From Streptomyces puniciscabiei (GTDB lineage: Bacteria; Actinomycetota; Actinomycetes; Streptomycetales; Streptomycetaceae), in the NCBI RefSeq assembly GCF_006715785.1, contig NZ_VFNX01000001.1, forward strand, positions 2,804,501 through 2,868,500: DNA of 64,000 nt, read 5' to 3'. The notes under the pieces were generated by a model, which worked only from the letters and a program-made list of their open reading frames with translations, was not told where the DNA came from and made no database searches. Positions 1 through 64,000 of this stretch are shown here, in pieces. Position 1 is the stretch's first letter; each line of letters begins with the position of its first letter. The translations under genes and the position numbers were made by a program.

Positions 1-1436
1 GTCTCGAGCATCTCGTGCATCTGACCAGGCTGCACCCGGGTTCCCGCCAGCACCGCCACGACCGCCGCGTGCACTGACGACAGCTTGGGCAACTGGTACC
101 AGTTCTCCCCGTTGCGCTGCCGTTCCGCCCAGGCAGTCAGGTCCTCGCGGGCCGTGCGCCAGCGGGGCTGGAGTCCGCCTTCCCCGGCCTGGCACCCCTC
201 GACAGGCAACAGCACTTCCGCGGCGGCCTTGCCCAGAAGGGGTGGCACCGCGTTGCCGATCTGCCGGAAGGCGTCACTACGTGTCCCAGCGAACCTGAAC
301 CGGTCCGGGAAGGTCTGTACCCGTGCCGCCTCCCGAACGGTCAGGGTGCGGTTCTGGTCCGGATGGATGTACCAGTAGCCGTCCTTGGCGATGTGGGCGG
401 TGATCGACCTGCTCAGGTCGTCCCAGTCAAGCTTCTTGTACTTGTCGGTGAAGTGCTCGGCGCTGTACCGCTGGAGCTCCGGGTCGATGTCCGAGTACAG
501 GGTGTCGGAGTCCATGCTGTCGAAGATCACCCAGTCGTCCGGCCTGACCCTCCGAGTCATGTGGTCGAAGACGACCTCACGCTTCGCGCGCTTGCGCATC
601 TCCCTGGCAAAGTCGGACAGATCTTCGGAGGGGGTGCCGTAGGCCATCTCACGCTCGCCGACACGCTCCGTGGGCACCACGGTGAGGGGAGGGAGGTCAC
701 CAATGGCGTGGCGCAGGGTGGTGCGTTCGTCCTCGGCGACCTCCTGCTGCCACTCGAACCTCTCGATGTCGTTCCTGGCCAGAAGGATGAGCCGCTTCCG
801 GTGCTGGGGTACTCCGTAGCGCCATGCGTCGACAAGGCGTACCTGGGTTGCGTAGCCGAGCTCCTCGAGCTGCTGCTCGATCACGCGGACCACGAAGAAG
901 TCGTCGCCGAGGCCCATGTCCGGGACGTTCTCCATGAGGACGGCGCGCGGCCTGATCCTCTTTATGACGTCCAGGTACGCGCTCCACAGCTCTTTACGGA
1001 GGTCGTGAGGGTCGCGGCCATGGTGCTCTACGAGGTGGCGGATCTTGCTCCGCCCAGCCCTGCTGAACGGCTGGCACGGCGGGCCCCCCGCCACCAGATC
1101 GATCTTCCCCTTCGCCGGCTCCAGCAGCTCCTCGAGCCTGTCACGCTCGGCTGGGTTCCCCAGGTCCATGTGCAGACTCATGCCGGGGAAGTTGGCCGCA
1201 TGGGTCTCAAGGGCACGCTCGTCGAAGTCGACAGCGGCTGCAGTGGTCCAGCCAGCTCGCTGAAGCCCAAGACTCAGACCGCCTGCTCCGGAGAAGAGGT
1301 CCACGGCGAGGCGACGCCCCTTGCCGTACCCTTCGAGCCACTTTGCGAACCGCTCGGGCCTGCAGCTGTGCCGGTGCCGCGGGAGCTTGAGATAGTCGCT
1401 CCGTTCCAGGGGTACGCCATAGTGCGACTCCTGCAC
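1..1436 (-). CDS. DNA (cytosine-5) methyltransferase (Dcm family), C-terminus off the left edge
   Basis: Would methylate cytosine C5 in a specific duplex site using S-adenosylmethionine. Translating the minus strand shows the family motifs in order: DLFSGAGGLSLGLQ (motif I, SAM binding), GGPPCQPFSRAG with the catalytic Cys (IV), ENVPD (VI), PQHRKRL (VIII), RTLTVREAARVQTFP (IX) and IGNAVPPLLG (X). The target-recognition stretch between VIII and IX is about 130 residues. The frame is open without interruption for 478 codons and continues past the window edge, with at least 70 residues after motif X, so a C-terminal extension exists. GTG at 1436 is chosen because GGAGG lies 8 nt upstream; codons upstream remain open, so a longer form is possible. 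It is divergent from the two-ATPase/receiver pair across a 421-nt gap. No restriction endonuclease is visible inside the window; one could lie to the left. It may be an orphan or part of a modification-linked defence locus. Confidence 0.93.
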   Translation of the reverse strand, partial: MQESHYGVPLERSDYLKLPRHRHSCRPERFAKWLEGYGKGRRLAVDLFSGAGGLSLGLQRAGWTTAAAVDFDERALETHAANFPGMSLHMDLGNPAERDRLEELLEPAKGKIDLVAGGPPCQPFSRAGRSKIRHLVEHHGRDPHDLRKELWSAYLDVIKRIRPRAVLMENVPDMGLGDDFFVVRVIEQQLEELGYATQVRLVDAWRYGVPQHRKRLILLARNDIERFEWQQEVAEDERTTLRHAIGDLPPLTVVPTERVGEREMAYGTPSEDLSDFAREMRKRAKREVVFDHMTRRVRPDDWVIFDSMDSDTLYSDIDPELQRYSAEHFTDKYKKLDWDDLSRSITAHIAKDGYWYIHPDQNRTLTVREAARVQTFPDRFRFAGTRSDAFRQIGNAVPPLLGKAAAEVLLPVEGCQAGEGGLQPRWRTAREDLTAWAERQRNGENWYQLPKLSSVHAAVVAVLAGTRVQPGQMHEMLE

Positions 1437-1857
1437 AGCACGCACCTCCACACCAGCGAGAACAACGAGCACCAGGAGATCACAGACGCGCTGGTGGAGG
1501 CAAGGATTCCACCACGCTGACCTCCGGAAATCCCGTGAGACCGATGCTGCGCTCTGCCGGGTACCGGCGCGAGTCCGCGCGGCCCCCCAGTCCTCGGCTT
1601 CGAACCGACGTTCTGGTGCGTTACCAGAGGCAATCGTAGAGGACAGCAGTGACAGCGTCGCTCCCGGGGCCCGGATTGGCCGGACAAGCTGGTCAACGAT
1701 CCGGCGGGGCTGAAGACACGTTCGAGTCGGCCTGAACCTGTGCACGGTTTCGGCCACTTACGAGAGCCGCCCACCTAGCTCGCTGATGGGTAGTTAGTAG
1801 AATCTTGCCCGCCACACACTGCGGAACATGGCTGACAGTTGACGAGCGGGGGCATGG
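1437..1857. other. intergenic region between divergent methyltransferase and GHKL ATPase genes
   Basis: No convincing coding sequence: open frames here are antisense or read-through extensions of the flanking genes. The stretch is visibly richer in A/T near 1780-1815 than its surroundings, as expected for promoters of two divergent genes. I see no clear operator palindrome. Confidence 0.5.
1798..1803 (+). promoter_or_regulatory. candidate -10 element of the GHKL ATPase/receiver operon
   Basis: TAGAAT sits 55 nt before the GTG start at 1858, inside the most A/T-rich part of the gap, giving a predicted start site near 1810 and a leader of about 48 nt that carries a GGGGG Shine-Dalgarno-like run. 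No good TTGACA-like -35 is present at the proper distance, so this is a weak prediction. Confidence 0.3.
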
Positions 1858-4098
1858 GTGGACTCCGAGAACGCGAAGGCGTATCTCCGGCCGCGGGCCA
1901 GGCTCATGAGCACGCTCGGCGAAGAACTGATCAGCAACGAACGCGTCGCCCTCACCGAGCTGGTGAAGAACGCCTACGACGCGGACGCCAGCCTCGTCCT
2001 GATCCGCTTCAACCCTCCCCTCGAAGAGGGTGAGGGCTCGATCGAGGTCTGGGACAACGGGCACGGCATGTCGCCGGCCACAGTGCGCGGCACGTGGATG
2101 GAGATCGCCACCCCGCACAGGCACCGGAACCCACGCAGTGAGTCAGGTGGGCGTCGCGTGCTGGGCGCCAAGGGCATCGGCCGGTTCGCCTCGGCTCGAC
2201 TTGGCCATACCGCCACAATCACGACTCGACGGGTCGATGAGCAGGAGGTCACCCTTCGCATCGACTGGGGGGACTTCACGGATGGTGACGCGTACCTGGA
2301 TGAGGTTCCGGTCTCCCTGTCCACGACCACTCCGAGCGTCTTCGTAGACGGAGGCATAGCAGCGCAGACCTTTTCCGAGGTCCTCCGGGAATTTCAGTCA
2401 GCGCCTGCTACAGCCGTCGGCACGGCGCATGGCACCGTGGTCCGACTCGAGAGGCTTCGCACGGCTTGGGGCACGAACGAGATCGAGGCCCTCAAGCGTT
2501 CCCTGTCCAGGCTCCTCCCCCCGCCGCCTCCCGCCGAGCTCTCTGTGCCGGACCAGCCTGAGTTCTCGATCTACATCGACACTCCGGAGGGGCCGCTCCG
2601 CCACCACAGCGGGTTCGTTTCTGCGAGTGAGACACTGGCCCATCCCCGCTATCGCCTCGTCGGCGCCGTGGATGCCGACGGGGACGCGAGCCTGGCCATT
2701 TACGCCGGCGACGAAGAACCGGTGGAGGTCGTCCAGGACAACCTCCGGAAGGACTCGAAGAGGCCCTCATGTGGCCCTCTGAAACTGGACTTCCGAGTCT
2801 GGGACCTTGAGTCGTCGGCCATCAAGCCGCTCCTGGCACTCGACACCAGCGCGAGGAACACCAACGACGTACGGGAACTCATCCGGAACAACAGCGGTGT
2901 GGCCCTGTACCGGGACGGGTTCCGTGTGCAGCCGTTCGGGGAACCCGGGTTCGACTGGCTTGGTTTCGACCAGCGACGCATCAACAACCCGACGCTGCGT
3001 CTCTCCAACCGGCAAGTGGCGGGATTCGTCTACATCTCGGCCGATGACAACCCCGGCCTCCTGGACCGCTCGCACCGCGAAGGACTGATCGACACCCCTG
3101 AGTACGAGGAACTGAAGGCAGTCATACTCCAGGCGATTGCCAGGTTGGAGACGCAACGCTACCGGCTGCGTCGGGAACCCACTGCTCCGACGGAAGCCCC
3201 GCTCCTTGCCGGGCCGTCCGAAGGCAGGGGCCACGGGCTCTTCCAGAACTTCAACCTGGACCCGCTGCGACAGGTGGCTGCCGAGCGGCACCCAGAGGAC
3301 ATCATCCTCAGTCGCGCCATCGAGGATGCCACGGAGACGATCAACGAAGGCGTACGCAAGGTACAGGAGGTCATCGCCCAGTTCTCCCGCCTCGCGACGC
3401 TGGGCACCCTGGTCGACGTCGTCCTCCACGACGGACGTACCGCCCTTTCCCGCATCGGCGTGGGCCTTCGTCGTCTCGGCAAGATCACCACAAAGGTCGA
3501 GACACACGATGTGGAGTTGTCAGCTGCGCTGGACAAGCTGCGGACGGACTTCACCGCACAAGAAAGGGCTCTCGACCGGCTCTTCACTCGCATCGAGCCC
3601 CTCAGCGGACGGAAGCGTGGACGGCCCCGCCGGCTCTCTCTACACCAGAGCATTTCCGAAGCCGTTGACGTGCTGGAGTCGGAGATCACCAAGCACGGTG
3701 TAGATGTACAGATCAGCGGGGAGGACGTGATCGTCACCGCCGAGCCGGGTGACATCAGGACCCTTGTGGTCAACCTCGTGAGCAACGCCGTGTACTGGCT
3801 CTCCACAATGCCCAAGGGCACTCCCCGCGAGATCCTGATCGAGACGGAGCGCAATCACGAGGGCGAACTGGACGTGGTCGACATCACGGTCAGCGACAAC
3901 GGCCCTGGGGTGCGCGAGAAGATCAAGGACCTGATCTTCGATACCTACTTCAGTGAAAAGCCGGATGGCGTCGGCCTCGGTCTCAGCATCGCAGGCAGCG
4001 TCGTGAAGGACTTCTACGACGGCGAATTGGGGCTGGTGAGCCCCGGCACCCTCTCGGGTGCGAGTTTCCGGGCACGACTGCGAAGGAGAGTTGGGTGA
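1858..4098 (+). CDS. two-GHKL-domain ATPase / histidine-kinase-like protein (paraMORC-like N-terminus)
   Basis: 746 residues with two separate ATP-binding GHKL modules. The N-terminal one is of the HATPase_c_3 (MORC/MutL/Hsp90-like) type: ELVKNAYDADA at residues 34-44 (N box), DNGHGM at 66-71, and GAKGIGRFASARLG near 101-114. The C-terminal one is histidine-kinase type: NLVSNAVYWL near 639, DNGPGV near 680, GLGLSIAGSVV near 705-715. Between them, LATLGTLVDVVLHDGR places H524 where a DHp phospho-acceptor His would be, although the box is not the classic HELR. No membrane segment is visible, so it is probably cytosolic. GTG start at 1858 has GGGGG 8-9 nt upstream. The stop overlaps the next gene, a receiver-domain protein, so the two are co-translated and likely a signalling pair. 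Prokaryotic MORC-type ATPases are known from modification-linked conflict systems (Iyer, Abhiman and Aravind), which fits the adjacent methyltransferase. Base composition is less G/C-rich than core genes in the window, suggesting acquisition. Confidence 0.88.
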   Translation: MDSENAKAYLRPRARLMSTLGEELISNERVALTELVKNAYDADASLVLIRFNPPLEEGEGSIEVWDNGHGMSPATVRGTWMEIATPHRHRNPRSESGGRRVLGAKGIGRFASARLGHTATITTRRVDEQEVTLRIDWGDFTDGDAYLDEVPVSLSTTTPSVFVDGGIAAQTFSEVLREFQSAPATAVGTAHGTVVRLERLRTAWGTNEIEALKRSLSRLLPPPPPAELSVPDQPEFSIYIDTPEGPLRHHSGFVSASETLAHPRYRLVGAVDADGDASLAIYAGDEEPVEVVQDNLRKDSKRPSCGPLKLDFRVWDLESSAIKPLLALDTSARNTNDVRELIRNNSGVALYRDGFRVQPFGEPGFDWLGFDQRRINNPTLRLSNRQVAGFVYISADDNPGLLDRSHREGLIDTPEYEELKAVILQAIARLETQRYRLRREPTAPTEAPLLAGPSEGRGHGLFQNFNLDPLRQVAAERHPEDIILSRAIEDATETINEGVRKVQEVIAQFSRLATLGTLVDVVLHDGRTALSRIGVGLRRLGKITTKVETHDVELSAALDKLRTDFTAQERALDRLFTRIEPLSGRKRGRPRRLSLHQSISEAVDVLESEITKHGVDVQISGEDVIVTAEPGDIRTLVVNLVSNAVYWLSTMPKGTPREILIETERNHEGELDVVDITVSDNGPGVREKIKDLIFDTYFSEKPDGVGLGLSIAGSVVKDFYDGELGLVSPGTLSGASFRARLRRRVG

Positions 4099-5330
4099 CG
4101 TCGACCGACGTTGCGTATCGGGTGCTCATAGTCGATGACGACGCCCAGATGATCGCGGACCTTCGCGAAGTGCTGTCCGAGGAGCTCACAGACCTCGGGG
4201 AGATCCACTTCGAGTCCGAGCAGGACTTCTCCGCAGCCGAGCAGCGATTGATTGACGAGGACTTCGACCTGGTCATCCTCGACGTCCGCGACGCCGCCGA
4301 TGGCATACCCGCCGCTGCCGTCGAAGGACGCGGACACGAACTGTACGACGCCATCGCCGGCGCTCGGTGGCTGCCCGTGGTCTTCTTCACAGCTGTCCCC
4401 CAGCAGGTGCGTGACCTGGAGAAGCCTCCCCTCATCCGTGTGGTGACCAAGAACGCCTGGGACGAGGTCGCTCCCGCAGTCCGGGACGGGTTGCTCTCGG
4501 GAGTGTCGGAGTTGAGACGCCGTATCTCCGATCTCGTCGAACGCAAGGTCCGCGTTTTCCTCCGTGACGTCGTGGCCCCGCACTGGCACGAGATGGCGGG
4601 CGCTGATCCCCACGAGATCACCCCGATCATCGTCAACCGCCTCGCGGCCGAGCTCCGGGAGAACGGCCCCAGCGAACTGGGATACGCCGGGGACGGCGAG
4701 GCGGTCGCCACTGCTGGTCAACCCTCCGCTGCGCGGGTCTACTTGAAGCCGTTCGTGACCCATCACCTCACCGCCACGGACCTCGTGGTCAGCCCCGAGG
4801 GCGATTGGTGGATCGTCCTCACCCCTGCTTGCGACCTGTATGAGGACCACCCGGACGCCAACGTGGCGAGACCTCGTAAGGCCAAGGCACAGTACGTTCG
4901 CCTGGCCAAGGCTGACCGCATCTTCACCGAGGACGGCGAGGAGTCGGAGTCGCCAGCGATCGCCACATGGCTGGCCAGCTCGAAGAGCAACAGCCACAAG
5001 GACCAGGCCAAACAGGTCTTCGGGGACAAGCAGAACCGGTACCGCGCTCTTCCTGGCTACCTCGACATCCCCGACCTCTTGGTCGACTTCGAGAACGTGG
5101 TATCGGTCCCGCTCGCCGAGGCACGAACCTGGCGACGTGTCGCAACCCTCGACAGCCCGTTCTCGGAGGCGATGCTCATCGCCTACAGCCGCTCGGTGGG
5201 GCGTATCGGAACCCCGGACCTCAGCTTCGAGGACGTGAAAGTGCGGTTGGAACTCGAGAAGCCGAAGGCCAGGCACGTGCCGACGCAGGCTTCAACGTCA
5301 TCAGCGAACGGCGAGATTGTGAAGGACTGA
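4095..5330 (+). CDS. receiver-domain response regulator with unknown C-terminal domain
   Basis: 411 residues. The N-terminal 130 residues form a receiver domain: acidic VLIVDDD at 10-16, phospho-acceptor D63 in LVILDVRD, and conserved Lys at about 119 in VVTKNAWDE. No HTH, GGDEF or other familiar output domain follows. Residues 140-411 form a soluble alpha/beta-looking region containing VLTPACDLYED (Cys at about 246) that I cannot place in a family. The GTG start overlaps the upstream stop by 4 nt (GTGA), so it is translationally coupled to the two-ATPase protein, which is presumably its phosphate donor. The C-terminal half could be an effector or a DNA/protein-binding output. Downstream the transcript runs into about 250 nt of noncoding DNA before the tRNA-Pro scar. 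Receiver assignment is firm; the output function is unknown. Confidence 0.85.
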   Translation: MTSTDVAYRVLIVDDDAQMIADLREVLSEELTDLGEIHFESEQDFSAAEQRLIDEDFDLVILDVRDAADGIPAAAVEGRGHELYDAIAGARWLPVVFFTAVPQQVRDLEKPPLIRVVTKNAWDEVAPAVRDGLLSGVSELRRRISDLVERKVRVFLRDVVAPHWHEMAGADPHEITPIIVNRLAAELRENGPSELGYAGDGEAVATAGQPSAARVYLKPFVTHHLTATDLVVSPEGDWWIVLTPACDLYEDHPDANVARPRKAKAQYVRLAKADRIFTEDGEESESPAIATWLASSKSNSHKDQAKQVFGDKQNRYRALPGYLDIPDLLVDFENVVSVPLAEARTWRRVATLDSPFSEAMLIAYSRSVGRIGTPDLSFEDVKVRLELEKPKARHVPTQASTSSANGEIVKD

Positions 5331-5587
5331 GCTTCCAGGCATTCGGACAGCGTGCGCGATCAACAGCGGAGGGTACGCCGGGCGCGGAAGCCTTGGCCCT
5401 CGTTGTGGTCGACACAGGGATGCCTTGGCATAGACCTACACGCAGCCGGTGGGCACCACGCCCGGGGAGCCATCTGGGAGCCGACCCGCTCCCCGAACCC
5501 CTTCCAGGCCCCGCGACACCAACCGAGCCCACCCATCTGACCTGCGGAAACGCCATCGAGGCTGGCAGGATCACCAACCGAACCTCA
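5331..5587. other. noncoding stretch between receiver gene and tRNA scar
   Basis: No supported gene. The open frames crossing it lack a start with a ribosome binding site and show no recognisable protein similarity. It is interpreted as the terminal part of the integrated element. Confidence 0.4.
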
Positions 5588-5630
5588 TTCGGGACGAAGA
5601 GGTCGTGGGTTCAAATCCCGCCACCCCGAC
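5588..5630 (+). other. orphan 3' half of tRNA-Pro(CGG): probable att site (integration scar)
   Basis: Positions 5588-5594 match a 7-nt anticodon loop with anticodon CGG. 5595-5599 would be the 3' strand of the anticodon stem. 5605-5621 is a complete T-arm (GTGGG, TTCAAAT loop, CCCGC). 5622-5628 is the acceptor 3' strand and A5629 the discriminator. The bases before 5588 cannot pair to form the anticodon stem, D-arm or 5' acceptor strand, so this is not a functional tRNA. Site-specific integration into a tRNA 3' end leaves exactly such a duplicate 3' segment at the far junction; pSAM2 of Streptomyces is known to use a tRNA-Pro gene. The orientation implies that the integrated element lies to the left (with the methyltransferase/ATPase/receiver genes) and the original downstream flank to the right. 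The complete tRNA gene should then lie left of the window. Confidence 0.75.
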
Positions 5631-5643
5631 AGAGAAACACCAG

Positions 5644-5682
5644 GTCAGGGGCCTGATCCACCAAGTGGATCAGGCCCCTGAC
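5644..5682 (+). terminator. perfect-stem terminator after the tRNA-Pro fragment
   Basis: An 18-bp perfect inverted repeat (5644-5661 with 5665-5682) with a 3-nt loop, 14 nt after the tRNA 3' end, followed by GGGTTT. This is the normal arrangement of a tRNA terminator, supporting the idea that tRNA 3' end plus downstream flank were preserved as a unit. Confidence 0.85.
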
Positions 5683-5766
5683 GGGTTTCTGGAGATCGTT
5701 TGGGAGAGATCTGGGAGAAGATCTTCAGCGCGTCCTCACGACCACGCCCGCGCGCTCGCCCAGCGA

Positions 5767-6285
5767 GTGTGGGCGCTGCCGGAAGCCCGTGGGTGGTCAC
5801 GGGAGCGGCTCGCCCAGGAAGCCTGCATCAGCAACACAACGCTGGCCCGCTTGGAGGGCGAGGGAGCGATCCAGCCAGGTTTCTTCACCGTCGGCGCGGT
5901 CGCAGAGGCTCTTGATATCTCACTGGATGATCTGTTCCGGGATGCCCATGTCGCACCCGGTCTGTGGTCCGCCGGATACGAAGGGCGGGACATCGACTCG
6001 TTCGTCGCCTCACTCCTCGACAGCCGTATCGATGTGGTGGCGGACGTCCGGCTGACGCCGATCAGCCGCAAGAAGGGCTTCAGCAAGACCCGCCTCGGGC
6101 AGGCACTCGCCGAGGCCGGCATCGAGTACACCCACCTTCGCGGCCTGGGGAATCCCAAGGAGAACCGGGCGCCGTTCTGGGACGGCCAGCCCTCCCCTGT
6201 GATCAACGAACCCGCAATCGGCCCAGCCCCAAGGCCACCAGCTCAAGTGGACAATGCCCGGCCATTGGTACGCTCCTCGGTCTGA
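5767..6285 (+). pseudogene. XRE HTH - DUF488 fusion, truncated at both ends
   Basis: The frame encodes an XRE-type helix-turn-helix (ARGWSRERLAQEA, then ISNTTLARLE) followed by the first half of a DUF488 domain (SAGYEGRDIDSFVASLL, VVADVRLTPISRK, HLRGLGNPKENRAPFWDG). DUF488 proteins normally continue for another 50-60 residues; here similarity stops near 6183 and the frame runs on into unrelated sequence overlapping the rhomboid-like gene. The 5' side is also short: upstream codons belong to the tRNA scar and terminator, and the first usable start is GTG at 5767 without a clear ribosome binding site. It was probably broken by integration at the tRNA and a later deletion at 6183. Could still make a short DNA-binding protein, but I judge it a remnant. 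Confidence 0.7.
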
Positions 6286-6929
6286 AGCGGCGCTGCGCGT
6301 AGCGTCAGTCGGTGCAGGTAGCGGTGGTGGGCGTCGGAGGACCGCAGGGCCCATGCCAGCAGCATGCCGGTGGACAGTGCGGTCACGTGGCCGACGGGAG
6401 TGACCCCCAGTGTGGTCAGGCCGCTCGTGATGTGCGGTGCGCGCATCACGAGCGCGGCGAACGCGGTCCACTGGTGCCACCGCCGGGCCCCCGCTGCCGC
6501 CACGGCGGCCAGGGCCGAGACGATCACGTAAGACGGGCCGACGTCCAGCGTCGCACGCAGCGCCGGGTCTGCCTGTCCCGCCGCGATCCGTGCCGCCAGC
6601 AGCCCTTCGCTCACCAGTGTGCCGAGGACCTGGCCGGCCGCGATGAGCGCGAGCGCCCGCATGTTGCCGAACCGGATGACGAGAAACGCAAGCATGGCCC
6701 CGGCGAAGGCGATGCCGCGCAGACTGGCCCAGGGATCGGCGCCGAACAGGAAGGCGGAGGTGATGAGCGCCTCCACAGGATGATCTCCCAAATTGGCCAG
6801 GTCGGTCGATGCCCAGGCGTTCACCGCGTGATCACCGCCGTACGTCAGGGACGATACGGCGGCGAGCAGGGCGAAGGCCCAGGGCACAGGGGAAAGCCAT
6901 CGGCGGGCGGGGGTCCGCGAGAGATCCAT
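6243..6929 (-). CDS. rhomboid-like intramembrane protein
   Basis: 228 residues, mostly membrane-embedded, with about six hydrophobic segments (for example WLSPVPWAFALLAAVSS and ALALIAAGQVLGTLVSEGLL). LDVGPSYVIVSAL resembles the rhomboid G-x-S segment carrying the catalytic Ser, and TPVGHVTALSTGMLLAW supplies a His in a late helix, so it may be a rhomboid-type serine protease or an inactive relative. ATG at 6929 is chosen because residues upstream are not membrane-like and a CAGGGT box lies 7 nt before it, mirroring the TAGGGT box before the divergent kinase gene at 7044. The substrate is unknown. The 3' end overlaps the truncated XRE-DUF488 frame. Confidence 0.75.
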   Translation of the reverse strand: MDLSRTPARRWLSPVPWAFALLAAVSSLTYGGDHAVNAWASTDLANLGDHPVEALITSAFLFGADPWASLRGIAFAGAMLAFLVIRFGNMRALALIAAGQVLGTLVSEGLLAARIAAGQADPALRATLDVGPSYVIVSALAAVAAAGARRWHQWTAFAALVMRAPHITSGLTTLGVTPVGHVTALSTGMLLAWALRSSDAHHRYLHRLTLRAAPLQTEERTNGRALST

Positions 6930-7043
6930 GCGGCCGACCCTGGCAGAGGGCGCCCGCCCTGCGGATCTGGCCACGGAATGACCAGCCGATCTCTGTCTCT
7001 GGACAGAGGCGGACGATCCCTCCTCCCGGCTAGGGTCGGATGC

Positions 7044-8248
7044 ATGCGAGTCATGACGGTGAGGCATGACGCGGCGTCCCGCACCAGGGAACTGACGTCA
7101 CATCAGCTGGTCGCGGTGGATGTGCTTTTGGCCGTGGTCCTGGTGGCCTCGACCGTCTTGTGGTGGACGCTTGGCACGAACCGCACGGGCTGGCCGGCAT
7201 GGCAGACCGTGCTGACGGGCTCGTTGGGTGTGGCTGTCGCCGTCCGGCGGCTGCTGCCACTGCCCGCACTGGCGGTGGGGTCGGTGGTGATGGCCACCGA
7301 CGGCGGGCTCAGCCTGACGGGGGTGGTGGGGACTGCCTTGCTGGTGTACGGGGTGGCGGTCGCCCGACCCGCGCGTGTCGCGGCGTACGCGGGCGCGGTG
7401 GCAGGCGCCGCACAACTCGCCTTGATGATCCCTATGCGGGGCATCACAGGGTTCAGCTTCTGGGGGTGGCCGGGGATGATCCAAGTCCTCATCGTCGAGG
7501 CCGCCGCCTGGGCGATCGGCTGGTCCACCAGACAGGGCCGCGCCTACACCCGGGGTCTGGTCGAGCAGGCCGAAGAGCGGGCACAGCTCCTCCTCGTCGA
7601 GGAACGCATGCGCATCGCCCGGGAGTTGCACGACGTCGTCGCGCACAGCCTGAGCATCGTCGCGGTCCAGGCGGGCGTCGGCCACCACGTCATCGGCAGC
7701 CGGCCCGACGAGGCCGCGAAGTCCCTCTCCGCGATCGAGACGACGAGCAGGCAAGCCCTGGGAGAGCTGCGTTCACTGCTGGGTGTCCTGCGCGATGACG
7801 ACGGTGCCGAATGGCTGCCCGGCGGCCTGGACGACCTCCACACGCTCCTCGAGCAGATCCGACGGGCCGGTGTCCAGGTCGAGTTGACGATCAGCGGTCA
7901 CCCGCACGCCCTGCCCCGAGGTCTGGACCGCGCCGCCTACCGCATCGTGCAGGAAGCCCTGACGAACGTCGTCAAGCATGCCCGCACCAGCCATGCCCGG
8001 GCGACGGTCGCCTACGCACCGGGCGAGGTCGCTTTCATGTCGTCGATGCCGGAGTCGGCCGCACGTCCACTCCGATCACCGAGGGCCACGGCCTGACCGG
8101 CATGAAGGAACGCGCCGCCCTCTACGGCGGCGAGGTTCACGCGGGCCCCCTCTCGCCGCACGGCTTTCGCGTCACCGCTCGCCTGCCGTACGCCGCGGAC
8201 GAGCGAACAGCCCAGTTCCCCGTGGGCGCCGATCTGGAGGACGCATGA
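7044..8248 (+). pseudogene. NarL-type sensor histidine kinase with a frameshift in its ATPase domain
   Basis: A HisKA_3-type kinase: four to five N-terminal membrane segments, then ERMRIARELHDVVAHSLSI with phospho-acceptor His near residue 196, and the ATPase region RIVQEALTNVVKHA. The ATG-initiated frame should pass into the DAGVG box, but it shifts near 8030-8035 and stops at 8096. The continuation (VVDAGVG, HGLTGMKERAALYGGEVHAGP) is in the +1-shifted frame and ends at a TGA (8246-8248) that overlaps the regulator start as ATGA. One missing base restores the gene. This is either a recent loss-of-function mutation or a sequencing error. ATG at 7044 is preceded by TAGGGT 7 nt upstream, the leaderless pattern. 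Confidence 0.8.
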
Positions 8249-8931
8249 CGGTGCGGGTCGTCGTGGTGGACGACGAGACGCTGGTGCGTGCCGGGTTCCG
8301 TGTGCTGCTCGAGTCGGAAAACGATCTCCAGGTCGTCGGCGAGGCGGCCGACGGGACCGAGGCGGTCAGGGTGATCCGCGAACTGCGCCCCGATGTGGCC
8401 CTGATGGACATCCGGATGCCCGGGCTCAATGGCATCGAGGCCATCCGCGCGCTGTTCGGCGGCCCCTCTCCGGTACCCGTCCACGTCCTGGTGCTCACCA
8501 CCTTCGACCTGGACGAGTACGTCTTCGAAGCGCTCCGCGCAGGCGCCGCGGGCTTCCTCCTCAAGGACACTCCACCCGCACGCCTGGTCGACGCCGTGCG
8601 AGTGATCGCCACCGGGGAGTCGTTGCTGTCACCCGGCGTCACCCGCAGGCTCATCGAGACCTACGTCCGCCGCCCGGGCTACACAGGCCCGGTCACCCAT
8701 GCCCTGGACGGGGTGACCGGCCGCGAGCGTGACGTGCTGGGTCTGATCGCACGTGGCCTGTCCAACAACGAGATCGCAGCCGAGCTGTATCTGACCGTTG
8801 GCACGGTCAAGACCCACGTCAGCCGTCTGCTGACGAAGCTGGGGGCCAGGGACCGGGCCCAACTCGTCATCGCCGCCTACGAAAGCGGACTTGCCGGTAC
8901 TTGGGGTGCACGACCTCGCGGCGGACGGTGA
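8245..8931 (+). CDS. NarL/LuxR-family response regulator
   Basis: 228 residues. Receiver domain with acidic VVVDDE, phospho-acceptor D55 in ALMDIRMPG, conserved Thr in [12 protein letters not shown] and Lys in GFLLKD. A C-terminal LuxR HTH follows: [21 protein letters not shown], then [23 protein letters not shown] transcription factor partnered with the upstream kinase; the ATG overlaps the kinase's original stop codon by 4 nt. If the kinase frameshift is real, this regulator may have lost its normal phosphate donor. The adjacent rhomboid-like gene, divergent from the kinase, is a possible target. Confidence 0.93.
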
Positions 8932-8949
8932 TCCGCAGCCGGGGGCCGG

Positions 8950-9262
8950 CCGGTCAGGCCGGACAGGTTGGTGATCTCCACCAGGGCGGCCTCCTTGCAG
9001 GGGATTGCCGGTCGGCTCGCCTTTGGCGCGGGGCTCGATGGGGAAGGCCGGGCTACGAGACCCTCGGCTGAGAAGGCGGGGCCGGAGATCCCGTCCATGA
9101 CCACGCGCCGGTCTGGATCACAGGCCGGATCTGCTTCCGGTACACCTCCTCGGTCACGGCCGTCCCGGAGTGCCCGACGAGCCGGGAGATCTCCTCCAGC
9201 GGGACAGCACGGTCGGACAGCAGGGACACGAAGCTGTGCCGCAGCTCCTGAACGCAGCTGTC
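8950..9262 (-). pseudogene. C-terminal remnant of a tyrosine integrase
   Basis: On the minus strand the frame reads ELRHSFVSLLSDRAVPLEE (9244 downward), then ISRLVGHSGTAVTEEVYRK and QIRPVIQTGA, the C-terminal catalytic part (RHS, GHSG and active-site Tyr segment) of the integrases found on actinobacterial integrative elements. It then needs a one-base shift near 9103 to continue as VVMDGISGPAF. The catalytic core N-terminal to ELRHS is absent: the stop of the next gene begins 6 nt further on. So this is about 90 codons of a protein of roughly 400. It supports past mobility of the 5.6-9.3 kb region. Confidence 0.75.
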
Positions 9263-9267
9263 GCCCG

Positions 9268-10833
9268 CTAGTTCTTCTGCAGGGTGCGGGTGACACCCGC
9301 GATGACGGCGGTCGTCAGTACCCAGCCGAAGGCGATCAGCAGGTAGGCCAGCCACTGGAGGCTGTCGTTCGACCAGTACCAACTCGTGCGCTGTCCCAGG
9401 CCCCCGATGGGGATCAAGAGGTCGAGTGTGTAGACGAGGGGCTGGAAGGGAGCGCCTTGTCCTCGTTGGACCGGGTTGGGGGAGTCAGTGCCGAAGGCCA
9501 CTGTGCCCAGCAGGATCAGCGCGAGGAGCCAGACGCCGGCCAGCCAGGGACGGTAGCCGTAGCCGACGGTCATGTCGAGGAGATGGCCCCATGCGCGGGC
9601 TGCCGGGGACAGCGTGCGGCGCCGGTGGCGTTGTTTGGCGAGGAGGACGCGGCGGGCGTCGTCGTCGTGCCCGGCCTTGCGGTACCAGGCCGCCAGTTGC
9701 TCGTACGGTTGCGGGTTGTAGCCCGGGCTACTGCGTATCCATGCCACGTGGCGGGCCACCGACTCCCGGTCGCCCACGGCCTCGCGGCGCTCGTCGTTCG
9801 CGTCCGCCGTCTTGATGGAGCCGTAGACGAAGCCGTCCAGCTCCACCCTCTCCGGCCAGCTGTGCTCGTTCTCGTGGAGGTACGACACCTGGGCGCCCCG
9901 CAGGTCGAGGGTGCCGGACGGGGGTCGGGCGAGGGTGAGTTCGAGGTCGACGGCTTTCAGGTGCATGGCGATCAGGGCCGGGGCGTGTCCGTCGTCGGTG
10001 GGCGGGCCGTTCAGGACGGCTCCGTCGAAGGTCACGTTGTCCCTGACCTGGGTGCCCCGCAGCCGTACCGTGCCGTTTGCGGTGAATCCCTCGGAGAACT
10101 TGAGCGACGAGGCCGTGGCGTTGTCGAGGGTGAGGGCCACGCCGCGAGGGCCGGGGCCTTCCAGGCGGGCTCCCGGCATGACCAGAGTGCCCGGCAACCG
10201 CGCCCCCATCAGCCGGACTTCCCCGTATGCGACGAACCCGTTTCGGCAGAAGACGCCCCCTTCCATGGCCAGGCCACCGGCCGACAGGGCCCACCCGTCG
10301 GGTGCGATCAACTCGGCCCCGTTGAGGAGCAGTGCGCCACTCACCCGGGCGTCGGTGAGCGACAGGGCGGTGCTCACGCGGTTGAAGGGTGTGGGGGCGC
10401 CGCTCTCCACCACGGAGTGCCGCAGGGAGAAGTTGCCTTCGATGCGGGCCGAATCGGCCTCGATGCCGGGTATCCGGCTGCCGGTGAACACAAGGGTCTG
10501 CGTCGATGCGCCGAGGAGATTTACCGCCTCCTCGAACCAGCATGCTTCCAGCCAGAGGGCATGGGCGATCTGCGCGCCGGCCAGGTCGAGGCGACCGGAG
10601 ATCCGTGCCCCTGTGAGTCTCAGACGCGCCACCGCGCCCGGTTGCCCGGTGTTCGCGCCCAGCAACAACGCGGCGATCACCGCCGCCCGCACCGTCCGCT
10701 CGGGTCCCCACCGTCCGCCGTCGGCGACCCGGTCCTCCTCCGGCGTACCCGTACGCAGGTCCACGCTCCGCCCCTCGGGGAACGCGTCCCACAGCTCACG
10801 CTCAGGTGAAGTCAACTCGTTGTAAGACAGCAC
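9268..10833 (-). CDS. membrane protein with beta-helix-like repeats (often annotated membrane-associated oxidoreductase)
   Basis: 521 residues. Residues about 60-340 contain repeated short units around LRLTGARISGRLDLAGAQI and VRLRGTQVRDNVTFDGA, reminiscent of pentapeptide-like or right-handed beta-helix folding. Two or three membrane helices follow at the C-terminus (AGVWLLALILLGTVAF, WLAYLLIAFGWVLTTAVIAG). Many streptomycete homologues carry the label membrane-associated oxidoreductase, but I see no cofactor-binding motif that supports a redox reaction. ATG at 10833 begins MLSYNELTSPERELWDAF. It stands alone, next to the integrase remnant. Function unknown. Confidence 0.75.
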   Translation of the reverse strand: MLSYNELTSPERELWDAFPEGRSVDLRTGTPEEDRVADGGRWGPERTVRAAVIAALLLGANTGQPGAVARLRLTGARISGRLDLAGAQIAHALWLEACWFEEAVNLLGASTQTLVFTGSRIPGIEADSARIEGNFSLRHSVVESGAPTPFNRVSTALSLTDARVSGALLLNGAELIAPDGWALSAGGLAMEGGVFCRNGFVAYGEVRLMGARLPGTLVMPGARLEGPGPRGVALTLDNATASSLKFSEGFTANGTVRLRGTQVRDNVTFDGAVLNGPPTDDGHAPALIAMHLKAVDLELTLARPPSGTLDLRGAQVSYLHENEHSWPERVELDGFVYGSIKTADANDERREAVGDRESVARHVAWIRSSPGYNPQPYEQLAAWYRKAGHDDDARRVLLAKQRHRRRTLSPAARAWGHLLDMTVGYGYRPWLAGVWLLALILLGTVAFGTDSPNPVQRGQGAPFQPLVYTLDLLIPIGGLGQRTSWYWSNDSLQWLAYLLIAFGWVLTTAVIAGVTRTLQKN

Positions 10834-11095
10834 TCATGCAGAGTAGTGATCTCATGCATGGGCGTACCGTAGCGTCACCGTCGCCGGCCTGCCGGTGCTC
10901 AACCATGGAGCGGTGAGTGTCCCACTGCGTGACAACGCCGACGTACAACGGCGGACAAGCGCGGACGCCTGCGGACCGTCAGCGCAGGTGAGATGCGCAG
11001 CGCAGCAGCCCAAGGCAGCCCTCCCACCCAAGTTGCTTCTGCCCGCCCTCACGGCTGGACACGGCATCCGTCGGCGGCTCAGCCCCGCCGGCGGC

Positions 11096-12337
<1,242 letters not shown>

Positions 12338-13090
12338 CGCGTTGCTCGTAGTCCCCCGGGCCCGGTGGTTCGGTCCGTGGTCATCGGGTCCCGGTTGCCC
12401 GGGTCGACGCACACTCCCTCTCGGACCGGGCGTCGGGGTGCGCAGGGGGCAGGCAGACGACGGGGGATTCACCTGCCTGCCCCTCATTGCGCGATCACCC
12501 GCTCGGAACAGGGGGCGCGCGGGTGCCACGAGGCCCCTGGGTCCCTGGGCCCACTCCTACAGCGCATTGGAGTGCCGGGCCGTCACACTCTGGGGCGCCC
12601 AACGCCCCACGGCGCTCCGAACCGGGAGAGCGGGGGCAGGCCCGGCACGGGGGGAACCGGACCTGCCCCAGCACGTCGGCGCCTGCCAAACCTCCCCCCG
12701 GAGGATGGGCGCCATGACCCCTCCCGGGGTCGCTTCCCACAGCGCGCCACACGTCAGGATTGTCACAGGGGGACGGGAACGGTTGCGAGACTGACAACTC
12801 TTTGAAGGAACACGCCGCATCCCTTCATAATTCGGTCACGAATTGTGCGAACTCCGGCGGCCGACAACTGAGGCGGTATCAGCAGCCATATCCGGGACAT
12901 CACGGACGCCGGTGTAACGCTGCGGTGCATGCAGAACGCAGAAGCAGGGAGAGGCGGGGTACCGCCGTGCCCCGCACGCATGCGACGCCCTGGTGGTCAC
13001 AGGACATTTCACGATGGACACAGAGGGGCTACGCGTTGCCCTCAATTACGATCGCCCGGCCGTCGTCTATTTGCTGAAAGCGGGCCGACC
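12338..13090. other. long intergenic region
   Basis: About 750 nt without a gene I can support. Frames here are short, lack ribosome binding sites and show no family features. A GC-rich inverted repeat (GCGGGG, then CCCCGC) lies at about 12955-12975. The last 60 nt are richer in A/T and probably hold the promoter of the 13091 gene. Confidence 0.4.
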
Positions 13091-13315
13091 ATGACACACA
13101 GCTCCACCGGAAAAGATCACACTCCGATCTATGAGGACCTGATACGCGAGCGCGGTGACGTCGTCGCCGAAGCCCAACTCGCGGCACGGCACACGCAGCA
13201 TCAGGCAGCGGCACTGCTGACCGGGCGGGACGCGGGTCAGCAGGCCCGTCATCGGGACGACAGCGCACGAGCCGCCGCGGCCGGTCAGCCGGAGTGGCGC
13301 GGGTCGCCGCCGTAG
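13091..13315 (+). CDS. small hydrophilic protein of unknown function
   Basis: 74 residues, highly charged and rich in Ala, Arg, His and Gln (KDHTPIYEDLIRERGDVVAE near the start). No cysteine, membrane segment or known motif. ATG at 13091 has GAAAG about 13 nt upstream, a weak site; the ORF can be extended upstream but without a better start. It lies 120 nt before the SCO2400-type gene in the same direction. Coding status is moderately supported by codon use only. Confidence 0.45.
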   Translation: MTHSSTGKDHTPIYEDLIRERGDVVAEAQLAARHTQHQAAALLTGRDAGQQARHRDDSARAAAAGQPEWRGSPP

Positions 13316-13434
13316 GGGTGGGCCGCGGCGCGGGTACGTCCGCGCGTTCCGTCCTCGCCCAAAGGACCAGGCCGTGGCCCCGGTGGGCCGACGGCACGTC
13401 GAACCAGGAAGACCGGAAGACCGGAAGATCGCAG

Positions 13435-14298
13435 ATGGATTACTGCTCTTCATGCCGCCGGCACCTCAATCGCGCACTGGTGTGCCCCGGGTGCGGCGCT
13501 TACGCCCCGGACATCGCCCCGCCCGGTGCCGACAGCCACAGCGGCTCGGCCCTGGCGTCGACGAACGCCGCATCGGCCACAACGGCCCACCGGGACCCCG
13601 CGGCCTCCGTCACGTGGCACGACAGCCTCCCGGACGGCGGGGCGGAGTCCAGCGCTGCCATGGACGTGGCACCGCGCGCCGCCATGGGCGCCGAGGATCT
13701 GCCGCCCGCGTGGCCGGGGCGTGCGGCACGCCGTCGCCGGCTGGCCCGCTGGAGGAAGAACAAGCGCCGGGCGGCGGTCGCGAGCGCTGTCGCACTCGTC
13801 GGAGGCGGCCTGAGCATCACCATGTTGGACCGGCACCCCACCGACCGGGCGCAGGCAGCCGCGGCGCCGGACACCCCGAGGACGAGCGCCGTCCAGGAGC
13901 AGACGCCCGAGAAGGACCATCCGGCCGCCGCACCAGCGACCGCTCGACACTCCCACCGGCCGTCACACGCTCCTGCCCAGCCGCAGCAGCAGCCGCAGAT
14001 GACGACCAACGCACCGCAGCGGCAGTCCCTCGCGGCACCGGCCCGCACGACGTCACCGATCGCCCGGCCGGACGCCGTGGCTCCCGCCCGCCCGGCGGCG
14101 ACGGCGGCCCCGCAGCCGCAGGGCACCGCCCCGGCCGCCGGCGACACGACCCCCGACCGCTCCGGTACGACGGCACGACAGCACCCGGCGCCCCCGACAG
14201 ACGACGGCACGAAGCCGAACACGTCCCCGACCACCAGGCCCTCACGGGCGTCGACGTCGCCGACGGAGGTCTGCCTGCTCGGGCTGTGCCTCGGCTGA
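13435..14298 (+). CDS. SCO2400-family zinc-ribbon membrane protein
   Basis: 287 residues. The N-terminus MDYCSSCRRHLNRALVCPGC carries two CxxC pairs forming a zinc ribbon, followed by GAYAPDIAP, the signature of the streptomycete SCO2400-type family. A basic stretch (AARRRRLARWRKNKRRAAVA) precedes a single hydrophobic helix near residues 120-135. The rest is a long Pro/Ala/Thr/Gln-rich segment ending in a conserved-looking CLLGLCLG with two Cys. ATG at 13435 is fixed by the zinc-ribbon N-terminus. A longer overlapping frame starting at 13374 is a shadow. Function unknown; it probably sits at the membrane with its zinc ribbon in the cytoplasm. Confidence 0.8.
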   Translation: MDYCSSCRRHLNRALVCPGCGAYAPDIAPPGADSHSGSALASTNAASATTAHRDPAASVTWHDSLPDGGAESSAAMDVAPRAAMGAEDLPPAWPGRAARRRRLARWRKNKRRAAVASAVALVGGGLSITMLDRHPTDRAQAAAAPDTPRTSAVQEQTPEKDHPAAAPATARHSHRPSHAPAQPQQQPQMTTNAPQRQSLAAPARTTSPIARPDAVAPARPAATAAPQPQGTAPAAGDTTPDRSGTTARQHPAPPTDDGTKPNTSPTTRPSRASTSPTEVCLLGLCLG

Positions 14299-14736
14299 CC
14301 ACGCTTGACATGCACCGCTGAGGTGTCCCCTTCAATAAGGCCCTCATTAACGCCCCAGTAATATCAACAGTTCAGTCACAGTCGTATTTACGATTTCGCC
14401 ACAACCGGCGCGCATACGTGCACTGCCTCCACGAATAGCCGCCTCCCGCCAGCAGGATGGTCGGCAATGAGGACGCGTCACACCATAAGTACCGCGTGGC
14501 ATACCTCGCTCAGCGATGTCAAGCGGTGGCGGCAGGAATCTCGCTGAGGTTGCCCGGAACACCGCAACAGTGGTTCCATCTCGCCCGGTCGAGAAATGGA
14601 GGCACTGTTCCATGTTGTAACAGGCCGTCACCGCGTCTATTCGAGATCGTCGACCCGGGCGCGGCGAGGGCAGGAGACCGAGAACGGCAACCGCCCTCAC
14701 GGAATGGGTGGTGTGCGCCGGTCAGAAGGGAGCAAC
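14299..14736. other. intergenic region, comparatively A/T-rich
   Basis: About 440 nt with no supported gene. Positions 14325-14400 are clearly A/T-richer than the surroundings (runs such as CAATAAGG, TAATATCAAC, GTATTTACGATTT), which suggests promoter or acquired DNA. I see no hairpin strong enough to call a terminator. Confidence 0.35.
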
Positions 14737-15270
14737 GTGAGTTGCTCGCACGCCGCAGGATGCCCCCTTTTCCCCTTGCTCAGGGCGAGCTTGCAGGGTT
14801 GGCGCGACTACTACTGCGACAGCGAGGATCGGTGGCTCGGCTGCGCGCGGTACCAGGTGTCACTCACCGGCGAGCGGGTGCCGATCAGCCTGCTGCCGAA
14901 CGGAGCCCGCGCGCGACACCTTGAAGACGCGGCCACCGGCCAGGACCGGTCCGGTGCCGTCGGCCCGGAGCAGGGACCCCGGCAGACCCCTCCGCCACAA
15001 CACGATCCCTGGCAGCCGGAGAACGCGTCCTGGTCGCAGCCGGCACCGGCCGGGCCACCAGAGCCGTCAGAACCTGTGACCGCAGCACCGGAGACCATGG
15101 CTCGGTTCGGGGCGGCATCTCCGACGATACCGGTCTCGCATTACCGACCGTCACCATCCCCGCCCTTCCCCCAGCCTTCGGACCGCCCTTCTCGACACGC
15201 GGGACAAGGACGCAGTTCGAAGCGCGGCTGGTGGGCTCGACTCACCGAATGGATGGGAGGCCCCGCATGA
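14737..15270 (+). CDS. tetracysteine protein, coupled to sulfur transporter genes
   Basis: 177 residues. The first 40 contain C3, C9, C27 and C36 in the arrangement C-x5-C-P-L-F, YYC and CARY, followed by a VPISLLPNG segment. A widespread bacterial family has the same layout (CPFF, YC and CARY, then VP and a P-N motif) and presumably binds zinc or an Fe-S cluster. The remaining 120 residues are Pro/Gln/Ser-rich and probably disordered. GTG at 14737 has AAGGGAG 5-6 nt upstream and places the first Cys at residue 3. The stop overlaps the start of the YeeE/YedE gene as ATGA, so it is translationally coupled and may act in delivery or sensing of the transported sulfur compound. Confidence 0.75.
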
Positions 15271-15923
15271 GTGGCTACTGGCCCTGGTGGGCCGGCGCTG
15301 CCGGGCTCGCTCTGATCACCATCAACTACACCCTCGCCACAGACCGGTCTTTCGGGGTGTCGTCCGCGTGGGACCGCGTGTTGCACTGGCGCAGGGAGCG
15401 CCGTCTGGAGCGGATGGACGAGGAGTTCACCGACGAGCGTGCTCTGGCCGACGCTCTCGCCGCGGCCACGGCGGAGCACTTCGGCCCGAGCCCCGCCGCG
15501 CCCACCGTGCCGCCGTCTCCGTACGGAACGTCACAACCGCTCGCAACGGACGCCGAACCGGCGGTGAGTGAGGACACCTCGGCCACGAGCCCGGGCCCCG
15601 CCCCGCTGGTCACCCAGGCTGCCCTGTTGCTCTCCATCTTCTTCGGCGGACTGATCGCCGCGCTCACCTCCGGGCGGTTCCGCCTCCGCTTCGACATGGG
15701 TCCGGGATTCCGGGACGTGGTCACCGCGGATCCGGCCACCATGACCGTCCTGCTGTTCGTCGGAGGCGTACTGGTCGGCTTCGGCACCCGGCTGGCCGGT
15801 GGGTGCAGCTCCGGCCACGGACTCAACGGCTGCGGCCGTCTGCGCCCGGTCAGCCTGGTCGCGACCGCCGTGTTCTTCGGCACCGCCGTCGCGGTGTCGT
15901 TCCTGCTGTGGAAGGTGATCTGA
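15267..15923 (+). CDS. YeeE/YedE-family sulfur transporter, first half
   Basis: 218 residues. Starts with a membrane helix ([19 protein letters not shown]), then a cytoplasmic charged region, then three further helices. The family motif [20 protein letters not shown], with conserved Cys and His, lies near residue 180. YeeE/YedE proteins import thiosulfate or related sulfur compounds across the inner membrane. Coupled to the tetracysteine gene upstream (ATGA) and to its second half downstream (TGATG). The split into two genes corresponds to the two-chain form seen in many bacteria. Confidence 0.88.
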
Positions 15924-16339
15924 TGCGCACCCGGGGCGCGATACTGCTGGCCAACATCATCACCGGCCTCACCCTCGGCTACACCGTCTCCAACATCGGC
16001 TTCGGCGACTACGCGGAGCTGAACCGCATGTTCACCTTCCAGGACCTGCGCATGCTCCTCTCCTTCGCCGGTGCCGTCGTGATCATCGTGTGCGCATTCG
16101 CTCTGCTGCGGGTCCGCGGGACCCCGGGGCGCATCCATGCCGGCGTGATCCCCGGCGCAGTGCTGTTCGGCACGGGCTGGGCGATCTCCGGAGGGTGCCC
16201 GGCAATCCCGATCGTCCAGGTCGCCGGCGGATACCTGCCCGCCCTGGTCACCATCGTCGGCGTCGTCGTCGGCATCCGGTTGTGCCGCTGGGCCAACGCC
16301 CGCTACTTCCACCTCGACCGCGGCTCCTGCGGGTTGTGA
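15923..16339 (+). CDS. YeeE/YedE-family sulfur transporter, second half (DUF6691-type)
   Basis: 138 residues with four membrane helices. Conserved GFGDYAELNRMF near residues 25-37 and GWAISGGCPAIPIVQ with the partner Cys. Complements the preceding protein to build one YeeE/YedE pore. ATG at 15923 shares its first base with the upstream TGA. The operon appears to end here. Confidence 0.88.
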   Translation: MRTRGAILLANIITGLTLGYTVSNIGFGDYAELNRMFTFQDLRMLLSFAGAVVIIVCAFALLRVRGTPGRIHAGVIPGAVLFGTGWAISGGCPAIPIVQVAGGYLPALVTIVGVVVGIRLCRWANARYFHLDRGSCGL

Positions 16340-16429
16340 CACCACAGGGGCCCGGCAGCAGGCCCGGCCGCCCTGTCATGTCACGAGCGGGACAGGACGG
16401 TCGGGCGGCTGCCCCGCCTCCACGTTTCA

Positions 16430-16911
16430 GGTGTTCGTCGAGGTCGGTCATGTGAGGCACGGCGGCACCTGGCACCGGGTGAGCCTGCCCGCCGCCTTCC
16501 CCGACCGCTACGTCTCCGGCCTGGCCCGACCCGTCCGACGCCTCCGGCAAAACGGTCTACGCGGTGATCAACGGCTTCTCCCGGCACTGGAACGAGGGCC
16601 CCGGCGCCGGTTACGGCCACATCTGGAAGACCACCGACGGCGGTGCCACCTGGACGGACGTCAGCGGCGACCCCGCGGCCGCGGGCTCCTTCCCGGACGT
16701 CCCGGCCAACGCGGCGCTGATCACCAGGAGCGGCACCCTCGTGGTCGCCACCGACCTGGGGGTGTCCACCGGCACCTCGACCGGCCACTGGGCACACCTG
16801 GGCACCGGACTGCCCACCTCACCGGCGGTCTACCTCTCGCCGAGCCCCGACGGCGGCCGGGTGTACGTGGCCACACACGGCCGCGGCATCTGGAAGACCC
16901 GCACGCCGTAA
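16430..16911 (+). pseudogene. C-terminal remnant of a BNR/sialidase-repeat protein
   Basis: The readable part is GHIWKTTDGGATWTDVSGD, then NAALITRSGTLVVATDLGV and GRVYVATHGRGIWKT, typical beta-propeller repeats with an Asp-box (S/T-x-D-x-G-x-T-W-like TDGGATW) from exo-sialidase-like secreted proteins. Upstream similarity continues (GGTWHRVSLPAAFPDRYVSGLA) but in another frame, joined by a one-base shift near 16527. No signal peptide or start is present. A fragment of a protein normally several hundred residues long. Confidence 0.7.
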
Positions 16912-17057
16912 CGCCGACGGCAGCACAGGGGCCCCGGACGGGTCACGTCCAGGGCCCGCCGCGCGGCCGCTGAACACCTCTGGGCCGCGCCACCGGTCCT
17001 CCCCCGTACGGCCGGCTTCCCGGGTTCGCCGTCGTAGGTCCCCGTAAGGTGGAGTGC

Positions 17058-17552
17058 GTGATCCTCGCGCAGTCCGCCGCCGGCACGGCCGGGGCCCGCA
17101 TCCGTCGGTCGGTGCGGGCCTCCGTTCTGGTCGCCGTCCTGCTCGGGCTGTTCCTCATGCACGGCGGCCCGGCAGCGGCCGCGGGCGGCTGCCACGGCAC
17201 CATGCCGGTCGCGGACACCGCCGTCCCGCACCCGGCGTCCGCCCCGATGACCGCGCACCCGGACACCATGCCACCGGCGTCCGGCGCGACGGCCGCGCAC
17301 GCCGCCCGTCACACCACGGGCGCGGCCGCCATGGCCGGCACCCGGGCGGACGAGGTCATGCGGGGCGCGCTGTGCGTGGCCACGACACCCCGGTCCGAGA
17401 TTCCGCCGCCGCCGCTCGCGGCGGGCGTCCTCGTGTTCCCGGCCGCCGTCCTGCTGCCGTGGAACCGGCCGGGCTCCGACGGCACCCGGCGCCGGGGGCC
17501 ACCGGACGGCGGGCGTCAACTCCTGCTCCAGGTGTGCGTCGCGCGGACGTGA
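17058..17552 (+). CDS. His-rich membrane/secreted protein, DUF6153-like
   Basis: 164 residues. A basic N-terminus and hydrophobic helix (SVLVAVLLGLFLMHGG) act as signal or anchor. A His/Met/Ala-rich middle follows with CHGTMPV, then a Cys and a second hydrophobic stretch (LAAGVLVFPAAVLLPW). The layout resembles streptomycete DUF6153 proteins, which often adjoin metal-related genes. GTG at 17058 rather than 17049: TAAGGT lies exactly 7 nt before it, the leaderless pattern. It precedes the His/Met-rich lipoprotein by 96 nt in the same direction, suggesting a shared role, perhaps copper handling. Confidence 0.6.
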   Translation: MILAQSAAGTAGARIRRSVRASVLVAVLLGLFLMHGGPAAAAGGCHGTMPVADTAVPHPASAPMTAHPDTMPPASGATAAHAARHTTGAAAMAGTRADEVMRGALCVATTPRSEIPPPPLAAGVLVFPAAVLLPWNRPGSDGTRRRGPPDGGRQLLLQVCVART

Positions 17553-17648
17553 CAGGACCCCCGGGATCCGGCTTCTCGCCGCGGTCCCGCACGGCTCTGC
17601 CACGTTCAGCAGCGCCGCATCCCGGCGCCCACCTGGAAAGACACACTC

Positions 17649-18578
17649 ATGTCCCAGCGTTTCCGCATGCCCCGCCGCGCCCTCGCGGCGGCCGCCGCCA
17701 CCGCGGCGCTCACCCTGACCCTGGCCGCCTGCGGCGGCTCCGGCGCCGGCTCCGACAAGGGCCACGACTCCGGCATGGCCGGCATGCAGCACAGCGCCTC
17801 GCCGTCGCCCTCGGGGTCGTCCGACGACATGGCGTCGATGCCCGGCATGGGCACCACGTCCACCGGCAACGGCCTCGCCGCCGCGAAGGACGGCTACACG
17901 ATGACGGCCACGGCCGCCGGCCTCCCCGCCGGCAGGGCGACGGAGTACCGCTTCACCGTCACCGGCCCGGACGGCAGGCCGGTCACCGCCTTCGCCGTCG
18001 ACCAGACCAGGCGGATGCACTTCTACGCCATCCGCTCCGACCTCACCGGCTTCCAGCACGTCCACCCCAGCATGGCCCGGAACGGCACCTGGACCGCGCC
18101 GCTCGCCGCGCTGCGGCCGGGCACCTGGCGGATGTACGCCTCCTTCAGCCCGGACAGCGGCGCCGGCAAGGGCAAGGACTTCGTGCTCAGCCGCACCGTG
18201 AACGTGCCCGGCATGGCGATGACCTCGTCCCTGCCGAAGGCGTCCGGCACCGCCACCGTCGACGGCTACACCGTCACGGTGAAGGGCGATCCGATGGCGG
18301 GCATGGCGCACCAGCTGACCGCCACCGTCACCAGGAACGGCAAGCCGGTCACCGACCTGCAGCCGTACCTCGACACCTACGCCCACCTGACCGCCTTCCA
18401 CCAGGGCGACCTCGCCTTCGCCCACCTCCACCCGGAGACGAAGGTCGACGGCGGCCACGGCGGGCCGGCGCTGGGCTTCCACGCCGAGTTCGCCCAGTCC
18501 GGAAACTGGCGGATGTTCCTCCAGTTCCAGACCGGCGGCAAGCTGCACACCGCGTCCCTCACCCTGCACGTCGGCTGA
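17649..18578 (+). CDS. His/Met-rich secreted lipoprotein, probably copper-related
   Basis: 309 residues. Lipoprotein signal: RRALAAAAATAALTLTLAAC with the lipobox LAAC, so anchored on the outer face of the membrane. A Met/His-rich spacer (HDSGMAGMQHS, MASMPGMG) is a common copper-binding composition. The rest looks beta-rich, with two similar segments around FQHVHPSMARNGTWTAPL and FAHLHPETKV, placing paired His residues suited to metal binding. No enzymatic signature. Ends next to a strong bidirectional terminator. Metal specificity is an inference from composition only. Confidence 0.75.
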   Translation: MSQRFRMPRRALAAAAATAALTLTLAACGGSGAGSDKGHDSGMAGMQHSASPSPSGSSDDMASMPGMGTTSTGNGLAAAKDGYTMTATAAGLPAGRATEYRFTVTGPDGRPVTAFAVDQTRRMHFYAIRSDLTGFQHVHPSMARNGTWTAPLAALRPGTWRMYASFSPDSGAGKGKDFVLSRTVNVPGMAMTSSLPKASGTATVDGYTVTVKGDPMAGMAHQLTATVTRNGKPVTDLQPYLDTYAHLTAFHQGDLAFAHLHPETKVDGGHGGPALGFHAEFAQSGNWRMFLQFQTGGKLHTASLTLHVG

Positions 18579-18587
18579 GCCGACGAA

Positions 18588-18617
18588 GCGCCCTGGCCGC
18601 GATCACGGCCAGGGCGC
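18588..18617. terminator. bidirectional terminator between convergent genes
   Basis: A perfect 12-bp inverted repeat (18588-18599 with 18606-18617) with a 6-nt loop, lying between the lipoprotein stop and the stop of the minus-strand phosphatase gene. Placement suits termination of both transcripts. Confidence 0.85.
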
Positions 18618-18627
18618 ACCCCCCCTG

Positions 18628-19479
18628 TCAGTGCCCGCCGATCGCGAGTTCGTAGTCGCCGATCAGGTCGCCGAGCAGGGTTCCGGCCGTCAGGTCACTG
18701 GTGACGTGACCGGCCATGTAGAGGCGGGAGTAGAGGACCTGGGCCCGCATCCACTCGTACTCCCCGGCCCGGTGCGGGGAGAGGGCGCTGAGGATGGTGA
18801 CGGCCGCGGCCGACCGCGCCGCGTGCCGGGAGGGGTAGGAGTACGGGCCCTTGGCGCCGGGCGTGAGGTGCTTGTCCGGGCGCAGGGTCGGGTCCAGGAC
18901 GTACGGGGCCGGCTGCTCGTCCTTGGCCGCCAGCTGGTCGCTGATCGTCTTGGCCAGCGTCAGGGCCGCCTTGAGCTCGGCCTTCTCCGCGTTGCCCCGC
19001 GCGGCAGGGACGAGCTGGGCCTGGTCGTGGAGGTAGAGCTTCCAGATGTCCTTCTTGCCGTTGAGCTCCAGCCAGGCGGCCGCCTTCTTCCCTGCGGCCG
19101 TACGGGTCTTGGCGAGGGCCTGGACCTGGTGAAGTTCGGCGGTGCGCTGCTTCGCCGCGGGCGGCGCGGGGACCTGCTGTGCGGCCCAGGCGGCGAACGC
19201 CTTGTCGTCGCGGGTGGTGCCGTGCGCCTTCTTCCACTGGGCGAAGAGGGCGTCGGCCTTCTGCCGCTGCGCGCCGGCCGACTTCCCGATCGGCGCGATC
19301 GCGGAGTCGGCGAAGAGCGCCGGGGGCGGGCTCTGCTTGATGCGGTCGGTCGCCGAGAGTTTCAGCCCGGGGAAGCCGAGCGCGGCCAGCTGCGGTCGCA
19401 GCAGGCCGAAGGAGGCGGCGGCCAGGGCGACCACCGCGATGACGGCGTACGGCCATTTGATGCCGCGCAGGACGTTCAT
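18628..19479 (-). CDS. PAP2-type acid phosphatase, membrane-anchored
   Basis: 283 residues. One N-terminal membrane helix (YAVIAVVALAAASFGLL), then a helical domain with motifs of the PAP2/class A acid phosphatase superfamily: LRPDKHL, YSYPSRHAARSAAAV (PSGH-like, catalytic His) and SRLYMAGHVTSDLTAG (nucleophile His plus Asp). It likely hydrolyses phosphate esters or anhydrides outside the membrane. ATG at 19479 overlaps the stop of the VTC-domain gene and has GGAAAGGA about 10 nt upstream. Last gene of the DUF4956-VTC-PAP2 operon, so release of phosphate from polyphosphate or a related polymer is plausible. Confidence 0.85.
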   Translation of the reverse strand: MNVLRGIKWPYAVIAVVALAAASFGLLRPQLAALGFPGLKLSATDRIKQSPPPALFADSAIAPIGKSAGAQRQKADALFAQWKKAHGTTRDDKAFAAWAAQQVPAPPAAKQRTAELHQVQALAKTRTAAGKKAAAWLELNGKKDIWKLYLHDQAQLVPAARGNAEKAELKAALTLAKTISDQLAAKDEQPAPYVLDPTLRPDKHLTPGAKGPYSYPSRHAARSAAAVTILSALSPHRAGEYEWMRAQVLYSRLYMAGHVTSDLTAGTLLGDLIGDYELAIGGH

Positions 19480-20288
19480 GCGGCGGGGGTCCTTTCCAGG
19501 AGCGGGGCGGGGCTCGCCTCGGTGGTGAAGTGGGCGCGGACGAGCCGGCGTACGTCGTTGTCGGGCAGCCCGGGGGTGAGCAGGGACCGGCCGACGACGT
19601 ACTTGCTCAGGGAGACCGACCGTGCGCCCAGGCGCAGCAGGAGCCGGTCGGCGGGGGCGGGCCGGGCGCCGCCCTTGGTCTCCACGAGGACGTGCCCCGG
19701 GTCGAGGGCGGCGGTGCGGTCGCCGTGGTGGCAGGTGAGGCCGCCGTCGAGGGTGACGCGCGTGCCGCGGTCCAGGTCGGCGAGGGCCGCCCGGACGTAG
19801 CGGATCTCCGCGGCGGGGGAGAGTGCCGCGGTGGTGACCGGGATGTCCGCCTCGCGCAGCACCCGGTCCACGAACTCGGCGGCGCGGGCATCCAGCCGGC
19901 CGTAGTCCTCGGCGGCGGTCCCGAGGGCGTGCTTGACGGTGGCCCCCCGGCCGTCCTTCGTCTTCACCTCCACCCGGCACAGCCCGTCTTCCGCGTACAG
20001 GCGTGTGCGGACCTTCCAGCGCCGGCGTCGGCCCTGGACATGGGCCCGCCAGGCCCCGAGCTGGTCGGTGTCGAAGTAGGTGCTGAAGTAGCCGGTCGTA
20101 CGACGGCCGGCCAGGTCGAGGACGTGGTGGCTGTCGGCGAGCCGGATGACGAGCTCGCGGGCGCGGTCGAGGGGGAGCAGGTACTTGCGGTCCGTGCGGT
20201 GCTGGAGCGCGGCCGCCGCGTCGACCTCGGCGAGCGTGGCGCCGCGCAGGGCGGTGAGGCCGAGGGCGGCCGCGAGCGAGGAGGTCAT
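19476..20288 (-). CDS. VTC-domain polyphosphate polymerase-like protein
   Basis: 270 residues, the VTC fold (triphosphate tunnel metalloenzyme type). Conserved basic and acidic clusters expected for the tunnel are visible: QHRTDRKYLLPL, GYFSTYFDTD, KVRTRLY, CRVEVKTKDGRG, VLVETKGG and SVSLSKYVVG. In yeast Vtc4 this domain makes polyphosphate from ATP; bacterial stand-alone members are usually annotated polyphosphate polymerases. Coupled by ATGA overlaps to both neighbours: DUF4956 membrane protein upstream and PAP2 phosphatase downstream. The membrane partner may form the export or anchoring part. Confidence 0.88.
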   Translation of the reverse strand: MTSSLAAALGLTALRGATLAEVDAAAALQHRTDRKYLLPLDRARELVIRLADSHHVLDLAGRRTTGYFSTYFDTDQLGAWRAHVQGRRRRWKVRTRLYAEDGLCRVEVKTKDGRGATVKHALGTAAEDYGRLDARAAEFVDRVLREADIPVTTAALSPAAEIRYVRAALADLDRGTRVTLDGGLTCHHGDRTAALDPGHVLVETKGGARPAPADRLLLRLGARSVSLSKYVVGRSLLTPGLPDNDVRRLVRAHFTTEASPAPLLERTPAA

Positions 20289-20977
20289 CCGACGGTCACC
20301 TGCTCGCGCGGCCCGGCGTCCGCGGCGGGGCCGGGTTCGGGTTCGCCCGGTACGCCGTCCTGGGCGCCGGCGGTCTCGCCCGGTGCGGCTGGGTAGCGGG
20401 CGGAGACGCGGGTGGTCTCACGGACGTAGTCGACCTCGTCCACCTCGACCGACAGCGGAGCCTGTCCGAAGCGGAACGCGACGTCGTGGGCGATCAGGGA
20501 GGGGTCGTCGTAGATCCGGTCCAGGGTCAGCTTCACCGTGCGGGCCGGCGGCGGGTAGGCGCGGGGGTCGTCCACCAGCAGGACCGCCAGCAGCACCACC
20601 GCGTCCAGCGCGATCACCAGCCAGCTGTCGCGCTGCGGAAGCCCGGTGCACAGGGCGATGACCAGGCACACGAAGGTGTAGGCGACGTCGCGCAGGGTGA
20701 AGGCGGCACTGCGCAGCCGCACCAGCGAGAGGATGCCGAACAGCCCGAAGCCGACCCCTGCGGGGAACTTGCCCGCGCTGATCGTGCCCATCGCCGCGAA
20801 CAGGCCTACGTTCAGCACGACCAGGACCAGCGGCATCGCCGGTGCGCTGGGGCGGCGCCGGTAGAGCAGGCCGACCAGGACCATCAGGGCGACGACATCG
20901 AGGCCGCCGCGTATGAGGAGGTCTGTGGGGGCGATGTGTGTGGTGATGCCCTTGGCGGCGAGCACCAGTGCGTCCAT
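20285..20977 (-). CDS. DUF4956 membrane protein
   Basis: 230 residues with four membrane helices in the first 140 (for example GGLDVVALMVLVGLLYR, MPLVLVVLNVGLFAAMGTI, WLVIALDAVVLLAVLLVD) and a soluble C-terminus with VDEVDYVRETTRVSARY. DUF4956 proteins are commonly paired with VTC-domain polymerases. ATG at 20977 is set by a strong GGAAGGGA Shine-Dalgarno; upstream codons are not coding. First gene of the operon, reading away from the 21130 two-component system. Confidence 0.88.
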   Translation of the reverse strand: MDALVLAAKGITTHIAPTDLLIRGGLDVVALMVLVGLLYRRRPSAPAMPLVLVVLNVGLFAAMGTISAGKFPAGVGFGLFGILSLVRLRSAAFTLRDVAYTFVCLVIALCTGLPQRDSWLVIALDAVVLLAVLLVDDPRAYPPPARTVKLTLDRIYDDPSLIAHDVAFRFGQAPLSVEVDEVDYVRETTRVSARYPAAPGETAGAQDGVPGEPEPGPAADAGPREQVTVG

Positions 20978-21059
20978 GGCTGTCCCTTCCGTCCCGGCGC
21001 GTCGGACGGCGGACCGGTCGCGGTCCGCGGAGCGCCGCGACGTGAAGGAAGGTAGGGAT

Positions 21060-21081
21060 GTCACATGAACAGACCATGAAG
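21060..21081 (-). promoter_or_regulatory. possible PHO box (two 11-nt direct repeats)
   Basis: On the minus strand 21081-21071 reads CTTCATGGTCT and 21070-21060 reads GTTCATGTGAC, two units with TTCATG spaced exactly 11 nt, resembling PhoP-type PHO-box units (consensus beginning GTTCA). A TACCTT -10-like hexamer follows on the same strand at about 21053-21048, driving the DUF4956-VTC-PAP2 operon. Only two units and moderate matches, so tentative. Confidence 0.35.
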
Positions 21082-21129
21082 CCATCCGGGCGCCCGGGGC
21101 CGGGGGTGAGGGCGGTTAGCCTGACCGCC

Positions 21130-21801
21130 ATGCACTACCTGGTCGTCGACGACGAGACCCGCCTCACCGACCTCGTCGTCCGCTACCTCACCGAGTCCGG
21201 GCACACCGCAGAGGGCCGTTACGACGGCCCCTCGGGACTGGCCGCCGCCCGCGACCCCCGGCTGGACGCGGTCCTGCTGGACGTGATGCTGCCGGGGATG
21301 GACGGGCTCGCGGTGTGCCGGACACTGCGCGACGAGGGCGTCGACGTGCCCGTCGTCCTCCTCACCGCGCGGGGCGCGATCAGCGAACGGGTCGCCGGTC
21401 TGGACGCCGGCGCCGACGACTACGTGGTCAAACCGTTCGCCCTGGAGGAGTTGCTGGCACGGCTGCGGGCGATCTCCCGGCGCCGCCCCGACGGCTCCGG
21501 CCGCCTGAAGGTCGGCGACCTGGTCCTCGACCCCGAGCAGCAGCGTGCCTGGCGTGCGGACAGCGAACTCGAGCTGTCCCGGCGGGAGTTCGACGTACTG
21601 CGGGTGCTGATGGAGAACGCCGGGTGCGTGGTGACCCGGCTGCAGTTGCTGGACGAGGTGTGGGACGGCGAGACCGACCTGCGCAGCAACGCCATCGACG
21701 TGCACGTCTCCAAGGTGCGCGCGAAGGTCGACCGGGCCTTCGGCCGTACGACGATCACGACCCTGCGCGGGCGCGGCTACCGCCTGGAGACCGCCCCGTG
21801 A
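21130..21801 (+). CDS. OmpR-family response regulator
   Basis: 223 residues. Receiver: LVVDDETRLTDL, phospho-acceptor D51 in VLLDVMLPGMDG, Thr in VVLLTARG and Lys in DYVVKPF. Then an OmpR/PhoB winged helix with ELSRREFDVLRVLMENAG and SNAIDVHVSKVRAKVD, ending RGRGYRLET. ATG at 21130 rather than the longer frame from 21058: TAGCCT lies 7 nt upstream, typical of a leaderless start, and the receiver begins at residue 2. Coupled to the kinase by a GTGA overlap. Divergent from the polyphosphate-type operon, a likely regulatory target. Confidence 0.95.
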   Translation: MHYLVVDDETRLTDLVVRYLTESGHTAEGRYDGPSGLAAARDPRLDAVLLDVMLPGMDGLAVCRTLRDEGVDVPVVLLTARGAISERVAGLDAGADDYVVKPFALEELLARLRAISRRRPDGSGRLKVGDLVLDPEQQRAWRADSELELSRREFDVLRVLMENAGCVVTRLQLLDEVWDGETDLRSNAIDVHVSKVRAKVDRAFGRTTITTLRGRGYRLETAP

Positions 21802-23171
21802 CTCCGCTCGGCCGGCTGCGTGCCCGGCTGGGCCGGCTGCCCGTCGTCACCCGGCTCGTGCTGGCCGTCGCCGTCACCATGTCCCTCGTCCTGACCGCGG
21901 CGGCCGCGCTGGTCTACTGGAGGGTGCAGAGCGCCCTCGACCGCCAGCTCAGCGACGACCTGGCCGCCTACCGGCACAGCCTCGACCGGGCCGTGCGCGT
22001 CGGCGCCGCGCTACCACCGGGCCCCAGCGGCAGCCTCTGCCAGGTCCTCGACACCCATGGCCGGGTCCTCGCATCCAGTGCCGCCGTGGGTCGTCGCGCG
22101 CTGCTCACTCCCGCCGAACGCGACGCCGCCGTACGCGGACACGCGGTACGCCGTGACATCGGCTCCCTGCTGCCGATCACTCCGGACACGCTGCGCCTGC
22201 AGGCCGAGCGGGTCCGGGCCGGCACGGCGACCCGCGTCGTGGTCGCCGCCGTCCGCCGCGGCCACCGTGACGAGGCCCTGCGGGAACTCCTCGCCCAGCT
22301 CGCGCTCGCCTCCGGACTGACCCTGATCGCCGCCTCGTACGTCGGCTACCGCACGGCCCGCGCCGCTCTGCGCCCCGTCGAGCGGTACCGCACCGCGGCC
22401 GCCGCCCTCGCCGGCGGCGGGCCGAACCTGCGCCTGGACGTGCCCGCCGACCGCGACGACGAGATCACTCGGCTGGGCCACACCCTCAACCGCATGCTCG
22501 ACCGCCTGCAGGCGTCGGCGGTTCGCGAGCGCCGCTTCGTCGCGGACGCCAGCCACGAGCTGCGCACCCCGCTGTCCCTGCTGCGGGCCGAGGTCGACGT
22601 CGCGCTGCACCGGCCCCGCTCCGCCGAGGAGCTCAACCAGACCCTGCGCTCCGTGGACGCGGAGGTCCAGCGCCTGATCGACCTCTCCAACGCCCTGCTG
22701 GATCTGGAGGAACTCGGCAGCACCGGCCGCATCGCACGGGCACCGGTACGACTGGCCGACCTGGTCGAAACCGCCGTGGCCCCGCAGCTGCGCACCGCCG
22801 AACGGGCCGGGCGGGGCCTGACCGCCCACGCGGCGGACACCGTCGTCCATGTCGACGCCCGCTGGCTGGTGCCCGCCATCGGCAACCTGGTCGACAACGC
22901 GCTGCGGCACGCCGACGGGACCGTCCGCGTCACGGCCACCGCCCACGAGGGCCGGCTGCGGCTGTCCGTCACCGACGAGGGGCCGGGCTTCCCGCCCGAG
23001 TTCCTGCCGCGCGCCTTCGACCGCTTCGCCCGCGCGGAGACCAGCCGGACGAGCGAGGGATCGGGGCTGGGGCTCGCGTTCGTGCAGGCGGTGGCCGTGG
23101 CGCATGGGGGTGCCGTACGGGCGGAGAACCTGGGGGGCGGGGCGGCGGTCACGGTCGACGTGCCGTGCTGA
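21798..23171 (+). CDS. sensor histidine kinase, EnvZ/CusS-like layout
   Basis: 457 residues. Membrane helices near 17-42 and about 160-180 enclose an extracytoplasmic sensor domain of roughly 110 residues. A HAMP region (YRTARAALRPVERYRTAAAA) leads to the H box FVADASHELRTPLSLL with H253, then NLVDNALRHADG (N), DEGPGFPPEF (G1) and SGLGLAFVQAVAVAHGG (G2). An intact, complete kinase, paired with the overlapping OmpR-type regulator. The sensor domain has one Cys and no obvious ligand motif, so the stimulus is unknown. Confidence 0.95.
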   Translation: MTPLGRLRARLGRLPVVTRLVLAVAVTMSLVLTAAAALVYWRVQSALDRQLSDDLAAYRHSLDRAVRVGAALPPGPSGSLCQVLDTHGRVLASSAAVGRRALLTPAERDAAVRGHAVRRDIGSLLPITPDTLRLQAERVRAGTATRVVVAAVRRGHRDEALRELLAQLALASGLTLIAASYVGYRTARAALRPVERYRTAAAALAGGGPNLRLDVPADRDDEITRLGHTLNRMLDRLQASAVRERRFVADASHELRTPLSLLRAEVDVALHRPRSAEELNQTLRSVDAEVQRLIDLSNALLDLEELGSTGRIARAPVRLADLVETAVAPQLRTAERAGRGLTAHAADTVVHVDARWLVPAIGNLVDNALRHADGTVRVTATAHEGRLRLSVTDEGPGFPPEFLPRAFDRFARAETSRTSEGSGLGLAFVQAVAVAHGGAVRAENLGGGAAVTVDVPC

Positions 23172-23316
23172 GCGGTGCCTCGGCCTCGGTTCCTGGGCCT
23201 TGACACTGTTTTGACGTGACCTCGCCCGATAGGGTGAGAACCGGTGTGCCGGGAAGTCTGGTCGGCCGGGAGCCGGAGCGGCTTCCGCAATCCCTTCCGC
23301 ATTTCCAGGGAACGGC

Positions 23317-24888
23317 ATGCGCAGCGTCGGTACGGTTCTCGCCCTCGTGGTCCTCGCCACGGTGGTCGCCACCTTCGCGCGCCGCTGGCGCATTCCCGCC
23401 CCTTCCCTGCTCGTGGTCGCCGGTCTCGCGGTGGCGCTGCTGCCCGGTACCCCCGAGATCCGGATCAGCCCCCAGATCATCGGCCTCGTCGTCCTGCCGC
23501 CCCTGCTGTACGCGAGCGCCGAGGACATGCCCTGGCGGGAGCTGCGGGCGGTGTGGAAGCCGGTCGGGATCCTCGCCATCGGCCTGGTGCTCGCCTCCGC
23601 GGCGGCCGTCGCGGCCGTGGCCGCCCTGGTCACCCCCCTGTCCTGGGAGATGGCGTTCGTCCTGGGCGCGGTGCTGGCCAGCACCGACCCGGTGGCGGTC
23701 ACCGCCCTCGGCCGCCGGCTCGCCCTGCCCCCCAGAGTGCAGGTCCTCGTGCAGGCGGAGAGCCTGTTCAACGACGCGACCTCGCTGGTGCTGGTCCGGG
23801 TGGCGGCGGGCATCGCCATCGCCTCGGCCGCCGCGAGCTGGGGCGCGGCGACCGGCGAGTTCTTCCTGCTCGCGGGCGGCGGCACGGTGATCGGCACGGC
23901 GGTGGCCGCAGTGGTCACCCTGATCCGGCGGCGCACCGAGGACCCGGTCCTGGAGACGGTGATCGCCCTCGTCACCCCGTACGCCGCCTATCTGCTCGCG
24001 GAGGTCGCGCACACCTCCGGGGTGACGTCCTGCGTGGTCGCCGGGGTGGTGCTGGGCGGCCGGGGCGACCGGCTGACCAACGCCCGCATACGCCTCCAGC
24101 TGCACGCGGTGTACGGCACGGTCGTGTTCCTGCTGGAGAGTGTCGTCTTCAGCCTGATCGGGCTGGCCCTGCCCTCCCAGGTGCGGGCGCTGGCCCACGG
24201 TGACCGGTCCTGGCCGCTGTACGCCCTCGCCGTCGCCGCGACCCTCGTCGCCGTACGGCTGCTGTGGCTGGCTCCGCTGTCGGCGGTCGTGCAGCGCGAG
24301 GGCGGGGTCGCCCGGCTGAACTGGCGCGTCCCGATGGTGCTGACCTGGGCAGGCACGCGCGGTGTGATGCCGCTGGCCGCCGCGCTGTCCATCCCCGAGG
24401 TCGCGAAGAACGGCACGCCGCTCGCCGACCGCCCGCTGGTGCTGGTCCTGACCACCTCGGTCGTGGTCGTCACCCTCGTCGTCCAGGGTTTCACCCTCGC
24501 CCCGGTGGTCCGCGCCTCCGGCATCGCCCTGGAGCCCGCCCACACCGCGCGCGAGGAGGCCGAGGCCCGCTCCCACCTCGCTCACGCGGGCCTCGCGCGC
24601 CTGGAGGAGCTCGCGGAGCTGGAGGTCGTGCCCGAGGTCGTCCTGGACCGCCTGCGCCGGGGCCTGACCGCCCGCCTCGACGACGCCCGCGACCGCCTCT
24701 CCCGGAGCGACGGCGGCGTCCCCGCCGAGTCCGCCGACCTGGTCTACCGCCAGCTGCGGCGCGACCTGATCGCCGTCGAGAGCGGCGAACTCCAGCGGCT
24801 GTACGACAACCACGCCATCAGTGACACGACGCGCCGCCGGCTGCAGCGGGCCCTGGACCTCGAGGAGGCCCGGCTGTCGGATGTGTGA
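23317..24888 (+). CDS. Na+/H+ antiporter, CPA1 family
   Basis: 523 residues with about twelve membrane helices over the first 410. Family motifs visible: [16 protein letters not shown] (the ion-binding Asp helix), [14 protein letters not shown] and [18 protein letters not shown]. The last 110 residues form a charged, helical cytoplasmic tail ([19 protein letters not shown]) likely to be regulatory. Exchanges Na+ (or K+) for protons in pH and salt homeostasis. ATG at 23317 has AGGGAAC about 9 nt upstream. Stand-alone gene. Confidence 0.92.
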
Positions 24889-25097
24889 GGGACGCGACGG
24901 CCGGTTCTCCGGCCGCGGGCGCGTTGTGGCTGGTCATGTCCGCCCCCGCCGGTCTTGACGGAAGCTTGACGCCACCGGCGTCCTGGCCCGGGGGCCCGCG
25001 TGTCACCGTCTGCTTAGGCTGGTGGCGCAGCGGCGTGACGGCCGGAACCTCACGAACCCCACGCCGAGCGGCACAGCGGCACATCAGGAGCACGCCG

Positions 25098-27056
25098 ATG
25101 GCCACGACCCAACACCCTCCGCATACCGGCCGCCTCCGGGCCTGGATGCTGGAGGGGTTGTCCGACATGGGCAAGGCGGGGGGTCACACCGGCCCGCACG
25201 CCGAGCCGGAACCTCCGCACCGGGGCCAGCGCTGGTACCGCGTGATGTGCCTGACCGGCGTCGACTACTTCTCCACCCTCGGCTACCAGCCCGGCATCGC
25301 CGCCCTCGCGGCCGGCCTGCTCTCCCCGGTCGCCACCCTCGTCCTCGTCGTCGTCACCCTGGCGGGCGCCCTCCCGGTGTACCGCCGCGTGGCGGAGGAG
25401 AGCCCGCACGGCGAGGGCTCCATCGCCATGCTGGAGCGGCTGCTGTCCTTCTGGAAGGGCAAGCTCTTCGTCCTGACCCTGCTGGGTTTCGCCGCCACCG
25501 ACTTCCTGATCACCATCACCCTGTCGGCCGCCGACGCCTCCACCCACCTCATCGAGAACCCGCATCTGACCCACACCCTGCACGGACAGCAGATGATCAT
25601 CACCCTGCTGCTGGTGGCGCTGCTGGGCGCGGTGTTCCTCAAGGGTTTCCTGGAGGCGATCGGCGTCGCCGTCGCCCTGGTGGTGGTCTACCTCGCCCTG
25701 AACGCCGTGGTCGTGGTGGTCGGGCTGTGGCACGTGCTCACCGCCGGGCACCTGGTCACCGACTGGACCAGCGCCCTGACCACCCAGCACGGCACCGTCT
25801 TCGCCATGATCGGCGTGTCCCTGCTGGTCTTCCCCAAACTCGCCCTCGGCCTGTCCGGCTTCGAGACCGGTGTCGCCGTCATGCCGCACGTCCAGGGAGA
25901 TCCCGAGGACACCGAGGAGAAGCCGACCGGCCGGATCCGGGACACGAAGAAACTGCTGACGGCCGCCGCGCTCATCATGAGCGTGTTCCTGATCGCCACC
26001 AGCTTCATCACCACGGTGCTGATCCCGGCGAACGACTTCAAGCCCGGCGGCAAGGCCAACGGCCGCGCGCTGGCCTACCTCGCCCACGAGTACCTCGGCA
26101 GCGCCTTCGGCACGGTCTACGACCTGTCCACCATCGCCATCCTGTGGTTCGCCGGCGCCTCCGCGATGGCCGGCCTGCTCAACCTCATGCCCCGCTACCT
26201 GCCCCGCTACGGCATGGCCCCGCACTGGGCCCGCGCCGTACGCCCGATGGTCATGGTCTTCACCCTCGTCGCCTTCCTGGTCACCTGGATCTTCGACGCC
26301 AACGTCGACGCACAGGGCGGCGCGTACGCCACCGGCGTGCTGGTCCTGATGTCCTCCGCGGCGATCGCCGTGACCATCGCCTCCCGCCGGGCCGGGGAGC
26401 GCGGCTGGACCGCGGCCTTCGGCGCCGTCGCCGCGGTCCTGCTCTACGTGACCGTCGCGAACGTCATCGAGCGGCCGGACGGTGTGAAGATCGGCGCCTG
26501 CTTCATCGTCGGCATCATGCTCGTCTCCTTCCTGTCCCGGCTGGCCCGCGCCTTCGAGCTGCGTGTGACCCGCATCGAGCTGGACGCCATGGCGGAACGA
26601 TTCATCCGGGACATGTCGCACCGCCGTATCCGCTTCATCGCGAACAAGCCCGGCCGCCGCGACCAGGCCGCGTACCGCGCCAAGATCGAGCAGATCCGGG
26701 CCGACAACGACATCCCGGCCACGGAGGACTTCGTCTTCGTCGAGGTCACGGTCACCGACCCCTCCGAGTTCGAGGCGGGCATGACCGTACGCGGCGAGGT
26801 CCTGCACGACCGCTACCGCGTCCTCACCCTCGAGCACTCCTCCATCTCCAACGCCCTGGCGGCGCTGCTCCTGCACGCCCGGGACACGACCGGCTGCACC
26901 CCGCACATCTACTTCGAGTGGACCGAGGGCAACCCCTTCGCCAACTTCCTGCGATTCTTCCTCTTCGGCCAGGGCGAGGTCGCCCCCGTCACCCGCGAGG
27001 TGCTGCGCGAGGCGGAACCGAACCGGCCCCTGCGCCCCCGCGTGCACACCGGCTGA
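25098..27056 (+). CDS. APC-superfamily amino acid permease
   Basis: 652 residues. An N-terminal polar stretch of about 45 residues, then about twelve membrane helices starting at [21 protein letters not shown], the conserved first helix with the unwound [13 protein letters not shown] segment of amino acid/cation transporters. A long cytoplasmic C-terminus (about 170 residues, from [16 protein letters not shown]) looks alpha/beta and may be regulatory. ATG at 25098 with CAGGAG 7 nt upstream. A TTAGGCT -10-like box at 25014-25020 gives a leader of about 70 nt. Substrate cannot be told from sequence. Confidence 0.85.
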
Positions 27057-27168
27057 GGGCCGGGCGGGCCGCCACCGCGTCAGCAACCCGTCAAGATGCG
27101 GCCGTACGGCGCTAGAAGCCCGTATGCAAGGGCCGCCGTACCCCGCACGGGCACCTAGCGTCGGTGTC

Positions 27169-27687
27169 ATGCGACGGAGCGGACCGCCAGGCTCGGCCGG
27201 CGACCGCCACTGGCGTGGCAGCGCCCGGCTGGCGTTCACCTGCGCCCTGGCCTTCTGCGCCCTGAGCCTCCTGGTCGACTGGGACGCGGGAAGCCTGACG
27301 CCCCTGCGCGCCCTGCTCTGGATCGCCCTGTCGGCCGCGGTGGGCGCCGTCCTGCTCCCCCAGCGGGTGAGCGCGGGCGCCGGCTGGCTCGCGGTCCGCA
27401 CACCCTGGCGCCGGCGTGTGGTGCGCACGGACGCGCTGACCTCCGTACGGCAGTACGACGGCCCCTCCTCCCACCTGGTCCTGCGGGACGTCCACGGCCA
27501 CCGCCTGGAACTCGACCCCCGCGTCCTCACCGCCAACCCCCTGCTCTGGCACGAACTCGACACCGGCGTGCGCCGCTCCCTGGAACGCGGCACCTTGCGC
27601 CAGGGAGCCGACGTCCTGGACCGCCTGGGCCACCGCATCGACGACGAGACGGCGCGGGCGGTGCTCCGGGCCTCGGGGCTCCGCTGA
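27169..27687 (+). CDS. small membrane protein with two helices and a cytoplasmic domain
   Basis: 172 residues. Two adjacent helices (LAFTCALAFCALSLLVDW, ALLWIALSAAVGAVLLP), then a soluble part resembling a bacterial PH-like domain (SAGAGWLAVRTPWRRRVVRTD, VRQYDGPSSHLVLRDVHG). ATG at 27169 is preceded by TAGCGT with 7-nt spacing, the leaderless pattern. Lies 20 nt before the AfsR-type regulator, which has its own box. Function unknown. Confidence 0.75.
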   Translation: MRRSGPPGSAGDRHWRGSARLAFTCALAFCALSLLVDWDAGSLTPLRALLWIALSAAVGAVLLPQRVSAGAGWLAVRTPWRRRVVRTDALTSVRQYDGPSSHLVLRDVHGHRLELDPRVLTANPLLWHELDTGVRRSLERGTLRQGADVLDRLGHRIDDETARAVLRASGLR

Positions 27688-27695
27688 CTTCTGGC

Positions 27696-27701
27696 TAACC
27701 T
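27696..27701 (+). promoter_or_regulatory. -10 box giving a leaderless start for the AfsR-type regulator
   Basis: TAACCT ends 6 nt before the GTG at 27708, and there is no Shine-Dalgarno. The same TANNNT plus 6-7 nt arrangement occurs before the genes at 7044, 17058, 21130, 27169, 41787, 42729, 58189 and 61153. Confidence 0.5.
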
Positions 27702-27707
27702 GCACGG

Positions 27708-30700
27708 GTGACCACCGAGCTGACCCTGCTGTCCCAAGTCTCCTGCCGCGGCCGGGAGATCACCGCGCCCCGGCTGCGCGGGCTGCTGGCACTGCTCGCG
27801 GAGGAGCCGCGGACCGGCTGCAGCACGGGCCGGCTCGTGGAGGGGCTGTGGACCGAGGAGCTGCCCGAGCGGCCGGGCAAGGCGGTACAGATCCTCGTGT
27901 CCCGGCTGCGGGCGCAGCTGGGTGCCGAGCTGGTGGTGAGCACGCCGGCCGGCTACCGGCTGGCCCTGGACGAGACTCAGATCGACAGCTCCGCGCTGCT
28001 GCTGCACGAGGCGGCCGCCGCCGGGCGCGCCCGGGCGGGCGATCACCGGGGCGCGCTGGCGGAGGCCGAGGCCGGGCTGGCCCTGTGGGACGGGAACACG
28101 GGCGCCGCGGCCGGAGAGGATCTGCACGACCCGGTGGTGGCGTTGCGGACCGTACGGCTCCGGGCGCACCGCGCGCTGGTCCGCTCCCGGGCGCTCGCGC
28201 TCGCCCGGCTGGAGCGGCGGGAGGAGGCCGCGGCCCCCCTGGCCGAACTGGCGCGGGAGCTGCCGCGGGACGAGGAGGTGCTGGCGGAGCTGCTGCGCTG
28301 CGAGGCCGCGACCGCCGGCCGGGCCGCCGCGCTGACCCGGTACGACGCCTGCCGCCGCAGGCTGCGGGAGGAACTGGGGACCGATCCCGGCCCCGGTCTC
28401 AAGGCGGTCTACCAGGAGCTCCTGACCGCGGACGCGCCACCGGTCCGCCACGGCGTGCCGCACGACCCGAACCCGCTGCTGGGCCGGGACGCCGACCTCG
28501 CCGCCGTGGCCGGGCTGCTGCGCGAGGCCCGGGTGGTCACCGTGGCCGGCCCCGGCGGACTGGGCAAGACCCGCCTGTCGCACGCGGTGAGCCGCGCGGC
28601 CGAGCAGCCCGTGGTGCACTTCGTCCCGCTGGCCGGCGTCACCGCCGACGACGACGTGCCCGGTGAGGTGGCCTCGGCGGTCGGCGCCGGGGAGGGCCGG
28701 CAGTTCAGCGGCGGCGGGGACGCGGTCAGCGGCATCCTCGCCGCACTGGGCGCCGGTCCCGCGCTGCTGGTGCTGGACAACTGCGAGCACGTCGTCGCGG
28801 GCGCGGCCGCACTCGTCCAGGCGCTCGTGTCGCGGTCCAGTCAGCTGCGGGTCCTGGCCACCAGCCGGGCCCCGCTCGGACTGAGCTCGGAGTCCGTGTA
28901 CGCCCTGCCGGAGCTGTCCCAGGCCACCTCGGTGGAGCTCTTCACCCAGCGGGCGCGGGCCGCCCGGCCCGGCGTGGAACTCCCCCCGGACCTGGTCGCC
29001 GAGATCTGCCGGCACCTGGACGGGCTGCCGCTCGCCGTGGAACTGGCCGCGGCCCGGGTACGCGTGCTGTCCGTGGCCGACATCTGCGACCGCCTCCGGG
29101 ACCGCTTCGCCCTGCTGCGCGGCGGCGCCCGCGACACGCCCGAGCGGCATCGCACCCTGCGGGCCGTGGTCGACTGGAGCTGGAACCTCCTGGACCCCGA
29201 CGGCCAGGCGGCCCTGCGCGCCCTGTCCGTGTTCCCCGGGGGCTTCGCCGAGGACGCGGCGGAGTACGTCCTCGGCGAGACCGGGGACACCCTGGCACTG
29301 CTGGAGCAGCTGGCCGGCCAGTCCCTGATCAAGGTGGACGACAGCCCCTCCGGGGTGCGCTTCCACATGCTGGAGACCCTGCGGGAGTTCGGCGCGGCCA
29401 AGCGCGCCGATGCGGGTGAGGAGGAGCCGGTCACCGACCGGTTCCTCACCTGGGCGCGCGACTTCGGCCGCGCCCACCACGACGCGCTGCTCAGCCACGA
29501 CCCCGCAGCCACCTGGCTGCGCATCCGGGCCGAGCAGGACAACCTCCTGCTGGCGCTGCGGCACGCCCTGGCCCGCGAGGACGGGCCGAGCACGGCCGCC
29601 GTCACCGCCGTACTGGCCTCCCTGTGGGCCACCGACTCCAACTACCTCCGGCTCACCGCCCTCGTCGCCGAGACCGGCGGGCCGCTGTCCCGGTTCCGCC
29701 CCGGCCCGGACGACGTCGAGCCGACCCGCAGCGCGGCGGTCGTGTGCACGGCGAGCCTCTTCATGGGCCACGGCCCGCACGCCGTACGGCAGTTGGTGAC
29801 CCTGCGCCGGCTGCCGCCCGCGCCGCCGGACACCGTGGTGCGGGCGCTCGCGATCGTGCTGTGCGCCGTACCGGACATGCACCCGCCGCGGTACGAGCGG
29901 CTGGAGGAGCTCTGCGCGTCCGAGGCGCCCCTGCTGGCGGGCGTCGCGGCCTGCGTGGCGAGCTACGTCTGGGAGGCCCAGCTCGACACGGAACGCGCGC
30001 TGGCGTACGCCCGCCGGATGCTGCGGGCGCTGGAACCGCTCGGCAATCCGGCCACGGCGCTGCTCAGTCACGGGCGGATCAGCGAGCTGTGCCTGCAGTC
30101 CGAGCGGGGTGCGGAGGCGTACGACCATCTGCGGGCCGCGCTGGAGGCGCTCGGCGAGTTCAACCGGTACGGCGACTGGTCGGACTCCGTCGGGGTCCAC
30201 TCGGGACTGGTGCTCGCCTGCCTGCAGCGCGGGGACGTCGAGGAGGCGGAGTACTGGCTGGGCCTCGCGGCGCTGGACCAGCCGCCGGAGTCCGCCCAGG
30301 TCTTCTCCTCCGACCTGCCGACCAGGGCGGAGATCGCGCTGGCCCGGGGGCTGACCGAGGTCGGACTCGGGCTGTGGCGCCAAGCGGTCGCGCACGTACG
30401 GGAGGTCGGCCTGCTGCACGTCGGTGACCCGTTCGTGGAGCCGTGGTCGCTGGAGCTGCGCTCGGCCGCGCTGGCGGCGCACGCACAGGCCGGCCGGCTG
30501 GAGCCGGTGGCCGGCCTCGCCGAGGAACTGCGGGAGTGGCTGCTCGGCATGCTGTCCGGCACCCCTGCGGACGGCACCCCGGCGGAGGGCGCTCCGGTCG
30601 AACTGCCGGTCCACGGCACGGTGGTGCTGGCGCTGGGCTTCACCGCCCTGGCCCGGGGCGAGGCGGGCGCGGTACGGCTGCTGGCGCTCGCGGAACGGAT

Positions 30701-30890
30701 GCCGGCGGTGCGGGAGTTCCCCACCCTGTCCCTGTCCCGCTCCCGGGAGGCCGCCGAGAACGCCGACAGGGCGGCGTACGCCGACGCGAGATCGAGGTAC
30801 GCCACCCTGAACCGGGAGGAACTACGCGCGGAGGCACTGCGGGAACTGAGCACCCCGTCAGGGGCGTTCACCCCCGCGGCTCACGATTGA
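27708..30890 (+). CDS. AfsR/SARP-type BTAD regulator with NB-ARC ATPase domain
   Basis: 1060 residues. Residues 1-90: OmpR-like winged helix (LVEGLWTEELPERPGKAVQI). About 95-245: BTAD domain (ALLRCEAATAGRAAALTRY). About 250-600: NB-ARC/STAND ATPase with P-loop VAGPGGLGKTRLS (Lys near 286), Walker B ALLVLDNCEHV, ATSRAPLGL and GLPLAVELAAARV. The rest is TPR-like helical repeats. Proteins of this shape are ATP-dependent transcriptional activators, often of secondary metabolism. A leaderless GTG start is suggested by TAACCT 6 nt upstream. The 3' end overlaps the convergent ABC permease gene by 23 nt, so the two transcripts are antisense at their ends. Confidence 0.93.
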   Translation: MTTELTLLSQVSCRGREITAPRLRGLLALLAEEPRTGCSTGRLVEGLWTEELPERPGKAVQILVSRLRAQLGAELVVSTPAGYRLALDETQIDSSALLLHEAAAAGRARAGDHRGALAEAEAGLALWDGNTGAAAGEDLHDPVVALRTVRLRAHRALVRSRALALARLERREEAAAPLAELARELPRDEEVLAELLRCEAATAGRAAALTRYDACRRRLREELGTDPGPGLKAVYQELLTADAPPVRHGVPHDPNPLLGRDADLAAVAGLLREARVVTVAGPGGLGKTRLSHAVSRAAEQPVVHFVPLAGVTADDDVPGEVASAVGAGEGRQFSGGGDAVSGILAALGAGPALLVLDNCEHVVAGAAALVQALVSRSSQLRVLATSRAPLGLSSESVYALPELSQATSVELFTQRARAARPGVELPPDLVAEICRHLDGLPLAVELAAARVRVLSVADICDRLRDRFALLRGGARDTPERHRTLRAVVDWSWNLLDPDGQAALRALSVFPGGFAEDAAEYVLGETGDTLALLEQLAGQSLIKVDDSPSGVRFHMLETLREFGAAKRADAGEEEPVTDRFLTWARDFGRAHHDALLSHDPAATWLRIRAEQDNLLLALRHALAREDGPSTAAVTAVLASLWATDSNYLRLTALVAETGGPLSRFRPGPDDVEPTRSAAVVCTASLFMGHGPHAVRQLVTLRRLPPAPPDTVVRALAIVLCAVPDMHPPRYERLEELCASEAPLLAGVAACVASYVWEAQLDTERALAYARRMLRALEPLGNPATALLSHGRISELCLQSERGAEAYDHLRAALEALGEFNRYGDWSDSVGVHSGLVLACLQRGDVEEAEYWLGLAALDQPPESAQVFSSDLPTRAEIALARGLTEVGLGLWRQAVAHVREVGLLHVGDPFVEPWSLELRSAALAAHAQAGRLEPVAGLAEELREWLLGMLSGTPADGTPAEGAPVELPVHGTVVLALGFTALARGEAGAVRLLALAERMPAVREFPTLSLSRSREAAENADRAAYADARSRYATLNREELRAEALRELSTPSGAFTPAAHD

Positions 30891-31656
30891 ACTGCCCCTT
30901 GGCCCAGAAGTAGCCCAGCAGGCTCAGCCCCACACACCACGCCAGAGCCAGCACGGCGTTCGTCGTGCCGATCCCGCTCCCCAGCAACAACCCCCGCAGC
31001 GTCTCGATGAAGGGCGAGAACGGCTGGTACTCGGCGAACCAGCGGAACCAGCCCGGCATGGCGTCCACCGGCACGAACGCGCTGGACAGGAACGGCAGCA
31101 TGACCAGCGGGGTGCCGATGTTGCTGGCGCCCTCCGGGTTGGGGCTGACCAGGCCCATGCCGACCGCGATCCAGGTCAGTCCGAGGGAGACCAGCGCCAT
31201 CAGCCCGGCCGCCGCGAGCCACTCCACCGGCGTGGCGTTCGGCCGGAAGCCGATGGCCAGCCCGATGAGCAGGACGAGCACCACGGCCGCCAACGTCTTG
31301 ATCACGCTGCCGATGACATGGCCGATCAGCACGGAGGCGCGGGAGATCGCCATGGTGCGGAACCGGGCCATGATGCCCTCGGTCATGTCGGTGCACACGG
31401 ACACCGCGGTGCCGAGCGAGGTCATGGCCACGGTCAGGAAGAGGATGCCGGGGACGAGGTAGGCGACGTAGTCGGACCGGTCCGCGTGACCGCCGTTGAT
31501 GCCGGCGCTCATCACGCCGCCGAAGACGTAGACGAAGAGCAGCAGCAGGATGACCGGGGTGAGCAGGAGGTTCAGGGTGAGGGACGGATAGCGGCGCGCG
31601 TGCAGGAGGTTGCGCCGGAGCATGGTGAGGTTGTCGCGGAGGGCGTGGGTGCTCAT
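30868..31656 (-). CDS. ABC-2 type permease (DrrB-like)
   Basis: 262 residues with six membrane helices, including SLTLNLLLTPVILLLLFVYVFGG and VLVLLIGLAIGFRP, and the ABC-2 signature region ASNIGTPLVMLPFLSSAFVP. Forms the membrane pore of a drug-type exporter with the upstream ATPase; the ATG overlaps that gene's stop (ATGA). The 3' end overlaps the convergent AfsR-type gene by 23 nt. Confidence 0.92.
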   Translation of the reverse strand: MSTHALRDNLTMLRRNLLHARRYPSLTLNLLLTPVILLLLFVYVFGGVMSAGINGGHADRSDYVAYLVPGILFLTVAMTSLGTAVSVCTDMTEGIMARFRTMAISRASVLIGHVIGSVIKTLAAVVLVLLIGLAIGFRPNATPVEWLAAAGLMALVSLGLTWIAVGMGLVSPNPEGASNIGTPLVMLPFLSSAFVPVDAMPGWFRWFAEYQPFSPFIETLRGLLLGSGIGTTNAVLALAWCVGLSLLGYFWAKGQFNREPRG

Positions 31657-32627
31657 CGGGCGGTCTCCTTGGTGCTGGACTGGGCGGGAAGGGTGCTGCT
31701 GCCGGTCAGGGCGAAGAACACGTCGTCCAGGTCCGGGGTGTGCACGGACAGCTCGTCGGCCTCGATGCCGGCGGCGTCGAGCCAGTCGAGGACGGCGCGC
31801 AGCTCGCGCTGGCTTCCGTCGCTGGGGATCTGCAGGCTGAGCGCGTCGTCGTCGCGGGTGGTCTCGCGCAGTGCGGTGGCCGCCCGCTCGTACCCCGCCG
31901 GGTCGGTGAAGCGGAGCCGCACATGGCCGCCGGGGACCAGCCGCTTCAGCTCGTCGGCGCTGCCCTCGGCGACGATCCGGCCGCCGTTGAGCACCGCGAT
32001 GCGGTCGGCGAGCTCGTCGGCCTCGTCCAGGTACTGGGTGGTGAGGAAGACGGTCGTACCGCCGGAGACCAGCTCGCGGATGATCTGCCACATGGTGTGG
32101 CGGGAGCGCGGGTCGAGGCCGGTGGTCGGCTCGTCGAGGAAGATGATCCGCGGGTCGCCGACCAGCGTCATGGCGATGTCGAGGCGGCGCTTCATGCCGC
32201 CGGAGTAGGTGGAGGCGGGCTTCCTCGCGGCCTCGACCAGGTCGAAGCGCTCCAGCAGACCGGCGACGACCTGCCGTCCCTCCCGGCGGGAGAGGTGGTG
32301 CAGGTCGGCCATCAGCAGCATGTTCTCCTCGCCGGTGATCAGCCCGTCCACGGCGGAGAACTGCCCGGTGACCCCGATGGCCGCCCGGACCGCCTGGGCG
32401 TCGGCGGTGAGGTCGTGCCCGGCGATCCGCGCCGCGCCGCCGTCGGCGGAGATCAGCGTGGAAAGGATCTTGACCACGGTGGTCTTGCCCGCGCCGTTCG
32501 GTCCGAGCAGGGAGAAGATCGTGCCGGCGGGCACCTGGATGTCGATGCCGTCGAGGACCGTCTTGTCCCCGTAGGCCTTGCGCAACCCGGTGGCCGCGAT
32601 CGCGAGTTCGTGTTCCGTCGTCGTCAT
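31653..32627 (-). CDS. ABC transporter ATPase, daunorubicin-resistance (DrrA) type
   Basis: 324 residues. Walker A LLGPNGAGKTTVV, Q-loop GVTGQFSAVDGLITGEEN (DrrA-like), signature YSGGMKRRLDIAMTL, Walker B IIFLDEPTTGLDPRSR, and H-loop region FLTTQYLDEADELADRI. The C-terminal 90 residues match the DrrA-type extension (VRLRFTDPAGYERA). Powers export through the coupled permease; substrate unknown, likely a hydrophobic drug or metabolite. ATG at 32627. Confidence 0.94.
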   Translation of the reverse strand: MTTTEHELAIAATGLRKAYGDKTVLDGIDIQVPAGTIFSLLGPNGAGKTTVVKILSTLISADGGAARIAGHDLTADAQAVRAAIGVTGQFSAVDGLITGEENMLLMADLHHLSRREGRQVVAGLLERFDLVEAARKPASTYSGGMKRRLDIAMTLVGDPRIIFLDEPTTGLDPRSRHTMWQIIRELVSGGTTVFLTTQYLDEADELADRIAVLNGGRIVAEGSADELKRLVPGGHVRLRFTDPAGYERAATALRETTRDDDALSLQIPSDGSQRELRAVLDWLDAAGIEADELSVHTPDLDDVFFALTGSSTLPAQSSTKETAR

Positions 32628-32804
32628 GCCCCAGAGCGTGCGGCCGGGGCGGTTCAGACCGGCTTCAACCCGGTTTCAGCCGGGCGGGCAGGGCTTCAGC
32701 ACGCTGAAACCCGCAGGTGGGCGGTGGGTGACCGGGGTCGCCACCCCGGCCTTTAGGCTTCTTCTTGCAGGAAAACCGCTTCGGAAACTCGGAATGGGGT
32801 CCCG

Positions 32805-34856
32805 TTGAGCTTCTGGTCGATCTACCAGCACGGCTTCGCGCGCGTCGCCGCGTGTACGGGCCACACCGTCATCGCCGACCCGCCCGCCAACGCCGAGGCG
32901 GTGCTGCGCCACGCGCGCCGGTGTGCCGAGGAGGGCGTCGCGGTCGCCGTGTTCCCGGAGCTGTGCCTGTCCGGGTACGCGATCGACGACCTGCTGCTGC
33001 AGGACGCCATGCTCGACGACGTCGAGAAGGCGCTCGCCAGGATCGTCGCCGAGTCGGCCGAGCTGCTGCCGGTGCTGGTCGTGGGCGCCCCGCTGCGCCA
33101 CCGCGACCGGATCTTCAACTGCGCGGTGGTCGTGCACCGCGGCCGGATCCTGGGCGTCGTACCGAAGTCGTACCCGCCGAACTACCGGGAGTTCTACGAG
33201 CGCCGGCAGATCGCGGGCGGCGACGCCGAGCGCGGCGGGACGATCCGGCTCGGCGGCGCCGAGGTCCCCTTCGGCGTCGATCTGCTCTTCGCCGCGCAGG
33301 ACGTGCCCGGCCTCGTGCTGCACGCGGAGATCTGCGAGGACATGTGGGTGCCGGTGCCCCCGAGCGCGGAGGCGGCCCTCGCCGGGGCGAGCGTCCTCGT
33401 CAACCTCTCGGGCAGCCCGATCACGGTCGGCCGGGCCGAGGACCGCAAGCTGCTGTGCCGCTCGGCGTCCTCGCGCTGTCTCGCCGCGTACGTGTACGCG
33501 GCGGCCGGGCTCGGCGAGTCGACCACCGACCTGTCCTGGGACGGCCAGACCCTGATCTACGAGAACGGGGTGCTGCTGGCCGAGACCGAACGCTTCCCGC
33601 TCGGCGAGCAGTACGCGGTGGCCGACGTGGACCTCGACCTGCTGCGGCAGGAGCGGCAGCGGATGGGCACGTTCGGCGAGAACCGCCGCACCCACGCCGC
33701 GCGCACCGGCGACTTCCGCACGGTGTCGTTCGAGCTGGACCCTCCGGTGACCGATCTGGGCCTGCGCCGCCGCCTCGAACGCTTCCCCTTCGTGCCCGCC
33801 GACGCGGACCGCCTCGCCCTGGACTGCTACGAGGCGTACAACATCCAGGTCGCGGGCCTCCAGCAGCGCCTCGCGTCGATCGGCGGCCCGAAGGTCGTCA
33901 TCGGCGTCTCCGGTGGGCTGGACTCCACGCACGCGCTGATCGTCGCCGCCCGGGCGATGGACCGCGCAGGGCGTCCGCGCAGCGACATCCTCGCCTTCAC
34001 CCTGCCCGGCTTCGCCACCAGCGACCACACCAAGGACAACGCCCACCGGCTGATGCGGGCCCTCGGTGTCACCGCGTCCGAGCTGGACATCACGCCGACC
34101 GCGCGGCTGATGCTGAAGGAGATCGGCCACCCCTTCGCCTCGGGCGAGCCGGTGTACGACGTCACCTTCGAGAACGTCCAGGCGGGCCTGCGCACGGACT
34201 ACCTGTTCCGCCTCGCCAACCAGCGCGGCGGCATCGTCCTCGGCACCGGCGACCTCTCCGAGCTGGCGCTCGGCTGGTCGACGTACGGCGTCGGCGACCA
34301 GATGAGCCACTACAACGTCAACTCCGGCGTGCCGAAGACGCTGATCCAGCACCTGATCCGCTGGGTCATCAGCAGCGAGCAGTTCGACGAGGAGACCGGC
34401 AAGATCCTCGCCGCGATCCTCGACACCGAGATCAGCCCCGAACTCGTCCCCGGCGAGGAGCTGCAGTCCACCGAGTCGAAGATCGGCCCGTACGCGCTGC
34501 ACGACTTCACCCTCTTCCACGTGCTGCGCTACGGCTTCCGCCCCTCCAAGATCGCCTTCCTCGCCTGGCACGCCTGGCACGACGCCGAGTCCGGCGCCTG
34601 GCCCCCGGGCTTCCCGGAGGCCGACCGAGGTTCCTACGACCTCGCGCAGATCCGCCACTGGCTGGAGGTCTTCATCCGCCGCTTCTTCGCGTTCTCCCAG
34701 TTCAAGCGCTCGGCCATGCCGAACGGCCCGAAGGTCTCGGCAGGCGGCTCCCTGTCCCCGCGCGGCGACTGGCGCGCCCCGTCGGACGGCACGGCCCAGG
34801 CCTGGCTGCGGGACCTGGAGCGGTTCGGCCCCCTCGGGGAAGAGGACAGGCAGTAG
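32805..34856 (+). CDS. nadE: glutamine-dependent NAD+ synthetase
   Basis: 683 residues. The N-terminal nitrilase-type glutaminase domain carries the triad Glu in VFPELCLSGYA, Lys in VVPKSYPPNYREFYE and Cys in HAEICEDMWVP. The C-terminal synthetase domain has the pyrophosphatase loop VIGVSGGLDSTHALIV and conserved GDLSELALGWSTYGVGDQM. Converts deamido-NAD+ to NAD+ using ammonia channelled from glutamine, the last step of NAD synthesis. TTG at 32805 is the only start that gives the normal N-terminus (SFWSIYQHGFARVAA); GGGG lies about 7 nt upstream. A TAGGCT -10-like box at 32754-32759 precedes it. Normal length for the two-domain form. Confidence 0.96.
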   Translation: MSFWSIYQHGFARVAACTGHTVIADPPANAEAVLRHARRCAEEGVAVAVFPELCLSGYAIDDLLLQDAMLDDVEKALARIVAESAELLPVLVVGAPLRHRDRIFNCAVVVHRGRILGVVPKSYPPNYREFYERRQIAGGDAERGGTIRLGGAEVPFGVDLLFAAQDVPGLVLHAEICEDMWVPVPPSAEAALAGASVLVNLSGSPITVGRAEDRKLLCRSASSRCLAAYVYAAAGLGESTTDLSWDGQTLIYENGVLLAETERFPLGEQYAVADVDLDLLRQERQRMGTFGENRRTHAARTGDFRTVSFELDPPVTDLGLRRRLERFPFVPADADRLALDCYEAYNIQVAGLQQRLASIGGPKVVIGVSGGLDSTHALIVAARAMDRAGRPRSDILAFTLPGFATSDHTKDNAHRLMRALGVTASELDITPTARLMLKEIGHPFASGEPVYDVTFENVQAGLRTDYLFRLANQRGGIVLGTGDLSELALGWSTYGVGDQMSHYNVNSGVPKTLIQHLIRWVISSEQFDEETGKILAAILDTEISPELVPGEELQSTESKIGPYALHDFTLFHVLRYGFRPSKIAFLAWHAWHDAESGAWPPGFPEADRGSYDLAQIRHWLEVFIRRFFAFSQFKRSAMPNGPKVSAGGSLSPRGDWRAPSDGTAQAWLRDLERFGPLGEEDRQ

Positions 34857-34874
34857 GCGGGCCCACCGCCCGCC
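34856..34874. terminator. short GC-rich hairpin between convergent genes
   Basis: A 7-bp perfect stem (34856-34862 with 34868-34874) and 5-nt loop sits between the nadE stop and the stop of the minus-strand PH-like gene. Small, but well placed for termination in both directions. Confidence 0.5.
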
Positions 34875-34877
34875 GTC

Positions 34878-36089
34878 CTACGCCGGCCGCGGTGCTCCGG
34901 GGTCCGGCGGAGCAGGGAAGCGGGTGGCTCGCCAGGCCAGGGCGAACAGGGCGACCGAGACCGGCGAACCGAGGGCCAGCCAGGTGACCGGTCCGGTCGA
35001 AGCGAGCATGTCCGTGGGGTGGAGGTAGCACAGCGGCAGCAGCCATGCGGCCGTACCGACGAGGGCGCCCACGAACGGCAGATCCGACGGCAGCACCTCG
35101 TCATCGGGCCGCCGACGCCACCGCCCGCGCAGCCGCAGCAGCACCTGGGCCGCCGGATACCCCGCGGCGAGGACGAGCGCGGCCGCCGTGACGGCCACGC
35201 TGCCGCCCGTGATGACGTGGTCGTGCCAGACATATCGCCGCCCGGCGACCTTCATCACCTGGCGGTGCCAGACGGTGAGTTCCACCCGGTCACCGGCCTG
35301 GAAGGCCCGGGCGGCGTCGGAGGACACCCCGAGCCGGTCGGTCGGGGTGCCGTGGGCGAAGTACAGCCAGCTGGTCTGCTTCGGCCCGCGCGGATCCGTC
35401 CGGGAGATCACCGCCGGAAGGGTGGACAGGCAGTCGTACGACGCGGCGCCGGACGCCCCGGCCGGGCAGGGCACGGCACGCTCCCAGGCCCGCTCGTGCG
35501 CCGTGGCGGCCGATACGAACCACGCGGCCGTACCCGCCGCCACGAGCAGCAGCAGGCAGGCACACAGCCGGCCCGCCCAGCCGCTGCCCACACTCTTGCC
35601 GGTGACATATCGGATCCGGCTCGACCCGGGGGTGCCGTACAGGCTGTGCAGCCGGCGCAGCGCGGCCAGCCGTTCGGTGAAGGCCGGTTTGCCGTACGCC
35701 ACGCCGGACGGCTGGGGCAACAGCAGTCTGCGCCCGTTGCGCAGCACCACCATGACCCGCTGGTTCTCCCCGCCCCGGGGCAGGGTCTGCACCCGGACCA
35801 GCAGATCCGCGACCTCCTGCCACGGCACGCTGCGGCGGCGCAGCAACGTCCAGCAGTGCAGCCCGTGCGCGTCCGCACGCGCCCAGCCCGTCACCAGGTA
35901 CAGCGACCACATCGCGGCCCCCACCATGCAGACGCCCAGGGTCACCAGCACGAGGGGGAGGGTGTCCGGCAGCACGCCCGCGCACCCCGGCCCCGCTCCG
36001 GCGAGCAGTCCCCCGCCCGCCCCGAGCAGCACGGACCACCGCACGCCGTGTCTCCAGGGGGATCGGCAGACGATGTCAGAGCTGTTCAC
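34878..36089 (-). CDS. membrane protein with PH-like domain
   Basis: 403 residues. Two N-terminal helices (SVLLGAGGGLLAGAG, PLVLVTLGVCMVGAAMWSLYL) lead into a PH-like segment (ARADAHGLHCWTLLRRRSV, VLRNGRRLLLPQP). Then come a third helix, an extracellular loop of about 110 residues with two Cys (VPCPAGASGAASYDCLSTL) and three more helices. GTG at 36089 has GAGG 2-6 nt upstream and begins just before the first helix; a longer start at 36170 adds a non-membrane stretch I consider untranslated. Function unknown. Confidence 0.7.
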   Translation of the reverse strand: MNSSDIVCRSPWRHGVRWSVLLGAGGGLLAGAGPGCAGVLPDTLPLVLVTLGVCMVGAAMWSLYLVTGWARADAHGLHCWTLLRRRSVPWQEVADLLVRVQTLPRGGENQRVMVVLRNGRRLLLPQPSGVAYGKPAFTERLAALRRLHSLYGTPGSSRIRYVTGKSVGSGWAGRLCACLLLLVAAGTAAWFVSAATAHERAWERAVPCPAGASGAASYDCLSTLPAVISRTDPRGPKQTSWLYFAHGTPTDRLGVSSDAARAFQAGDRVELTVWHRQVMKVAGRRYVWHDHVITGGSVAVTAAALVLAAGYPAAQVLLRLRGRWRRRPDDEVLPSDLPFVGALVGTAAWLLPLCYLHPTDMLASTGPVTWLALGSPVSVALFALAWRATRFPAPPDPGAPRPA

Positions 36090-36174
36090 GCCTCGATTGT
36101 GCGCACCAACACCCGGATGTTCCTGTGCCGTTTCCGGCAATGAAGAGGCGCCCGGCACTGCCCGGACCACGACA

Positions 36175-36891
36175 TCAGGTGTTCCAGGTCTCGTCGTACG
36201 GGTCGTGGGGCACCGGGACCGGTCTGGCTGAACCGACCTTCAGGTAGGGGATGGGACCGCCGTTGACCGGGTCGTGGATCAGCCGGGGGCTGTACGTGCC
36301 GGTCACCTCCAGCCAGGCGTCCGGGCGCAGGACCGGGGGCAGGTCGCCGGTGAGGGCGATCTTGACGGGCTGGGCGTCCGCGGCACAGCAGTTGAGGGCC
36401 ATGCGCACCAGGTACGGCGCGCCCGAGGGGTCCAGGGCGAGGAAACCGGTGACGCGGACCGTGCGGCCCTGCAGGGAACGGCCGTGGCCGTAGGCGGCAC
36501 GCGAGGCGTAGCCGATCACGGTGAGGGGGGCCGGGTCGGCGGCGGGCAGCGGGTCGAGGGCGTACGGCTTCTGCAGGGCCGTACCGGAGTGCAGGGCGCT
36601 GTAGGAGCCGAGGGCGGGCGGGGCGATGAGGATGAGGGCGAGGAGGGGCAGCAACAGGAGCCAGGAGACGCGGGGTTCGGGGTGCGCGTGCGTCTTTGCG
36701 GCGGCGGCCCTGATGCGTCGGCGCTCGTACCAGACCGTCGCCAGCGCCGCCGCGATCAGTACCGCGCCCGAGGCGAGCAGCAGCGGGCGCAGGCCCTCCT
36801 TGACGTACCGCAGGAAGAGGTCGGTGCTGCCCGCGTGGAGGAGGGCTGCGCCGAGCAGGAACATGACGGCGGACTGGGCCTGGCGGTTCAC
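36175..36891 (-). CDS. TIGR03943-family protein (YcgQ-like)
   Basis: 238 residues. Three helices in the first 120 (SAVMFLLGAALLHAGSTD, PLLLASGAVLIAAALATVWY, WLLLLPLLALILIAPPALG), then a soluble domain with RTVRVTGFLALDPSGAPYLVRMALNCCAADAQPV, split here by its CC pair: the fold is OB-like and LNCCAADA is the conserved metal-suggestive motif. GTG at 36891 overlaps the stop of the upstream permease (GTGA). The pair is conserved in bacteria and proposed to be a transporter; metal involvement is inferred from the Cys pair only. Confidence 0.85.
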   Translation of the reverse strand: MNRQAQSAVMFLLGAALLHAGSTDLFLRYVKEGLRPLLLASGAVLIAAALATVWYERRRIRAAAAKTHAHPEPRVSWLLLLPLLALILIAPPALGSYSALHSGTALQKPYALDPLPAADPAPLTVIGYASRAAYGHGRSLQGRTVRVTGFLALDPSGAPYLVRMALNCCAADAQPVKIALTGDLPPVLRPDAWLEVTGTYSPRLIHDPVNGGPIPYLKVGSARPVPVPHDPYDETWNT

Positions 36892-37910
36892 AGCAGCACC
36901 GCCCCCGTCACGAGCGCCCCCGCGATCGCCAGCGCGAAGGTGGCGGGGGCGAAGCGGAGGGCGAAGGCGCGGCCGAAGGTCCCGGCCTGCATCGCGAACA
37001 GCTTGAGGTCGATCATCGGGCCCACCACCAGGAACACCAGCCTGGCCGTCAGGGAGAACTGGGTGAGGGAGGACGCGACGAACGCGTCCGCCTCCGAGCA
37101 GATGGACAGCAGTACGGCGAGGACGGCGAGGGCGAGCACGGAGAAGGCGGGGTTTCCGGCCGCCGCGCGCAGCCAGTCCGCCGGGGTGGCCGCCTTCAGC
37201 GTGGCCGCGGCCATCGCGCCCAGGACCAGGAAGCCGCCGGCGTGCATGGTGTCGTGCCGTACCGAGTTCCAGAACGACTCCCCTCTGGTCGCGCCCTCGT
37301 GCGCGCCGTGGGCCGGCGGGCGCAGCCAGTCGGTGCGGCCCAGCCGCTGCCACAGCCAGCCCATCGCGCAGGCCACCAGCAGGCTCGCGGCGAACCGGGC
37401 CAGCACCATCTCCGGGTCGCGGGGGAAGGCGACGGCGGTGGCGGTCAGCACGATCGGGTTGATCGCGGGGGCGGAGAGCAGGAAGGCCAGGGCGGCGGCC
37501 GGGGTGACTCCTCTGCGCACCAGGGCGCCCGCCACCGGGACCGAGGCGCACTCGCAGCCCGGCAGCACCGCGCCCGCGAGCCCCGCCACGGGAACCGCCA
37601 GCGCCGGGCGGCTCGGGAGGGCGCGCGCGAAGAAGGACGGCGGCACGAACACCGCGATCGCCGCCGACAGCAGGACCCCGAGGACGAGGAAGGGCAGCGC
37701 CTGGAGCGTCACCGCGACGAACACCGTCATCCAGCTCTGCATCAGCGGGGTGCCGAGGAACCCGCGGATCGGGGACTGGGCGAGCACCGCGAGGAGCAGG
37801 ACCAGCGTCAGCACCAGCGGGGAGCTGAGCCGGCGGCCGCCGTCCGGGCCGGACGGTGCGCCGTCGGGGACGGCCTTCCCGCCGGGCGGGGCGTCTTCGG
37901 TGATGGCCAC
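36888..37910 (-). CDS. permease of the YraQ/ArsP-like (PF03773) family
   Basis: 340 residues with about nine helices. The signature GLAGAVLPGCECASVPVAGAL, with two Cys separated by one residue, is characteristic of the family, as is LAFLLSAPAINPIVLTAT. Relatives include the organoarsenical exporter ArsP and uncharacterised permeases always paired with TIGR03943 proteins, as here. ATG at 37910. The substrate (metal, metalloid or organic form) is not deducible. Confidence 0.88.
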   Translation of the reverse strand: MAITEDAPPGGKAVPDGAPSGPDGGRRLSSPLVLTLVLLLAVLAQSPIRGFLGTPLMQSWMTVFVAVTLQALPFLVLGVLLSAAIAVFVPPSFFARALPSRPALAVPVAGLAGAVLPGCECASVPVAGALVRRGVTPAAALAFLLSAPAINPIVLTATAVAFPRDPEMVLARFAASLLVACAMGWLWQRLGRTDWLRPPAHGAHEGATRGESFWNSVRHDTMHAGGFLVLGAMAAATLKAATPADWLRAAAGNPAFSVLALAVLAVLLSICSEADAFVASSLTQFSLTARLVFLVVGPMIDLKLFAMQAGTFGRAFALRFAPATFALAIAGALVTGAVLL

Positions 37911-38022
37911 GGGTGGATACCTCCGGGTCTCCTCGCTCCCTCCCCGTCAGTACGCGCATCGTGCCGTGTGTGTTCACCCCGCTGCCGGAACCACTCCTGT
38001 CCTTGGGGCAGTCTTTTCCCTC

Positions 38023-39867
38023 GTGACGAGCGTTCCGTATCAAGGTGGGCCCACTGCCCCGCACATGGTGGTGTGCGGTGACGACGGGCTCGCGCACCGG
38101 CTGGCCGCCGAGTTGCGCGGCGTCTACGGCGAGCAGGTCACCCTCGTGGTGCCGCCGAACGAACGCACCGTCAGACCTCCGGTGGTGGGACGGGCCCGGT
38201 CCGCTTCGGCCGCGCTGTTCGACCGGATGGTGAACGCCGCGGTGAGCCGGGGCGGCAGCGGCTCGGGAACCGGAGCCGGGGCCGGGGCGACCGGGACGGC
38301 GGCCGGCAACGGCAGCGGCGGTGAGGCCGAACGGGTGCTGGAGGCCGCCGAGATCACCGAGTCCGTGCTGGCCCGGGCCGGAGTGGACCGGGCCGCCGCG
38401 CTCGCCCTCGTCTTCGACGACGACGAGACCAACATCCGGGCCGCGCTGACCGCCCGCCGGCTCAACCCGCGGCTGCGGCTCGTCCTCCGGCTCTACAACC
38501 GGCGGTTGGGCCAGCACATCGAGGAACTCCTCGACCAGGCGGCCGTGTTGGCCGCCGGGGACGGGGGCACCGACGCCTCCACCACCGTGCTGTCCGACGC
38601 CGACACCGCCGCGCCCGCGCTGGCCGCCACCGCCGTCGCCGGCACCAGCAAGGTCGTCCAGACCGAGGGGCTGCTGCTGCGGGCCGTCGAACGGCCGACG
38701 GCCGGCACCGGACTGTGCACCCTCGCCCTGCTCTCCCCGCCGGGCACGGATCCCGAGGCCGGCGGGGACCAGGAGCCCCGGCTGCTGCCGGACGACGACG
38801 AGGTGGGGCGGGCCGCCGGGCGGCCGGCGGTGGTGCTGGAGCAGGTGTCCTCGGCGGGCGGCGGCGAGTCGGCCGCGCCCGGCCGGGGCGGGGTGCCGCC
38901 GCTCGCCTCGCTGTTCTCGCGGCGGCTGCGGTGGTCGCTGGCGGGCATGGTGGCGTGCGTGGTCGCGCTCGCCGTCGCGCTGTGGGTGGTGACCGGGATG
39001 CATCCGCTCAGTGCCTTCTATCTGACCCTGCTGGACCTCTTCGCGATCGACAACCCGGCCATCGGCGCGCCCCTGGGCCGGCAGATCCTCCAACTCCTTT
39101 CCGGGCTCGTCGGGTTGCTGCTGCTTCCGGTGCTGCTGGCAGCCGTGCTGGAGGCGCTGGGCACCTTCCGCACGGCCTCCGCCCTGCGGAAACCTCCGCG
39201 CGGCCTGGGCGGGCACGTGGTGCTGCTCGGGCTCGGGAAGATCGGCACCCGGGTACTGACCCGGCTGCGTGAGCTGAACATCCCCGTCGTGTGCGTCGAG
39301 TCCGACCCGGAGGCGCGGGGACTGGCGACCGCGCGGCGGCTGCGGGTGCCGGTGGTCCTCGGGGACGTCACCCAGGAAGGGGTGCTGGAGTCCGCGAAGA
39401 TCCACCGGGCGTACGCACTGCTGGCGGTGACCAGCGCGGACACCACGAACCTGGAGGCCGTGCTGTACGCGCGGAACGTACGGCCCGATCTGCGGGTGGT
39501 GCTGCGGCTGTACGACGACGACTTCGCCACCGCGGTGTACCGCACCCTGCGGGCCGCCTACCCGCACGCCCTCACCCGGAGCCGCAGCGTCACGCACCTG
39601 GCCGCGCCCGCGTTCGCCGGGGCGATGCTGGGGCGGCAGGTGCTGGGCGCCATCGCGGTGGAGCGGCGGGTGCTGCTGTTCGCCGCGGTCGACGTCGCCG
39701 GGCATCCCCAGCTGGAGGGCCGGACGGTACGCCAGGCCTTCCGCGCCGGTTCCTGGAGGGTACTGGCGCTGGAGGGACGCACCGACACGGCACCGGACCA
39801 TGTGCTGGAGAAGGGGGACCGTGTCGTGGTCGCCGCGACCCGCAGAGGACTGGCGGAACTGCGCTGA
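38023..39867 (+). CDS. two-RCK-domain, channel-like membrane protein (Castor/Pollux-like layout)
   Basis: 614 residues. The N-terminal part (PHMVVCGDDGLAHRLAAEL, then FDDDETNIRAALTARRLNP) is a degenerate Rossmann TrkA-N domain with a Gly/Ala-rich insertion near 85-105. Two helices follow (WSLAGMVACVVALAVALWVV and GLVGLLLLPVLLAAVLEAL), enclosing a pore-helix-like loop (HPLSAFYLTLLDLFAID) that lacks a TVGYG selectivity filter. The C-terminus is a good TrkA-N domain (HVVLLGLGKIGTRVLTRL, VVLGDVTQEGVLESA) plus a TrkA-C-like end (LEKGDRVVVAATRRGL). Probably an NAD(P)- or nucleotide-gated ion channel or relic. GTG at 38023 was chosen; a later ATG at 38065 is possible. Confidence 0.8.
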   Translation: MTSVPYQGGPTAPHMVVCGDDGLAHRLAAELRGVYGEQVTLVVPPNERTVRPPVVGRARSASAALFDRMVNAAVSRGGSGSGTGAGAGATGTAAGNGSGGEAERVLEAAEITESVLARAGVDRAAALALVFDDDETNIRAALTARRLNPRLRLVLRLYNRRLGQHIEELLDQAAVLAAGDGGTDASTTVLSDADTAAPALAATAVAGTSKVVQTEGLLLRAVERPTAGTGLCTLALLSPPGTDPEAGGDQEPRLLPDDDEVGRAAGRPAVVLEQVSSAGGGESAAPGRGGVPPLASLFSRRLRWSLAGMVACVVALAVALWVVTGMHPLSAFYLTLLDLFAIDNPAIGAPLGRQILQLLSGLVGLLLLPVLLAAVLEALGTFRTASALRKPPRGLGGHVVLLGLGKIGTRVLTRLRELNIPVVCVESDPEARGLATARRLRVPVVLGDVTQEGVLESAKIHRAYALLAVTSADTTNLEAVLYARNVRPDLRVVLRLYDDDFATAVYRTLRAAYPHALTRSRSVTHLAAPAFAGAMLGRQVLGAIAVERRVLLFAAVDVAGHPQLEGRTVRQAFRAGSWRVLALEGRTDTAPDHVLEKGDRVVVAATRRGLAELR

Positions 39868-39888
39868 CCCTCCGGGGAGCCCGGCGCC

Positions 39889-41715
39889 CTACCCGCCCAG
39901 GTGCCTCGCCGCGAAGTCCATCTCCAGTCTCACCTGCTTGATCCGCTCGTCCACCACCAGGGAGCCGTGCCCGGCGTCGTAGCGGTAGACCTCGTGGGGC
40001 GCGCCTCTGCTCTCCAGGCGCTTGACGTAGTTGTCGATCTGGCGGATCGGGCAGCGGGGGTCGTTGACGCCCGCCGAGATGTAGACCGGGGCCCTGACCG
40101 CGTCGACGTACGTGAGCGGGGACGAGGCCTCGAAGCGCTCGGGGACTTCTTCGGGGGTGCCGCCCAGCAGGGTGCGGTCCATGGCCTTCAGGGCCTCCAT
40201 CTCGTCGTGGTACGCGGTGACGTAGTCCGCGACGGGCACGACCGCGATGCCCACCGTCCAGGCCTCGGGCTGGGTGCCGAGGCCGAGCAGGGTGAGGTAG
40301 CCGCCCCAGGAGGCGCCGGTGAGGATCAGCCGGGCGGGGTCGGCGAGGCCCGAGGAGACCGCCCAGTCACGGACCGCGGCCACGTCCTCCAGCTCGATCA
40401 GGCCGACCCGGTGCTTCAGGGCATCGGTCCAGGCGCGGCCGTAGCCGGTGGAGCCGCGGTAGTTGATGCGGATCACCGCATAGCCCTGGTCGACCCAGGC
40501 GGCCGGGCCGGCGGCGAAGGAGTCGCTGTCGTGCCAGGTCGGGCCGCCGTGCAGGTCGAAGACCGTCGGCAGCGGGCCGCTCGCGCCCGCCGGCCTCTGG
40601 ATCAGGGCGTGGATGCGGCCGCCGGGCCCCTCCACCCACGCGTCCTCCACGGGCACCGACGGCGGGCAGGCCATGCCGGGCGGGTCCAGGACGACGCCGC
40701 CGGACGTCGAGCGGACGGCGGGCGGCTCGGCGGCCGACGACCACAGGTACTCCACGCTGCCGTCGGGGCGGGCGGTGGCGCCGGAGACCGTGCCGGGCGG
40801 GGTGGGGATGCGGGTCAGCTCGCGGCTCGCCAGGTCGTAGCGGAACAGCTCGCTGCGGGCCTCGAAGCCGTGGGCGATGAGCAGGGCCGAGCCGTCCGGA
40901 TACCACTCGGCGCTCACGTCGCCCGGCAGGTCCAGGGCGAGGTCGGTCTCCTCGCCCGTGGCCACGTCCCACACCAGCGGCTCCCAGCGGCCCCGGCGCT
41001 GATGGCCGATGAGCAGCCGGGTGTCGCCGTCGACCGGTGCGAAGCCCAGCACCTCCAGGCCCAGCTCCTCGGTGCCGCCCTTGGTGTCGTCCAGCTCGGC
41101 GACCGGCGTGCCGTCCGGGCGCAGGACGCGCAGCGCCGCGTGCATGGCGTCGCCGTGCTCGGTGTGCTCGACGGCGATCAGGGAGCCGTCGTGCGAGAGG
41201 TCGCCGACGCCCGCCGACTCGCGGTGCCGGTAGATCTCCACCGGGTCCTCGCCCTCCCGGGCGAGGTGGATCGTCGTGCCCTCGTCGTCCGTGGAGCGGC
41301 CCACGACCGCCGTGCGCCCGTCCCGGGACAGGGCGAGCCCGGCCGGGTAGGACGGATCGAGGCCCGGGACGGCCGGCTCGTCCGCTCCTCCCTCGAAGGG
41401 CTGGCGGCGCCAGATGCCGAACTCGTCGCCGTCCTTGTCGTCGAACCACCAGATCCAGGCGCCGTCCGGGGAGAGCGCGCCGTCCGTCGTGCCGTTCGGC
41501 CGGTCCGTCACCTGCCGCTGCCCGCCCGTCGCGCGGTCCCAGGCGTACAGCTCGTACGTGCCCGTCGCGTTCGACACGAACAGGGAGCGCTCCGGCGCGT
41601 CCTCCGCCCAGTCGGGCAGTGACACCCGCGGCGCCCGGAAGCGCTTCTCCCAGTCCGGCATGCCGGCCGCGTCGCGCGCACCCGGCCCGTTGCTCTCACT
41701 CATCGCCCCAGTCAT
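39889..41715 (-). CDS. S9-family prolyl oligopeptidase-like serine peptidase
   Basis: 608 residues. The N-terminal half forms a WD40/beta-propeller (repeated patterns such as DGALSPDGAWIWWFDD and AGLALSRDGRTAVV). The C-terminal alpha/beta hydrolase has the nucleophile elbow TGASWGGYLTLLG (Ser at about 469), Asp in SAGVNDPRCPIRQ and His in YDAGHGSLVV, a complete triad. Hydrolyses peptides, typically small oligopeptides, in the cytoplasm; no signal peptide. Start ATG at 41715, with an in-frame ATG at 41703 equally plausible. Confidence 0.92.
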   Translation of the reverse strand: MTGAMSESNGPGARDAAGMPDWEKRFRAPRVSLPDWAEDAPERSLFVSNATGTYELYAWDRATGGQRQVTDRPNGTTDGALSPDGAWIWWFDDKDGDEFGIWRRQPFEGGADEPAVPGLDPSYPAGLALSRDGRTAVVGRSTDDEGTTIHLAREGEDPVEIYRHRESAGVGDLSHDGSLIAVEHTEHGDAMHAALRVLRPDGTPVAELDDTKGGTEELGLEVLGFAPVDGDTRLLIGHQRRGRWEPLVWDVATGEETDLALDLPGDVSAEWYPDGSALLIAHGFEARSELFRYDLASRELTRIPTPPGTVSGATARPDGSVEYLWSSAAEPPAVRSTSGGVVLDPPGMACPPSVPVEDAWVEGPGGRIHALIQRPAGASGPLPTVFDLHGGPTWHDSDSFAAGPAAWVDQGYAVIRINYRGSTGYGRAWTDALKHRVGLIELEDVAAVRDWAVSSGLADPARLILTGASWGGYLTLLGLGTQPEAWTVGIAVVPVADYVTAYHDEMEALKAMDRTLLGGTPEEVPERFEASSPLTYVDAVRAPVYISAGVNDPRCPIRQIDNYVKRLESRGAPHEVYRYDAGHGSLVVDERIKQVRLEMDFAARHLGG

Positions 41716-41786
41716 GCGCCCATACTGCCTGGCCGCGCCGACAATTGGGTGGCGGGTGTGCGCAGCCTGTGGATAACTTCCCGATC

Positions 41787-42629
41787 ATGAGTACCCAGGC
41801 CGACCATCACTGCGCCCCCGGCGGCTGGCGCGAGGACAACCGCGCCATGTGGGACGAGCGCGTGCCGGTGCACGTCGCCGGTGAGTACTACGACCTCGAC
41901 GGCTTCCGGACCCACCCGGACGTGCTGCGGGACTTCGAGACGGCCGAGGTCGGCGACGTCACCGGCAGGACGCTGCTCCACCTGCAGTGCCACATCGGGA
42001 CCGACACCCTCTCCTGGGCCCACCGGGGCGCCGCACGCGTCGTCGGCCTGGACTTCTCCGCCCCGGCCGTGGAGGCCGCCCGCTCCCTCGCCGCCGACCT
42101 CGGCCTCGGTCCCGAGCGCGCCGCCTTCGTCACCGGGGACGTGTACGACGCGGCCGACACCGTGCCCGAGCCGTCGTACGACATCGTCTACACCGGGCTC
42201 GGCGCGCTGTGCTGGCTGCCCGACATCCGGCGCTGGGCACGCACGGCCGCCTCCCTCGTCGCCCCCGGCGGCTTCCTCTATCTCGCGGAGTTCCACCCGA
42301 TCACCGAGTCCCTGGACGACGCGACCGGCACCCGGATCGTGCGCGACTACTTCGCCCGCGACGCCCAGGTGTGGGACGAGCCCGGCACCTACGCCGACCT
42401 GAGCGCCCCCACGGTGCACAACCGCAGCGTCCAGTGGCAGCACACCCTCGGCGACGTCGTCTCCGCGCTCGCCGCGACCGGGCTGCGCATCGAGTTCCTG
42501 CACGAGCACGACGTGTCGCTGTTCCCGCGCTTCGAGAACTTCGAGGTCCGCGACGGCTACCACCGCTTCCCGGCGGACCACCCGCGCATCCCGCTGATCT
42601 ACTCCCTCAGGGCGAGCAGGGACCACTGA
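41787..42629 (+). CDS. class I SAM-dependent methyltransferase
   Basis: 280 residues. SAM-binding motif I LLHLQCHIGTDTLSWAHRGA, acidic motif II VVGLDFSAPAVEAAR, and YDIVYTGLGALCWLPDI (motif IV/post). N-terminus WREDNRAMWDERVPVH and a His/Phe-rich C-terminus match small-molecule methyltransferases common in actinobacteria. ATG at 41787 follows TAACTT by 7 nt with no Shine-Dalgarno, suggesting a leaderless mRNA. Divergent from the S9 peptidase with a 71-nt gap. Substrate unknown. Confidence 0.9.
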   Translation: MSTQADHHCAPGGWREDNRAMWDERVPVHVAGEYYDLDGFRTHPDVLRDFETAEVGDVTGRTLLHLQCHIGTDTLSWAHRGAARVVGLDFSAPAVEAARSLAADLGLGPERAAFVTGDVYDAADTVPEPSYDIVYTGLGALCWLPDIRRWARTAASLVAPGGFLYLAEFHPITESLDDATGTRIVRDYFARDAQVWDEPGTYADLSAPTVHNRSVQWQHTLGDVVSALAATGLRIEFLHEHDVSLFPRFENFEVRDGYHRFPADHPRIPLIYSLRASRDH

Positions 42630-42728
42630 GCGCGAGCCGGGACCACCGAGCGCGAGCCGGGGCCACTGACGCGGGCAAGGGCCGCCCCGCGGGCGGGCGC
42701 CCGGGCGCGGCGCCGTACCGTGGAGGGC

Positions 42729-43517
42729 GTGTACCGGTTTCTGCTGACACCCCGCTGGTGGGGCATCAACCTCTTCGTGCTGCTCGCCATCCCGTTCTGC
42801 GTCTTCATGGGGTCCTGGCAGCTGAGCCGGTTCGAGGGGCGCGTGCACGACAGCCGCGCCGCGACGCAGCGGGCCGCGTCCGACCAGCGGGAGGCCGCCC
42901 GTCCGCTGAACTCGATGCTGCCCGTCGACAAGGCCACCTCGGGCCGCCGGGTCACCGCGAGCGGGCACTACGGCACCCAGCTGCTGGTGCCCGGCCGGCA
43001 GCTGGACGGCAGGAACGGCTTCTACGTCCTCACCCTGCTGCGCACCGACTCCGGCAAGGCGCTGCCGGTGGTACGGGGCTGGCTGCCGGGCAGGGCGGAC
43101 CCGGCGAAGGCGCCCGCGCCGCCGCGCGGTGAGGTCACCGTCACCGGCGCGCTGCAGGCGTCCGAGACACCCGGGGACAACGGCGTCAGCGCGGCCGGCG
43201 GACTGCCGTCCGGGCAGACGGCCGCGATCAGCTCTGCGTCGCTGGTCAACCTGGTGCCGTACAAGCTGTACGACGCGTGGGTGACCCTCGACAGGGCCGA
43301 CGCGGGGATGAAGGCCGTGCCCGCGACGGCACCGGACGGCACCGGCCTGGACCTCAAGGCCTTCCAGAACCTCGGCTACACCGGGGAGTGGTTCGTCTTC
43401 GCCGGCTTCGTGGTGTTCATGTGGTTCCGCCTGGTACGACGGGAGGCCGAGGCCGCGCGGGACGCTGCGCTGGGCCTGGTGCCGGAGGAAACACCGGCGC
43501 CGGTGACCAGTAGCTGA
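42729..43517 (+). CDS. SURF1-family cytochrome oxidase assembly protein
   Basis: 262 residues. Two helices flank an extracytoplasmic domain: near the N-terminus (WWGINLFVLLAIPFCVFMGSWQLSR, given here as residues 9-33) and near the C-terminus (EWFVFAGFVVFMWFRLVRR). Conserved SURF1 features include GSWQLSRFEGR, PVVRGWLPG and NLGYTGEWF-type end. Assists haem a insertion and maturation of cytochrome c oxidase. GTG at 42729 is preferred over 42720 because TACCGT ends 7 nt before it and homologues start at VYRFLL. Convergent with the next gene across 8 nt. Confidence 0.9.
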   Translation: MYRFLLTPRWWGINLFVLLAIPFCVFMGSWQLSRFEGRVHDSRAATQRAASDQREAARPLNSMLPVDKATSGRRVTASGHYGTQLLVPGRQLDGRNGFYVLTLLRTDSGKALPVVRGWLPGRADPAKAPAPPRGEVTVTGALQASETPGDNGVSAAGGLPSGQTAAISSASLVNLVPYKLYDAWVTLDRADAGMKAVPATAPDGTGLDLKAFQNLGYTGEWFVFAGFVVFMWFRLVRREAEAARDAALGLVPEETPAPVTSS

Positions 43518-43525
43518 GGGCGCCT

Positions 43526-44818
43526 CTACGCCCCCGCCAGCACCCCGGTGTAGATCACCGTCCCCGCGCACTCCCCCGCCACCGTGGCCGTGGCCGAAGG
43601 CGAGCCGCCCTGCGCCATGTGGGTGATCTGTACGCTGCCGTCGGCCGTGCCGTCCTCGGTCATCAGCTGGGTGGTGGTGCCGGCCGACCCCGAGCTGTCG
43701 GTCGAACCGCCGGAGGCGGTCGGTGTCGGATCCGGCGTCGCGCCACCGGTGTCCGAGCCGCCGGTGGTGCTGGTGCCGCCGCCGGTGGTCGGGCAGGTCT
43801 CGGAGGGTACGAAGGCGAACTTCTCCTCGTAGGCCGCGCTCGGCTGCAGGACCAGCCCGGTCACCTCCAGGGAGGGGTCGGGCAGTCCGGTCGCCGCGTC
43901 CCCGGCCACATGCCGGGCGGTGCTGATCTTGGTCTTGTCGGCCGCGCCCAGGGCGGTCGGGGTGATGGTGCCCGCGCCGGCGACGGTGCAGGCGGTGGAG
44001 GAGACGTTGACGACGCGGAACGTGCCGTAGACCACGCCCGCGCTGTCGGGGGCGTCGGCGGTGCCGGTGGCCGAGCCCAGCTGGGCCGGCGTACACAGCG
44101 GGACGCCGCTCGAGCTGAGGGTGGAGGAGGGGCTGGCTCCGCCGGTGGAGCCGCCGCCGCTGCCGCCGCCGTCCTTGCCCTTCGTCCCGGACTTGTCGGG
44201 GCCCTTGCCGGGCTGGACGCTCGTGCTGCCGGAGTCCTTCTTGCCGCCCGTGTCGCCGCCCTTGTCCCTGCCCTGCCCGGTGCCGCCCTGGGCCTGGGAG
44301 GACTGGCCGGCCATGGCGGTGTCGGGGTCGGTGCCGCCGGACTGGGTGACGTGCACGAGGGCGGGGATCGCGGTGCCGATGAACAGGGCCGCGGCGGCCA
44401 TGCCGACGGCGGCCTGCCGCTTGCGGGCCCGCCGCGCGGGGACGGCCCGGCGCAGATGCTCCAGGGTGCCGGTGCGCGGCTCGAGGTCGTCGACGGCGGA
44501 GTGCAGCATCCGGCGCAGGGCCTGCTCGCCGGCACCGAGGCCGTCGAGGTCGGCACCGAGGCCGCCGAGGTCGAACCCGTCCGGACCGGCGCCGGGACCC
44601 TCACCGCGCCCCTCGGGACCGTTGCCGCGTCCGTCGGGACCCTGGTCGAGGCCCTCGGGGCCCTTCTCGTCGGGGCCGTGGTTCACAGTTCCGTTCCCAG
44701 CGTGCGATTGCGTGTGGTCTTGCTCATTGCGCTTCGTCGGCTCGTGCCAGGCGAAGGGCTCGTGACGTTCGTGGGAGTGACGTTCGTCGGAATCGCCCCC
44801 TTGGGCGCGCGCACTCAT
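43526..44818 (-). CDS. membrane protein coupled to ECF sigma factor (possible anti-sigma partner)
   Basis: 430 residues. A disordered His/Glu/Gly-rich N-terminus (about 1-100), a conserved-looking helix pair (LGAGEQALRRMLHSAVDDLEP, GTLEHLRRAVPARRARKRQ), one membrane helix (AAVGMAAAALFIGTAIPALV, about 137-158), a Gly/Ser/Lys linker, and an extracytoplasmic beta-rich domain with three Cys. Its ATG overlaps the sigma-factor stop (ATGA), the arrangement of sigma/anti-sigma pairs, but there is no HxxxCxxC zinc anti-sigma motif. The juxtamembrane helices could bind sigma. A streptomycete-specific protein; role inferred from position. Confidence 0.75.
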   Translation of the reverse strand: MSARAQGGDSDERHSHERHEPFAWHEPTKRNEQDHTQSHAGNGTVNHGPDEKGPEGLDQGPDGRGNGPEGRGEGPGAGPDGFDLGGLGADLDGLGAGEQALRRMLHSAVDDLEPRTGTLEHLRRAVPARRARKRQAAVGMAAAALFIGTAIPALVHVTQSGGTDPDTAMAGQSSQAQGGTGQGRDKGGDTGGKKDSGSTSVQPGKGPDKSGTKGKDGGGSGGGSTGGASPSSTLSSSGVPLCTPAQLGSATGTADAPDSAGVVYGTFRVVNVSSTACTVAGAGTITPTALGAADKTKISTARHVAGDAATGLPDPSLEVTGLVLQPSAAYEEKFAFVPSETCPTTGGGTSTTGGSDTGGATPDPTPTASGGSTDSSGSAGTTTQLMTEDGTADGSVQITHMAQGGSPSATATVAGECAGTVIYTGVLAGA

Positions 44819-45495
44819 GCCAGTGCCCCCATGGCCACCCGCAGCGCGGCGATGCCCCGCGAGCCGTACGCCTTCACCGACCCCAGCGAGATCCCGAGGC
44901 TCTCGGCGACCTGGGCCTCGGTCATGTCCGCGAAGTAGCGCAGGACCAGGACCTCCCGCTGCCGGCGCTGCAGGCTCTTCATCGCCTTGATGAGGTCGCG
45001 GCGCTCCAGCTGGTCGTAGGCGCCCTCCTCCGCGCTCGCCATGTCGGGCATGGGCTTGGAGAGCAGTTTCAGGCCGAGGATGCGGCGGCGCAGCGTGGAC
45101 CGGGAGAGGTTGACGACCGTCTGCCGCAGGTAGGCGAGGGTCTTCTCGGGGTCGCGCACACGCTTGCGGGCCGAGTGCACGCGGATGAAGGCCTCCTGGA
45201 CCACGTCCTCGCAGGAGGCGGTGTCGTCCAGGAGCAGCGCGGCGAGGCCGAGCAGCGAGCGGTAGTGCGCCCGGTAGGTCTCGGTTAGGTGGTCGACGGT
45301 CGTACCGGCAGCCTCGGTCGCCGTGGTCGCCGCGGCCTCGTCGGAGCCGTCACGCTGACTTGGAATGCGGGCGGGCCGCGCTGCGGGCATGGGCGCGATC
45401 ACCGGCATGCCGCCGGGCGTGCGGGGCCGGAGCGCACGGGGCGGCCGAAGGGCCGCCGCGCCGCGGGCCGCGCTGAGTTCGAGTACCTCTGCCAC
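44815..45495 (-). CDS. ECF RNA polymerase sigma factor (SigE/sigma-24 type)
   Basis: 226 residues with an N-terminal Arg/Pro/Ala-rich extension of about 65. Region 2: LTETYRAHYRSLLGLAALLL, then ASCEDVVQEAFIRVHSA and LAYLRQTVVNLSRS. Region 4: LQRRQREVLVLRYFADMTEAQ, then VAESLGISLGSVKAYGSRGI. Directs RNA polymerase to a small regulon. GTG at 45495 is the start giving the MAEVLEL N-terminus; its Shine-Dalgarno is weak (GGGGGAG about 18 nt away). Coupled to the downstream membrane protein, probably its regulator. Confidence 0.93.
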   Translation of the reverse strand: MAEVLELSAARGAAALRPPRALRPRTPGGMPVIAPMPAARPARIPSQRDGSDEAAATTATEAAGTTVDHLTETYRAHYRSLLGLAALLLDDTASCEDVVQEAFIRVHSARKRVRDPEKTLAYLRQTVVNLSRSTLRRRILGLKLLSKPMPDMASAEEGAYDQLERRDLIKAMKSLQRRQREVLVLRYFADMTEAQVAESLGISLGSVKAYGSRGIAALRVAMGALA

Positions 45496-45797
45496 GCCAG
45501 TTGGACACGTCTCCCCCCGCCAGGGTTGTACGTGCCGGGCGTCACATGTGCGACAACCGGCCGAGCCTCAAGTGCCGTCATGCGTCCCGCTCTTCCCCTA
45601 TGTCCGATATGGGCGGGTGTCCCCACACCCGAGCACGGCGTCCCCACGCCCGAAGAGTGACCGCAAAGACGCTCCCCGTCCTCCGCGCGGTTGCGGGGAC
45701 GGGGAGGGAAATCCTCTGTTGCCTTGAGCAATGATTCAAGTGGTACGGACCATGCTCCCGGCCACACTTCTTACATGGATCCTACAAAGGTGTTGCC
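45496..45797. other. intergenic region between sigma-factor gene and asd
   Basis: About 300 nt without a supported gene. It contains the untranslated leader and promoter of the sigma-factor operon. No ECF-type -35 (GGAAC) paired with a -10 was found by eye. Confidence 0.35.
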
Positions 45798-45820
45798 GTG
45801 GCCGGGCCGGGACCACGGTC
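45798..45820 (-). terminator. hairpin directly after asd
   Basis: A 6-bp inverted repeat (CCGTGG with CCACGG) with a GC-rich loop begins immediately after the asd stop codon in the direction of transcription. Reasonable as the ask-asd operon terminator, but short. Confidence 0.35.
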
Positions 45821-46879
45821 TCAGCGGCCGGCCCACTCCGCCGCGACGAGCTCCGCGATCTGCGCGGTGTTCAGGGCGGCGCCCTTGCGGAGGTTGTCGC
45901 CGCAGACGAAGAGTTCGAGGGCGGTCGGGTCGTCCAGGGCCCGCCGCAGCCGGCCCACCCAGGTCGGGTCGGTGCCCACGACGTCCGCGGGAGTGGGGTA
46001 CTCCCCGGCGGCCGGATCGTCGCACAGCACCACACCGGGCGCGGTCGCGAGGATCTCCCGGGCCCGGTCGACCGAGACCCCGCCCTGGAAGCGGGCGTGC
46101 ACGGTCAGGGAGTGGGTGGTGATCACCGGGACGCGTACGCAGGTCACGGCGACCGGGAGCCGCGGCAGCCCCAGGATCTTGCGGGACTCGTCGCGGACCT
46201 TCATCTCCTCCGACGACCAGCCGTCCTCCCTGAGCGACCCCGCCCACGGGACGACGTTCAGCACGACCGGCTCCGGGAACGGCCCGGTGTCCTCCCCGAC
46301 GGCCCGCCGTACGTCACCGGGCTGGGTGCCCAGCTCCGTCCCGGCCACCAGGGACAACTGGGCCCGCAGCGTGTCCACACCGGCCCGCCCGGCCCCGCTC
46401 ACCGCCTGGTACGACGACACCACCAGCTCGCGCAGCCCGAACTCGGCGTGCAGCGCGCCCAGGGCGACGATCATCGTCAGGGTCGTGCAGTTGGGGTTGG
46501 CGACGATCCCGCGCGGCCGGACCCGTACGGCGTGCGGGTTGACCTCGGGCACCACCAGCGGCACCTCGGGGTCCAGCCGGAAGGCGGCGGAGTTGTCGAC
46601 GACGACCGCGCCGCGCGCGACGGCGATCGGCGCCCACTGCGCGGCGACCTCGTCCGGGACGTCGAACATCGCGACGTCGACCCCGTCGAAGGCCTCCTCG
46701 CTCAGGGCCACCACCTCGACCTCCTCCCCGCGCACGGTCAGCTTGCGGCCGACCGAGCGGGGGGAGGCGAGCAGGCGGATCTCGCCCCAGACGTCCGCGC
46801 GCTGGGACAGGATCTGGAGCATGACCGCGCCGACGGCCCCGGTCGCTCCCACGACCGCGAGCGTCGGCTTGCCGGTCAT
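45821..46879 (-). CDS. asd: aspartate-semialdehyde dehydrogenase
   Basis: 352 residues. NADP-binding [18 protein letters not shown] at the N-terminus, catalytic Cys in [26 protein letters not shown], and His in [13 protein letters not shown]. Reduces aspartyl phosphate to aspartate semialdehyde, the second step to lysine, methionine, threonine and diaminopimelate. ATG at 46879 with GGAGG 9 nt upstream. Lies 28 nt after the aspartokinase gene, clearly one operon. Confidence 0.96.
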
Positions 46880-46907
46880 CGTCGTACGCCTCCGTACGGA
46901 GAGACGG

Positions 46908-48179
46908 TCACCGGCCGGTGCCGCCGTAGACGACGGCCTCGTCGGTGTCGGAGTCGAGCCCGAAGGCGGTGTGCACGGCGCGCACGGCCTCCGGCACGTC
47001 GTCCTTGCGGGTGACGACCGAGATGCGGATCTCGGAGGTCGAGATCAGCTCGATGTTCACGCCCGCGTCGCTCAGCGCCTCGAAGAAGGAGGCGGTGACG
47101 CCCGGGTTGGTCTTCATGCCCGCGCCGACCAGCGAGATCTTCCCGATCTGGTCGTCGTAGCGAAGGGAGTCGAAGCCGATGCCCGACCGGCTCTTCTCCA
47201 GCGCGTCGATCGCCTTGCGGCCCTCGGTCTTCGGCAGCGTGAAGGAGATGTCCGTCAGGCCCGTGGAGGCGGCGGACACGTTCTGCACGACCATGTCGAT
47301 GTTGATCTCGGCATCGGCGATGGCCCGGAAGATCGCGGCGGCCTCACCCGGCTTGTCCGGCACGCCGACGACCGTGATCTTGGCCTCGGAGGTGTCGTGC
47401 GCGACACCGGAGATGATGGCCTGCTCCACCTTCTTGTCCCCAATCGGCTCACTGCTGACCCAGGTGCCCTGCAGTCCGCTGAAGCTGGACCGGACATGGA
47501 TCGGGATGTTGTAGCGGCGGGCGTACTCCACACAGCGGTGGAGCAGCACCTTGGAGCCGGAGGCCGCGAGCTCCAGCATGTCCTCGAAGGAGATCCAGTC
47601 GATCTTCTTCGCCTTCTTCACCACGCGCGGGTCGGCGGTGAACACGCCGTCGACGTCGGTGTAGATCTCGCAGACCTCGGCGTCGAGCGCGGCGGCGAGC
47701 GCCACGGCCGTCGTGTCGGAGCCACCGCGACCGAGCGTGGTGATGTCCTTCTTGTCGGCGCTGACGCCCTGGAAACCGGCGACGATCGCGATGTTGCCCT
47801 TGTCGAGCGAGTCCCGGATCCGGCCGGGCGTGACGTCGATGATCCGGGCTTTGTTGTGGACCGAGTCGGTGATGACGCCTGCCTGGCTGCCGGTGAAGGA
47901 CTGGGCCTCGTGACCCAGGTTTTTGATCGCCATCGCCAGCAGGGCCATGGAGATCCGCTCTCCGGCGGTCAGCAGCATGTCGAATTCGCGCCCGGCAGGC
48001 ATCGGAGAAACCTGCTCGGCGAGATCGATCAGCTCGTCCGTCGTGTCGCCCATCGCGGAAACGACGACGACAACCTGGTTGCCGTTCTTCTTCGCTTCCA
48101 CGATCCGCTTGGCGACGCGCTTGATGCCCTCGGCATCGGCTACGGAGGAGCCTCCGTACTTCTGCACGACAAGGCCCAC
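46908..48179 (-). CDS. ask: aspartate kinase
   Basis: 423 residues. Kinase domain with [20 protein letters not shown] at the N-terminus, [24 protein letters not shown] and [15 protein letters not shown]. Two C-terminal ACT domains ([21 protein letters not shown] and [20 protein letters not shown]) allow feedback control, as expected for lysine/threonine-sensitive enzymes. Phosphorylates aspartate, the first step of the pathway continued by asd. GTG at 48179 has GAGGAG 6-7 nt upstream; the longer frame above it is untranslated. Actinobacterial ask genes often use an internal start for a separate ACT subunit; I cannot verify that here. Confidence 0.96.
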
Positions 48180-48370
48180 GTGCGCTCCTCGCTCGGTTCG
48201 TTTGTGTCGGCTCAGTCTAACGAGCGCCCGAATTCCACCACCGTGCTCCCGCATGGTGAGACATCGGCTGCTCGGTTCCGGAACCTGCCCAGCGTTCGGC
48301 GCCGCACGCGGAAAGTGCCCCGGGTCACAGTGGCGGACTGTTAAGTTTCAACCACTATCGGGGGAGCGCC

Positions 48371-49096
48371 ATGACGGAGATGCTGCTGGCCGGGATCGTC
48401 CTGCTCGGCGGATGCGTGCAGTGGCTGACCGGTATGGGCTTCGCCCTGGTCGCCGTCCCGGCGCTGGTCCTGCTGCTCGGCCCCGCCGACGGCGTGGTGC
48501 TCGCCAACTGCGCCGCCGGCGCCATCAGCGTCGTGGGCCTGGCGGGCGGCTGGCGCCGCGTCCGCCCCGCGGCGATGGTCCCCCTCTGCCTGGCGGCCGC
48601 CTGCACGGTCCCGGCGGGCGCCTGGACGACCCGCCAACTCCCACGTCCCGCCCTGCTGTTGGTGATGGGCGCCCTGGTGACGGCGGCAGTCCTCCTGGTC
48701 ATGCGCGGCGCCCGGATACCGTCCCTGCGGGGCGGCAGAGGAGCGGTGACGGCCGGCGCGCTGGGCGGCTTCATGAACGCGGCGGCGGGCGTCGGCGGCC
48801 CACCGGTGTCCCTGTACGCCCTCAACGCGGGCTGGACGGTACGGGAATTCGTCCCCAACGCCCAGTTCTACGGCGTCGCCGTCAACGCGTTCTCCATCGC
48901 CGCGAACGGCACGCCCCGCATGACCGGCGCGCAATGGGCGGCCGTCTGCGCCGCGATGACGACCGGCGCGGTGATCGGCCACACCATCGCCGGCCGCATC
49001 CCCGAGCACCGGGCCCGCCACCTGGTCCTCCTGCTGGCCCTGGCGGGCGGGGCGACGGCGATGACGAAGGGGCTGTGGGGGGTGTGGCCGGGCTGA
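48371..49096 (+). CDS. TauE/SafE-family membrane exporter
   Basis: 241 residues with about seven helices. TauE/SafE features: LGGCVQWLTGMGFALVAVPAL in the first helix and GAVTAGALGGFMNAAAGVGGPPVSLYAL at the start of the second repeat, including the family's GG-PP segment. Exports sulfite, sulfoacetate or related organosulfur anions. ATG at 48371 with GGGGGAG 4-5 nt upstream. Divergent from ask across 191 nt. Confidence 0.88.
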   Translation: MTEMLLAGIVLLGGCVQWLTGMGFALVAVPALVLLLGPADGVVLANCAAGAISVVGLAGGWRRVRPAAMVPLCLAAACTVPAGAWTTRQLPRPALLLVMGALVTAAVLLVMRGARIPSLRGGRGAVTAGALGGFMNAAAGVGGPPVSLYALNAGWTVREFVPNAQFYGVAVNAFSIAANGTPRMTGAQWAAVCAAMTTGAVIGHTIAGRIPEHRARHLVLLLALAGGATAMTKGLWGVWPG

Positions 49097-49220
49097 CGCA
49101 GCCCCGAAAGACGTCAAGATCGCGTCAAATCCCCTCGTCAAGCGTGGTGCAGGACCCACGCACGGCGTCACACTGCGCTGCCGGTGTGCTCGCCTGCCGC
49201 CGCTTCGGGAGGGACGAGGG

Positions 49221-49760
49221 ATGTACACACTCGCGTCGGCGCGGATGCCGGAGCCGGAGTCGGCGCTGTTCGACCTGGCATGGGGTCTGGGGGCCACGGT
49301 CATCGGCTGGGTGGCGCTGATCAATCCGCGCGGCATCCTGGAGTGGATCGAACTGCGGCGGGGCGTGGGCGGGAAGGTGTGGCGGAGTCGCCTGATCGGT
49401 GGTGTGTTCGCGGTGATCGGGCCGGTGACACTGATCAAGGGGATCGTTCACCTGACGGCGTCGAAGGGGTGGGAGCGTCCCGCGCTGTTCCACCGGACGT
49501 ACGGCTTCTCCCCGGCCCTCGCCGCTGTCATGATCGCGGTCATGGTGCTCATCGCGGTTCACGCCTGGCGCACCAACGCCTTCCTCCAGAAGGCCTGGAC
49601 AGCCGGCGGCCTGCCCCGCGCCTGCGCCGTCCTCGCCACGCTCGCTGCACTGTCCTTCACCACGACGACCGCCTCCGGCTACCTGGCGGCGGGCATGCTG
49701 TGCTGGACCCTTGCCGCAGCGGCCGTAGCCGGACTCGTCCTCACCCGGAACCGCGTCTAA
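49221..49760 (+). CDS. small integral membrane protein of unknown function
   Basis: 179 residues with four helices (LFDLAWGLGATVIGWVALI, LIGGVFAVIGPVTLIKGIV, ALAAVMIAVMVLIAVHAW, LAAGMLCWTLAAAAVAGLVL). No motif recognised. ATG at 49221 follows a strong GGGAGGGACGAGGG Shine-Dalgarno region. Its stop touches the end of the convergent Uma2 gene (4-nt overlap). Confidence 0.7.
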   Translation: MYTLASARMPEPESALFDLAWGLGATVIGWVALINPRGILEWIELRRGVGGKVWRSRLIGGVFAVIGPVTLIKGIVHLTASKGWERPALFHRTYGFSPALAAVMIAVMVLIAVHAWRTNAFLQKAWTAGGLPRACAVLATLAALSFTTTTASGYLAAGMLCWTLAAAAVAGLVLTRNRV

Positions 49761-50335
49761 TCGCCGAACTCCTTGAGCGGCTCCGTGTCCAGGGTGATGT
49801 TCACGGGGTCGGGGAGCTTGACGGAGGCGCCGAAGGGCAGCTTCTCCTCGTGCCGGTAGCGGCCGTCCTCGGGCTGGTTGAACACCACGACCGAGCAGTC
49901 GTCACGGTCGATGAGGAGGTAGACGGGGATACCGGCGGCGGCGTAGCCGTCGGGCTTCTCGACGCGGTCTCGACGTGCCGTGTCGGAATCCCACGAGGTG
50001 ATCTCCACGGCCATCAGCACGCCGGTGGCCTCCGACCACTCGCCCTTGCCCTTGAGACTGCCCTTGGGGACGAGTACGCCATCGGCGCGAGCCCGCCCCT
50101 TGCGATACGCCTCGGTCTTGAGTCCCCGCTCGGGATGGAGCCGCAGGTCCGGTCGCAGCTGCATGCAGCGTTCCAGGAGCCACATGTAGATCTCGCTGTG
50201 ATTGCCGTCCGGCATGGGCTTTACGACGACCTTCCCGTTCACGAACTCCAGCCACACGGTCTCCGGGGCATGGCGTTCCAGCTCCTCGAACTCCTCGGCA
50301 GTCATCTGCGGCCGGTCCTCGGTCCTGCGGCTCAT
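49757..50335 (-). CDS. Uma2-family (DUF820) PD-(D/E)XK-like protein
   Basis: 192 residues. Uma2 features: MTAEEFEELERHAPETVWLEFVNGKVV given in part here, then a nuclease-like core with RARADGVLVPKGSLKGKG and GVLMAVEITSWDSDTARRD (the D, E-x-K-like residues), and AGIPVYLLIDRDD. The family has a restriction-endonuclease-like fold but no established physiological role; actinobacterial genomes carry several copies. ATG at 50335 with GAGGAGG about 8 nt upstream. Followed upstream by a separate HTH/zinc-ribbon gene. Confidence 0.9.
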   Translation of the reverse strand: MSRRTEDRPQMTAEEFEELERHAPETVWLEFVNGKVVVKPMPDGNHSEIYMWLLERCMQLRPDLRLHPERGLKTEAYRKGRARADGVLVPKGSLKGKGEWSEATGVLMAVEITSWDSDTARRDRVEKPDGYAAAGIPVYLLIDRDDCSVVVFNQPEDGRYRHEEKLPFGASVKLPDPVNITLDTEPLKEFGD

Positions 50336-50385
50336 GGCGTCGCCTCCTCGACTCCATGGTGCCCTGACCGGGGCGTCCTGCACGC

Positions 50386-51363
50386 TCATACGCCCTCCCA
50401 CAGCGCCTTGCCTCCGGGCGAGCGCAATCCACCCGCCGCCCGCACCTGGGCCGCCCAACGGTGCACCTCCTCCGCACTGGGGATCGGCCCGGCGAGAAAC
50501 GTCTCCGGCACGGGCGGGATCGGCTCCCCGTCGGGCGTGTCCAGCCCGAGCTCCACCCGGCAGGCCCGGCACACCCCGCCGACGATCTCCACGGTCCGCT
50601 CGTCCTCGTCGCATGTGGCGCAGGCGATCAAGACCCGATCGACGCGACCACGGAGCCGGGTCCTCTTCTGACGCACTTTGGCCTTTTTCGGCGGCATCTG
50701 CTTCTCCAGTCGATTGCGGGCGAGTCCGCCCGGGTTGGTCACGGGGTGGGGAAGTCCGGCGGTGAGGGCGCGGGTGATGTCCTCGGGAGTCGAGCCGCGC
50801 GCCAGCCACTCGGCGGCGAGGGATTCGAGAGACCGGCAGTCGGATTCGGACAGCGGCATACGGCGGTCTGTTTCACGAACTTCCGCCAGCGTCCGGTACG
50901 CCACGGTGCTCTGTGGCCCGTCGTCCGGCGCCTGGACGGCCTCGGCCTCCGGGGGCGTCCGCTCGGCCTCCTCGACGTGGGCCAGTCCGTCGCAGTGGTC
51001 GTCGGTGACGATCCTGCCGTTGCGCGACCGCGCGAATTCCCGCCACCACTCCACCGACCTGGGAGTACGCGACCAGTACGTCCGCGTGACCCACCGCATC
51101 GAGTTGTCTTCGAGGGTGATGTGCTCCCTGATCCGGTGCAGGTGCCCGGCGCGACTGAGGTGTCCCTGTGCGACGCGCACCGCTTGCTGGCCGTAGACCG
51201 GGTGCACAGCGGCGATCGCCTTGTAACCCGCCGCATGGCCGTCCTGGAGACGGTCCATGAAGATGGCGAGGTCGCGTTCACGTCCACTCAGGTGTGCGAA
51301 GTCCGCGTCCGCGTGCGGGTCTTCGTCACCGGCGGAGCGTTTGCCGTAACCCGTTTTGGCCAT
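50386..51363 (-). CDS. conserved actinobacterial HTH plus zinc-ribbon protein
   Basis: 325 residues. The N-terminal 100 residues look like a winged-helix (LSGRERDLAIFMDRLQDGHA, AVRVAQGHLSRAGHLHRIRE), MarR-like in style. The middle is charged with a helical segment (SLESLAAEWLARGSTPEDITR). A C-terminal zinc ribbon has CATCDEDERTVEIVGGVC, then RACR, giving CxxC twice. Possibly a transcription regulator or replication-linked DNA-binding protein. ATG at 51363 selected; a GTG at 51414 would add 17 non-conserved-looking residues. Confidence 0.65.
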   Translation of the reverse strand: MAKTGYGKRSAGDEDPHADADFAHLSGRERDLAIFMDRLQDGHAAGYKAIAAVHPVYGQQAVRVAQGHLSRAGHLHRIREHITLEDNSMRWVTRTYWSRTPRSVEWWREFARSRNGRIVTDDHCDGLAHVEEAERTPPEAEAVQAPDDGPQSTVAYRTLAEVRETDRRMPLSESDCRSLESLAAEWLARGSTPEDITRALTAGLPHPVTNPGGLARNRLEKQMPPKKAKVRQKRTRLRGRVDRVLIACATCDEDERTVEIVGGVCRACRVELGLDTPDGEPIPPVPETFLAGPIPSAEEVHRWAAQVRAAGGLRSPGGKALWEGV

Positions 51364-51576
51364 GGGGTGGGACGGGGACGGCAGGGCGGGGCTAGGGTAG
51401 GCGTAAGCCACCATCGAAGGTTCCGTTCGATGAGTAGGTCCAGGCCCCGGAGCCGGTGTTGGCGCACCGACCGGGGCCGATCTATTGCCGCGAAACTAGA
51501 GGCGCTTTACGTTCCGGCGCAAGCTGATCACGGAACGTCACTCTTTCGGGCTAGACCCACCCAACTCACCTACAGA

Positions 51577-51603
51577 CTTGGTTGGTTGGGAGGTTCAACC
51601 AAG
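51577..51603. terminator. hairpin in the gap downstream of the XRE/DUF397 pair
   Basis: An 8-bp inverted repeat (51577-51584 with 51596-51603) with an 11-nt loop lies 36 nt beyond the DUF397 stop on the minus strand. Likely terminator for the pair or insulation of the next gene's promoter; the T-run expected after it is absent. Confidence 0.35.
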
Positions 51604-51638
51604 CCCAAAACCCAGGGGAAGGGCTCGAGGCCCGAGGC

Positions 51639-51827
51639 TCAAGCCCCGGGCTGGAGTGCGGCGATGAACGCCGACCAGGCGGGGGCGGGGAGGTGGAGTT
51701 CGGGGCCGGTGGGGGCCGTCTTGGAGTCGCGGATGTGGATGGTCGTGGGGGTGGGGGCGACCTCGACGCAGGCGGCTCCTTCGGAGTCGCTGTAACTCGA
51801 CTTGAACCACTTCAGCTGGTCAGCCAT
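51639..51827 (-). CDS. DUF397-domain small protein
   Basis: 62 residues: LKWFKSSYSDSEGAACVEVA, HIRDSKTAPTGPELHLP, and AWSAFIAAL, the full DUF397 pattern. These proteins are typically encoded right after an XRE/DUF5753 regulator, as here (8-nt overlap), and act as its partner in streptomycete WhiJ/AbaA-like developmental or antitoxin-like circuits. ATG at 51827 with GGAG 5-8 nt upstream. Confidence 0.93.
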   Translation of the reverse strand: MADQLKWFKSSYSDSEGAACVEVAPTPTTIHIRDSKTAPTGPELHLPAPAWSAFIAALQPGA

Positions 51828-52614
51828 GGCGCTCCATCATCCGTTCGAGAAACCGGGTCGATTCAGCAGGACTGAGGGCCTGGGCACGAAGCATGCTAAG
51901 CCGCTCGGTCACCCGCCGAACAACGTCAGGATCCGCCGACAGGTCACTGATGAACTGACTTTCCGTGTAGGCGAACCGTTCATGGCTGACGGTCTCCAGC
52001 AAGATCATGGGCCCCATTCCCGCGATGGAGACGGCTCGTTCGAACGGCAGCACCTGCAACACGACGTTTCTCAGCTCCGACATCGCCAGCAGGTGACGGA
52101 GCTGTGCGTCGTCCACCAAGGGGAGGCGTAGAGCAGCCTCGTAGAGGGTGAAGGCAAAGGCAACTGGTGGCGTGCGATCCAGGATGGCCTGCCGTTCCAT
52201 CCTGCCCGTGATCCGCTGCTCCACCGTCGCCTCGTCCAAGGGCGGAACATGGCTCTCGATCAGGCTCCGCATGTACGCGTTCGTCTGCAACAGCCCGGGG
52301 ATCAGGCCGGCCTCGTACGACCAGAAACTGATCGCCTCTTTCTCCCGCTCCATGAAGTCCTGCGCCCGTTTCGGGAACTTCTCGCGCTGCAAGTAGTCCT
52401 TCGCCGCACTCAGCATCCCCTCCGCCCCGCACATCTCGTCCGCCACGTCCAGGACTCGGGGCGTCGGCATCCGCACCCCCTGTTCCATCGCCTTGATGGT
52501 GTCCGTGGAGTAGTTGGAGGCGGCGGCCAGTTGCTCGCGGCTGACGTTGGCCTTGCTGCGCCAGCGTTTCATCTGGTTACCGCTGAAGCGCCACATCGGC
52601 GGCGACTGGGACAC
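51820..52614 (-). CDS. XRE-family regulator with DUF5753 domain
   Basis: 264 residues. N-terminal HTH (NQMKRWRSKANVSREQLAAA, then TDTIKAMEQGVRMP). The rest is a DUF5753-like ligand-type domain (SYEAGLIPGLLQTNAYMRSL, GRMERQAILDRTPP, LQVLPFERAVSIAGMGPM). GTG at 52614 was picked since GGAGG lies 8 nt upstream and the N-terminus then matches family size; the much longer open frame is not coding. Forms the usual cassette with DUF397. Confidence 0.93.
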   Translation of the reverse strand: MSQSPPMWRFSGNQMKRWRSKANVSREQLAAASNYSTDTIKAMEQGVRMPTPRVLDVADEMCGAEGMLSAAKDYLQREKFPKRAQDFMEREKEAISFWSYEAGLIPGLLQTNAYMRSLIESHVPPLDEATVEQRITGRMERQAILDRTPPVAFAFTLYEAALRLPLVDDAQLRHLLAMSELRNVVLQVLPFERAVSIAGMGPMILLETVSHERFAYTESQFISDLSADPDVVRRVTERLSMLRAQALSPAESTRFLERMMERHG

Positions 52615-52698
52615 CGTACGCACCTCCGACGGGTACAGCTCGGCGTGTAGCACCTGGGTCACTACCGAGGGTAGCCGCGCCGGCGCCACTGTGTGACC

Positions 52699-53136
52699 AT
52701 GACGAACGGAATTCACCGGCCCGCCTGGGTCCCCGCCCGTGGGCACCGACTCCGCGTGGCCGGTGTGCACTTCGACGCCGTGCGGATCGAGGGGAGACGG
52801 GGCGAGGCCGTCGCCGACTGGCTGATCGAGCGCGGGGACGGGGACGCCGGGCCCATCGTGTGCGCGGGCGGCAGCGGGACGCGGTGGGTGTACTTCCTGC
52901 TGGCGCCCGGGGTCGTACACCGCTACGACTGGCCGCTCGGCGTCCAGCACTTCGGGCGGCGCATCGACCGGACGACCGTCACGTACGTCGGTGTTCCCGC
53001 GCTGGAGGGCGAGACCTGGCCGTTGCGCTGGTACAGCGAGCCGACGCCGACCGCGCCGTACGTCGACGCGGAGGCGCTGCTCGGGGTCACTTCGCCGGGC
53101 GCATCCCCAGCGGGCCGCCGATCTCCTGGGCCATGA
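52699..53136 (+). CDS. small protein resembling bifunctional primase-polymerase N-terminal domain
   Basis: 145 residues. Contains GPIVCAGGSGTRWVYFLLAPG, then WPLGVQHFGRRIDRTTVTYVGVP and WPLRWYSEPTP. This is similar in pattern to actinobacterial proteins labelled bifunctional DNA primase/polymerase (RVYFLVPPG and a later W-based segment), but no catalytic acidic triad is visible, so it is probably a degenerate relative. ATG at 52699 (GTG at 52693 possible). Its 3' end overlaps the DUF5063 gene by 50 nt on the other strand. Confidence 0.6.
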   Translation: MTNGIHRPAWVPARGHRLRVAGVHFDAVRIEGRRGEAVADWLIERGDGDAGPIVCAGGSGTRWVYFLLAPGVVHRYDWPLGVQHFGRRIDRTTVTYVGVPALEGETWPLRWYSEPTPTAPYVDAEALLGVTSPGASPAGRRSPGP

Positions 53137-53749
53137 CGCGGCCCGCCTCGAACTCCAGGGTCTCGTCGCCCATGTCGGACTGGTCGGTGTCGAGGCCGTC
53201 CAGTTCTTCCAGGGGCTGGTTGAGACGGACGTGGATGAGGACCGACTGCAGGGCGCGCAGGACGGCGGAGGCCGTGGGGCCCCAGTTGGAGAAGTAGGAG
53301 AACTGCCACCACCACAGGGCCTCCGTGGTGCGGCCCGCGCGGTAGTGGGCCATGCCGTGGCGCAGGTCGGTGATGACGTCGGCGAGGTCGTCGGAGATCC
53401 GGGCCGGCACCGGCGCCTTGCGGGGCTCGTACGGGTCGAAGACCTCGGAGTAGACGTCGACCGGCTCCAGGAGACGGGCGAGGTTCTCGCGGAGGCCGTC
53501 CACGTCCGGGTCCGGGCCCGTGTCCGGCTCGTAGCGCTCGTCGGGCACGATGTCCTCGTGGGCGCCCAGGCGGCCGCCGGCCAGCAGGAGCTGGGAGACC
53601 TCCAGGAGGAGGAAGGGGACGGTCGAGCCGGGCTCGTCGCCCCTCGCCACCTCCGTGACGGCCACCAGGAAGCTCTCGATCTGGTCCGCGATCTGGACCG
53701 CGAAATCGTCCGGGTTGTGACCGGTCGCGTGCAGTGTGGCGTCAGACAT
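53087..53749 (-). CDS. DUF5063-domain protein
   Basis: 220 residues, acidic and helical, soluble. Features: [41 protein letters not shown] and [20 protein letters not shown], typical of DUF5063 proteins next to recR in streptomycetes. ATG at 53749 overlaps the recR stop by 8 nt, so it is translationally linked to recombination repair. Function unknown. Confidence 0.85.
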
Positions 53750-54341
53750 CTAGGAGTCGTCTCCCCTCGAAGGCGCGGCCGAGGGTGACCTCGTCCGCGT
53801 ATTCCAGGTCGCCACCCACCGGGAGGCCGCTGGCCAGGCGGGTGACCTTCAGGCCCATGGGTTTGATCATGCGGGCGAGGTAGGTGGCCGTGGCCTCGCC
53901 CTCCAGGTTGGGGTCCGTCGCCAGGATCAGCTCCGTGACCGTCCCGTCGGCCAACCGCGCGAGAAGTTCTCGTATACGCAGGTCGTCGGGACCGACGCCC
54001 TCGATCGGGCTGATGGCGCCGCCGAGGACGTGGTAGCGGCCCCTGAACTCACGGGTGCGCTCGATGGCGACCACGTCCTTGGGTTCCTCGACCACGCAGA
54101 TGACCGAGGGGTCGCGGCGCGGGTCACGGCAGATGTTGCACAGCTCCTCCTGCGCCACATTGCCGCAGGTCGCGCAGAAGCGGACCTTCGCCTTGACCTC
54201 CAGGAGCGCATGCGCGAGCCGCTTCACGTCCGTCGGCTCCGCCTGCAGGATGTGGAAGGCGATCCGCTGCGCGCTCTTGGGACCGACGCCGGGCAACCGC
54301 CCCAGCTCGTCGATGAGGTCCTGGACCACGCCTTCGTACAC
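53742..54341 (-). CDS. recR: recombination mediator RecR
   Basis: 199 residues. HhH region [20 protein letters not shown], zinc finger [19 protein letters not shown] (four Cys), Toprim domain [17 protein letters not shown] and [18 protein letters not shown], and the C-terminal [19 protein letters not shown]. Loads RecA on gapped DNA with RecO. Downstream of the YbaB gene as in many bacteria (YbaB-recR), followed by the coupled DUF5063 gene. Confidence 0.97.
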
Positions 54342-54392
54342 CGGACTGCCCTTCCTTAAGACCTTTCGGTACGTACCGTAGTTGGCCCGGCC

Positions 54393-54737
54393 TCAGAACG
54401 GCAGACCGGGGATGCCCGTGCCGCCGCCGAGCCCCTGGGCCAGCGGGCCGAGCTTCTGCTGCTGCAGCGTCTGGGCGTTCTCGTTGGCCGCCTGTACGGC
54501 CGCCACGATCAGGTCGGCGAGGGTCTCGGTGTCCTCCGGGTCGACCGCCTTCGGGTCGATCTTCAGCGCGCGCAGCTCGCCGGCGCCGGTCACGGTGGCC
54601 CTCACCAGGCCTCCGCCCGCCTGCCCGTCGACCTCCGTGTTCGCCAGTTCCTCCTGGGCCCGCTGGAGATCCTGCTGCATCTTCTGGGCCTGCTGGAGCA
54701 ACTGCTGCATGTTGGGCTGGCCACCACCGGGGATCAC
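54393..54737 (-). CDS. YbaB/EbfC nucleoid-associated protein
   Basis: 114 residues. [40 protein letters not shown] and [20 protein letters not shown] are the YbaB/EbfC pattern (Gln-rich helix, then beta strands). Binds DNA as a dimer and is linked to recR. GTG at 54737 is chosen over the longer ATG form because GAGGAG lies 7 nt upstream. Confidence 0.95.
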
Positions 54738-55013
54738 GATCAGCTCCTCTGCGTTCTTCTTCTTGAGCATGAGCCTACGTGGTCCACGCGCGCGTCGCCC
54801 CGCCACTCTTTCGAGTGAGAAGTACGGCAGGCCTATACCTGATCAAGGCCCTCTTCCGGGCGGAAAAGTCGGGAAAGCTCCTTCTTCGCCACCCATTGGG
54901 CGGTAGGAAGGGTGCCGCGCGTCGGCATGGAATCGGCATGGAATCCGCATGGGGTGTCACGCAAAGTGACCGGTCGTGATCAGGTGTCAGCAGGGATCAG
55001 TAGGGAGTGCCGG

Positions 55014-55766
55014 GTGGGTCAGCCGGAGATGCAGCCCGAGGGTCCGCCTCAGGACGGGCGGGGCGAGGGTGCGGCCGGGCTGCGGCCGGGCGATCTGACC
55101 GGGCGGGCCTTCCCGCTCGGCGACTGGGGCGAGCCGGCCCAACGGCTCGACGAGCTGTACCGGTGGGTGGAGCACGGCGCACTGCAGACGGCGTCCTGGT
55201 ATCTGCGGGACCGGGTGTGGAAGCGGCGTGCCGCCCGGATCCTGCGCTCGGGCGCGGCGGCGGGGGTGGCGGCCGGGGCGGCGCTGCCCCTGCTGGACCT
55301 CACCGGTGCGGCCCACGGGGTCGCGCCCTGGGGCTGTCTCGCGCTGCTGCTCGCCGTCGGCTGCGTCGGCGTCGACCGGTTCTTCGGCGTGACGTCCGGC
55401 TGGATGAGGGACGTGGCCACCGCGCAGGCGGTACAGCGGCGGCTGCAGGCGTTGCAGTTCGACTGGGCGTCCGAGAGCATCCGGGAGGTGCTGGGCCCGG
55501 CGGAGGGCACGGCCGGCGAGGCGGCGGAGCGGTGCCTGGGGGTGCTGCGGCGCTGCGCGGAGGACGTCACGGAACTGGTGCGCGTGGAGACGACGCACTG
55601 GATGGTCGAGTTCCGCACGGGTTCCGCCCCCCTGGGCATGCAGGCGGCGGTGGCCGGCTACGCGCCACGCCAGGAGCCCGGCGCCGCGACAGCCCGCTAC
55701 CCGCTCCCGCCCGCCAACGGAACCCGCCCGAACATGCCCCGGCAGCGACCGCCCGAGCCGCGCTAG
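55014..55766 (+). CDS. SLATT-domain two-helix membrane protein
   Basis: 250 residues. A SLATT-type layout: a polar N-terminus, an amphipathic helical segment (LYRWVEHGALQTASWYLRDR), two close membrane helices (AAAGVAAGAALPLLDLTG, WGCLALLLAVGCVGVDRFF), then helices with RLQALQFDWASESIRE and VRVETTHWMVEFR. SLATT proteins are predicted effectors of nucleotide-based conflict systems elsewhere, but here the gene is next to recR/YbaB in core DNA and without SMODS or SLOG neighbours, so housekeeping use is likely. GTG at 55014 has GGGAG 7 nt upstream. Confidence 0.8.
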   Translation: MGQPEMQPEGPPQDGRGEGAAGLRPGDLTGRAFPLGDWGEPAQRLDELYRWVEHGALQTASWYLRDRVWKRRAARILRSGAAAGVAAGAALPLLDLTGAAHGVAPWGCLALLLAVGCVGVDRFFGVTSGWMRDVATAQAVQRRLQALQFDWASESIREVLGPAEGTAGEAAERCLGVLRRCAEDVTELVRVETTHWMVEFRTGSAPLGMQAAVAGYAPRQEPGAATARYPLPPANGTRPNMPRQRPPEPR

Positions 55767-55820
55767 GCACCGAAGGGGTTTCGCTCACCGGCGCCGGTGC
55801 CGGCAGGGGGGCCGCCGAGC

Positions 55821-57950
55821 CTACTGTTTGGTGTACGTCAGGCTCTCCCCGCCGCCCGCCTTCGCCCGCCTCAGCCGGCCGTCCGGCAGCAGGGTGACCT
55901 CGGTGGCCTCGCCCGGGGTGCAGGAGGAGGCGGGATCACCACTGGTGACGGTGGACGGCCCGATCTCCAACGGCCCGTCGGCACCGGGCTGTTCGGCGAG
56001 CTTGGCGTCGAAGACACAGTGGTACGTGCCACCGCCGTCCGTCGGTCCGTCCGCGACCAGCGTCAGCACACTCTGCCCCACCTCGCCCTGCCGGATGGTC
56101 AGTTGGCGGGTGTTGGTCCCGTTGGCGTTGTCGATGGTCGTCTCCCAGGTCCCCAGGTAGCCGGCCGGAATCGCCCCGTCCGAGGAGGCGGAGGCGGAGT
56201 CGGAGGCGGACGGCGTCGGCCCCGCCGTGCTGGGCGCCCCCGAGGTGCCGGAGCCGCTGACGGTGGGCGCCGGACTGACGGTCCCGCCGCCCTTGTTGTC
56301 GCCCCCGCCGCCGTTCCTCATCAACGCGTACACCGAGCCGCCCGCGCCCAGCGCCACCACCAGCGCGATCACGACGAGCAGCGCGGTCGACCGCCCGCTG
56401 CGCCGCTCCGGTTCCCGCGCCCCACCGACAGGCGGCGGCCCGTACGGCGGCGTGGACCCGATCCCGCCGCCATAGGCGTGGTACGGCTGCTGGGCCCCGC
56501 CCCACGCCCCGGCCCCGCCCTGCTGTGGATAGCCATAGGCGCCGCCCGACTGCGCGTACGGCTGAGGCTGAGGATGCTGCTGCGCATACCCGTACGCCCC
56601 CGGCGCGCCGCCGAACCCCGGCGGCACCGGCGGCGCCCCCGGCGGCGGAGTCTGCCCCGCGACAACGGTCGGCAGATGATTCACCCCACCCCCGGCCCCC
56701 GGCCCGCTCCCCTCATCGGCAACGGCACCATGCTCGGCCGCCACGACACCGTCCCCACCACCGGCACCCGGGGCACCCCCACGGGCACCACCCACACCCG
56801 CAACCGGCGCGGCACCCCCACCGCCACCACCCGCGGCCGCCGACGGCGAATCCGCCCCACCAGGGCCACCCGCACCCGACGACGATGCCTGCACGGGTGG
56901 TGCGGGTGGGAACCCGGACCCGGCCGAAGGCCGGGTGCCCCCCGACGTACCCGCACTTGCACCCGCACCCGCACCCGCACCAGAACTCGCACCCGCAGAC
57001 GAAGACGAAACGGACCCGTCCCCCTCCGGATCCTCGACCTCCAGCAACTGCACGGCATGACGCCCGAGTTGCGCGACCAGCGCCCCCGGCAGCCAGGGAT
57101 CCCGAGACCGCCCCCCGGCCACGGTGTCCTCCGCCCCCGTCCGCTCCAGAATCGCGTCCAGCGAAGGCCGGCCCCCCGGCTCCTTGCGCAAGCACTCCCG
57201 CACCAGGTCGGCGATCCCCTCCGGCACCCCCGACAGATCCGGCTCCTCCTGAGCGATCCGGAACATCAGCGCGTGCACCCCACTGTTGGCGGTCCCGAAC
57301 GGCAGCGCCCCCGTCGCCGCGTACGCCAGCACCGACCCGAGGCAGAAGACGTCGCACGCGGGCGTGATCCGGTCCCCCCGCACCTGCTCGGGCGCCATGA
57401 ACCCAGGCGACCCGACCAGCGACCCCGTCCGGGTGAGCCCCTCGCCGCCCAGCGAGGTCGTCTCCAGCGCCCGCGCGATCCCGAAGTCGATGACACGCGG
57501 ACCGTCGATGGTGACCAGCACGTTCGACGGCTTCAGGTCCCGGTGCACGATCCCCGCCGCGTGGATGTCCTTCAGCGCGTGCGCGAGCCCCGCCGCGAGG
57601 ATCCGTACCGACCGCTCGGGCAGCGCCCCGTGGTCGTGGCCGACCACCTGCTGCAGGCTGGGCCCGGCGACGTACCCGGTGGCGACCCATGGCACCGCCG
57701 CCTCGGTGTCCGCGTCCAGCACGGGCGCGGTCCAGTACCCGCCGACCCGCCGCGCGGCCTGCACCTCCTGCCGGAACCGCGCCCGGAACTCCTCCTGCTC
57801 GGCGAGCTCCTCGCGGACCAGTTTCACGGCGACGGTACGGCCCCGGTCCGACCGGGCCAGATACACGTGCCCCATGCCGCCCGCGCCCAGCCGCGCCAGC
57901 AGCCGGTAGCCCCCGATACGCTGCGGATCCCCCGCCCCCAGCTTGTCCAT
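55821..57950 (-). CDS. Ser/Thr protein kinase with low-complexity linker and extracellular domain
   Basis: 709 residues. Kinase domain at about 15-275: LLARLGAGGMGHVYLARS, K43 in AVKLVRE, HRDLKPSNVLV, DFGIARALE and SPGFMAPEQVRGD. A long Gly/Ala/Ser/Pro/Tyr-rich linker (about 300-520) contains hexanucleotide-repeat DNA, then one membrane helix (TALLVVIALVVALGAGGSVYAL) and an extracellular beta-rich domain (YLGTWETTIDNANGTNTRQL; two Cys in CVFDAK and SSCTPGE). ATG at 57950 with GGGAGGGCGGGG upstream. A transmembrane sensor kinase, ligand unknown. Confidence 0.94.
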   Translation of the reverse strand: MDKLGAGDPQRIGGYRLLARLGAGGMGHVYLARSDRGRTVAVKLVREELAEQEEFRARFRQEVQAARRVGGYWTAPVLDADTEAAVPWVATGYVAGPSLQQVVGHDHGALPERSVRILAAGLAHALKDIHAAGIVHRDLKPSNVLVTIDGPRVIDFGIARALETTSLGGEGLTRTGSLVGSPGFMAPEQVRGDRITPACDVFCLGSVLAYAATGALPFGTANSGVHALMFRIAQEEPDLSGVPEGIADLVRECLRKEPGGRPSLDAILERTGAEDTVAGGRSRDPWLPGALVAQLGRHAVQLLEVEDPEGDGSVSSSSAGASSGAGAGAGASAGTSGGTRPSAGSGFPPAPPVQASSSGAGGPGGADSPSAAAGGGGGGAAPVAGVGGARGGAPGAGGGDGVVAAEHGAVADEGSGPGAGGGVNHLPTVVAGQTPPPGAPPVPPGFGGAPGAYGYAQQHPQPQPYAQSGGAYGYPQQGGAGAWGGAQQPYHAYGGGIGSTPPYGPPPVGGAREPERRSGRSTALLVVIALVVALGAGGSVYALMRNGGGGDNKGGGTVSPAPTVSGSGTSGAPSTAGPTPSASDSASASSDGAIPAGYLGTWETTIDNANGTNTRQLTIRQGEVGQSVLTLVADGPTDGGGTYHCVFDAKLAEQPGADGPLEIGPSTVTSGDPASSCTPGEATEVTLLPDGRLRRAKAGGGESLTYTKQ
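56957..56998. repeat. hexanucleotide CCCGCA tandem repeat inside a kinase gene
   Basis: CCCGCA units recur several times in the linker-coding part of the Ser/Thr kinase, encoding Ala/Gly-type (AGAGAGA-like) repeats. Multiples of 6 nt preserve the frame, so unit number could vary without disrupting the kinase. Confidence 0.6.
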
Positions 57951-58188
57951 GGCCGCCCCGCCCTCCCCCTGCACACACCCCTGGACACACATCGCATACG
58001 TGTGCAACAGACCGAGAATAGTCCGGCCCCTGAAGGAGTCGCGCGGCCCGCCGCCTACGGTTCCGTAACAGGCATACCCAGCTCGTCCACGACTGCTGGG
58101 AGTGTCGACAACCTGTCGCAGAAACCCCTCGTCCACGGAACAAGACGCCGATGTCGCTTCCGCATCGCGGACATTTACCCTCACCCGC

Positions 58189-59544
58189 ATGACCCCTCAG
58201 CCCAACCCCGACGCCGGCGCCGCAGTCAAGGCCGCGGACCGCGCGCACGTCTTCCACTCCTGGTCCGCCCAGGACCTCATCGACCCGCTCGCCGTCGCCG
58301 GCGCCGAGGGGTCGTACTTCTGGGACTACGACGGCAAGCGGTACCTGGACTTCACCAGCGGGCTCGTCTACACGAACATCGGCTACCAGCACCCGAAGGT
58401 CGTCGCGGCCATCCAGGAGCAGGCGGCGAAGATGACGACCTTCGCGCCCGCCTTCGCGATCGAGGCGCGCTCGGAGGCGGCCCGGCTGATCGCCGAGCGC
58501 ACCCCCGGCGACCTGGACAAGATCTTCTTCACCAACGGCGGCGCCGACGCCGTCGAGCACGCGGTGCGCATGGCCCGGCTGCACACGGGCCGCCCCAAGG
58601 TGCTCTCGGCCTACCGCTCGTACCACGGCGGCACCCAGCAGGCGGTCAACATCACCGGCGACCCGCGCCGCTGGGCGAGCGACAGCGGCACGCAGGGAGT
58701 CGTCCACTTCTGGGCGCCCTTCCTCTACCGCTCCCGCTTCTACGCCGAGAACGAGGAGCAGGAGACCGCGCGCGCCCTGGAGCACCTGGAGACGACGATC
58801 GCCTTCGAGGGGCCGGGGACCGTCGCCGCGATCGTCCTGGAGACCATCCCCGGCACGGCCGGAATCATGGTGCCGCCGCCCGGCTACCTGACCGGGGTCC
58901 GCGAGATCTGCGACCGCCACGGCATCGTCTTCGTCCTGGACGAGGTCATGGCAGGCTTCGGGCGCACGGGTGAGTGGTTCGCCGCCGATCTCTTCGGTGT
59001 CGTACCCGACCTGATGACCTTCGCCAAGGGTGTGAACTCGGGTTACGTGCCGCTCGGCGGTGTCGCCATCTCCCAGGAGATCGCCGCGACCTTCGGCAAG
59101 CGCCCCTACCCCGGCGGTCTGACCTACTCCGGGCACCCGCTGGCCTGCGCCGCCGCCGTCGCCACGATCAACGTGATGGCGGAGGAGGGCGTGGTGGAGA
59201 ACGCGAAGCGCCTCGGCGAGACCGTCCTCGCCCCGGCCCTCGCCGACCTGGCCCAGCGCCACCCAAGCGTCGGCGAGGTGCGCGGCGTCGGCATGTTCTG
59301 GGCACTGGACCTCGTGAAGAACCGCGAGACCCGCGAGCCGCTGGTGCCGTACAACGCGGCGGGCGAGGCGAACGCCCCGATGGCCGCGTTCGCGGCCGCC
59401 GCCAAGCAGCACGGCGTCTGGCCCTTCGTGAACATGAACCGCACCCACGTGGTCCCGCCGTGCAATGTCACCGAGGCCGAGCTCAAGGAGGGCCTCGCCG
59501 CCCTCGACGCCGCTCTGAGCGTGGCCGACGAGCACACGGCGTAG
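58189..59544 (+). CDS. class III PLP-dependent aminotransferase
   Basis: 451 residues. PLP-fold motifs: YFWDYDGKRYLDFTSGLVYT, FFTNGGADAVEHAVRMARLH, FVLDEVMAGFGRTGEWFA and PLP-Lys K280 in DLMTFAKGVNSGYVPLGG, then TYSGHPLACAAAVATI. Transfers amino groups between an omega-amino compound and a 2-oxo acid; related enzymes act on beta-alanine, taurine or polyamines. ATG at 58189 follows TACCCT by 7 nt without a Shine-Dalgarno. Downstream GntR regulator, transcribed in the same direction, may control it. Confidence 0.93.
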   Translation: MTPQPNPDAGAAVKAADRAHVFHSWSAQDLIDPLAVAGAEGSYFWDYDGKRYLDFTSGLVYTNIGYQHPKVVAAIQEQAAKMTTFAPAFAIEARSEAARLIAERTPGDLDKIFFTNGGADAVEHAVRMARLHTGRPKVLSAYRSYHGGTQQAVNITGDPRRWASDSGTQGVVHFWAPFLYRSRFYAENEEQETARALEHLETTIAFEGPGTVAAIVLETIPGTAGIMVPPPGYLTGVREICDRHGIVFVLDEVMAGFGRTGEWFAADLFGVVPDLMTFAKGVNSGYVPLGGVAISQEIAATFGKRPYPGGLTYSGHPLACAAAVATINVMAEEGVVENAKRLGETVLAPALADLAQRHPSVGEVRGVGMFWALDLVKNRETREPLVPYNAAGEANAPMAAFAAAAKQHGVWPFVNMNRTHVVPPCNVTEAELKEGLAALDAALSVADEHTA

Positions 59545-59640
59545 CGGTACGACGGCTGCCGCCGGGGCGATCCGAACGCGTAAGGTGGCGTGCTCGTACA
59601 GGTAGATACTCGCGTAGACGCCGCCCGGCGACAGCGAGTA

Positions 59641-59660
59641 ACGAGTACGTACGAGTACGT
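59641..59660 (+). promoter_or_regulatory. exact 10-bp tandem repeat upstream of GntR gene (possible operator)
   Basis: ACGAGTACGT occurs twice in direct succession (59641-59650, 59651-59660), starting 49 nt before the GntR ATG, with a related ACTCGCGTA / GCTCGTACA stretch 25-45 nt earlier. A tandem site this close to the gene suggests an autoregulatory operator. Confidence 0.4.
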
Positions 59661-59689
59661 CACCGGACACGCGACGAGAGGCCCCGACC

Positions 59690-60385
59690 ATGCCCGGCAA
59701 CGGCGCCGTGACACGCAGCACCCTGCGCCAGCAGATCGCGGACGCGCTCCGTGACGAGGTGCTCGCGGGGCGGCTGCGGCCGGGCCGGGCGTTCACGGTC
59801 AAGGAGATCGCCGACCAGTACGGCGTCTCCGCCACCCCCGTCCGCGAGGCGCTGGTCGACCTGTCCGCGCAGGGCATCCTGGAGGCCGACCAGCATCGCG
59901 GCTTCCGGGTGCCGGAGTACTCGGTCACCGACTACCGGAACATGATCGAGGCCCGCAGCCTGGTCACCGACGGCATGTTCCAGGCCCTCAGCACCGGCCA
60001 CCCCGCCTTCCGCACCCCGCCCGAGGACCCGCGTACGACGGCCGCGCTCACCACGGTGCGGCGCCGCGGCGAGGAGGCCGCGCGGGCCGCCGCGGCCGGC
60101 GACCTGACCATCCTCATCGGCTACGACCTGCGCTTCTGGCGCGAGCTGAGCGCGCTCTTCGGCAACCCCTACCTCGGCGACTTCCTCAACCGCCTGCGCG
60201 TGCAGTCCTGGGTGTGCGCGGTGCAGCACCTGCTCCGCCTGCCCGACCTGCGCGGCCGCCTGTGGGCCGGGCACACGGACCTGGTCGACGCGCTGTCCCG
60301 CCGCGAGGCCGACACCGCCCGCGGCATCGTCGCCGCGTCCAACGCCCATTCGCTTCAGCTGCTGGAACACCTGACCAACGGGTAG
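59690..60385 (+). CDS. GntR-family transcriptional regulator (FadR/FCD type)
   Basis: 231 residues. N-terminal GntR winged helix: TLRQQIADALRDEVLAGRLR, then VKEIADQYGVSATPVREALV and GILEADQHRGFRVPEY. The C-terminal all-helical FCD-like domain (RNMIEARSLVTDGMF, LRFWRELSALFGNPYL, GHTDLVDALSRREADTA) supplies His residues that often bind metal or ligand. ATG at 59690 with GAGAGG 9 nt upstream. Possibly regulates the aminotransferase upstream and itself through the tandem repeat at 59641. Confidence 0.93.
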   Translation: MPGNGAVTRSTLRQQIADALRDEVLAGRLRPGRAFTVKEIADQYGVSATPVREALVDLSAQGILEADQHRGFRVPEYSVTDYRNMIEARSLVTDGMFQALSTGHPAFRTPPEDPRTTAALTTVRRRGEEAARAAAAGDLTILIGYDLRFWRELSALFGNPYLGDFLNRLRVQSWVCAVQHLLRLPDLRGRLWAGHTDLVDALSRREADTARGIVAASNAHSLQLLEHLTNG

Positions 60386-60426
60386 ATGACCAGTACTCTT
60401 CCCAGACCACCTGATGAGGAGCTCTC

Positions 60427-61077
60427 TTGGCCTGTGACCTGTGGCTGGTACCGCTCGTGGACGTGTTGTGCCACACCCCGGACAACCCGTTCGCCGAGGA
60501 ACTCGCGCAGTACAACAACGCACTGGCGGCGGCCGGCCTCCCCCCGGTGCCCGTGTACCAGTACATGCCGGGCCTGTCCGGCGAGGTCGCCCCGGTGGCC
60601 GGCTTCGACTACGACGCCCTCCACTTCCTGCGCCGCGCGTACCTGCTGCAGGTCTGCGGCCTGCCGGTGACCCCGGTCGACGAACTCGGCGGCGACTACG
60701 AGCAGTTGCTGGAGATGTTCGAGTCGACGGCCCAGCAGTCCCACCTGGTCTGGCACTACGACCACGCGGGCGCGTACGTCCCGGTGGACTTCCCGCACCC
60801 CCTGTCGAACGACGAACTCCTGGCGGGCGGCGGTCCCTTGGGCTCCTCCCAGACGCTGCTGCGCGAGCTGGAGTACGTCGCCGGTTCGATCGGCATCGAC
60901 CCGGCCAACCCCCCGGCCGCCCCGGCCCCTCCCACGGCCCCCACGGAACTGGAGGAGCCGGCCGTCCCGGCCCCGTACGACCCCAGCCCCTTCGCCCGGG
61001 AACGGCACGTGTGGCTCGGCCTGCACGCGGCAGCCACGCGCTCACTGGCCCAGGGCTCGATGATCGTGTTCAGCTGA
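60427..61077 (+). CDS. conserved streptomycete protein of unknown function
   Basis: 216 residues, soluble. Recognisable stretches: LWLVPLVDVLCHTPDNPFAEE, QYMPGLSGEVAPVAGFDYDA, SHLVWHYDHAGAYVPVDFP. No catalytic motif identified. TTG at 60427 has GAGGAG 6 nt upstream, a strong site, giving ACDLWLV as the N-terminus. Follows the GntR gene by 41 nt and may be in its transcription unit. Confidence 0.75.
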   Translation: MACDLWLVPLVDVLCHTPDNPFAEELAQYNNALAAAGLPPVPVYQYMPGLSGEVAPVAGFDYDALHFLRRAYLLQVCGLPVTPVDELGGDYEQLLEMFESTAQQSHLVWHYDHAGAYVPVDFPHPLSNDELLAGGGPLGSSQTLLRELEYVAGSIGIDPANPPAAPAPPTAPTELEEPAVPAPYDPSPFARERHVWLGLHAAATRSLAQGSMIVFS

Positions 61078-61152
61078 GCGCCGCTTCAGCCCGGTGTGAT
61101 TTCACCCACCTGTTCTTGCCGTGGGGGAAATGCCCGTCCTACGTTCGATGGC

Positions 61153-61392
61153 ATGTCCCCCCACGGCCCCGCCTTCGAATTCAGCGTCGACCTGAGCGCG
61201 CACGAGATGCTCCGGCGCACCCACGTCATGGCCGCCCTCGGCCCCGACTGGGACCCTGCGGCGGCGCTGCGGGGCGAGGAGGAGGCGCGGGCGCTGCTGT
61301 ACTCCGGCCTGGACGCCGAGCAGCAGCGGATCTACGACGAGCTGGTGGCGGCCGGCGTACTCCCGGCGGAACCCGGCGATGCTGCCGCTTGA
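61153..61392 (+). CDS. small conserved protein (DUF6400-like)
   Basis: 79 residues, helical and acidic: FSVDLSAHEMLRRTHVMAAL, GPDWDPAAALRGEEEARALL. ATG at 61153 follows TACGTT by 7 nt, the leaderless pattern; the longer frame from 61096 has no start signal. Coupled by 14-nt overlap to the zinc-ribbon protein. The DUF6400 name is from memory and uncertain. Confidence 0.65.
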   Translation: MSPHGPAFEFSVDLSAHEMLRRTHVMAALGPDWDPAAALRGEEEARALLYSGLDAEQQRIYDELVAAGVLPAEPGDAAA

Positions 61393-61570
61393 TCCGCAGG
61401 CCGACCGGGCGCGGCGCGCCTGGGGGCTGGACTGCCCGCACTGCGACGACCGGAGCGGGTGGCGCTACCTGCTCTCCAACACCGGCAGTCTGCTGCACCT
61501 GCAGTGTCCCGCGTGCCACCACGTCTGGACGCACGAGACCTACTTCGGCGCCACCCGCTCAACCCCCTGA
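61379..61570 (+). CDS. small zinc-ribbon protein
   Basis: 63 residues: GLDCPHCDDRSGWRYLL then LHLQCPACHHVWTHETYFG, two CxxC pairs in a classic zinc ribbon. ATG at 61379 lies inside the preceding gene's end, so the two are coupled. Possibly a nucleic acid- or protein-binding adaptor; no neighbour clarifies its role. Confidence 0.75.
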   Translation: MLPLDPQADRARRAWGLDCPHCDDRSGWRYLLSNTGSLLHLQCPACHHVWTHETYFGATRSTP

Positions 61571-61580
61571 CGCGACCGGC

Positions 61581-61908
61581 TCAGCCCTCGGGCAGCGGCC
61601 AGCCCAGCTGTGCGAACAGGCCGAGGCGGTCGCTCACCGCGCGGATCTCCGCGATCTTCCCCTCCCGCAGCGTGAAGATCCAGATCGCCTCGATCTCGAA
61701 GGACCGGCCGGTCGGCTCCGGCATGCGCGGATGCGCCCCGCTGTGGACGCCCCGCTGGGTCACGCGGGCCACCACCCGGTCGCCCTCGCCGATCAGCTCG
61801 TCCACCCGGACGGTGAGCGGTGCGAGGGCCTCCGACTGCCGGCGCAGGCCCTCGAACGCCGCCCCCGGCTCGTCCGCCGTTCTCGTCCTCGTCCGTCGGG
61901 CGGACGGC
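61581..61908 (-). pseudogene. SnoaL-like/ester-cyclase-type remnant (C-terminal half)
   Basis: The frame shows VRVDELIGEGDRVVARVTQRG, FEIEAIWIFTLREGKIAEIRA and SDRLGLFAQLGWPLP, the second half of SnoaL-like polyketide/ester cyclases. The first 50 residues of the fold are missing: upstream the frame runs into the 5'-nucleotidase gene with no start or similarity. A leftover from a deletion at about 61908. Confidence 0.65.
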
Positions 61909-61912
61909 CCGC

Positions 61913-63730
61913 TCAGAAGACGGGCGTGCCCGCCTGCGTCAGCTTCCAGTTGGTGACGGCGAAGTCGGCCGGGTCGAGGGTCTTCTTCGCGGTCACGTAG
62001 TCGATCATCAACTGCCGGATCTCGTTTGTCGAGCTGTACGCGATCGGGGCGGAAGCGATGTGCGGGTAGCCCGAACCGCCGTTCGCCCGGTAGTTGTTGA
62101 CCGCGACCACGAAGACCTGGTCGTCGGCGATCGCCGCGCCGTTGTAGCTGAGGTTCTTGATCCTCGACCCTTCCGGCTGCGCGATGTCGATCTCGTAGTC
62201 GACGCCCGCCGCCGTGTCGTACATGTAGTCCCAGAAGTTGTTGGCGTTGGTCAGCGTCGCCGTGTCGACCTTCGTGCCCGCCGGGACCTGGTGGTAGTAC
62301 TTCGCCGCGTACTCCAGGTAGTCCTTGAGCTGGGCGCCCGTCAGCTTCTTGCCGTACAGGGTGTTGTCGTAGATGTAGAGGCCGGCGATGTCCTTGATGG
62401 TGACGTTGCCCTGGGGGATGTCGGCCGTGCGGGAGAAGGGGGCCGCGACCGAGATCAGGGGGAGGGCGGCGTCGGCCGTGGAGAGGCCCGCCTTCACGCT
62501 CTCCATCTGGACCTTGTGGATGAAGTCCATGATCGGGACGTCCTTCCAGCAGGAGTCCGCCGCCGAGAGGTCCGCGGTGCACGTGCCGACCGCCGTGTTG
62601 ACGTACTTGACCACCAGCTCGTGGTCGGCCTCCAGGAGCTTCTTGATCTCCGGGTCCTCGTCCACGTCCTTGGGGTTGAGCGTCTGCGCCGTCTTGCTCG
62701 TCACCTTCCACTGGCCGTGGTGGAGTTCGAGCTCGAAGTCGAAGACGCTGAGGCGGTAGCCCCAGCAGTACGGCTCGGAGAGGAGGACCTCCTCACCGGT
62801 CTCCGCGTTCTTCACCGTGTAGGACGGGACCTCGACGTGCGTGTGGCCCACCAGGATCGCGTCGATGCCCGGGACCTGCTCGGCGACCAGGTTCGACGCG
62901 TTCTCCACGTAAGGGAGTTCGTCGCCGTACGACGACGAGCCGTCCAGGCCCGAGTGGTCCGTCAGGAAGACCACGTCACAGCCCAGGGCGCGCAGGCGCG
63001 GCACGTACTTCTTCGCCTGCTCCACCAGGCCCGGGAACACCATCTTCCCGCTGACGTTGTCCTTGTCCCACAGCGCGATACCGGGGTTGGTCAGTCCGAG
63101 GATGCCGACCTTGATGTCCGGCGCGCCCGGCACACAGATGCGCTTCACGGTGTACGGCTGGAAGGCCGGGCGCAGGGTCTTGGCGTCGAGGGCGTTGGCG
63201 CCGAGCAGCGGGAAGTGGCACTGGCTCTCGAACTTGCGCAGCGTGTCGATGCCGTAGTTGAACTCGTGGTTGCCGAGGGCGGCGGCGTCGTAGCGCATGT
63301 GGTTCATGGCCGCGGCCATCGGGTGCTTGGGGCCCTTCTTGCCGTCGGTGCCCGTGATGGGGTCGACGCGCGCGAAGTAGTAGGCCAGGGAGGTGCCCTG
63401 GATGATGTCACCGGCGTCCACGAGGAGGACGTGGTCCTCGCCCTTGGCCTCGCGCTGCTGCTTGATGAGGGTGGCCACGCGCGCCACGCCCACGGAGTTG
63501 CCCGCCTTGTCGGTGTAGGGGGCGTCCTTGTAGTAGTCCCAGTCGAAGACGTGGCTGTGCAGGTCGGTCGTGCCGAGGATGGAGAACGACCAGGTGCGCG
63601 GGTGGCAGTCCGGCTTCTGCTCGGCCGCCTGGGCGGTGCCGGTGCCGACGGTCCCGGCTGCGGCGACCGCCGCCCCGGTGACGGCCGACTTCTTCACGAA
63701 CTCCCGGCGGTTCATGGGACTGAGGGGCAT
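61913..63730 (-). CDS. Tat-exported 5'-nucleotidase / metallophosphatase
   Basis: 605 residues. Twin-arginine signal with NRREFVKKSAVTGAAVAAAG (first 30 residues) and AQA cleavage site. Metallophosphatase motifs: GTTDLHSHVFDWDY, LLVDAGDIIQG, ALGNHEFNYG, VFLTDHSGLDG and ILVGHTHVEVPS (two-metal site). The C-terminal 5'-nucleotidase domain (DIPQGNVTIKDIAGLY, NANNFWDYMYD, VNNYRANGGSGYPHIA) binds the nucleoside. Hydrolyses extracellular nucleotides for phosphate or nucleoside salvage. ATG at 63730; stands alone next to a SnoaL-like fragment. Confidence 0.95.
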   Translation of the reverse strand: MPLSPMNRREFVKKSAVTGAAVAAAGTVGTGTAQAAEQKPDCHPRTWSFSILGTTDLHSHVFDWDYYKDAPYTDKAGNSVGVARVATLIKQQREAKGEDHVLLVDAGDIIQGTSLAYYFARVDPITGTDGKKGPKHPMAAAMNHMRYDAAALGNHEFNYGIDTLRKFESQCHFPLLGANALDAKTLRPAFQPYTVKRICVPGAPDIKVGILGLTNPGIALWDKDNVSGKMVFPGLVEQAKKYVPRLRALGCDVVFLTDHSGLDGSSSYGDELPYVENASNLVAEQVPGIDAILVGHTHVEVPSYTVKNAETGEEVLLSEPYCWGYRLSVFDFELELHHGQWKVTSKTAQTLNPKDVDEDPEIKKLLEADHELVVKYVNTAVGTCTADLSAADSCWKDVPIMDFIHKVQMESVKAGLSTADAALPLISVAAPFSRTADIPQGNVTIKDIAGLYIYDNTLYGKKLTGAQLKDYLEYAAKYYHQVPAGTKVDTATLTNANNFWDYMYDTAAGVDYEIDIAQPEGSRIKNLSYNGAAIADDQVFVVAVNNYRANGGSGYPHIASAPIAYSSTNEIRQLMIDYVTAKKTLDPADFAVTNWKLTQAGTPVF

Positions 63731-63904
63731 TCAGGGCTCCTGGTGTGGCTGGAACGGGGGGCGAGCAGCGGCGGGTGCAGTGCGGAGGCTACCCGCGTAG
63801 ATGCTGCTCGCGCCCACGATTGCCGGAAAACCAGGAAATGACCATGTCCAGGTCAAGGATGGGTCAGTGCGCGCCCTGTGCGAACTCCGGGGAAACAGCC
63901 GGTG

Positions 63905-64000
63905 TCAGATACGGCCGATGAGCCTGATCTCCGGCGGCCACAGCACCCCGCTCGCCATCAGCAGGGAGGGGCCCAGATGCACCGGGCAGACGTGCAGCGG
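63905..64000 (-). CDS. 3' end of an unidentified gene leaving the right edge
   Basis: The last 31 codons of a minus-strand frame ending at TGA 63905-63907: VHLGPSLLMASGVLWPPEIR precedes LIGRI. Too little is in the window to name a family. The 175 nt between it and the 5'-nucleotidase start carry no gene. Confidence 0.4.
   Translation of the reverse strand, partial: PLHVCPVHLGPSLLMASGVLWPPEIRLIGRI

Follow-up and report, generated by a model that had tools for sequence, protein, structure and literature searches.

Detocs is a three-gene kinase/buffer/regulator set. MORC and paraMORC restriction-modification (R-M) systems combine an N-terminal GHKL ATPase with neighbouring cytosine methyltransferases, Vsr, AIPR and superfamily II helicases (PMC2292703). 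In the HEF_HK (PF19191) and Response_reg_2 (PF19192) pair, a kinase composed of HATPase_c_3, DHp and HATPase_c domains is accompanied by an adjacent response regulator and a nearby C5 methyltransferase and Vsr, an arrangement that PMC8011034 presents as a computational prediction only. The putative defence system Type II (PMC9523054; PADLOC mza models) is described in a section that names an unspecified "putative transcriptional regulator", and mzaA is called a sigma factor in the same source. The locus analyzed here, from Streptomyces puniciscabiei, shares a GHKL ATPase, a cytosine methyltransferase and R-M neighbours with the MORC and paraMORC systems and encodes a histidine kinase paired with a response regulator.

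Architecture of the kinase–regulator pair

The window is a 64,000-nucleotide stretch (G000:C1:2804501-2868500) of the 9.1-Mb genome. Its ORFs and Pfam matches confirm the layout proposed in the initial annotation, in which a C5-cytosine DNA methyltransferase gene diverges from the gene of a two-GHKL kinase that overlaps a receiver gene by four bases. The methyltransferase (PF00145, E 5.9e-58; GGPPCQ and ENV motifs) is encoded on the reverse strand, with its 5' part at positions 1–1757 of the window; the whole ORF of 762 codons runs past window base 1 to G000:C1:2803969. The start at 1757 is probably too far upstream, and the protein probably begins near codon 105 (window position ∼1445), because relatives suggest this position and the relative in genome G561 starts at codon ∼103. 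The methyltransferases of Streptomycetaceae carry a C-terminal extension of ∼230 residues (codons ∼520–762; window positions 1 to ∼200 and upstream), which ends in a MutY/EndoIII-like C-x6-C-x2-C-x5-C cluster (PDB MutY, E 6.3e-5) and appears by eye to lack the glycosylase catalytic aspartate. No MutY-like extension is seen in the aligned methyltransferases from Arthrobacter, Hymenobacter, Campylobacter, Fusobacterium and proteobacteria.

The kinase is a 746-residue fusion of a paraMORC-like GHKL ATPase and a histidine kinase (positions 1858–4098, forward strand). The N-terminal GHKL ATPase (HATPase_c_3, residues 29–141, positions 1942–2280, forward strand; PF13589, 2.1e-21) and the C-terminal kinase ATPase (HATPase_c, residues 631–742, positions 3748–4083, forward strand; PF02518, 7e-22) lie at opposite ends of the chain. 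Similarity of the first half to MutL and Hsp90 is weak, with a best E value of 0.026. The second half can be aligned to FixL kinase structures, and the predicted phospho-acceptor H524 (codon at 3427–3429, forward strand) falls on the H-box histidine of the FixL chimeras. The kinase has 2729 relatives at E≤1e-3. In an alignment of the window kinase with 36 relatives chosen among the 120 matches listed, the residues E34, N38, D66, K105, H524, N639, N643, D680 and G706 are invariant (37/37). Across 25 kinases from many phyla, the N-terminal GHKL motifs, the N box and the G2 box are found in every protein, and the H-box histidine and the G1 box in 24 each; the window kinase has all four histidine-kinase elements (H-box histidine and N, G1 and G2 boxes). 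The label "MORC-type" given initially to the N-terminal domain is replaced here by paraMORC-like. The S5 motif of MORC proper is given as GhXhhpXXRhl in the description by PMC2292703, and the conserved GVALYRDGFRV sequence at residues 347–357 places the arginine one position late, as judged by eye. The N-terminal GHKL domain with intact motifs and the R-M neighbourhood agree with a paraMORC assignment.

The response regulator consists of 411 residues (positions 4095–5330, forward strand). Its 98 relatives were detected at E values of 3e-263 to 2e-6, and 45 of them were aligned with the window regulator. The receiver residues D15, D63 and T/S99 are conserved in 46/46 sequences and K119 in 45/46, which provides the acidic pair, phospho-Asp, Thr/Ser and Lys of a receiver, with PF00072 below threshold (21 of 30.2 bits). 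D63 (codon at 4281–4283, forward strand) is the predicted phospho-acceptor. The following output domain (residues ∼150–390, positions 4542–5264, forward strand) exhibits the motifs Y..P, TPxCD, LP..IPDLxVD, LDSPFxE and GRxGxPD, and its C246, D247, R370 and G372 residues are found in all 46 regulators. The domain has no significant Pfam or PDB-sequence match. A Pfam scan of 16 output domains taken singly gave chance-level matches (two families, each in a single domain, with E values of 0.08 and 0.13) and no nuclease signature, and a PDB profile search was likewise at chance level (two Sm D1 entries at E of about 2). Pfam scans revealed neither an HTH nor a known DNA-binding family, and the weak PADLOC, NCBIfam and PHROGs matches of the regulator all fall on the receiver part. 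Thus, in the libraries searched, the C-terminal half is not a known transcription output domain, an identity that would have spoken against the initial interpretation. Both genes are under purifying selection, with dN/dS values of 0.07–0.25 in four domain segments and four comparisons.

A single-sequence search with the window regulator reached Arthrobacter (6e-56), Hymenobacter (8.6e-16), Campylobacter (5.6e-12) and, only at 1.5e-4, Enterobacter, and the Fusobacterium regulator was found by the output-domain profile (87.9 bits). A class-wide search of 345 genomes returned six receiver-only matches besides the window's own regulator, and the Enterobacter pair had no counterpart in the E. coli genomes searched. 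No regulator match was obtained by tblastn on plasmids or in the viral contigs searched. Six distant kinase loci are present in viral contigs, five of which contain regulator-like ORFs, and none of these ORFs matches the output-domain profile.

Linkage to C5 methyltransferases and defence genes

The link to defence suggested initially is well supported, mostly by partner genes outside the window, by co-occurrence and by synteny in distant phyla. Beyond the window, the partners of the cassette are Vsr and MzaB-E. The regulator occurs in 7 of 13 genomes with the cassette and in none of the 137 other genomes examined (Fisher p 5.8e-9, uncorrected for relatedness). The other six cassette genomes have no kinase–regulator pair, and the cassette therefore does not need the pair. 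The two parts also differ in their divergence. Kinase and regulator are 97–98% identical between S. megasporus and the window, compared with 50–67% for MzaB-E; the values are 91–94% and 61–68% for Kitasatospora, whose cassette lies on a separate contig, and 27–41% and 71–79% for G561. The pair and the Mza genes thus recombine independently, which makes the pair a separable module and implies no specific protein contact between them.

The S. megasporus locus is split by an assembly break: its methyltransferase and kinase contigs share some 12 bases within the intergenic gap. In Kitasatospora MBT63, no methyltransferase is present in the 2.1 kb that precede the kinase; similarity to the window ends ∼110 bases before the kinase, and the ORF that lies upstream in its place appears HNH-like by eye (L017:1-2128). 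In G146 and G561, the relay, DISARM-type genes and Mza genes are stacked at one locus (L042-L045) with one C5 methyltransferase by profile. DrmA and DrmB lie between the relay and Mza in G561, and DrmA in G146, where its neighbour resembles the G561 DrmB by eye. G031 and G035, which are devoid of the relay, have DrmA/DrmB-like ORFs (by eye) beyond MzaB (L138, L140).

The pair is located just inside the right end of a 51.3-kb integrated element. The attR site (positions 5588–5630, forward strand) is a 43-bp copy of the tRNA-Pro(CGG) 3' end, and the left repeat sits in the intact tRNA-Pro(CGG) gene. The 33-bp core of the tRNA 3' end has exactly two copies in the genome; the repeat reaches 43 bp, and its copies are 51,316 bp apart. 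A tRNA end just past the regulator is also found in CB03234/G006, G051, Y2F8-2, CC208A, S. milbemycinicus and S. megasporus/G043, and it was not found in the remaining loci examined. At the left end of the island (L086:4419-6524, L086:6771-8300), a 701-residue N6 methylase/specificity fusion adjoins a tyrosine integrase with a LacI-type HTH match in the middle of the protein. The cargo includes class I (W/Y-type) and class II (D/K/N-type) aminoacyl-tRNA synthetase genes and an aminotransferase gene (L087:11391-12452, L004:6422-8074, L087:12449-14617).

Linkage was assessed in 20 loci with CD-type regulators, namely those of 14 Streptomycetaceae genomes, Arthrobacter, Hymenobacter NBH84, two Campylobacter (2 of the 41 records that matched the kinase), Fusobacterium and Enterobacter; some profiles used on the distant loci were trained on a few of the same loci. 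Allorhizobium (27.8 bits), Ardenticatenia (30.9 bits) and Rothia (kinase, with the regulator not found) were excluded from this set. A C5 methyltransferase is linked in 18/20 loci from four phyla. In 17 loci, methyltransferase and pair share a contig, at a distance of 16–18 kb in G146 and G561, and the 18th locus is that of S. megasporus, across the contig break. The two loci not counted as linked are those of Kitasatospora MBT63 and Enterobacter mori, whose pair has no nearby C5 methyltransferase and only a weak match ∼34 kb away. The partner cassette changes between loci while the C5 methyltransferase stays. In Campylobacter (L048, L059) and Fusobacterium (L057), kinase, regulator and C5 methyltransferase form three-gene units, and neither Mza nor Vsr profiles matched the locus DNA examined. 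The methyltransferase of C. jejuni is followed by an AAA ATPase gene, so the three-gene unit may be incomplete alone.

More distant relatives were counted separately. Regulators of 452 residues from five loci (Burkholderia, two Agrobacterium and two Rhizobium; B. glumae is 1 of 3 records) are accompanied by a C5 methyltransferase and Vsr in all cases. Their output domain has ACD and RPG motifs in common with the window domain but an hhalign P of only 0.07, and it is doubtful that the two are the same domain; the cases with EcoRII-N/helicase partners carry such a doubtfully related regulator. Among eight further plasmid relatives, six have an annotated methyltransferase that adjoins the kinase or lies less than ∼2 kb from the pair, one of them annotated only as a generic SAM-dependent enzyme, and two have no methyltransferase there. 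The homologous pairs examined thus mostly have methyltransferases, contrary to the distribution that would have undermined the initial proposal. Plasmid cassettes of Burkholderia, Hymenobacter and Deinococcus consist of a DNA methyltransferase, a two-GHKL kinase, a short regulator (215–228 residues) and an MBL hydrolase or HNH protein (L062:8613-13782, L063:8610-13744, L068:8541-13508), and their methyltransferases are annotated as type I M, N-6 or Eco57I-type. In Rothia nasimurium (L021:7383-9323), where no regulator was detected, a methyltransferase lies beside a kinase relative whose alignment extends only to residue 615.

Possible roles of the relay

The two-GHKL kinase, the overlapping regulator gene, the near-constant C5 methyltransferase and the changing restriction partners point to a phosphorelay that serves methylation-linked defence. 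We give a probability of roughly one half to the reading that the pair is an optional two-component phosphorelay of a C5-methyltransferase-centred defence cassette (C5 methyltransferase, Vsr and MzaB-E) in a tRNA-Pro-integrated island. Both ATPase sites, both predicted phospho-acceptors, the gene overlap and the cassette linkage are supported at the sequence level. The invariant residues, the co-occurrence, the linkage in 18/20 loci, the varying partners and the purifying selection count for this reading. The cassette genomes without the pair, the E. mori and Kitasatospora MBT63 loci and the independent recombination of pair and Mza count against it.

In the proposed mechanism, the N-terminal paraMORC-like GHKL clamp would be the input and would respond to a methylation- or infection-linked state of DNA or nucleoprotein. 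The clamp would gate autophosphorylation of H524, and the phosphate would then move to D63, a transfer that the conserved phospho-acceptors support. The output domain would either target protein partners or serve as an effector, which is likelier than action as a classical transcription factor, and may license or restrain the restriction arm. The initial interpretation is partly supported: its defence link stands, its phosphotransfer step is a prediction from the conserved acceptor residues, and DNA or nucleotide sensing by the first GHKL domain and an effect of the output domain are proposals.

Most response regulators are transcription factors. The phosphorylated regulator could accordingly bind DNA and set expression of the methyltransferase, Mza or both, like the controller proteins of R-M systems. 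Methyltransferase and kinase have a divergent promoter region in common, and the gap between them contains a 32-bp element, CAACGA-N12-GAAGRCACRTTCGA (positions 1694–1725, forward strand), in which 18/32 columns are invariant in seven aligned loci, some of them 80–98% identical in that region (0/5000 column permutations). However, the element is also found upstream of three of six methyltransferases without a kinase (G067 and G071 in full, G031 with two mismatches in the left half), and it was not found in the G035, G066, G095, G146 and G561 loci, although G146 and G561 have the pair. The element therefore goes with the methyltransferase and provides no evidence for an operator of the regulator, a function that we reject for it. 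The Pfam scans of the output domain gave no HTH or known DNA-binding family either, and transcriptional control appears rather unlikely.

Given the three-gene units and an output domain in which no DNA-binding fold was recognized, the regulator may itself be the effector. Kinase and regulator would then form the restricting arm, and the methyltransferase would mark self. The separate MBL hydrolase or HNH protein that follows the short regulators and the partial match of the N-terminal GHKL domain to the BbrUII/HgiDII restriction-enzyme model are in line with this proposal. However, the output domain shows no nuclease signature, the restriction-enzyme model covers a fraction of the kinase, Streptomyces already has a nuclease-bearing cassette, and the C. 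jejuni unit may need its AAA ATPase. Restriction by the relay itself is unlikelier still. The separability of the pair, the tendency of islands to gather cargo, the unlinked Enterobacter pair and the separate Kitasatospora contig would suit a two-component system that is unrelated to the defence genes and found in their islands by chance, but its absence from all 137 cassette-less genomes examined and the C5 methyltransferase linkage in 18/20 loci across four phyla make such a passenger improbable.

If the phosphorelay controls methylation-linked defence, bacteria would use phosphosignalling to decide when to restrict. Two usually separate fields would be joined, and the signal sensed by bacterial MORC-like clamps would become easier to approach. 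The optional, swappable pair offers natural with/without comparisons. The output domain is kept in at least four phyla without an assignment in the libraries searched, and one structure would annotate many proteins.

Comparison with known systems

The window methyltransferase also matches the DrmMII profiles of DISARM, but no DrmA or DrmB was found among the window cassette genes scanned with PADLOC, and the locus is not assigned to DISARM. The N-terminal GHKL domain resembles BbrUII/HgiDII (NF050001) over residues 17–218 only, with 75 bits against a cut-off of 550, and in the window protein a kinase replaces the rest of the chain. The Type II defence section of PMC9523054 names no histidine kinase or response regulator, unlike the locus described here. 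Compared with the MORC/paraMORC R-M systems as described in PMC2292703, the GHKL ATPase of the window forms one protein with a histidine kinase and has a regulator as its partner.

The HEF_HK and Response_reg_2 pair is likewise among the closest known systems. At E≤1, PF19191 and PF19192 match neither the window pair nor five plasmid pairs, and PF19192 matched 0/296 genomes of the phylum and 0/14 controls in a search that had no positive control. The statement in the initial annotation that no experimental description of this combination was known agrees with the open-access literature searched, but a computational account of a sister arrangement, the HEF_HK pair, exists in PMC8011034. The combination is therefore less unprecedented than first noted, and the window reproduces the architecture of that pair, with a two-GHKL kinase, an adjacent regulator and a C5 methyltransferase.
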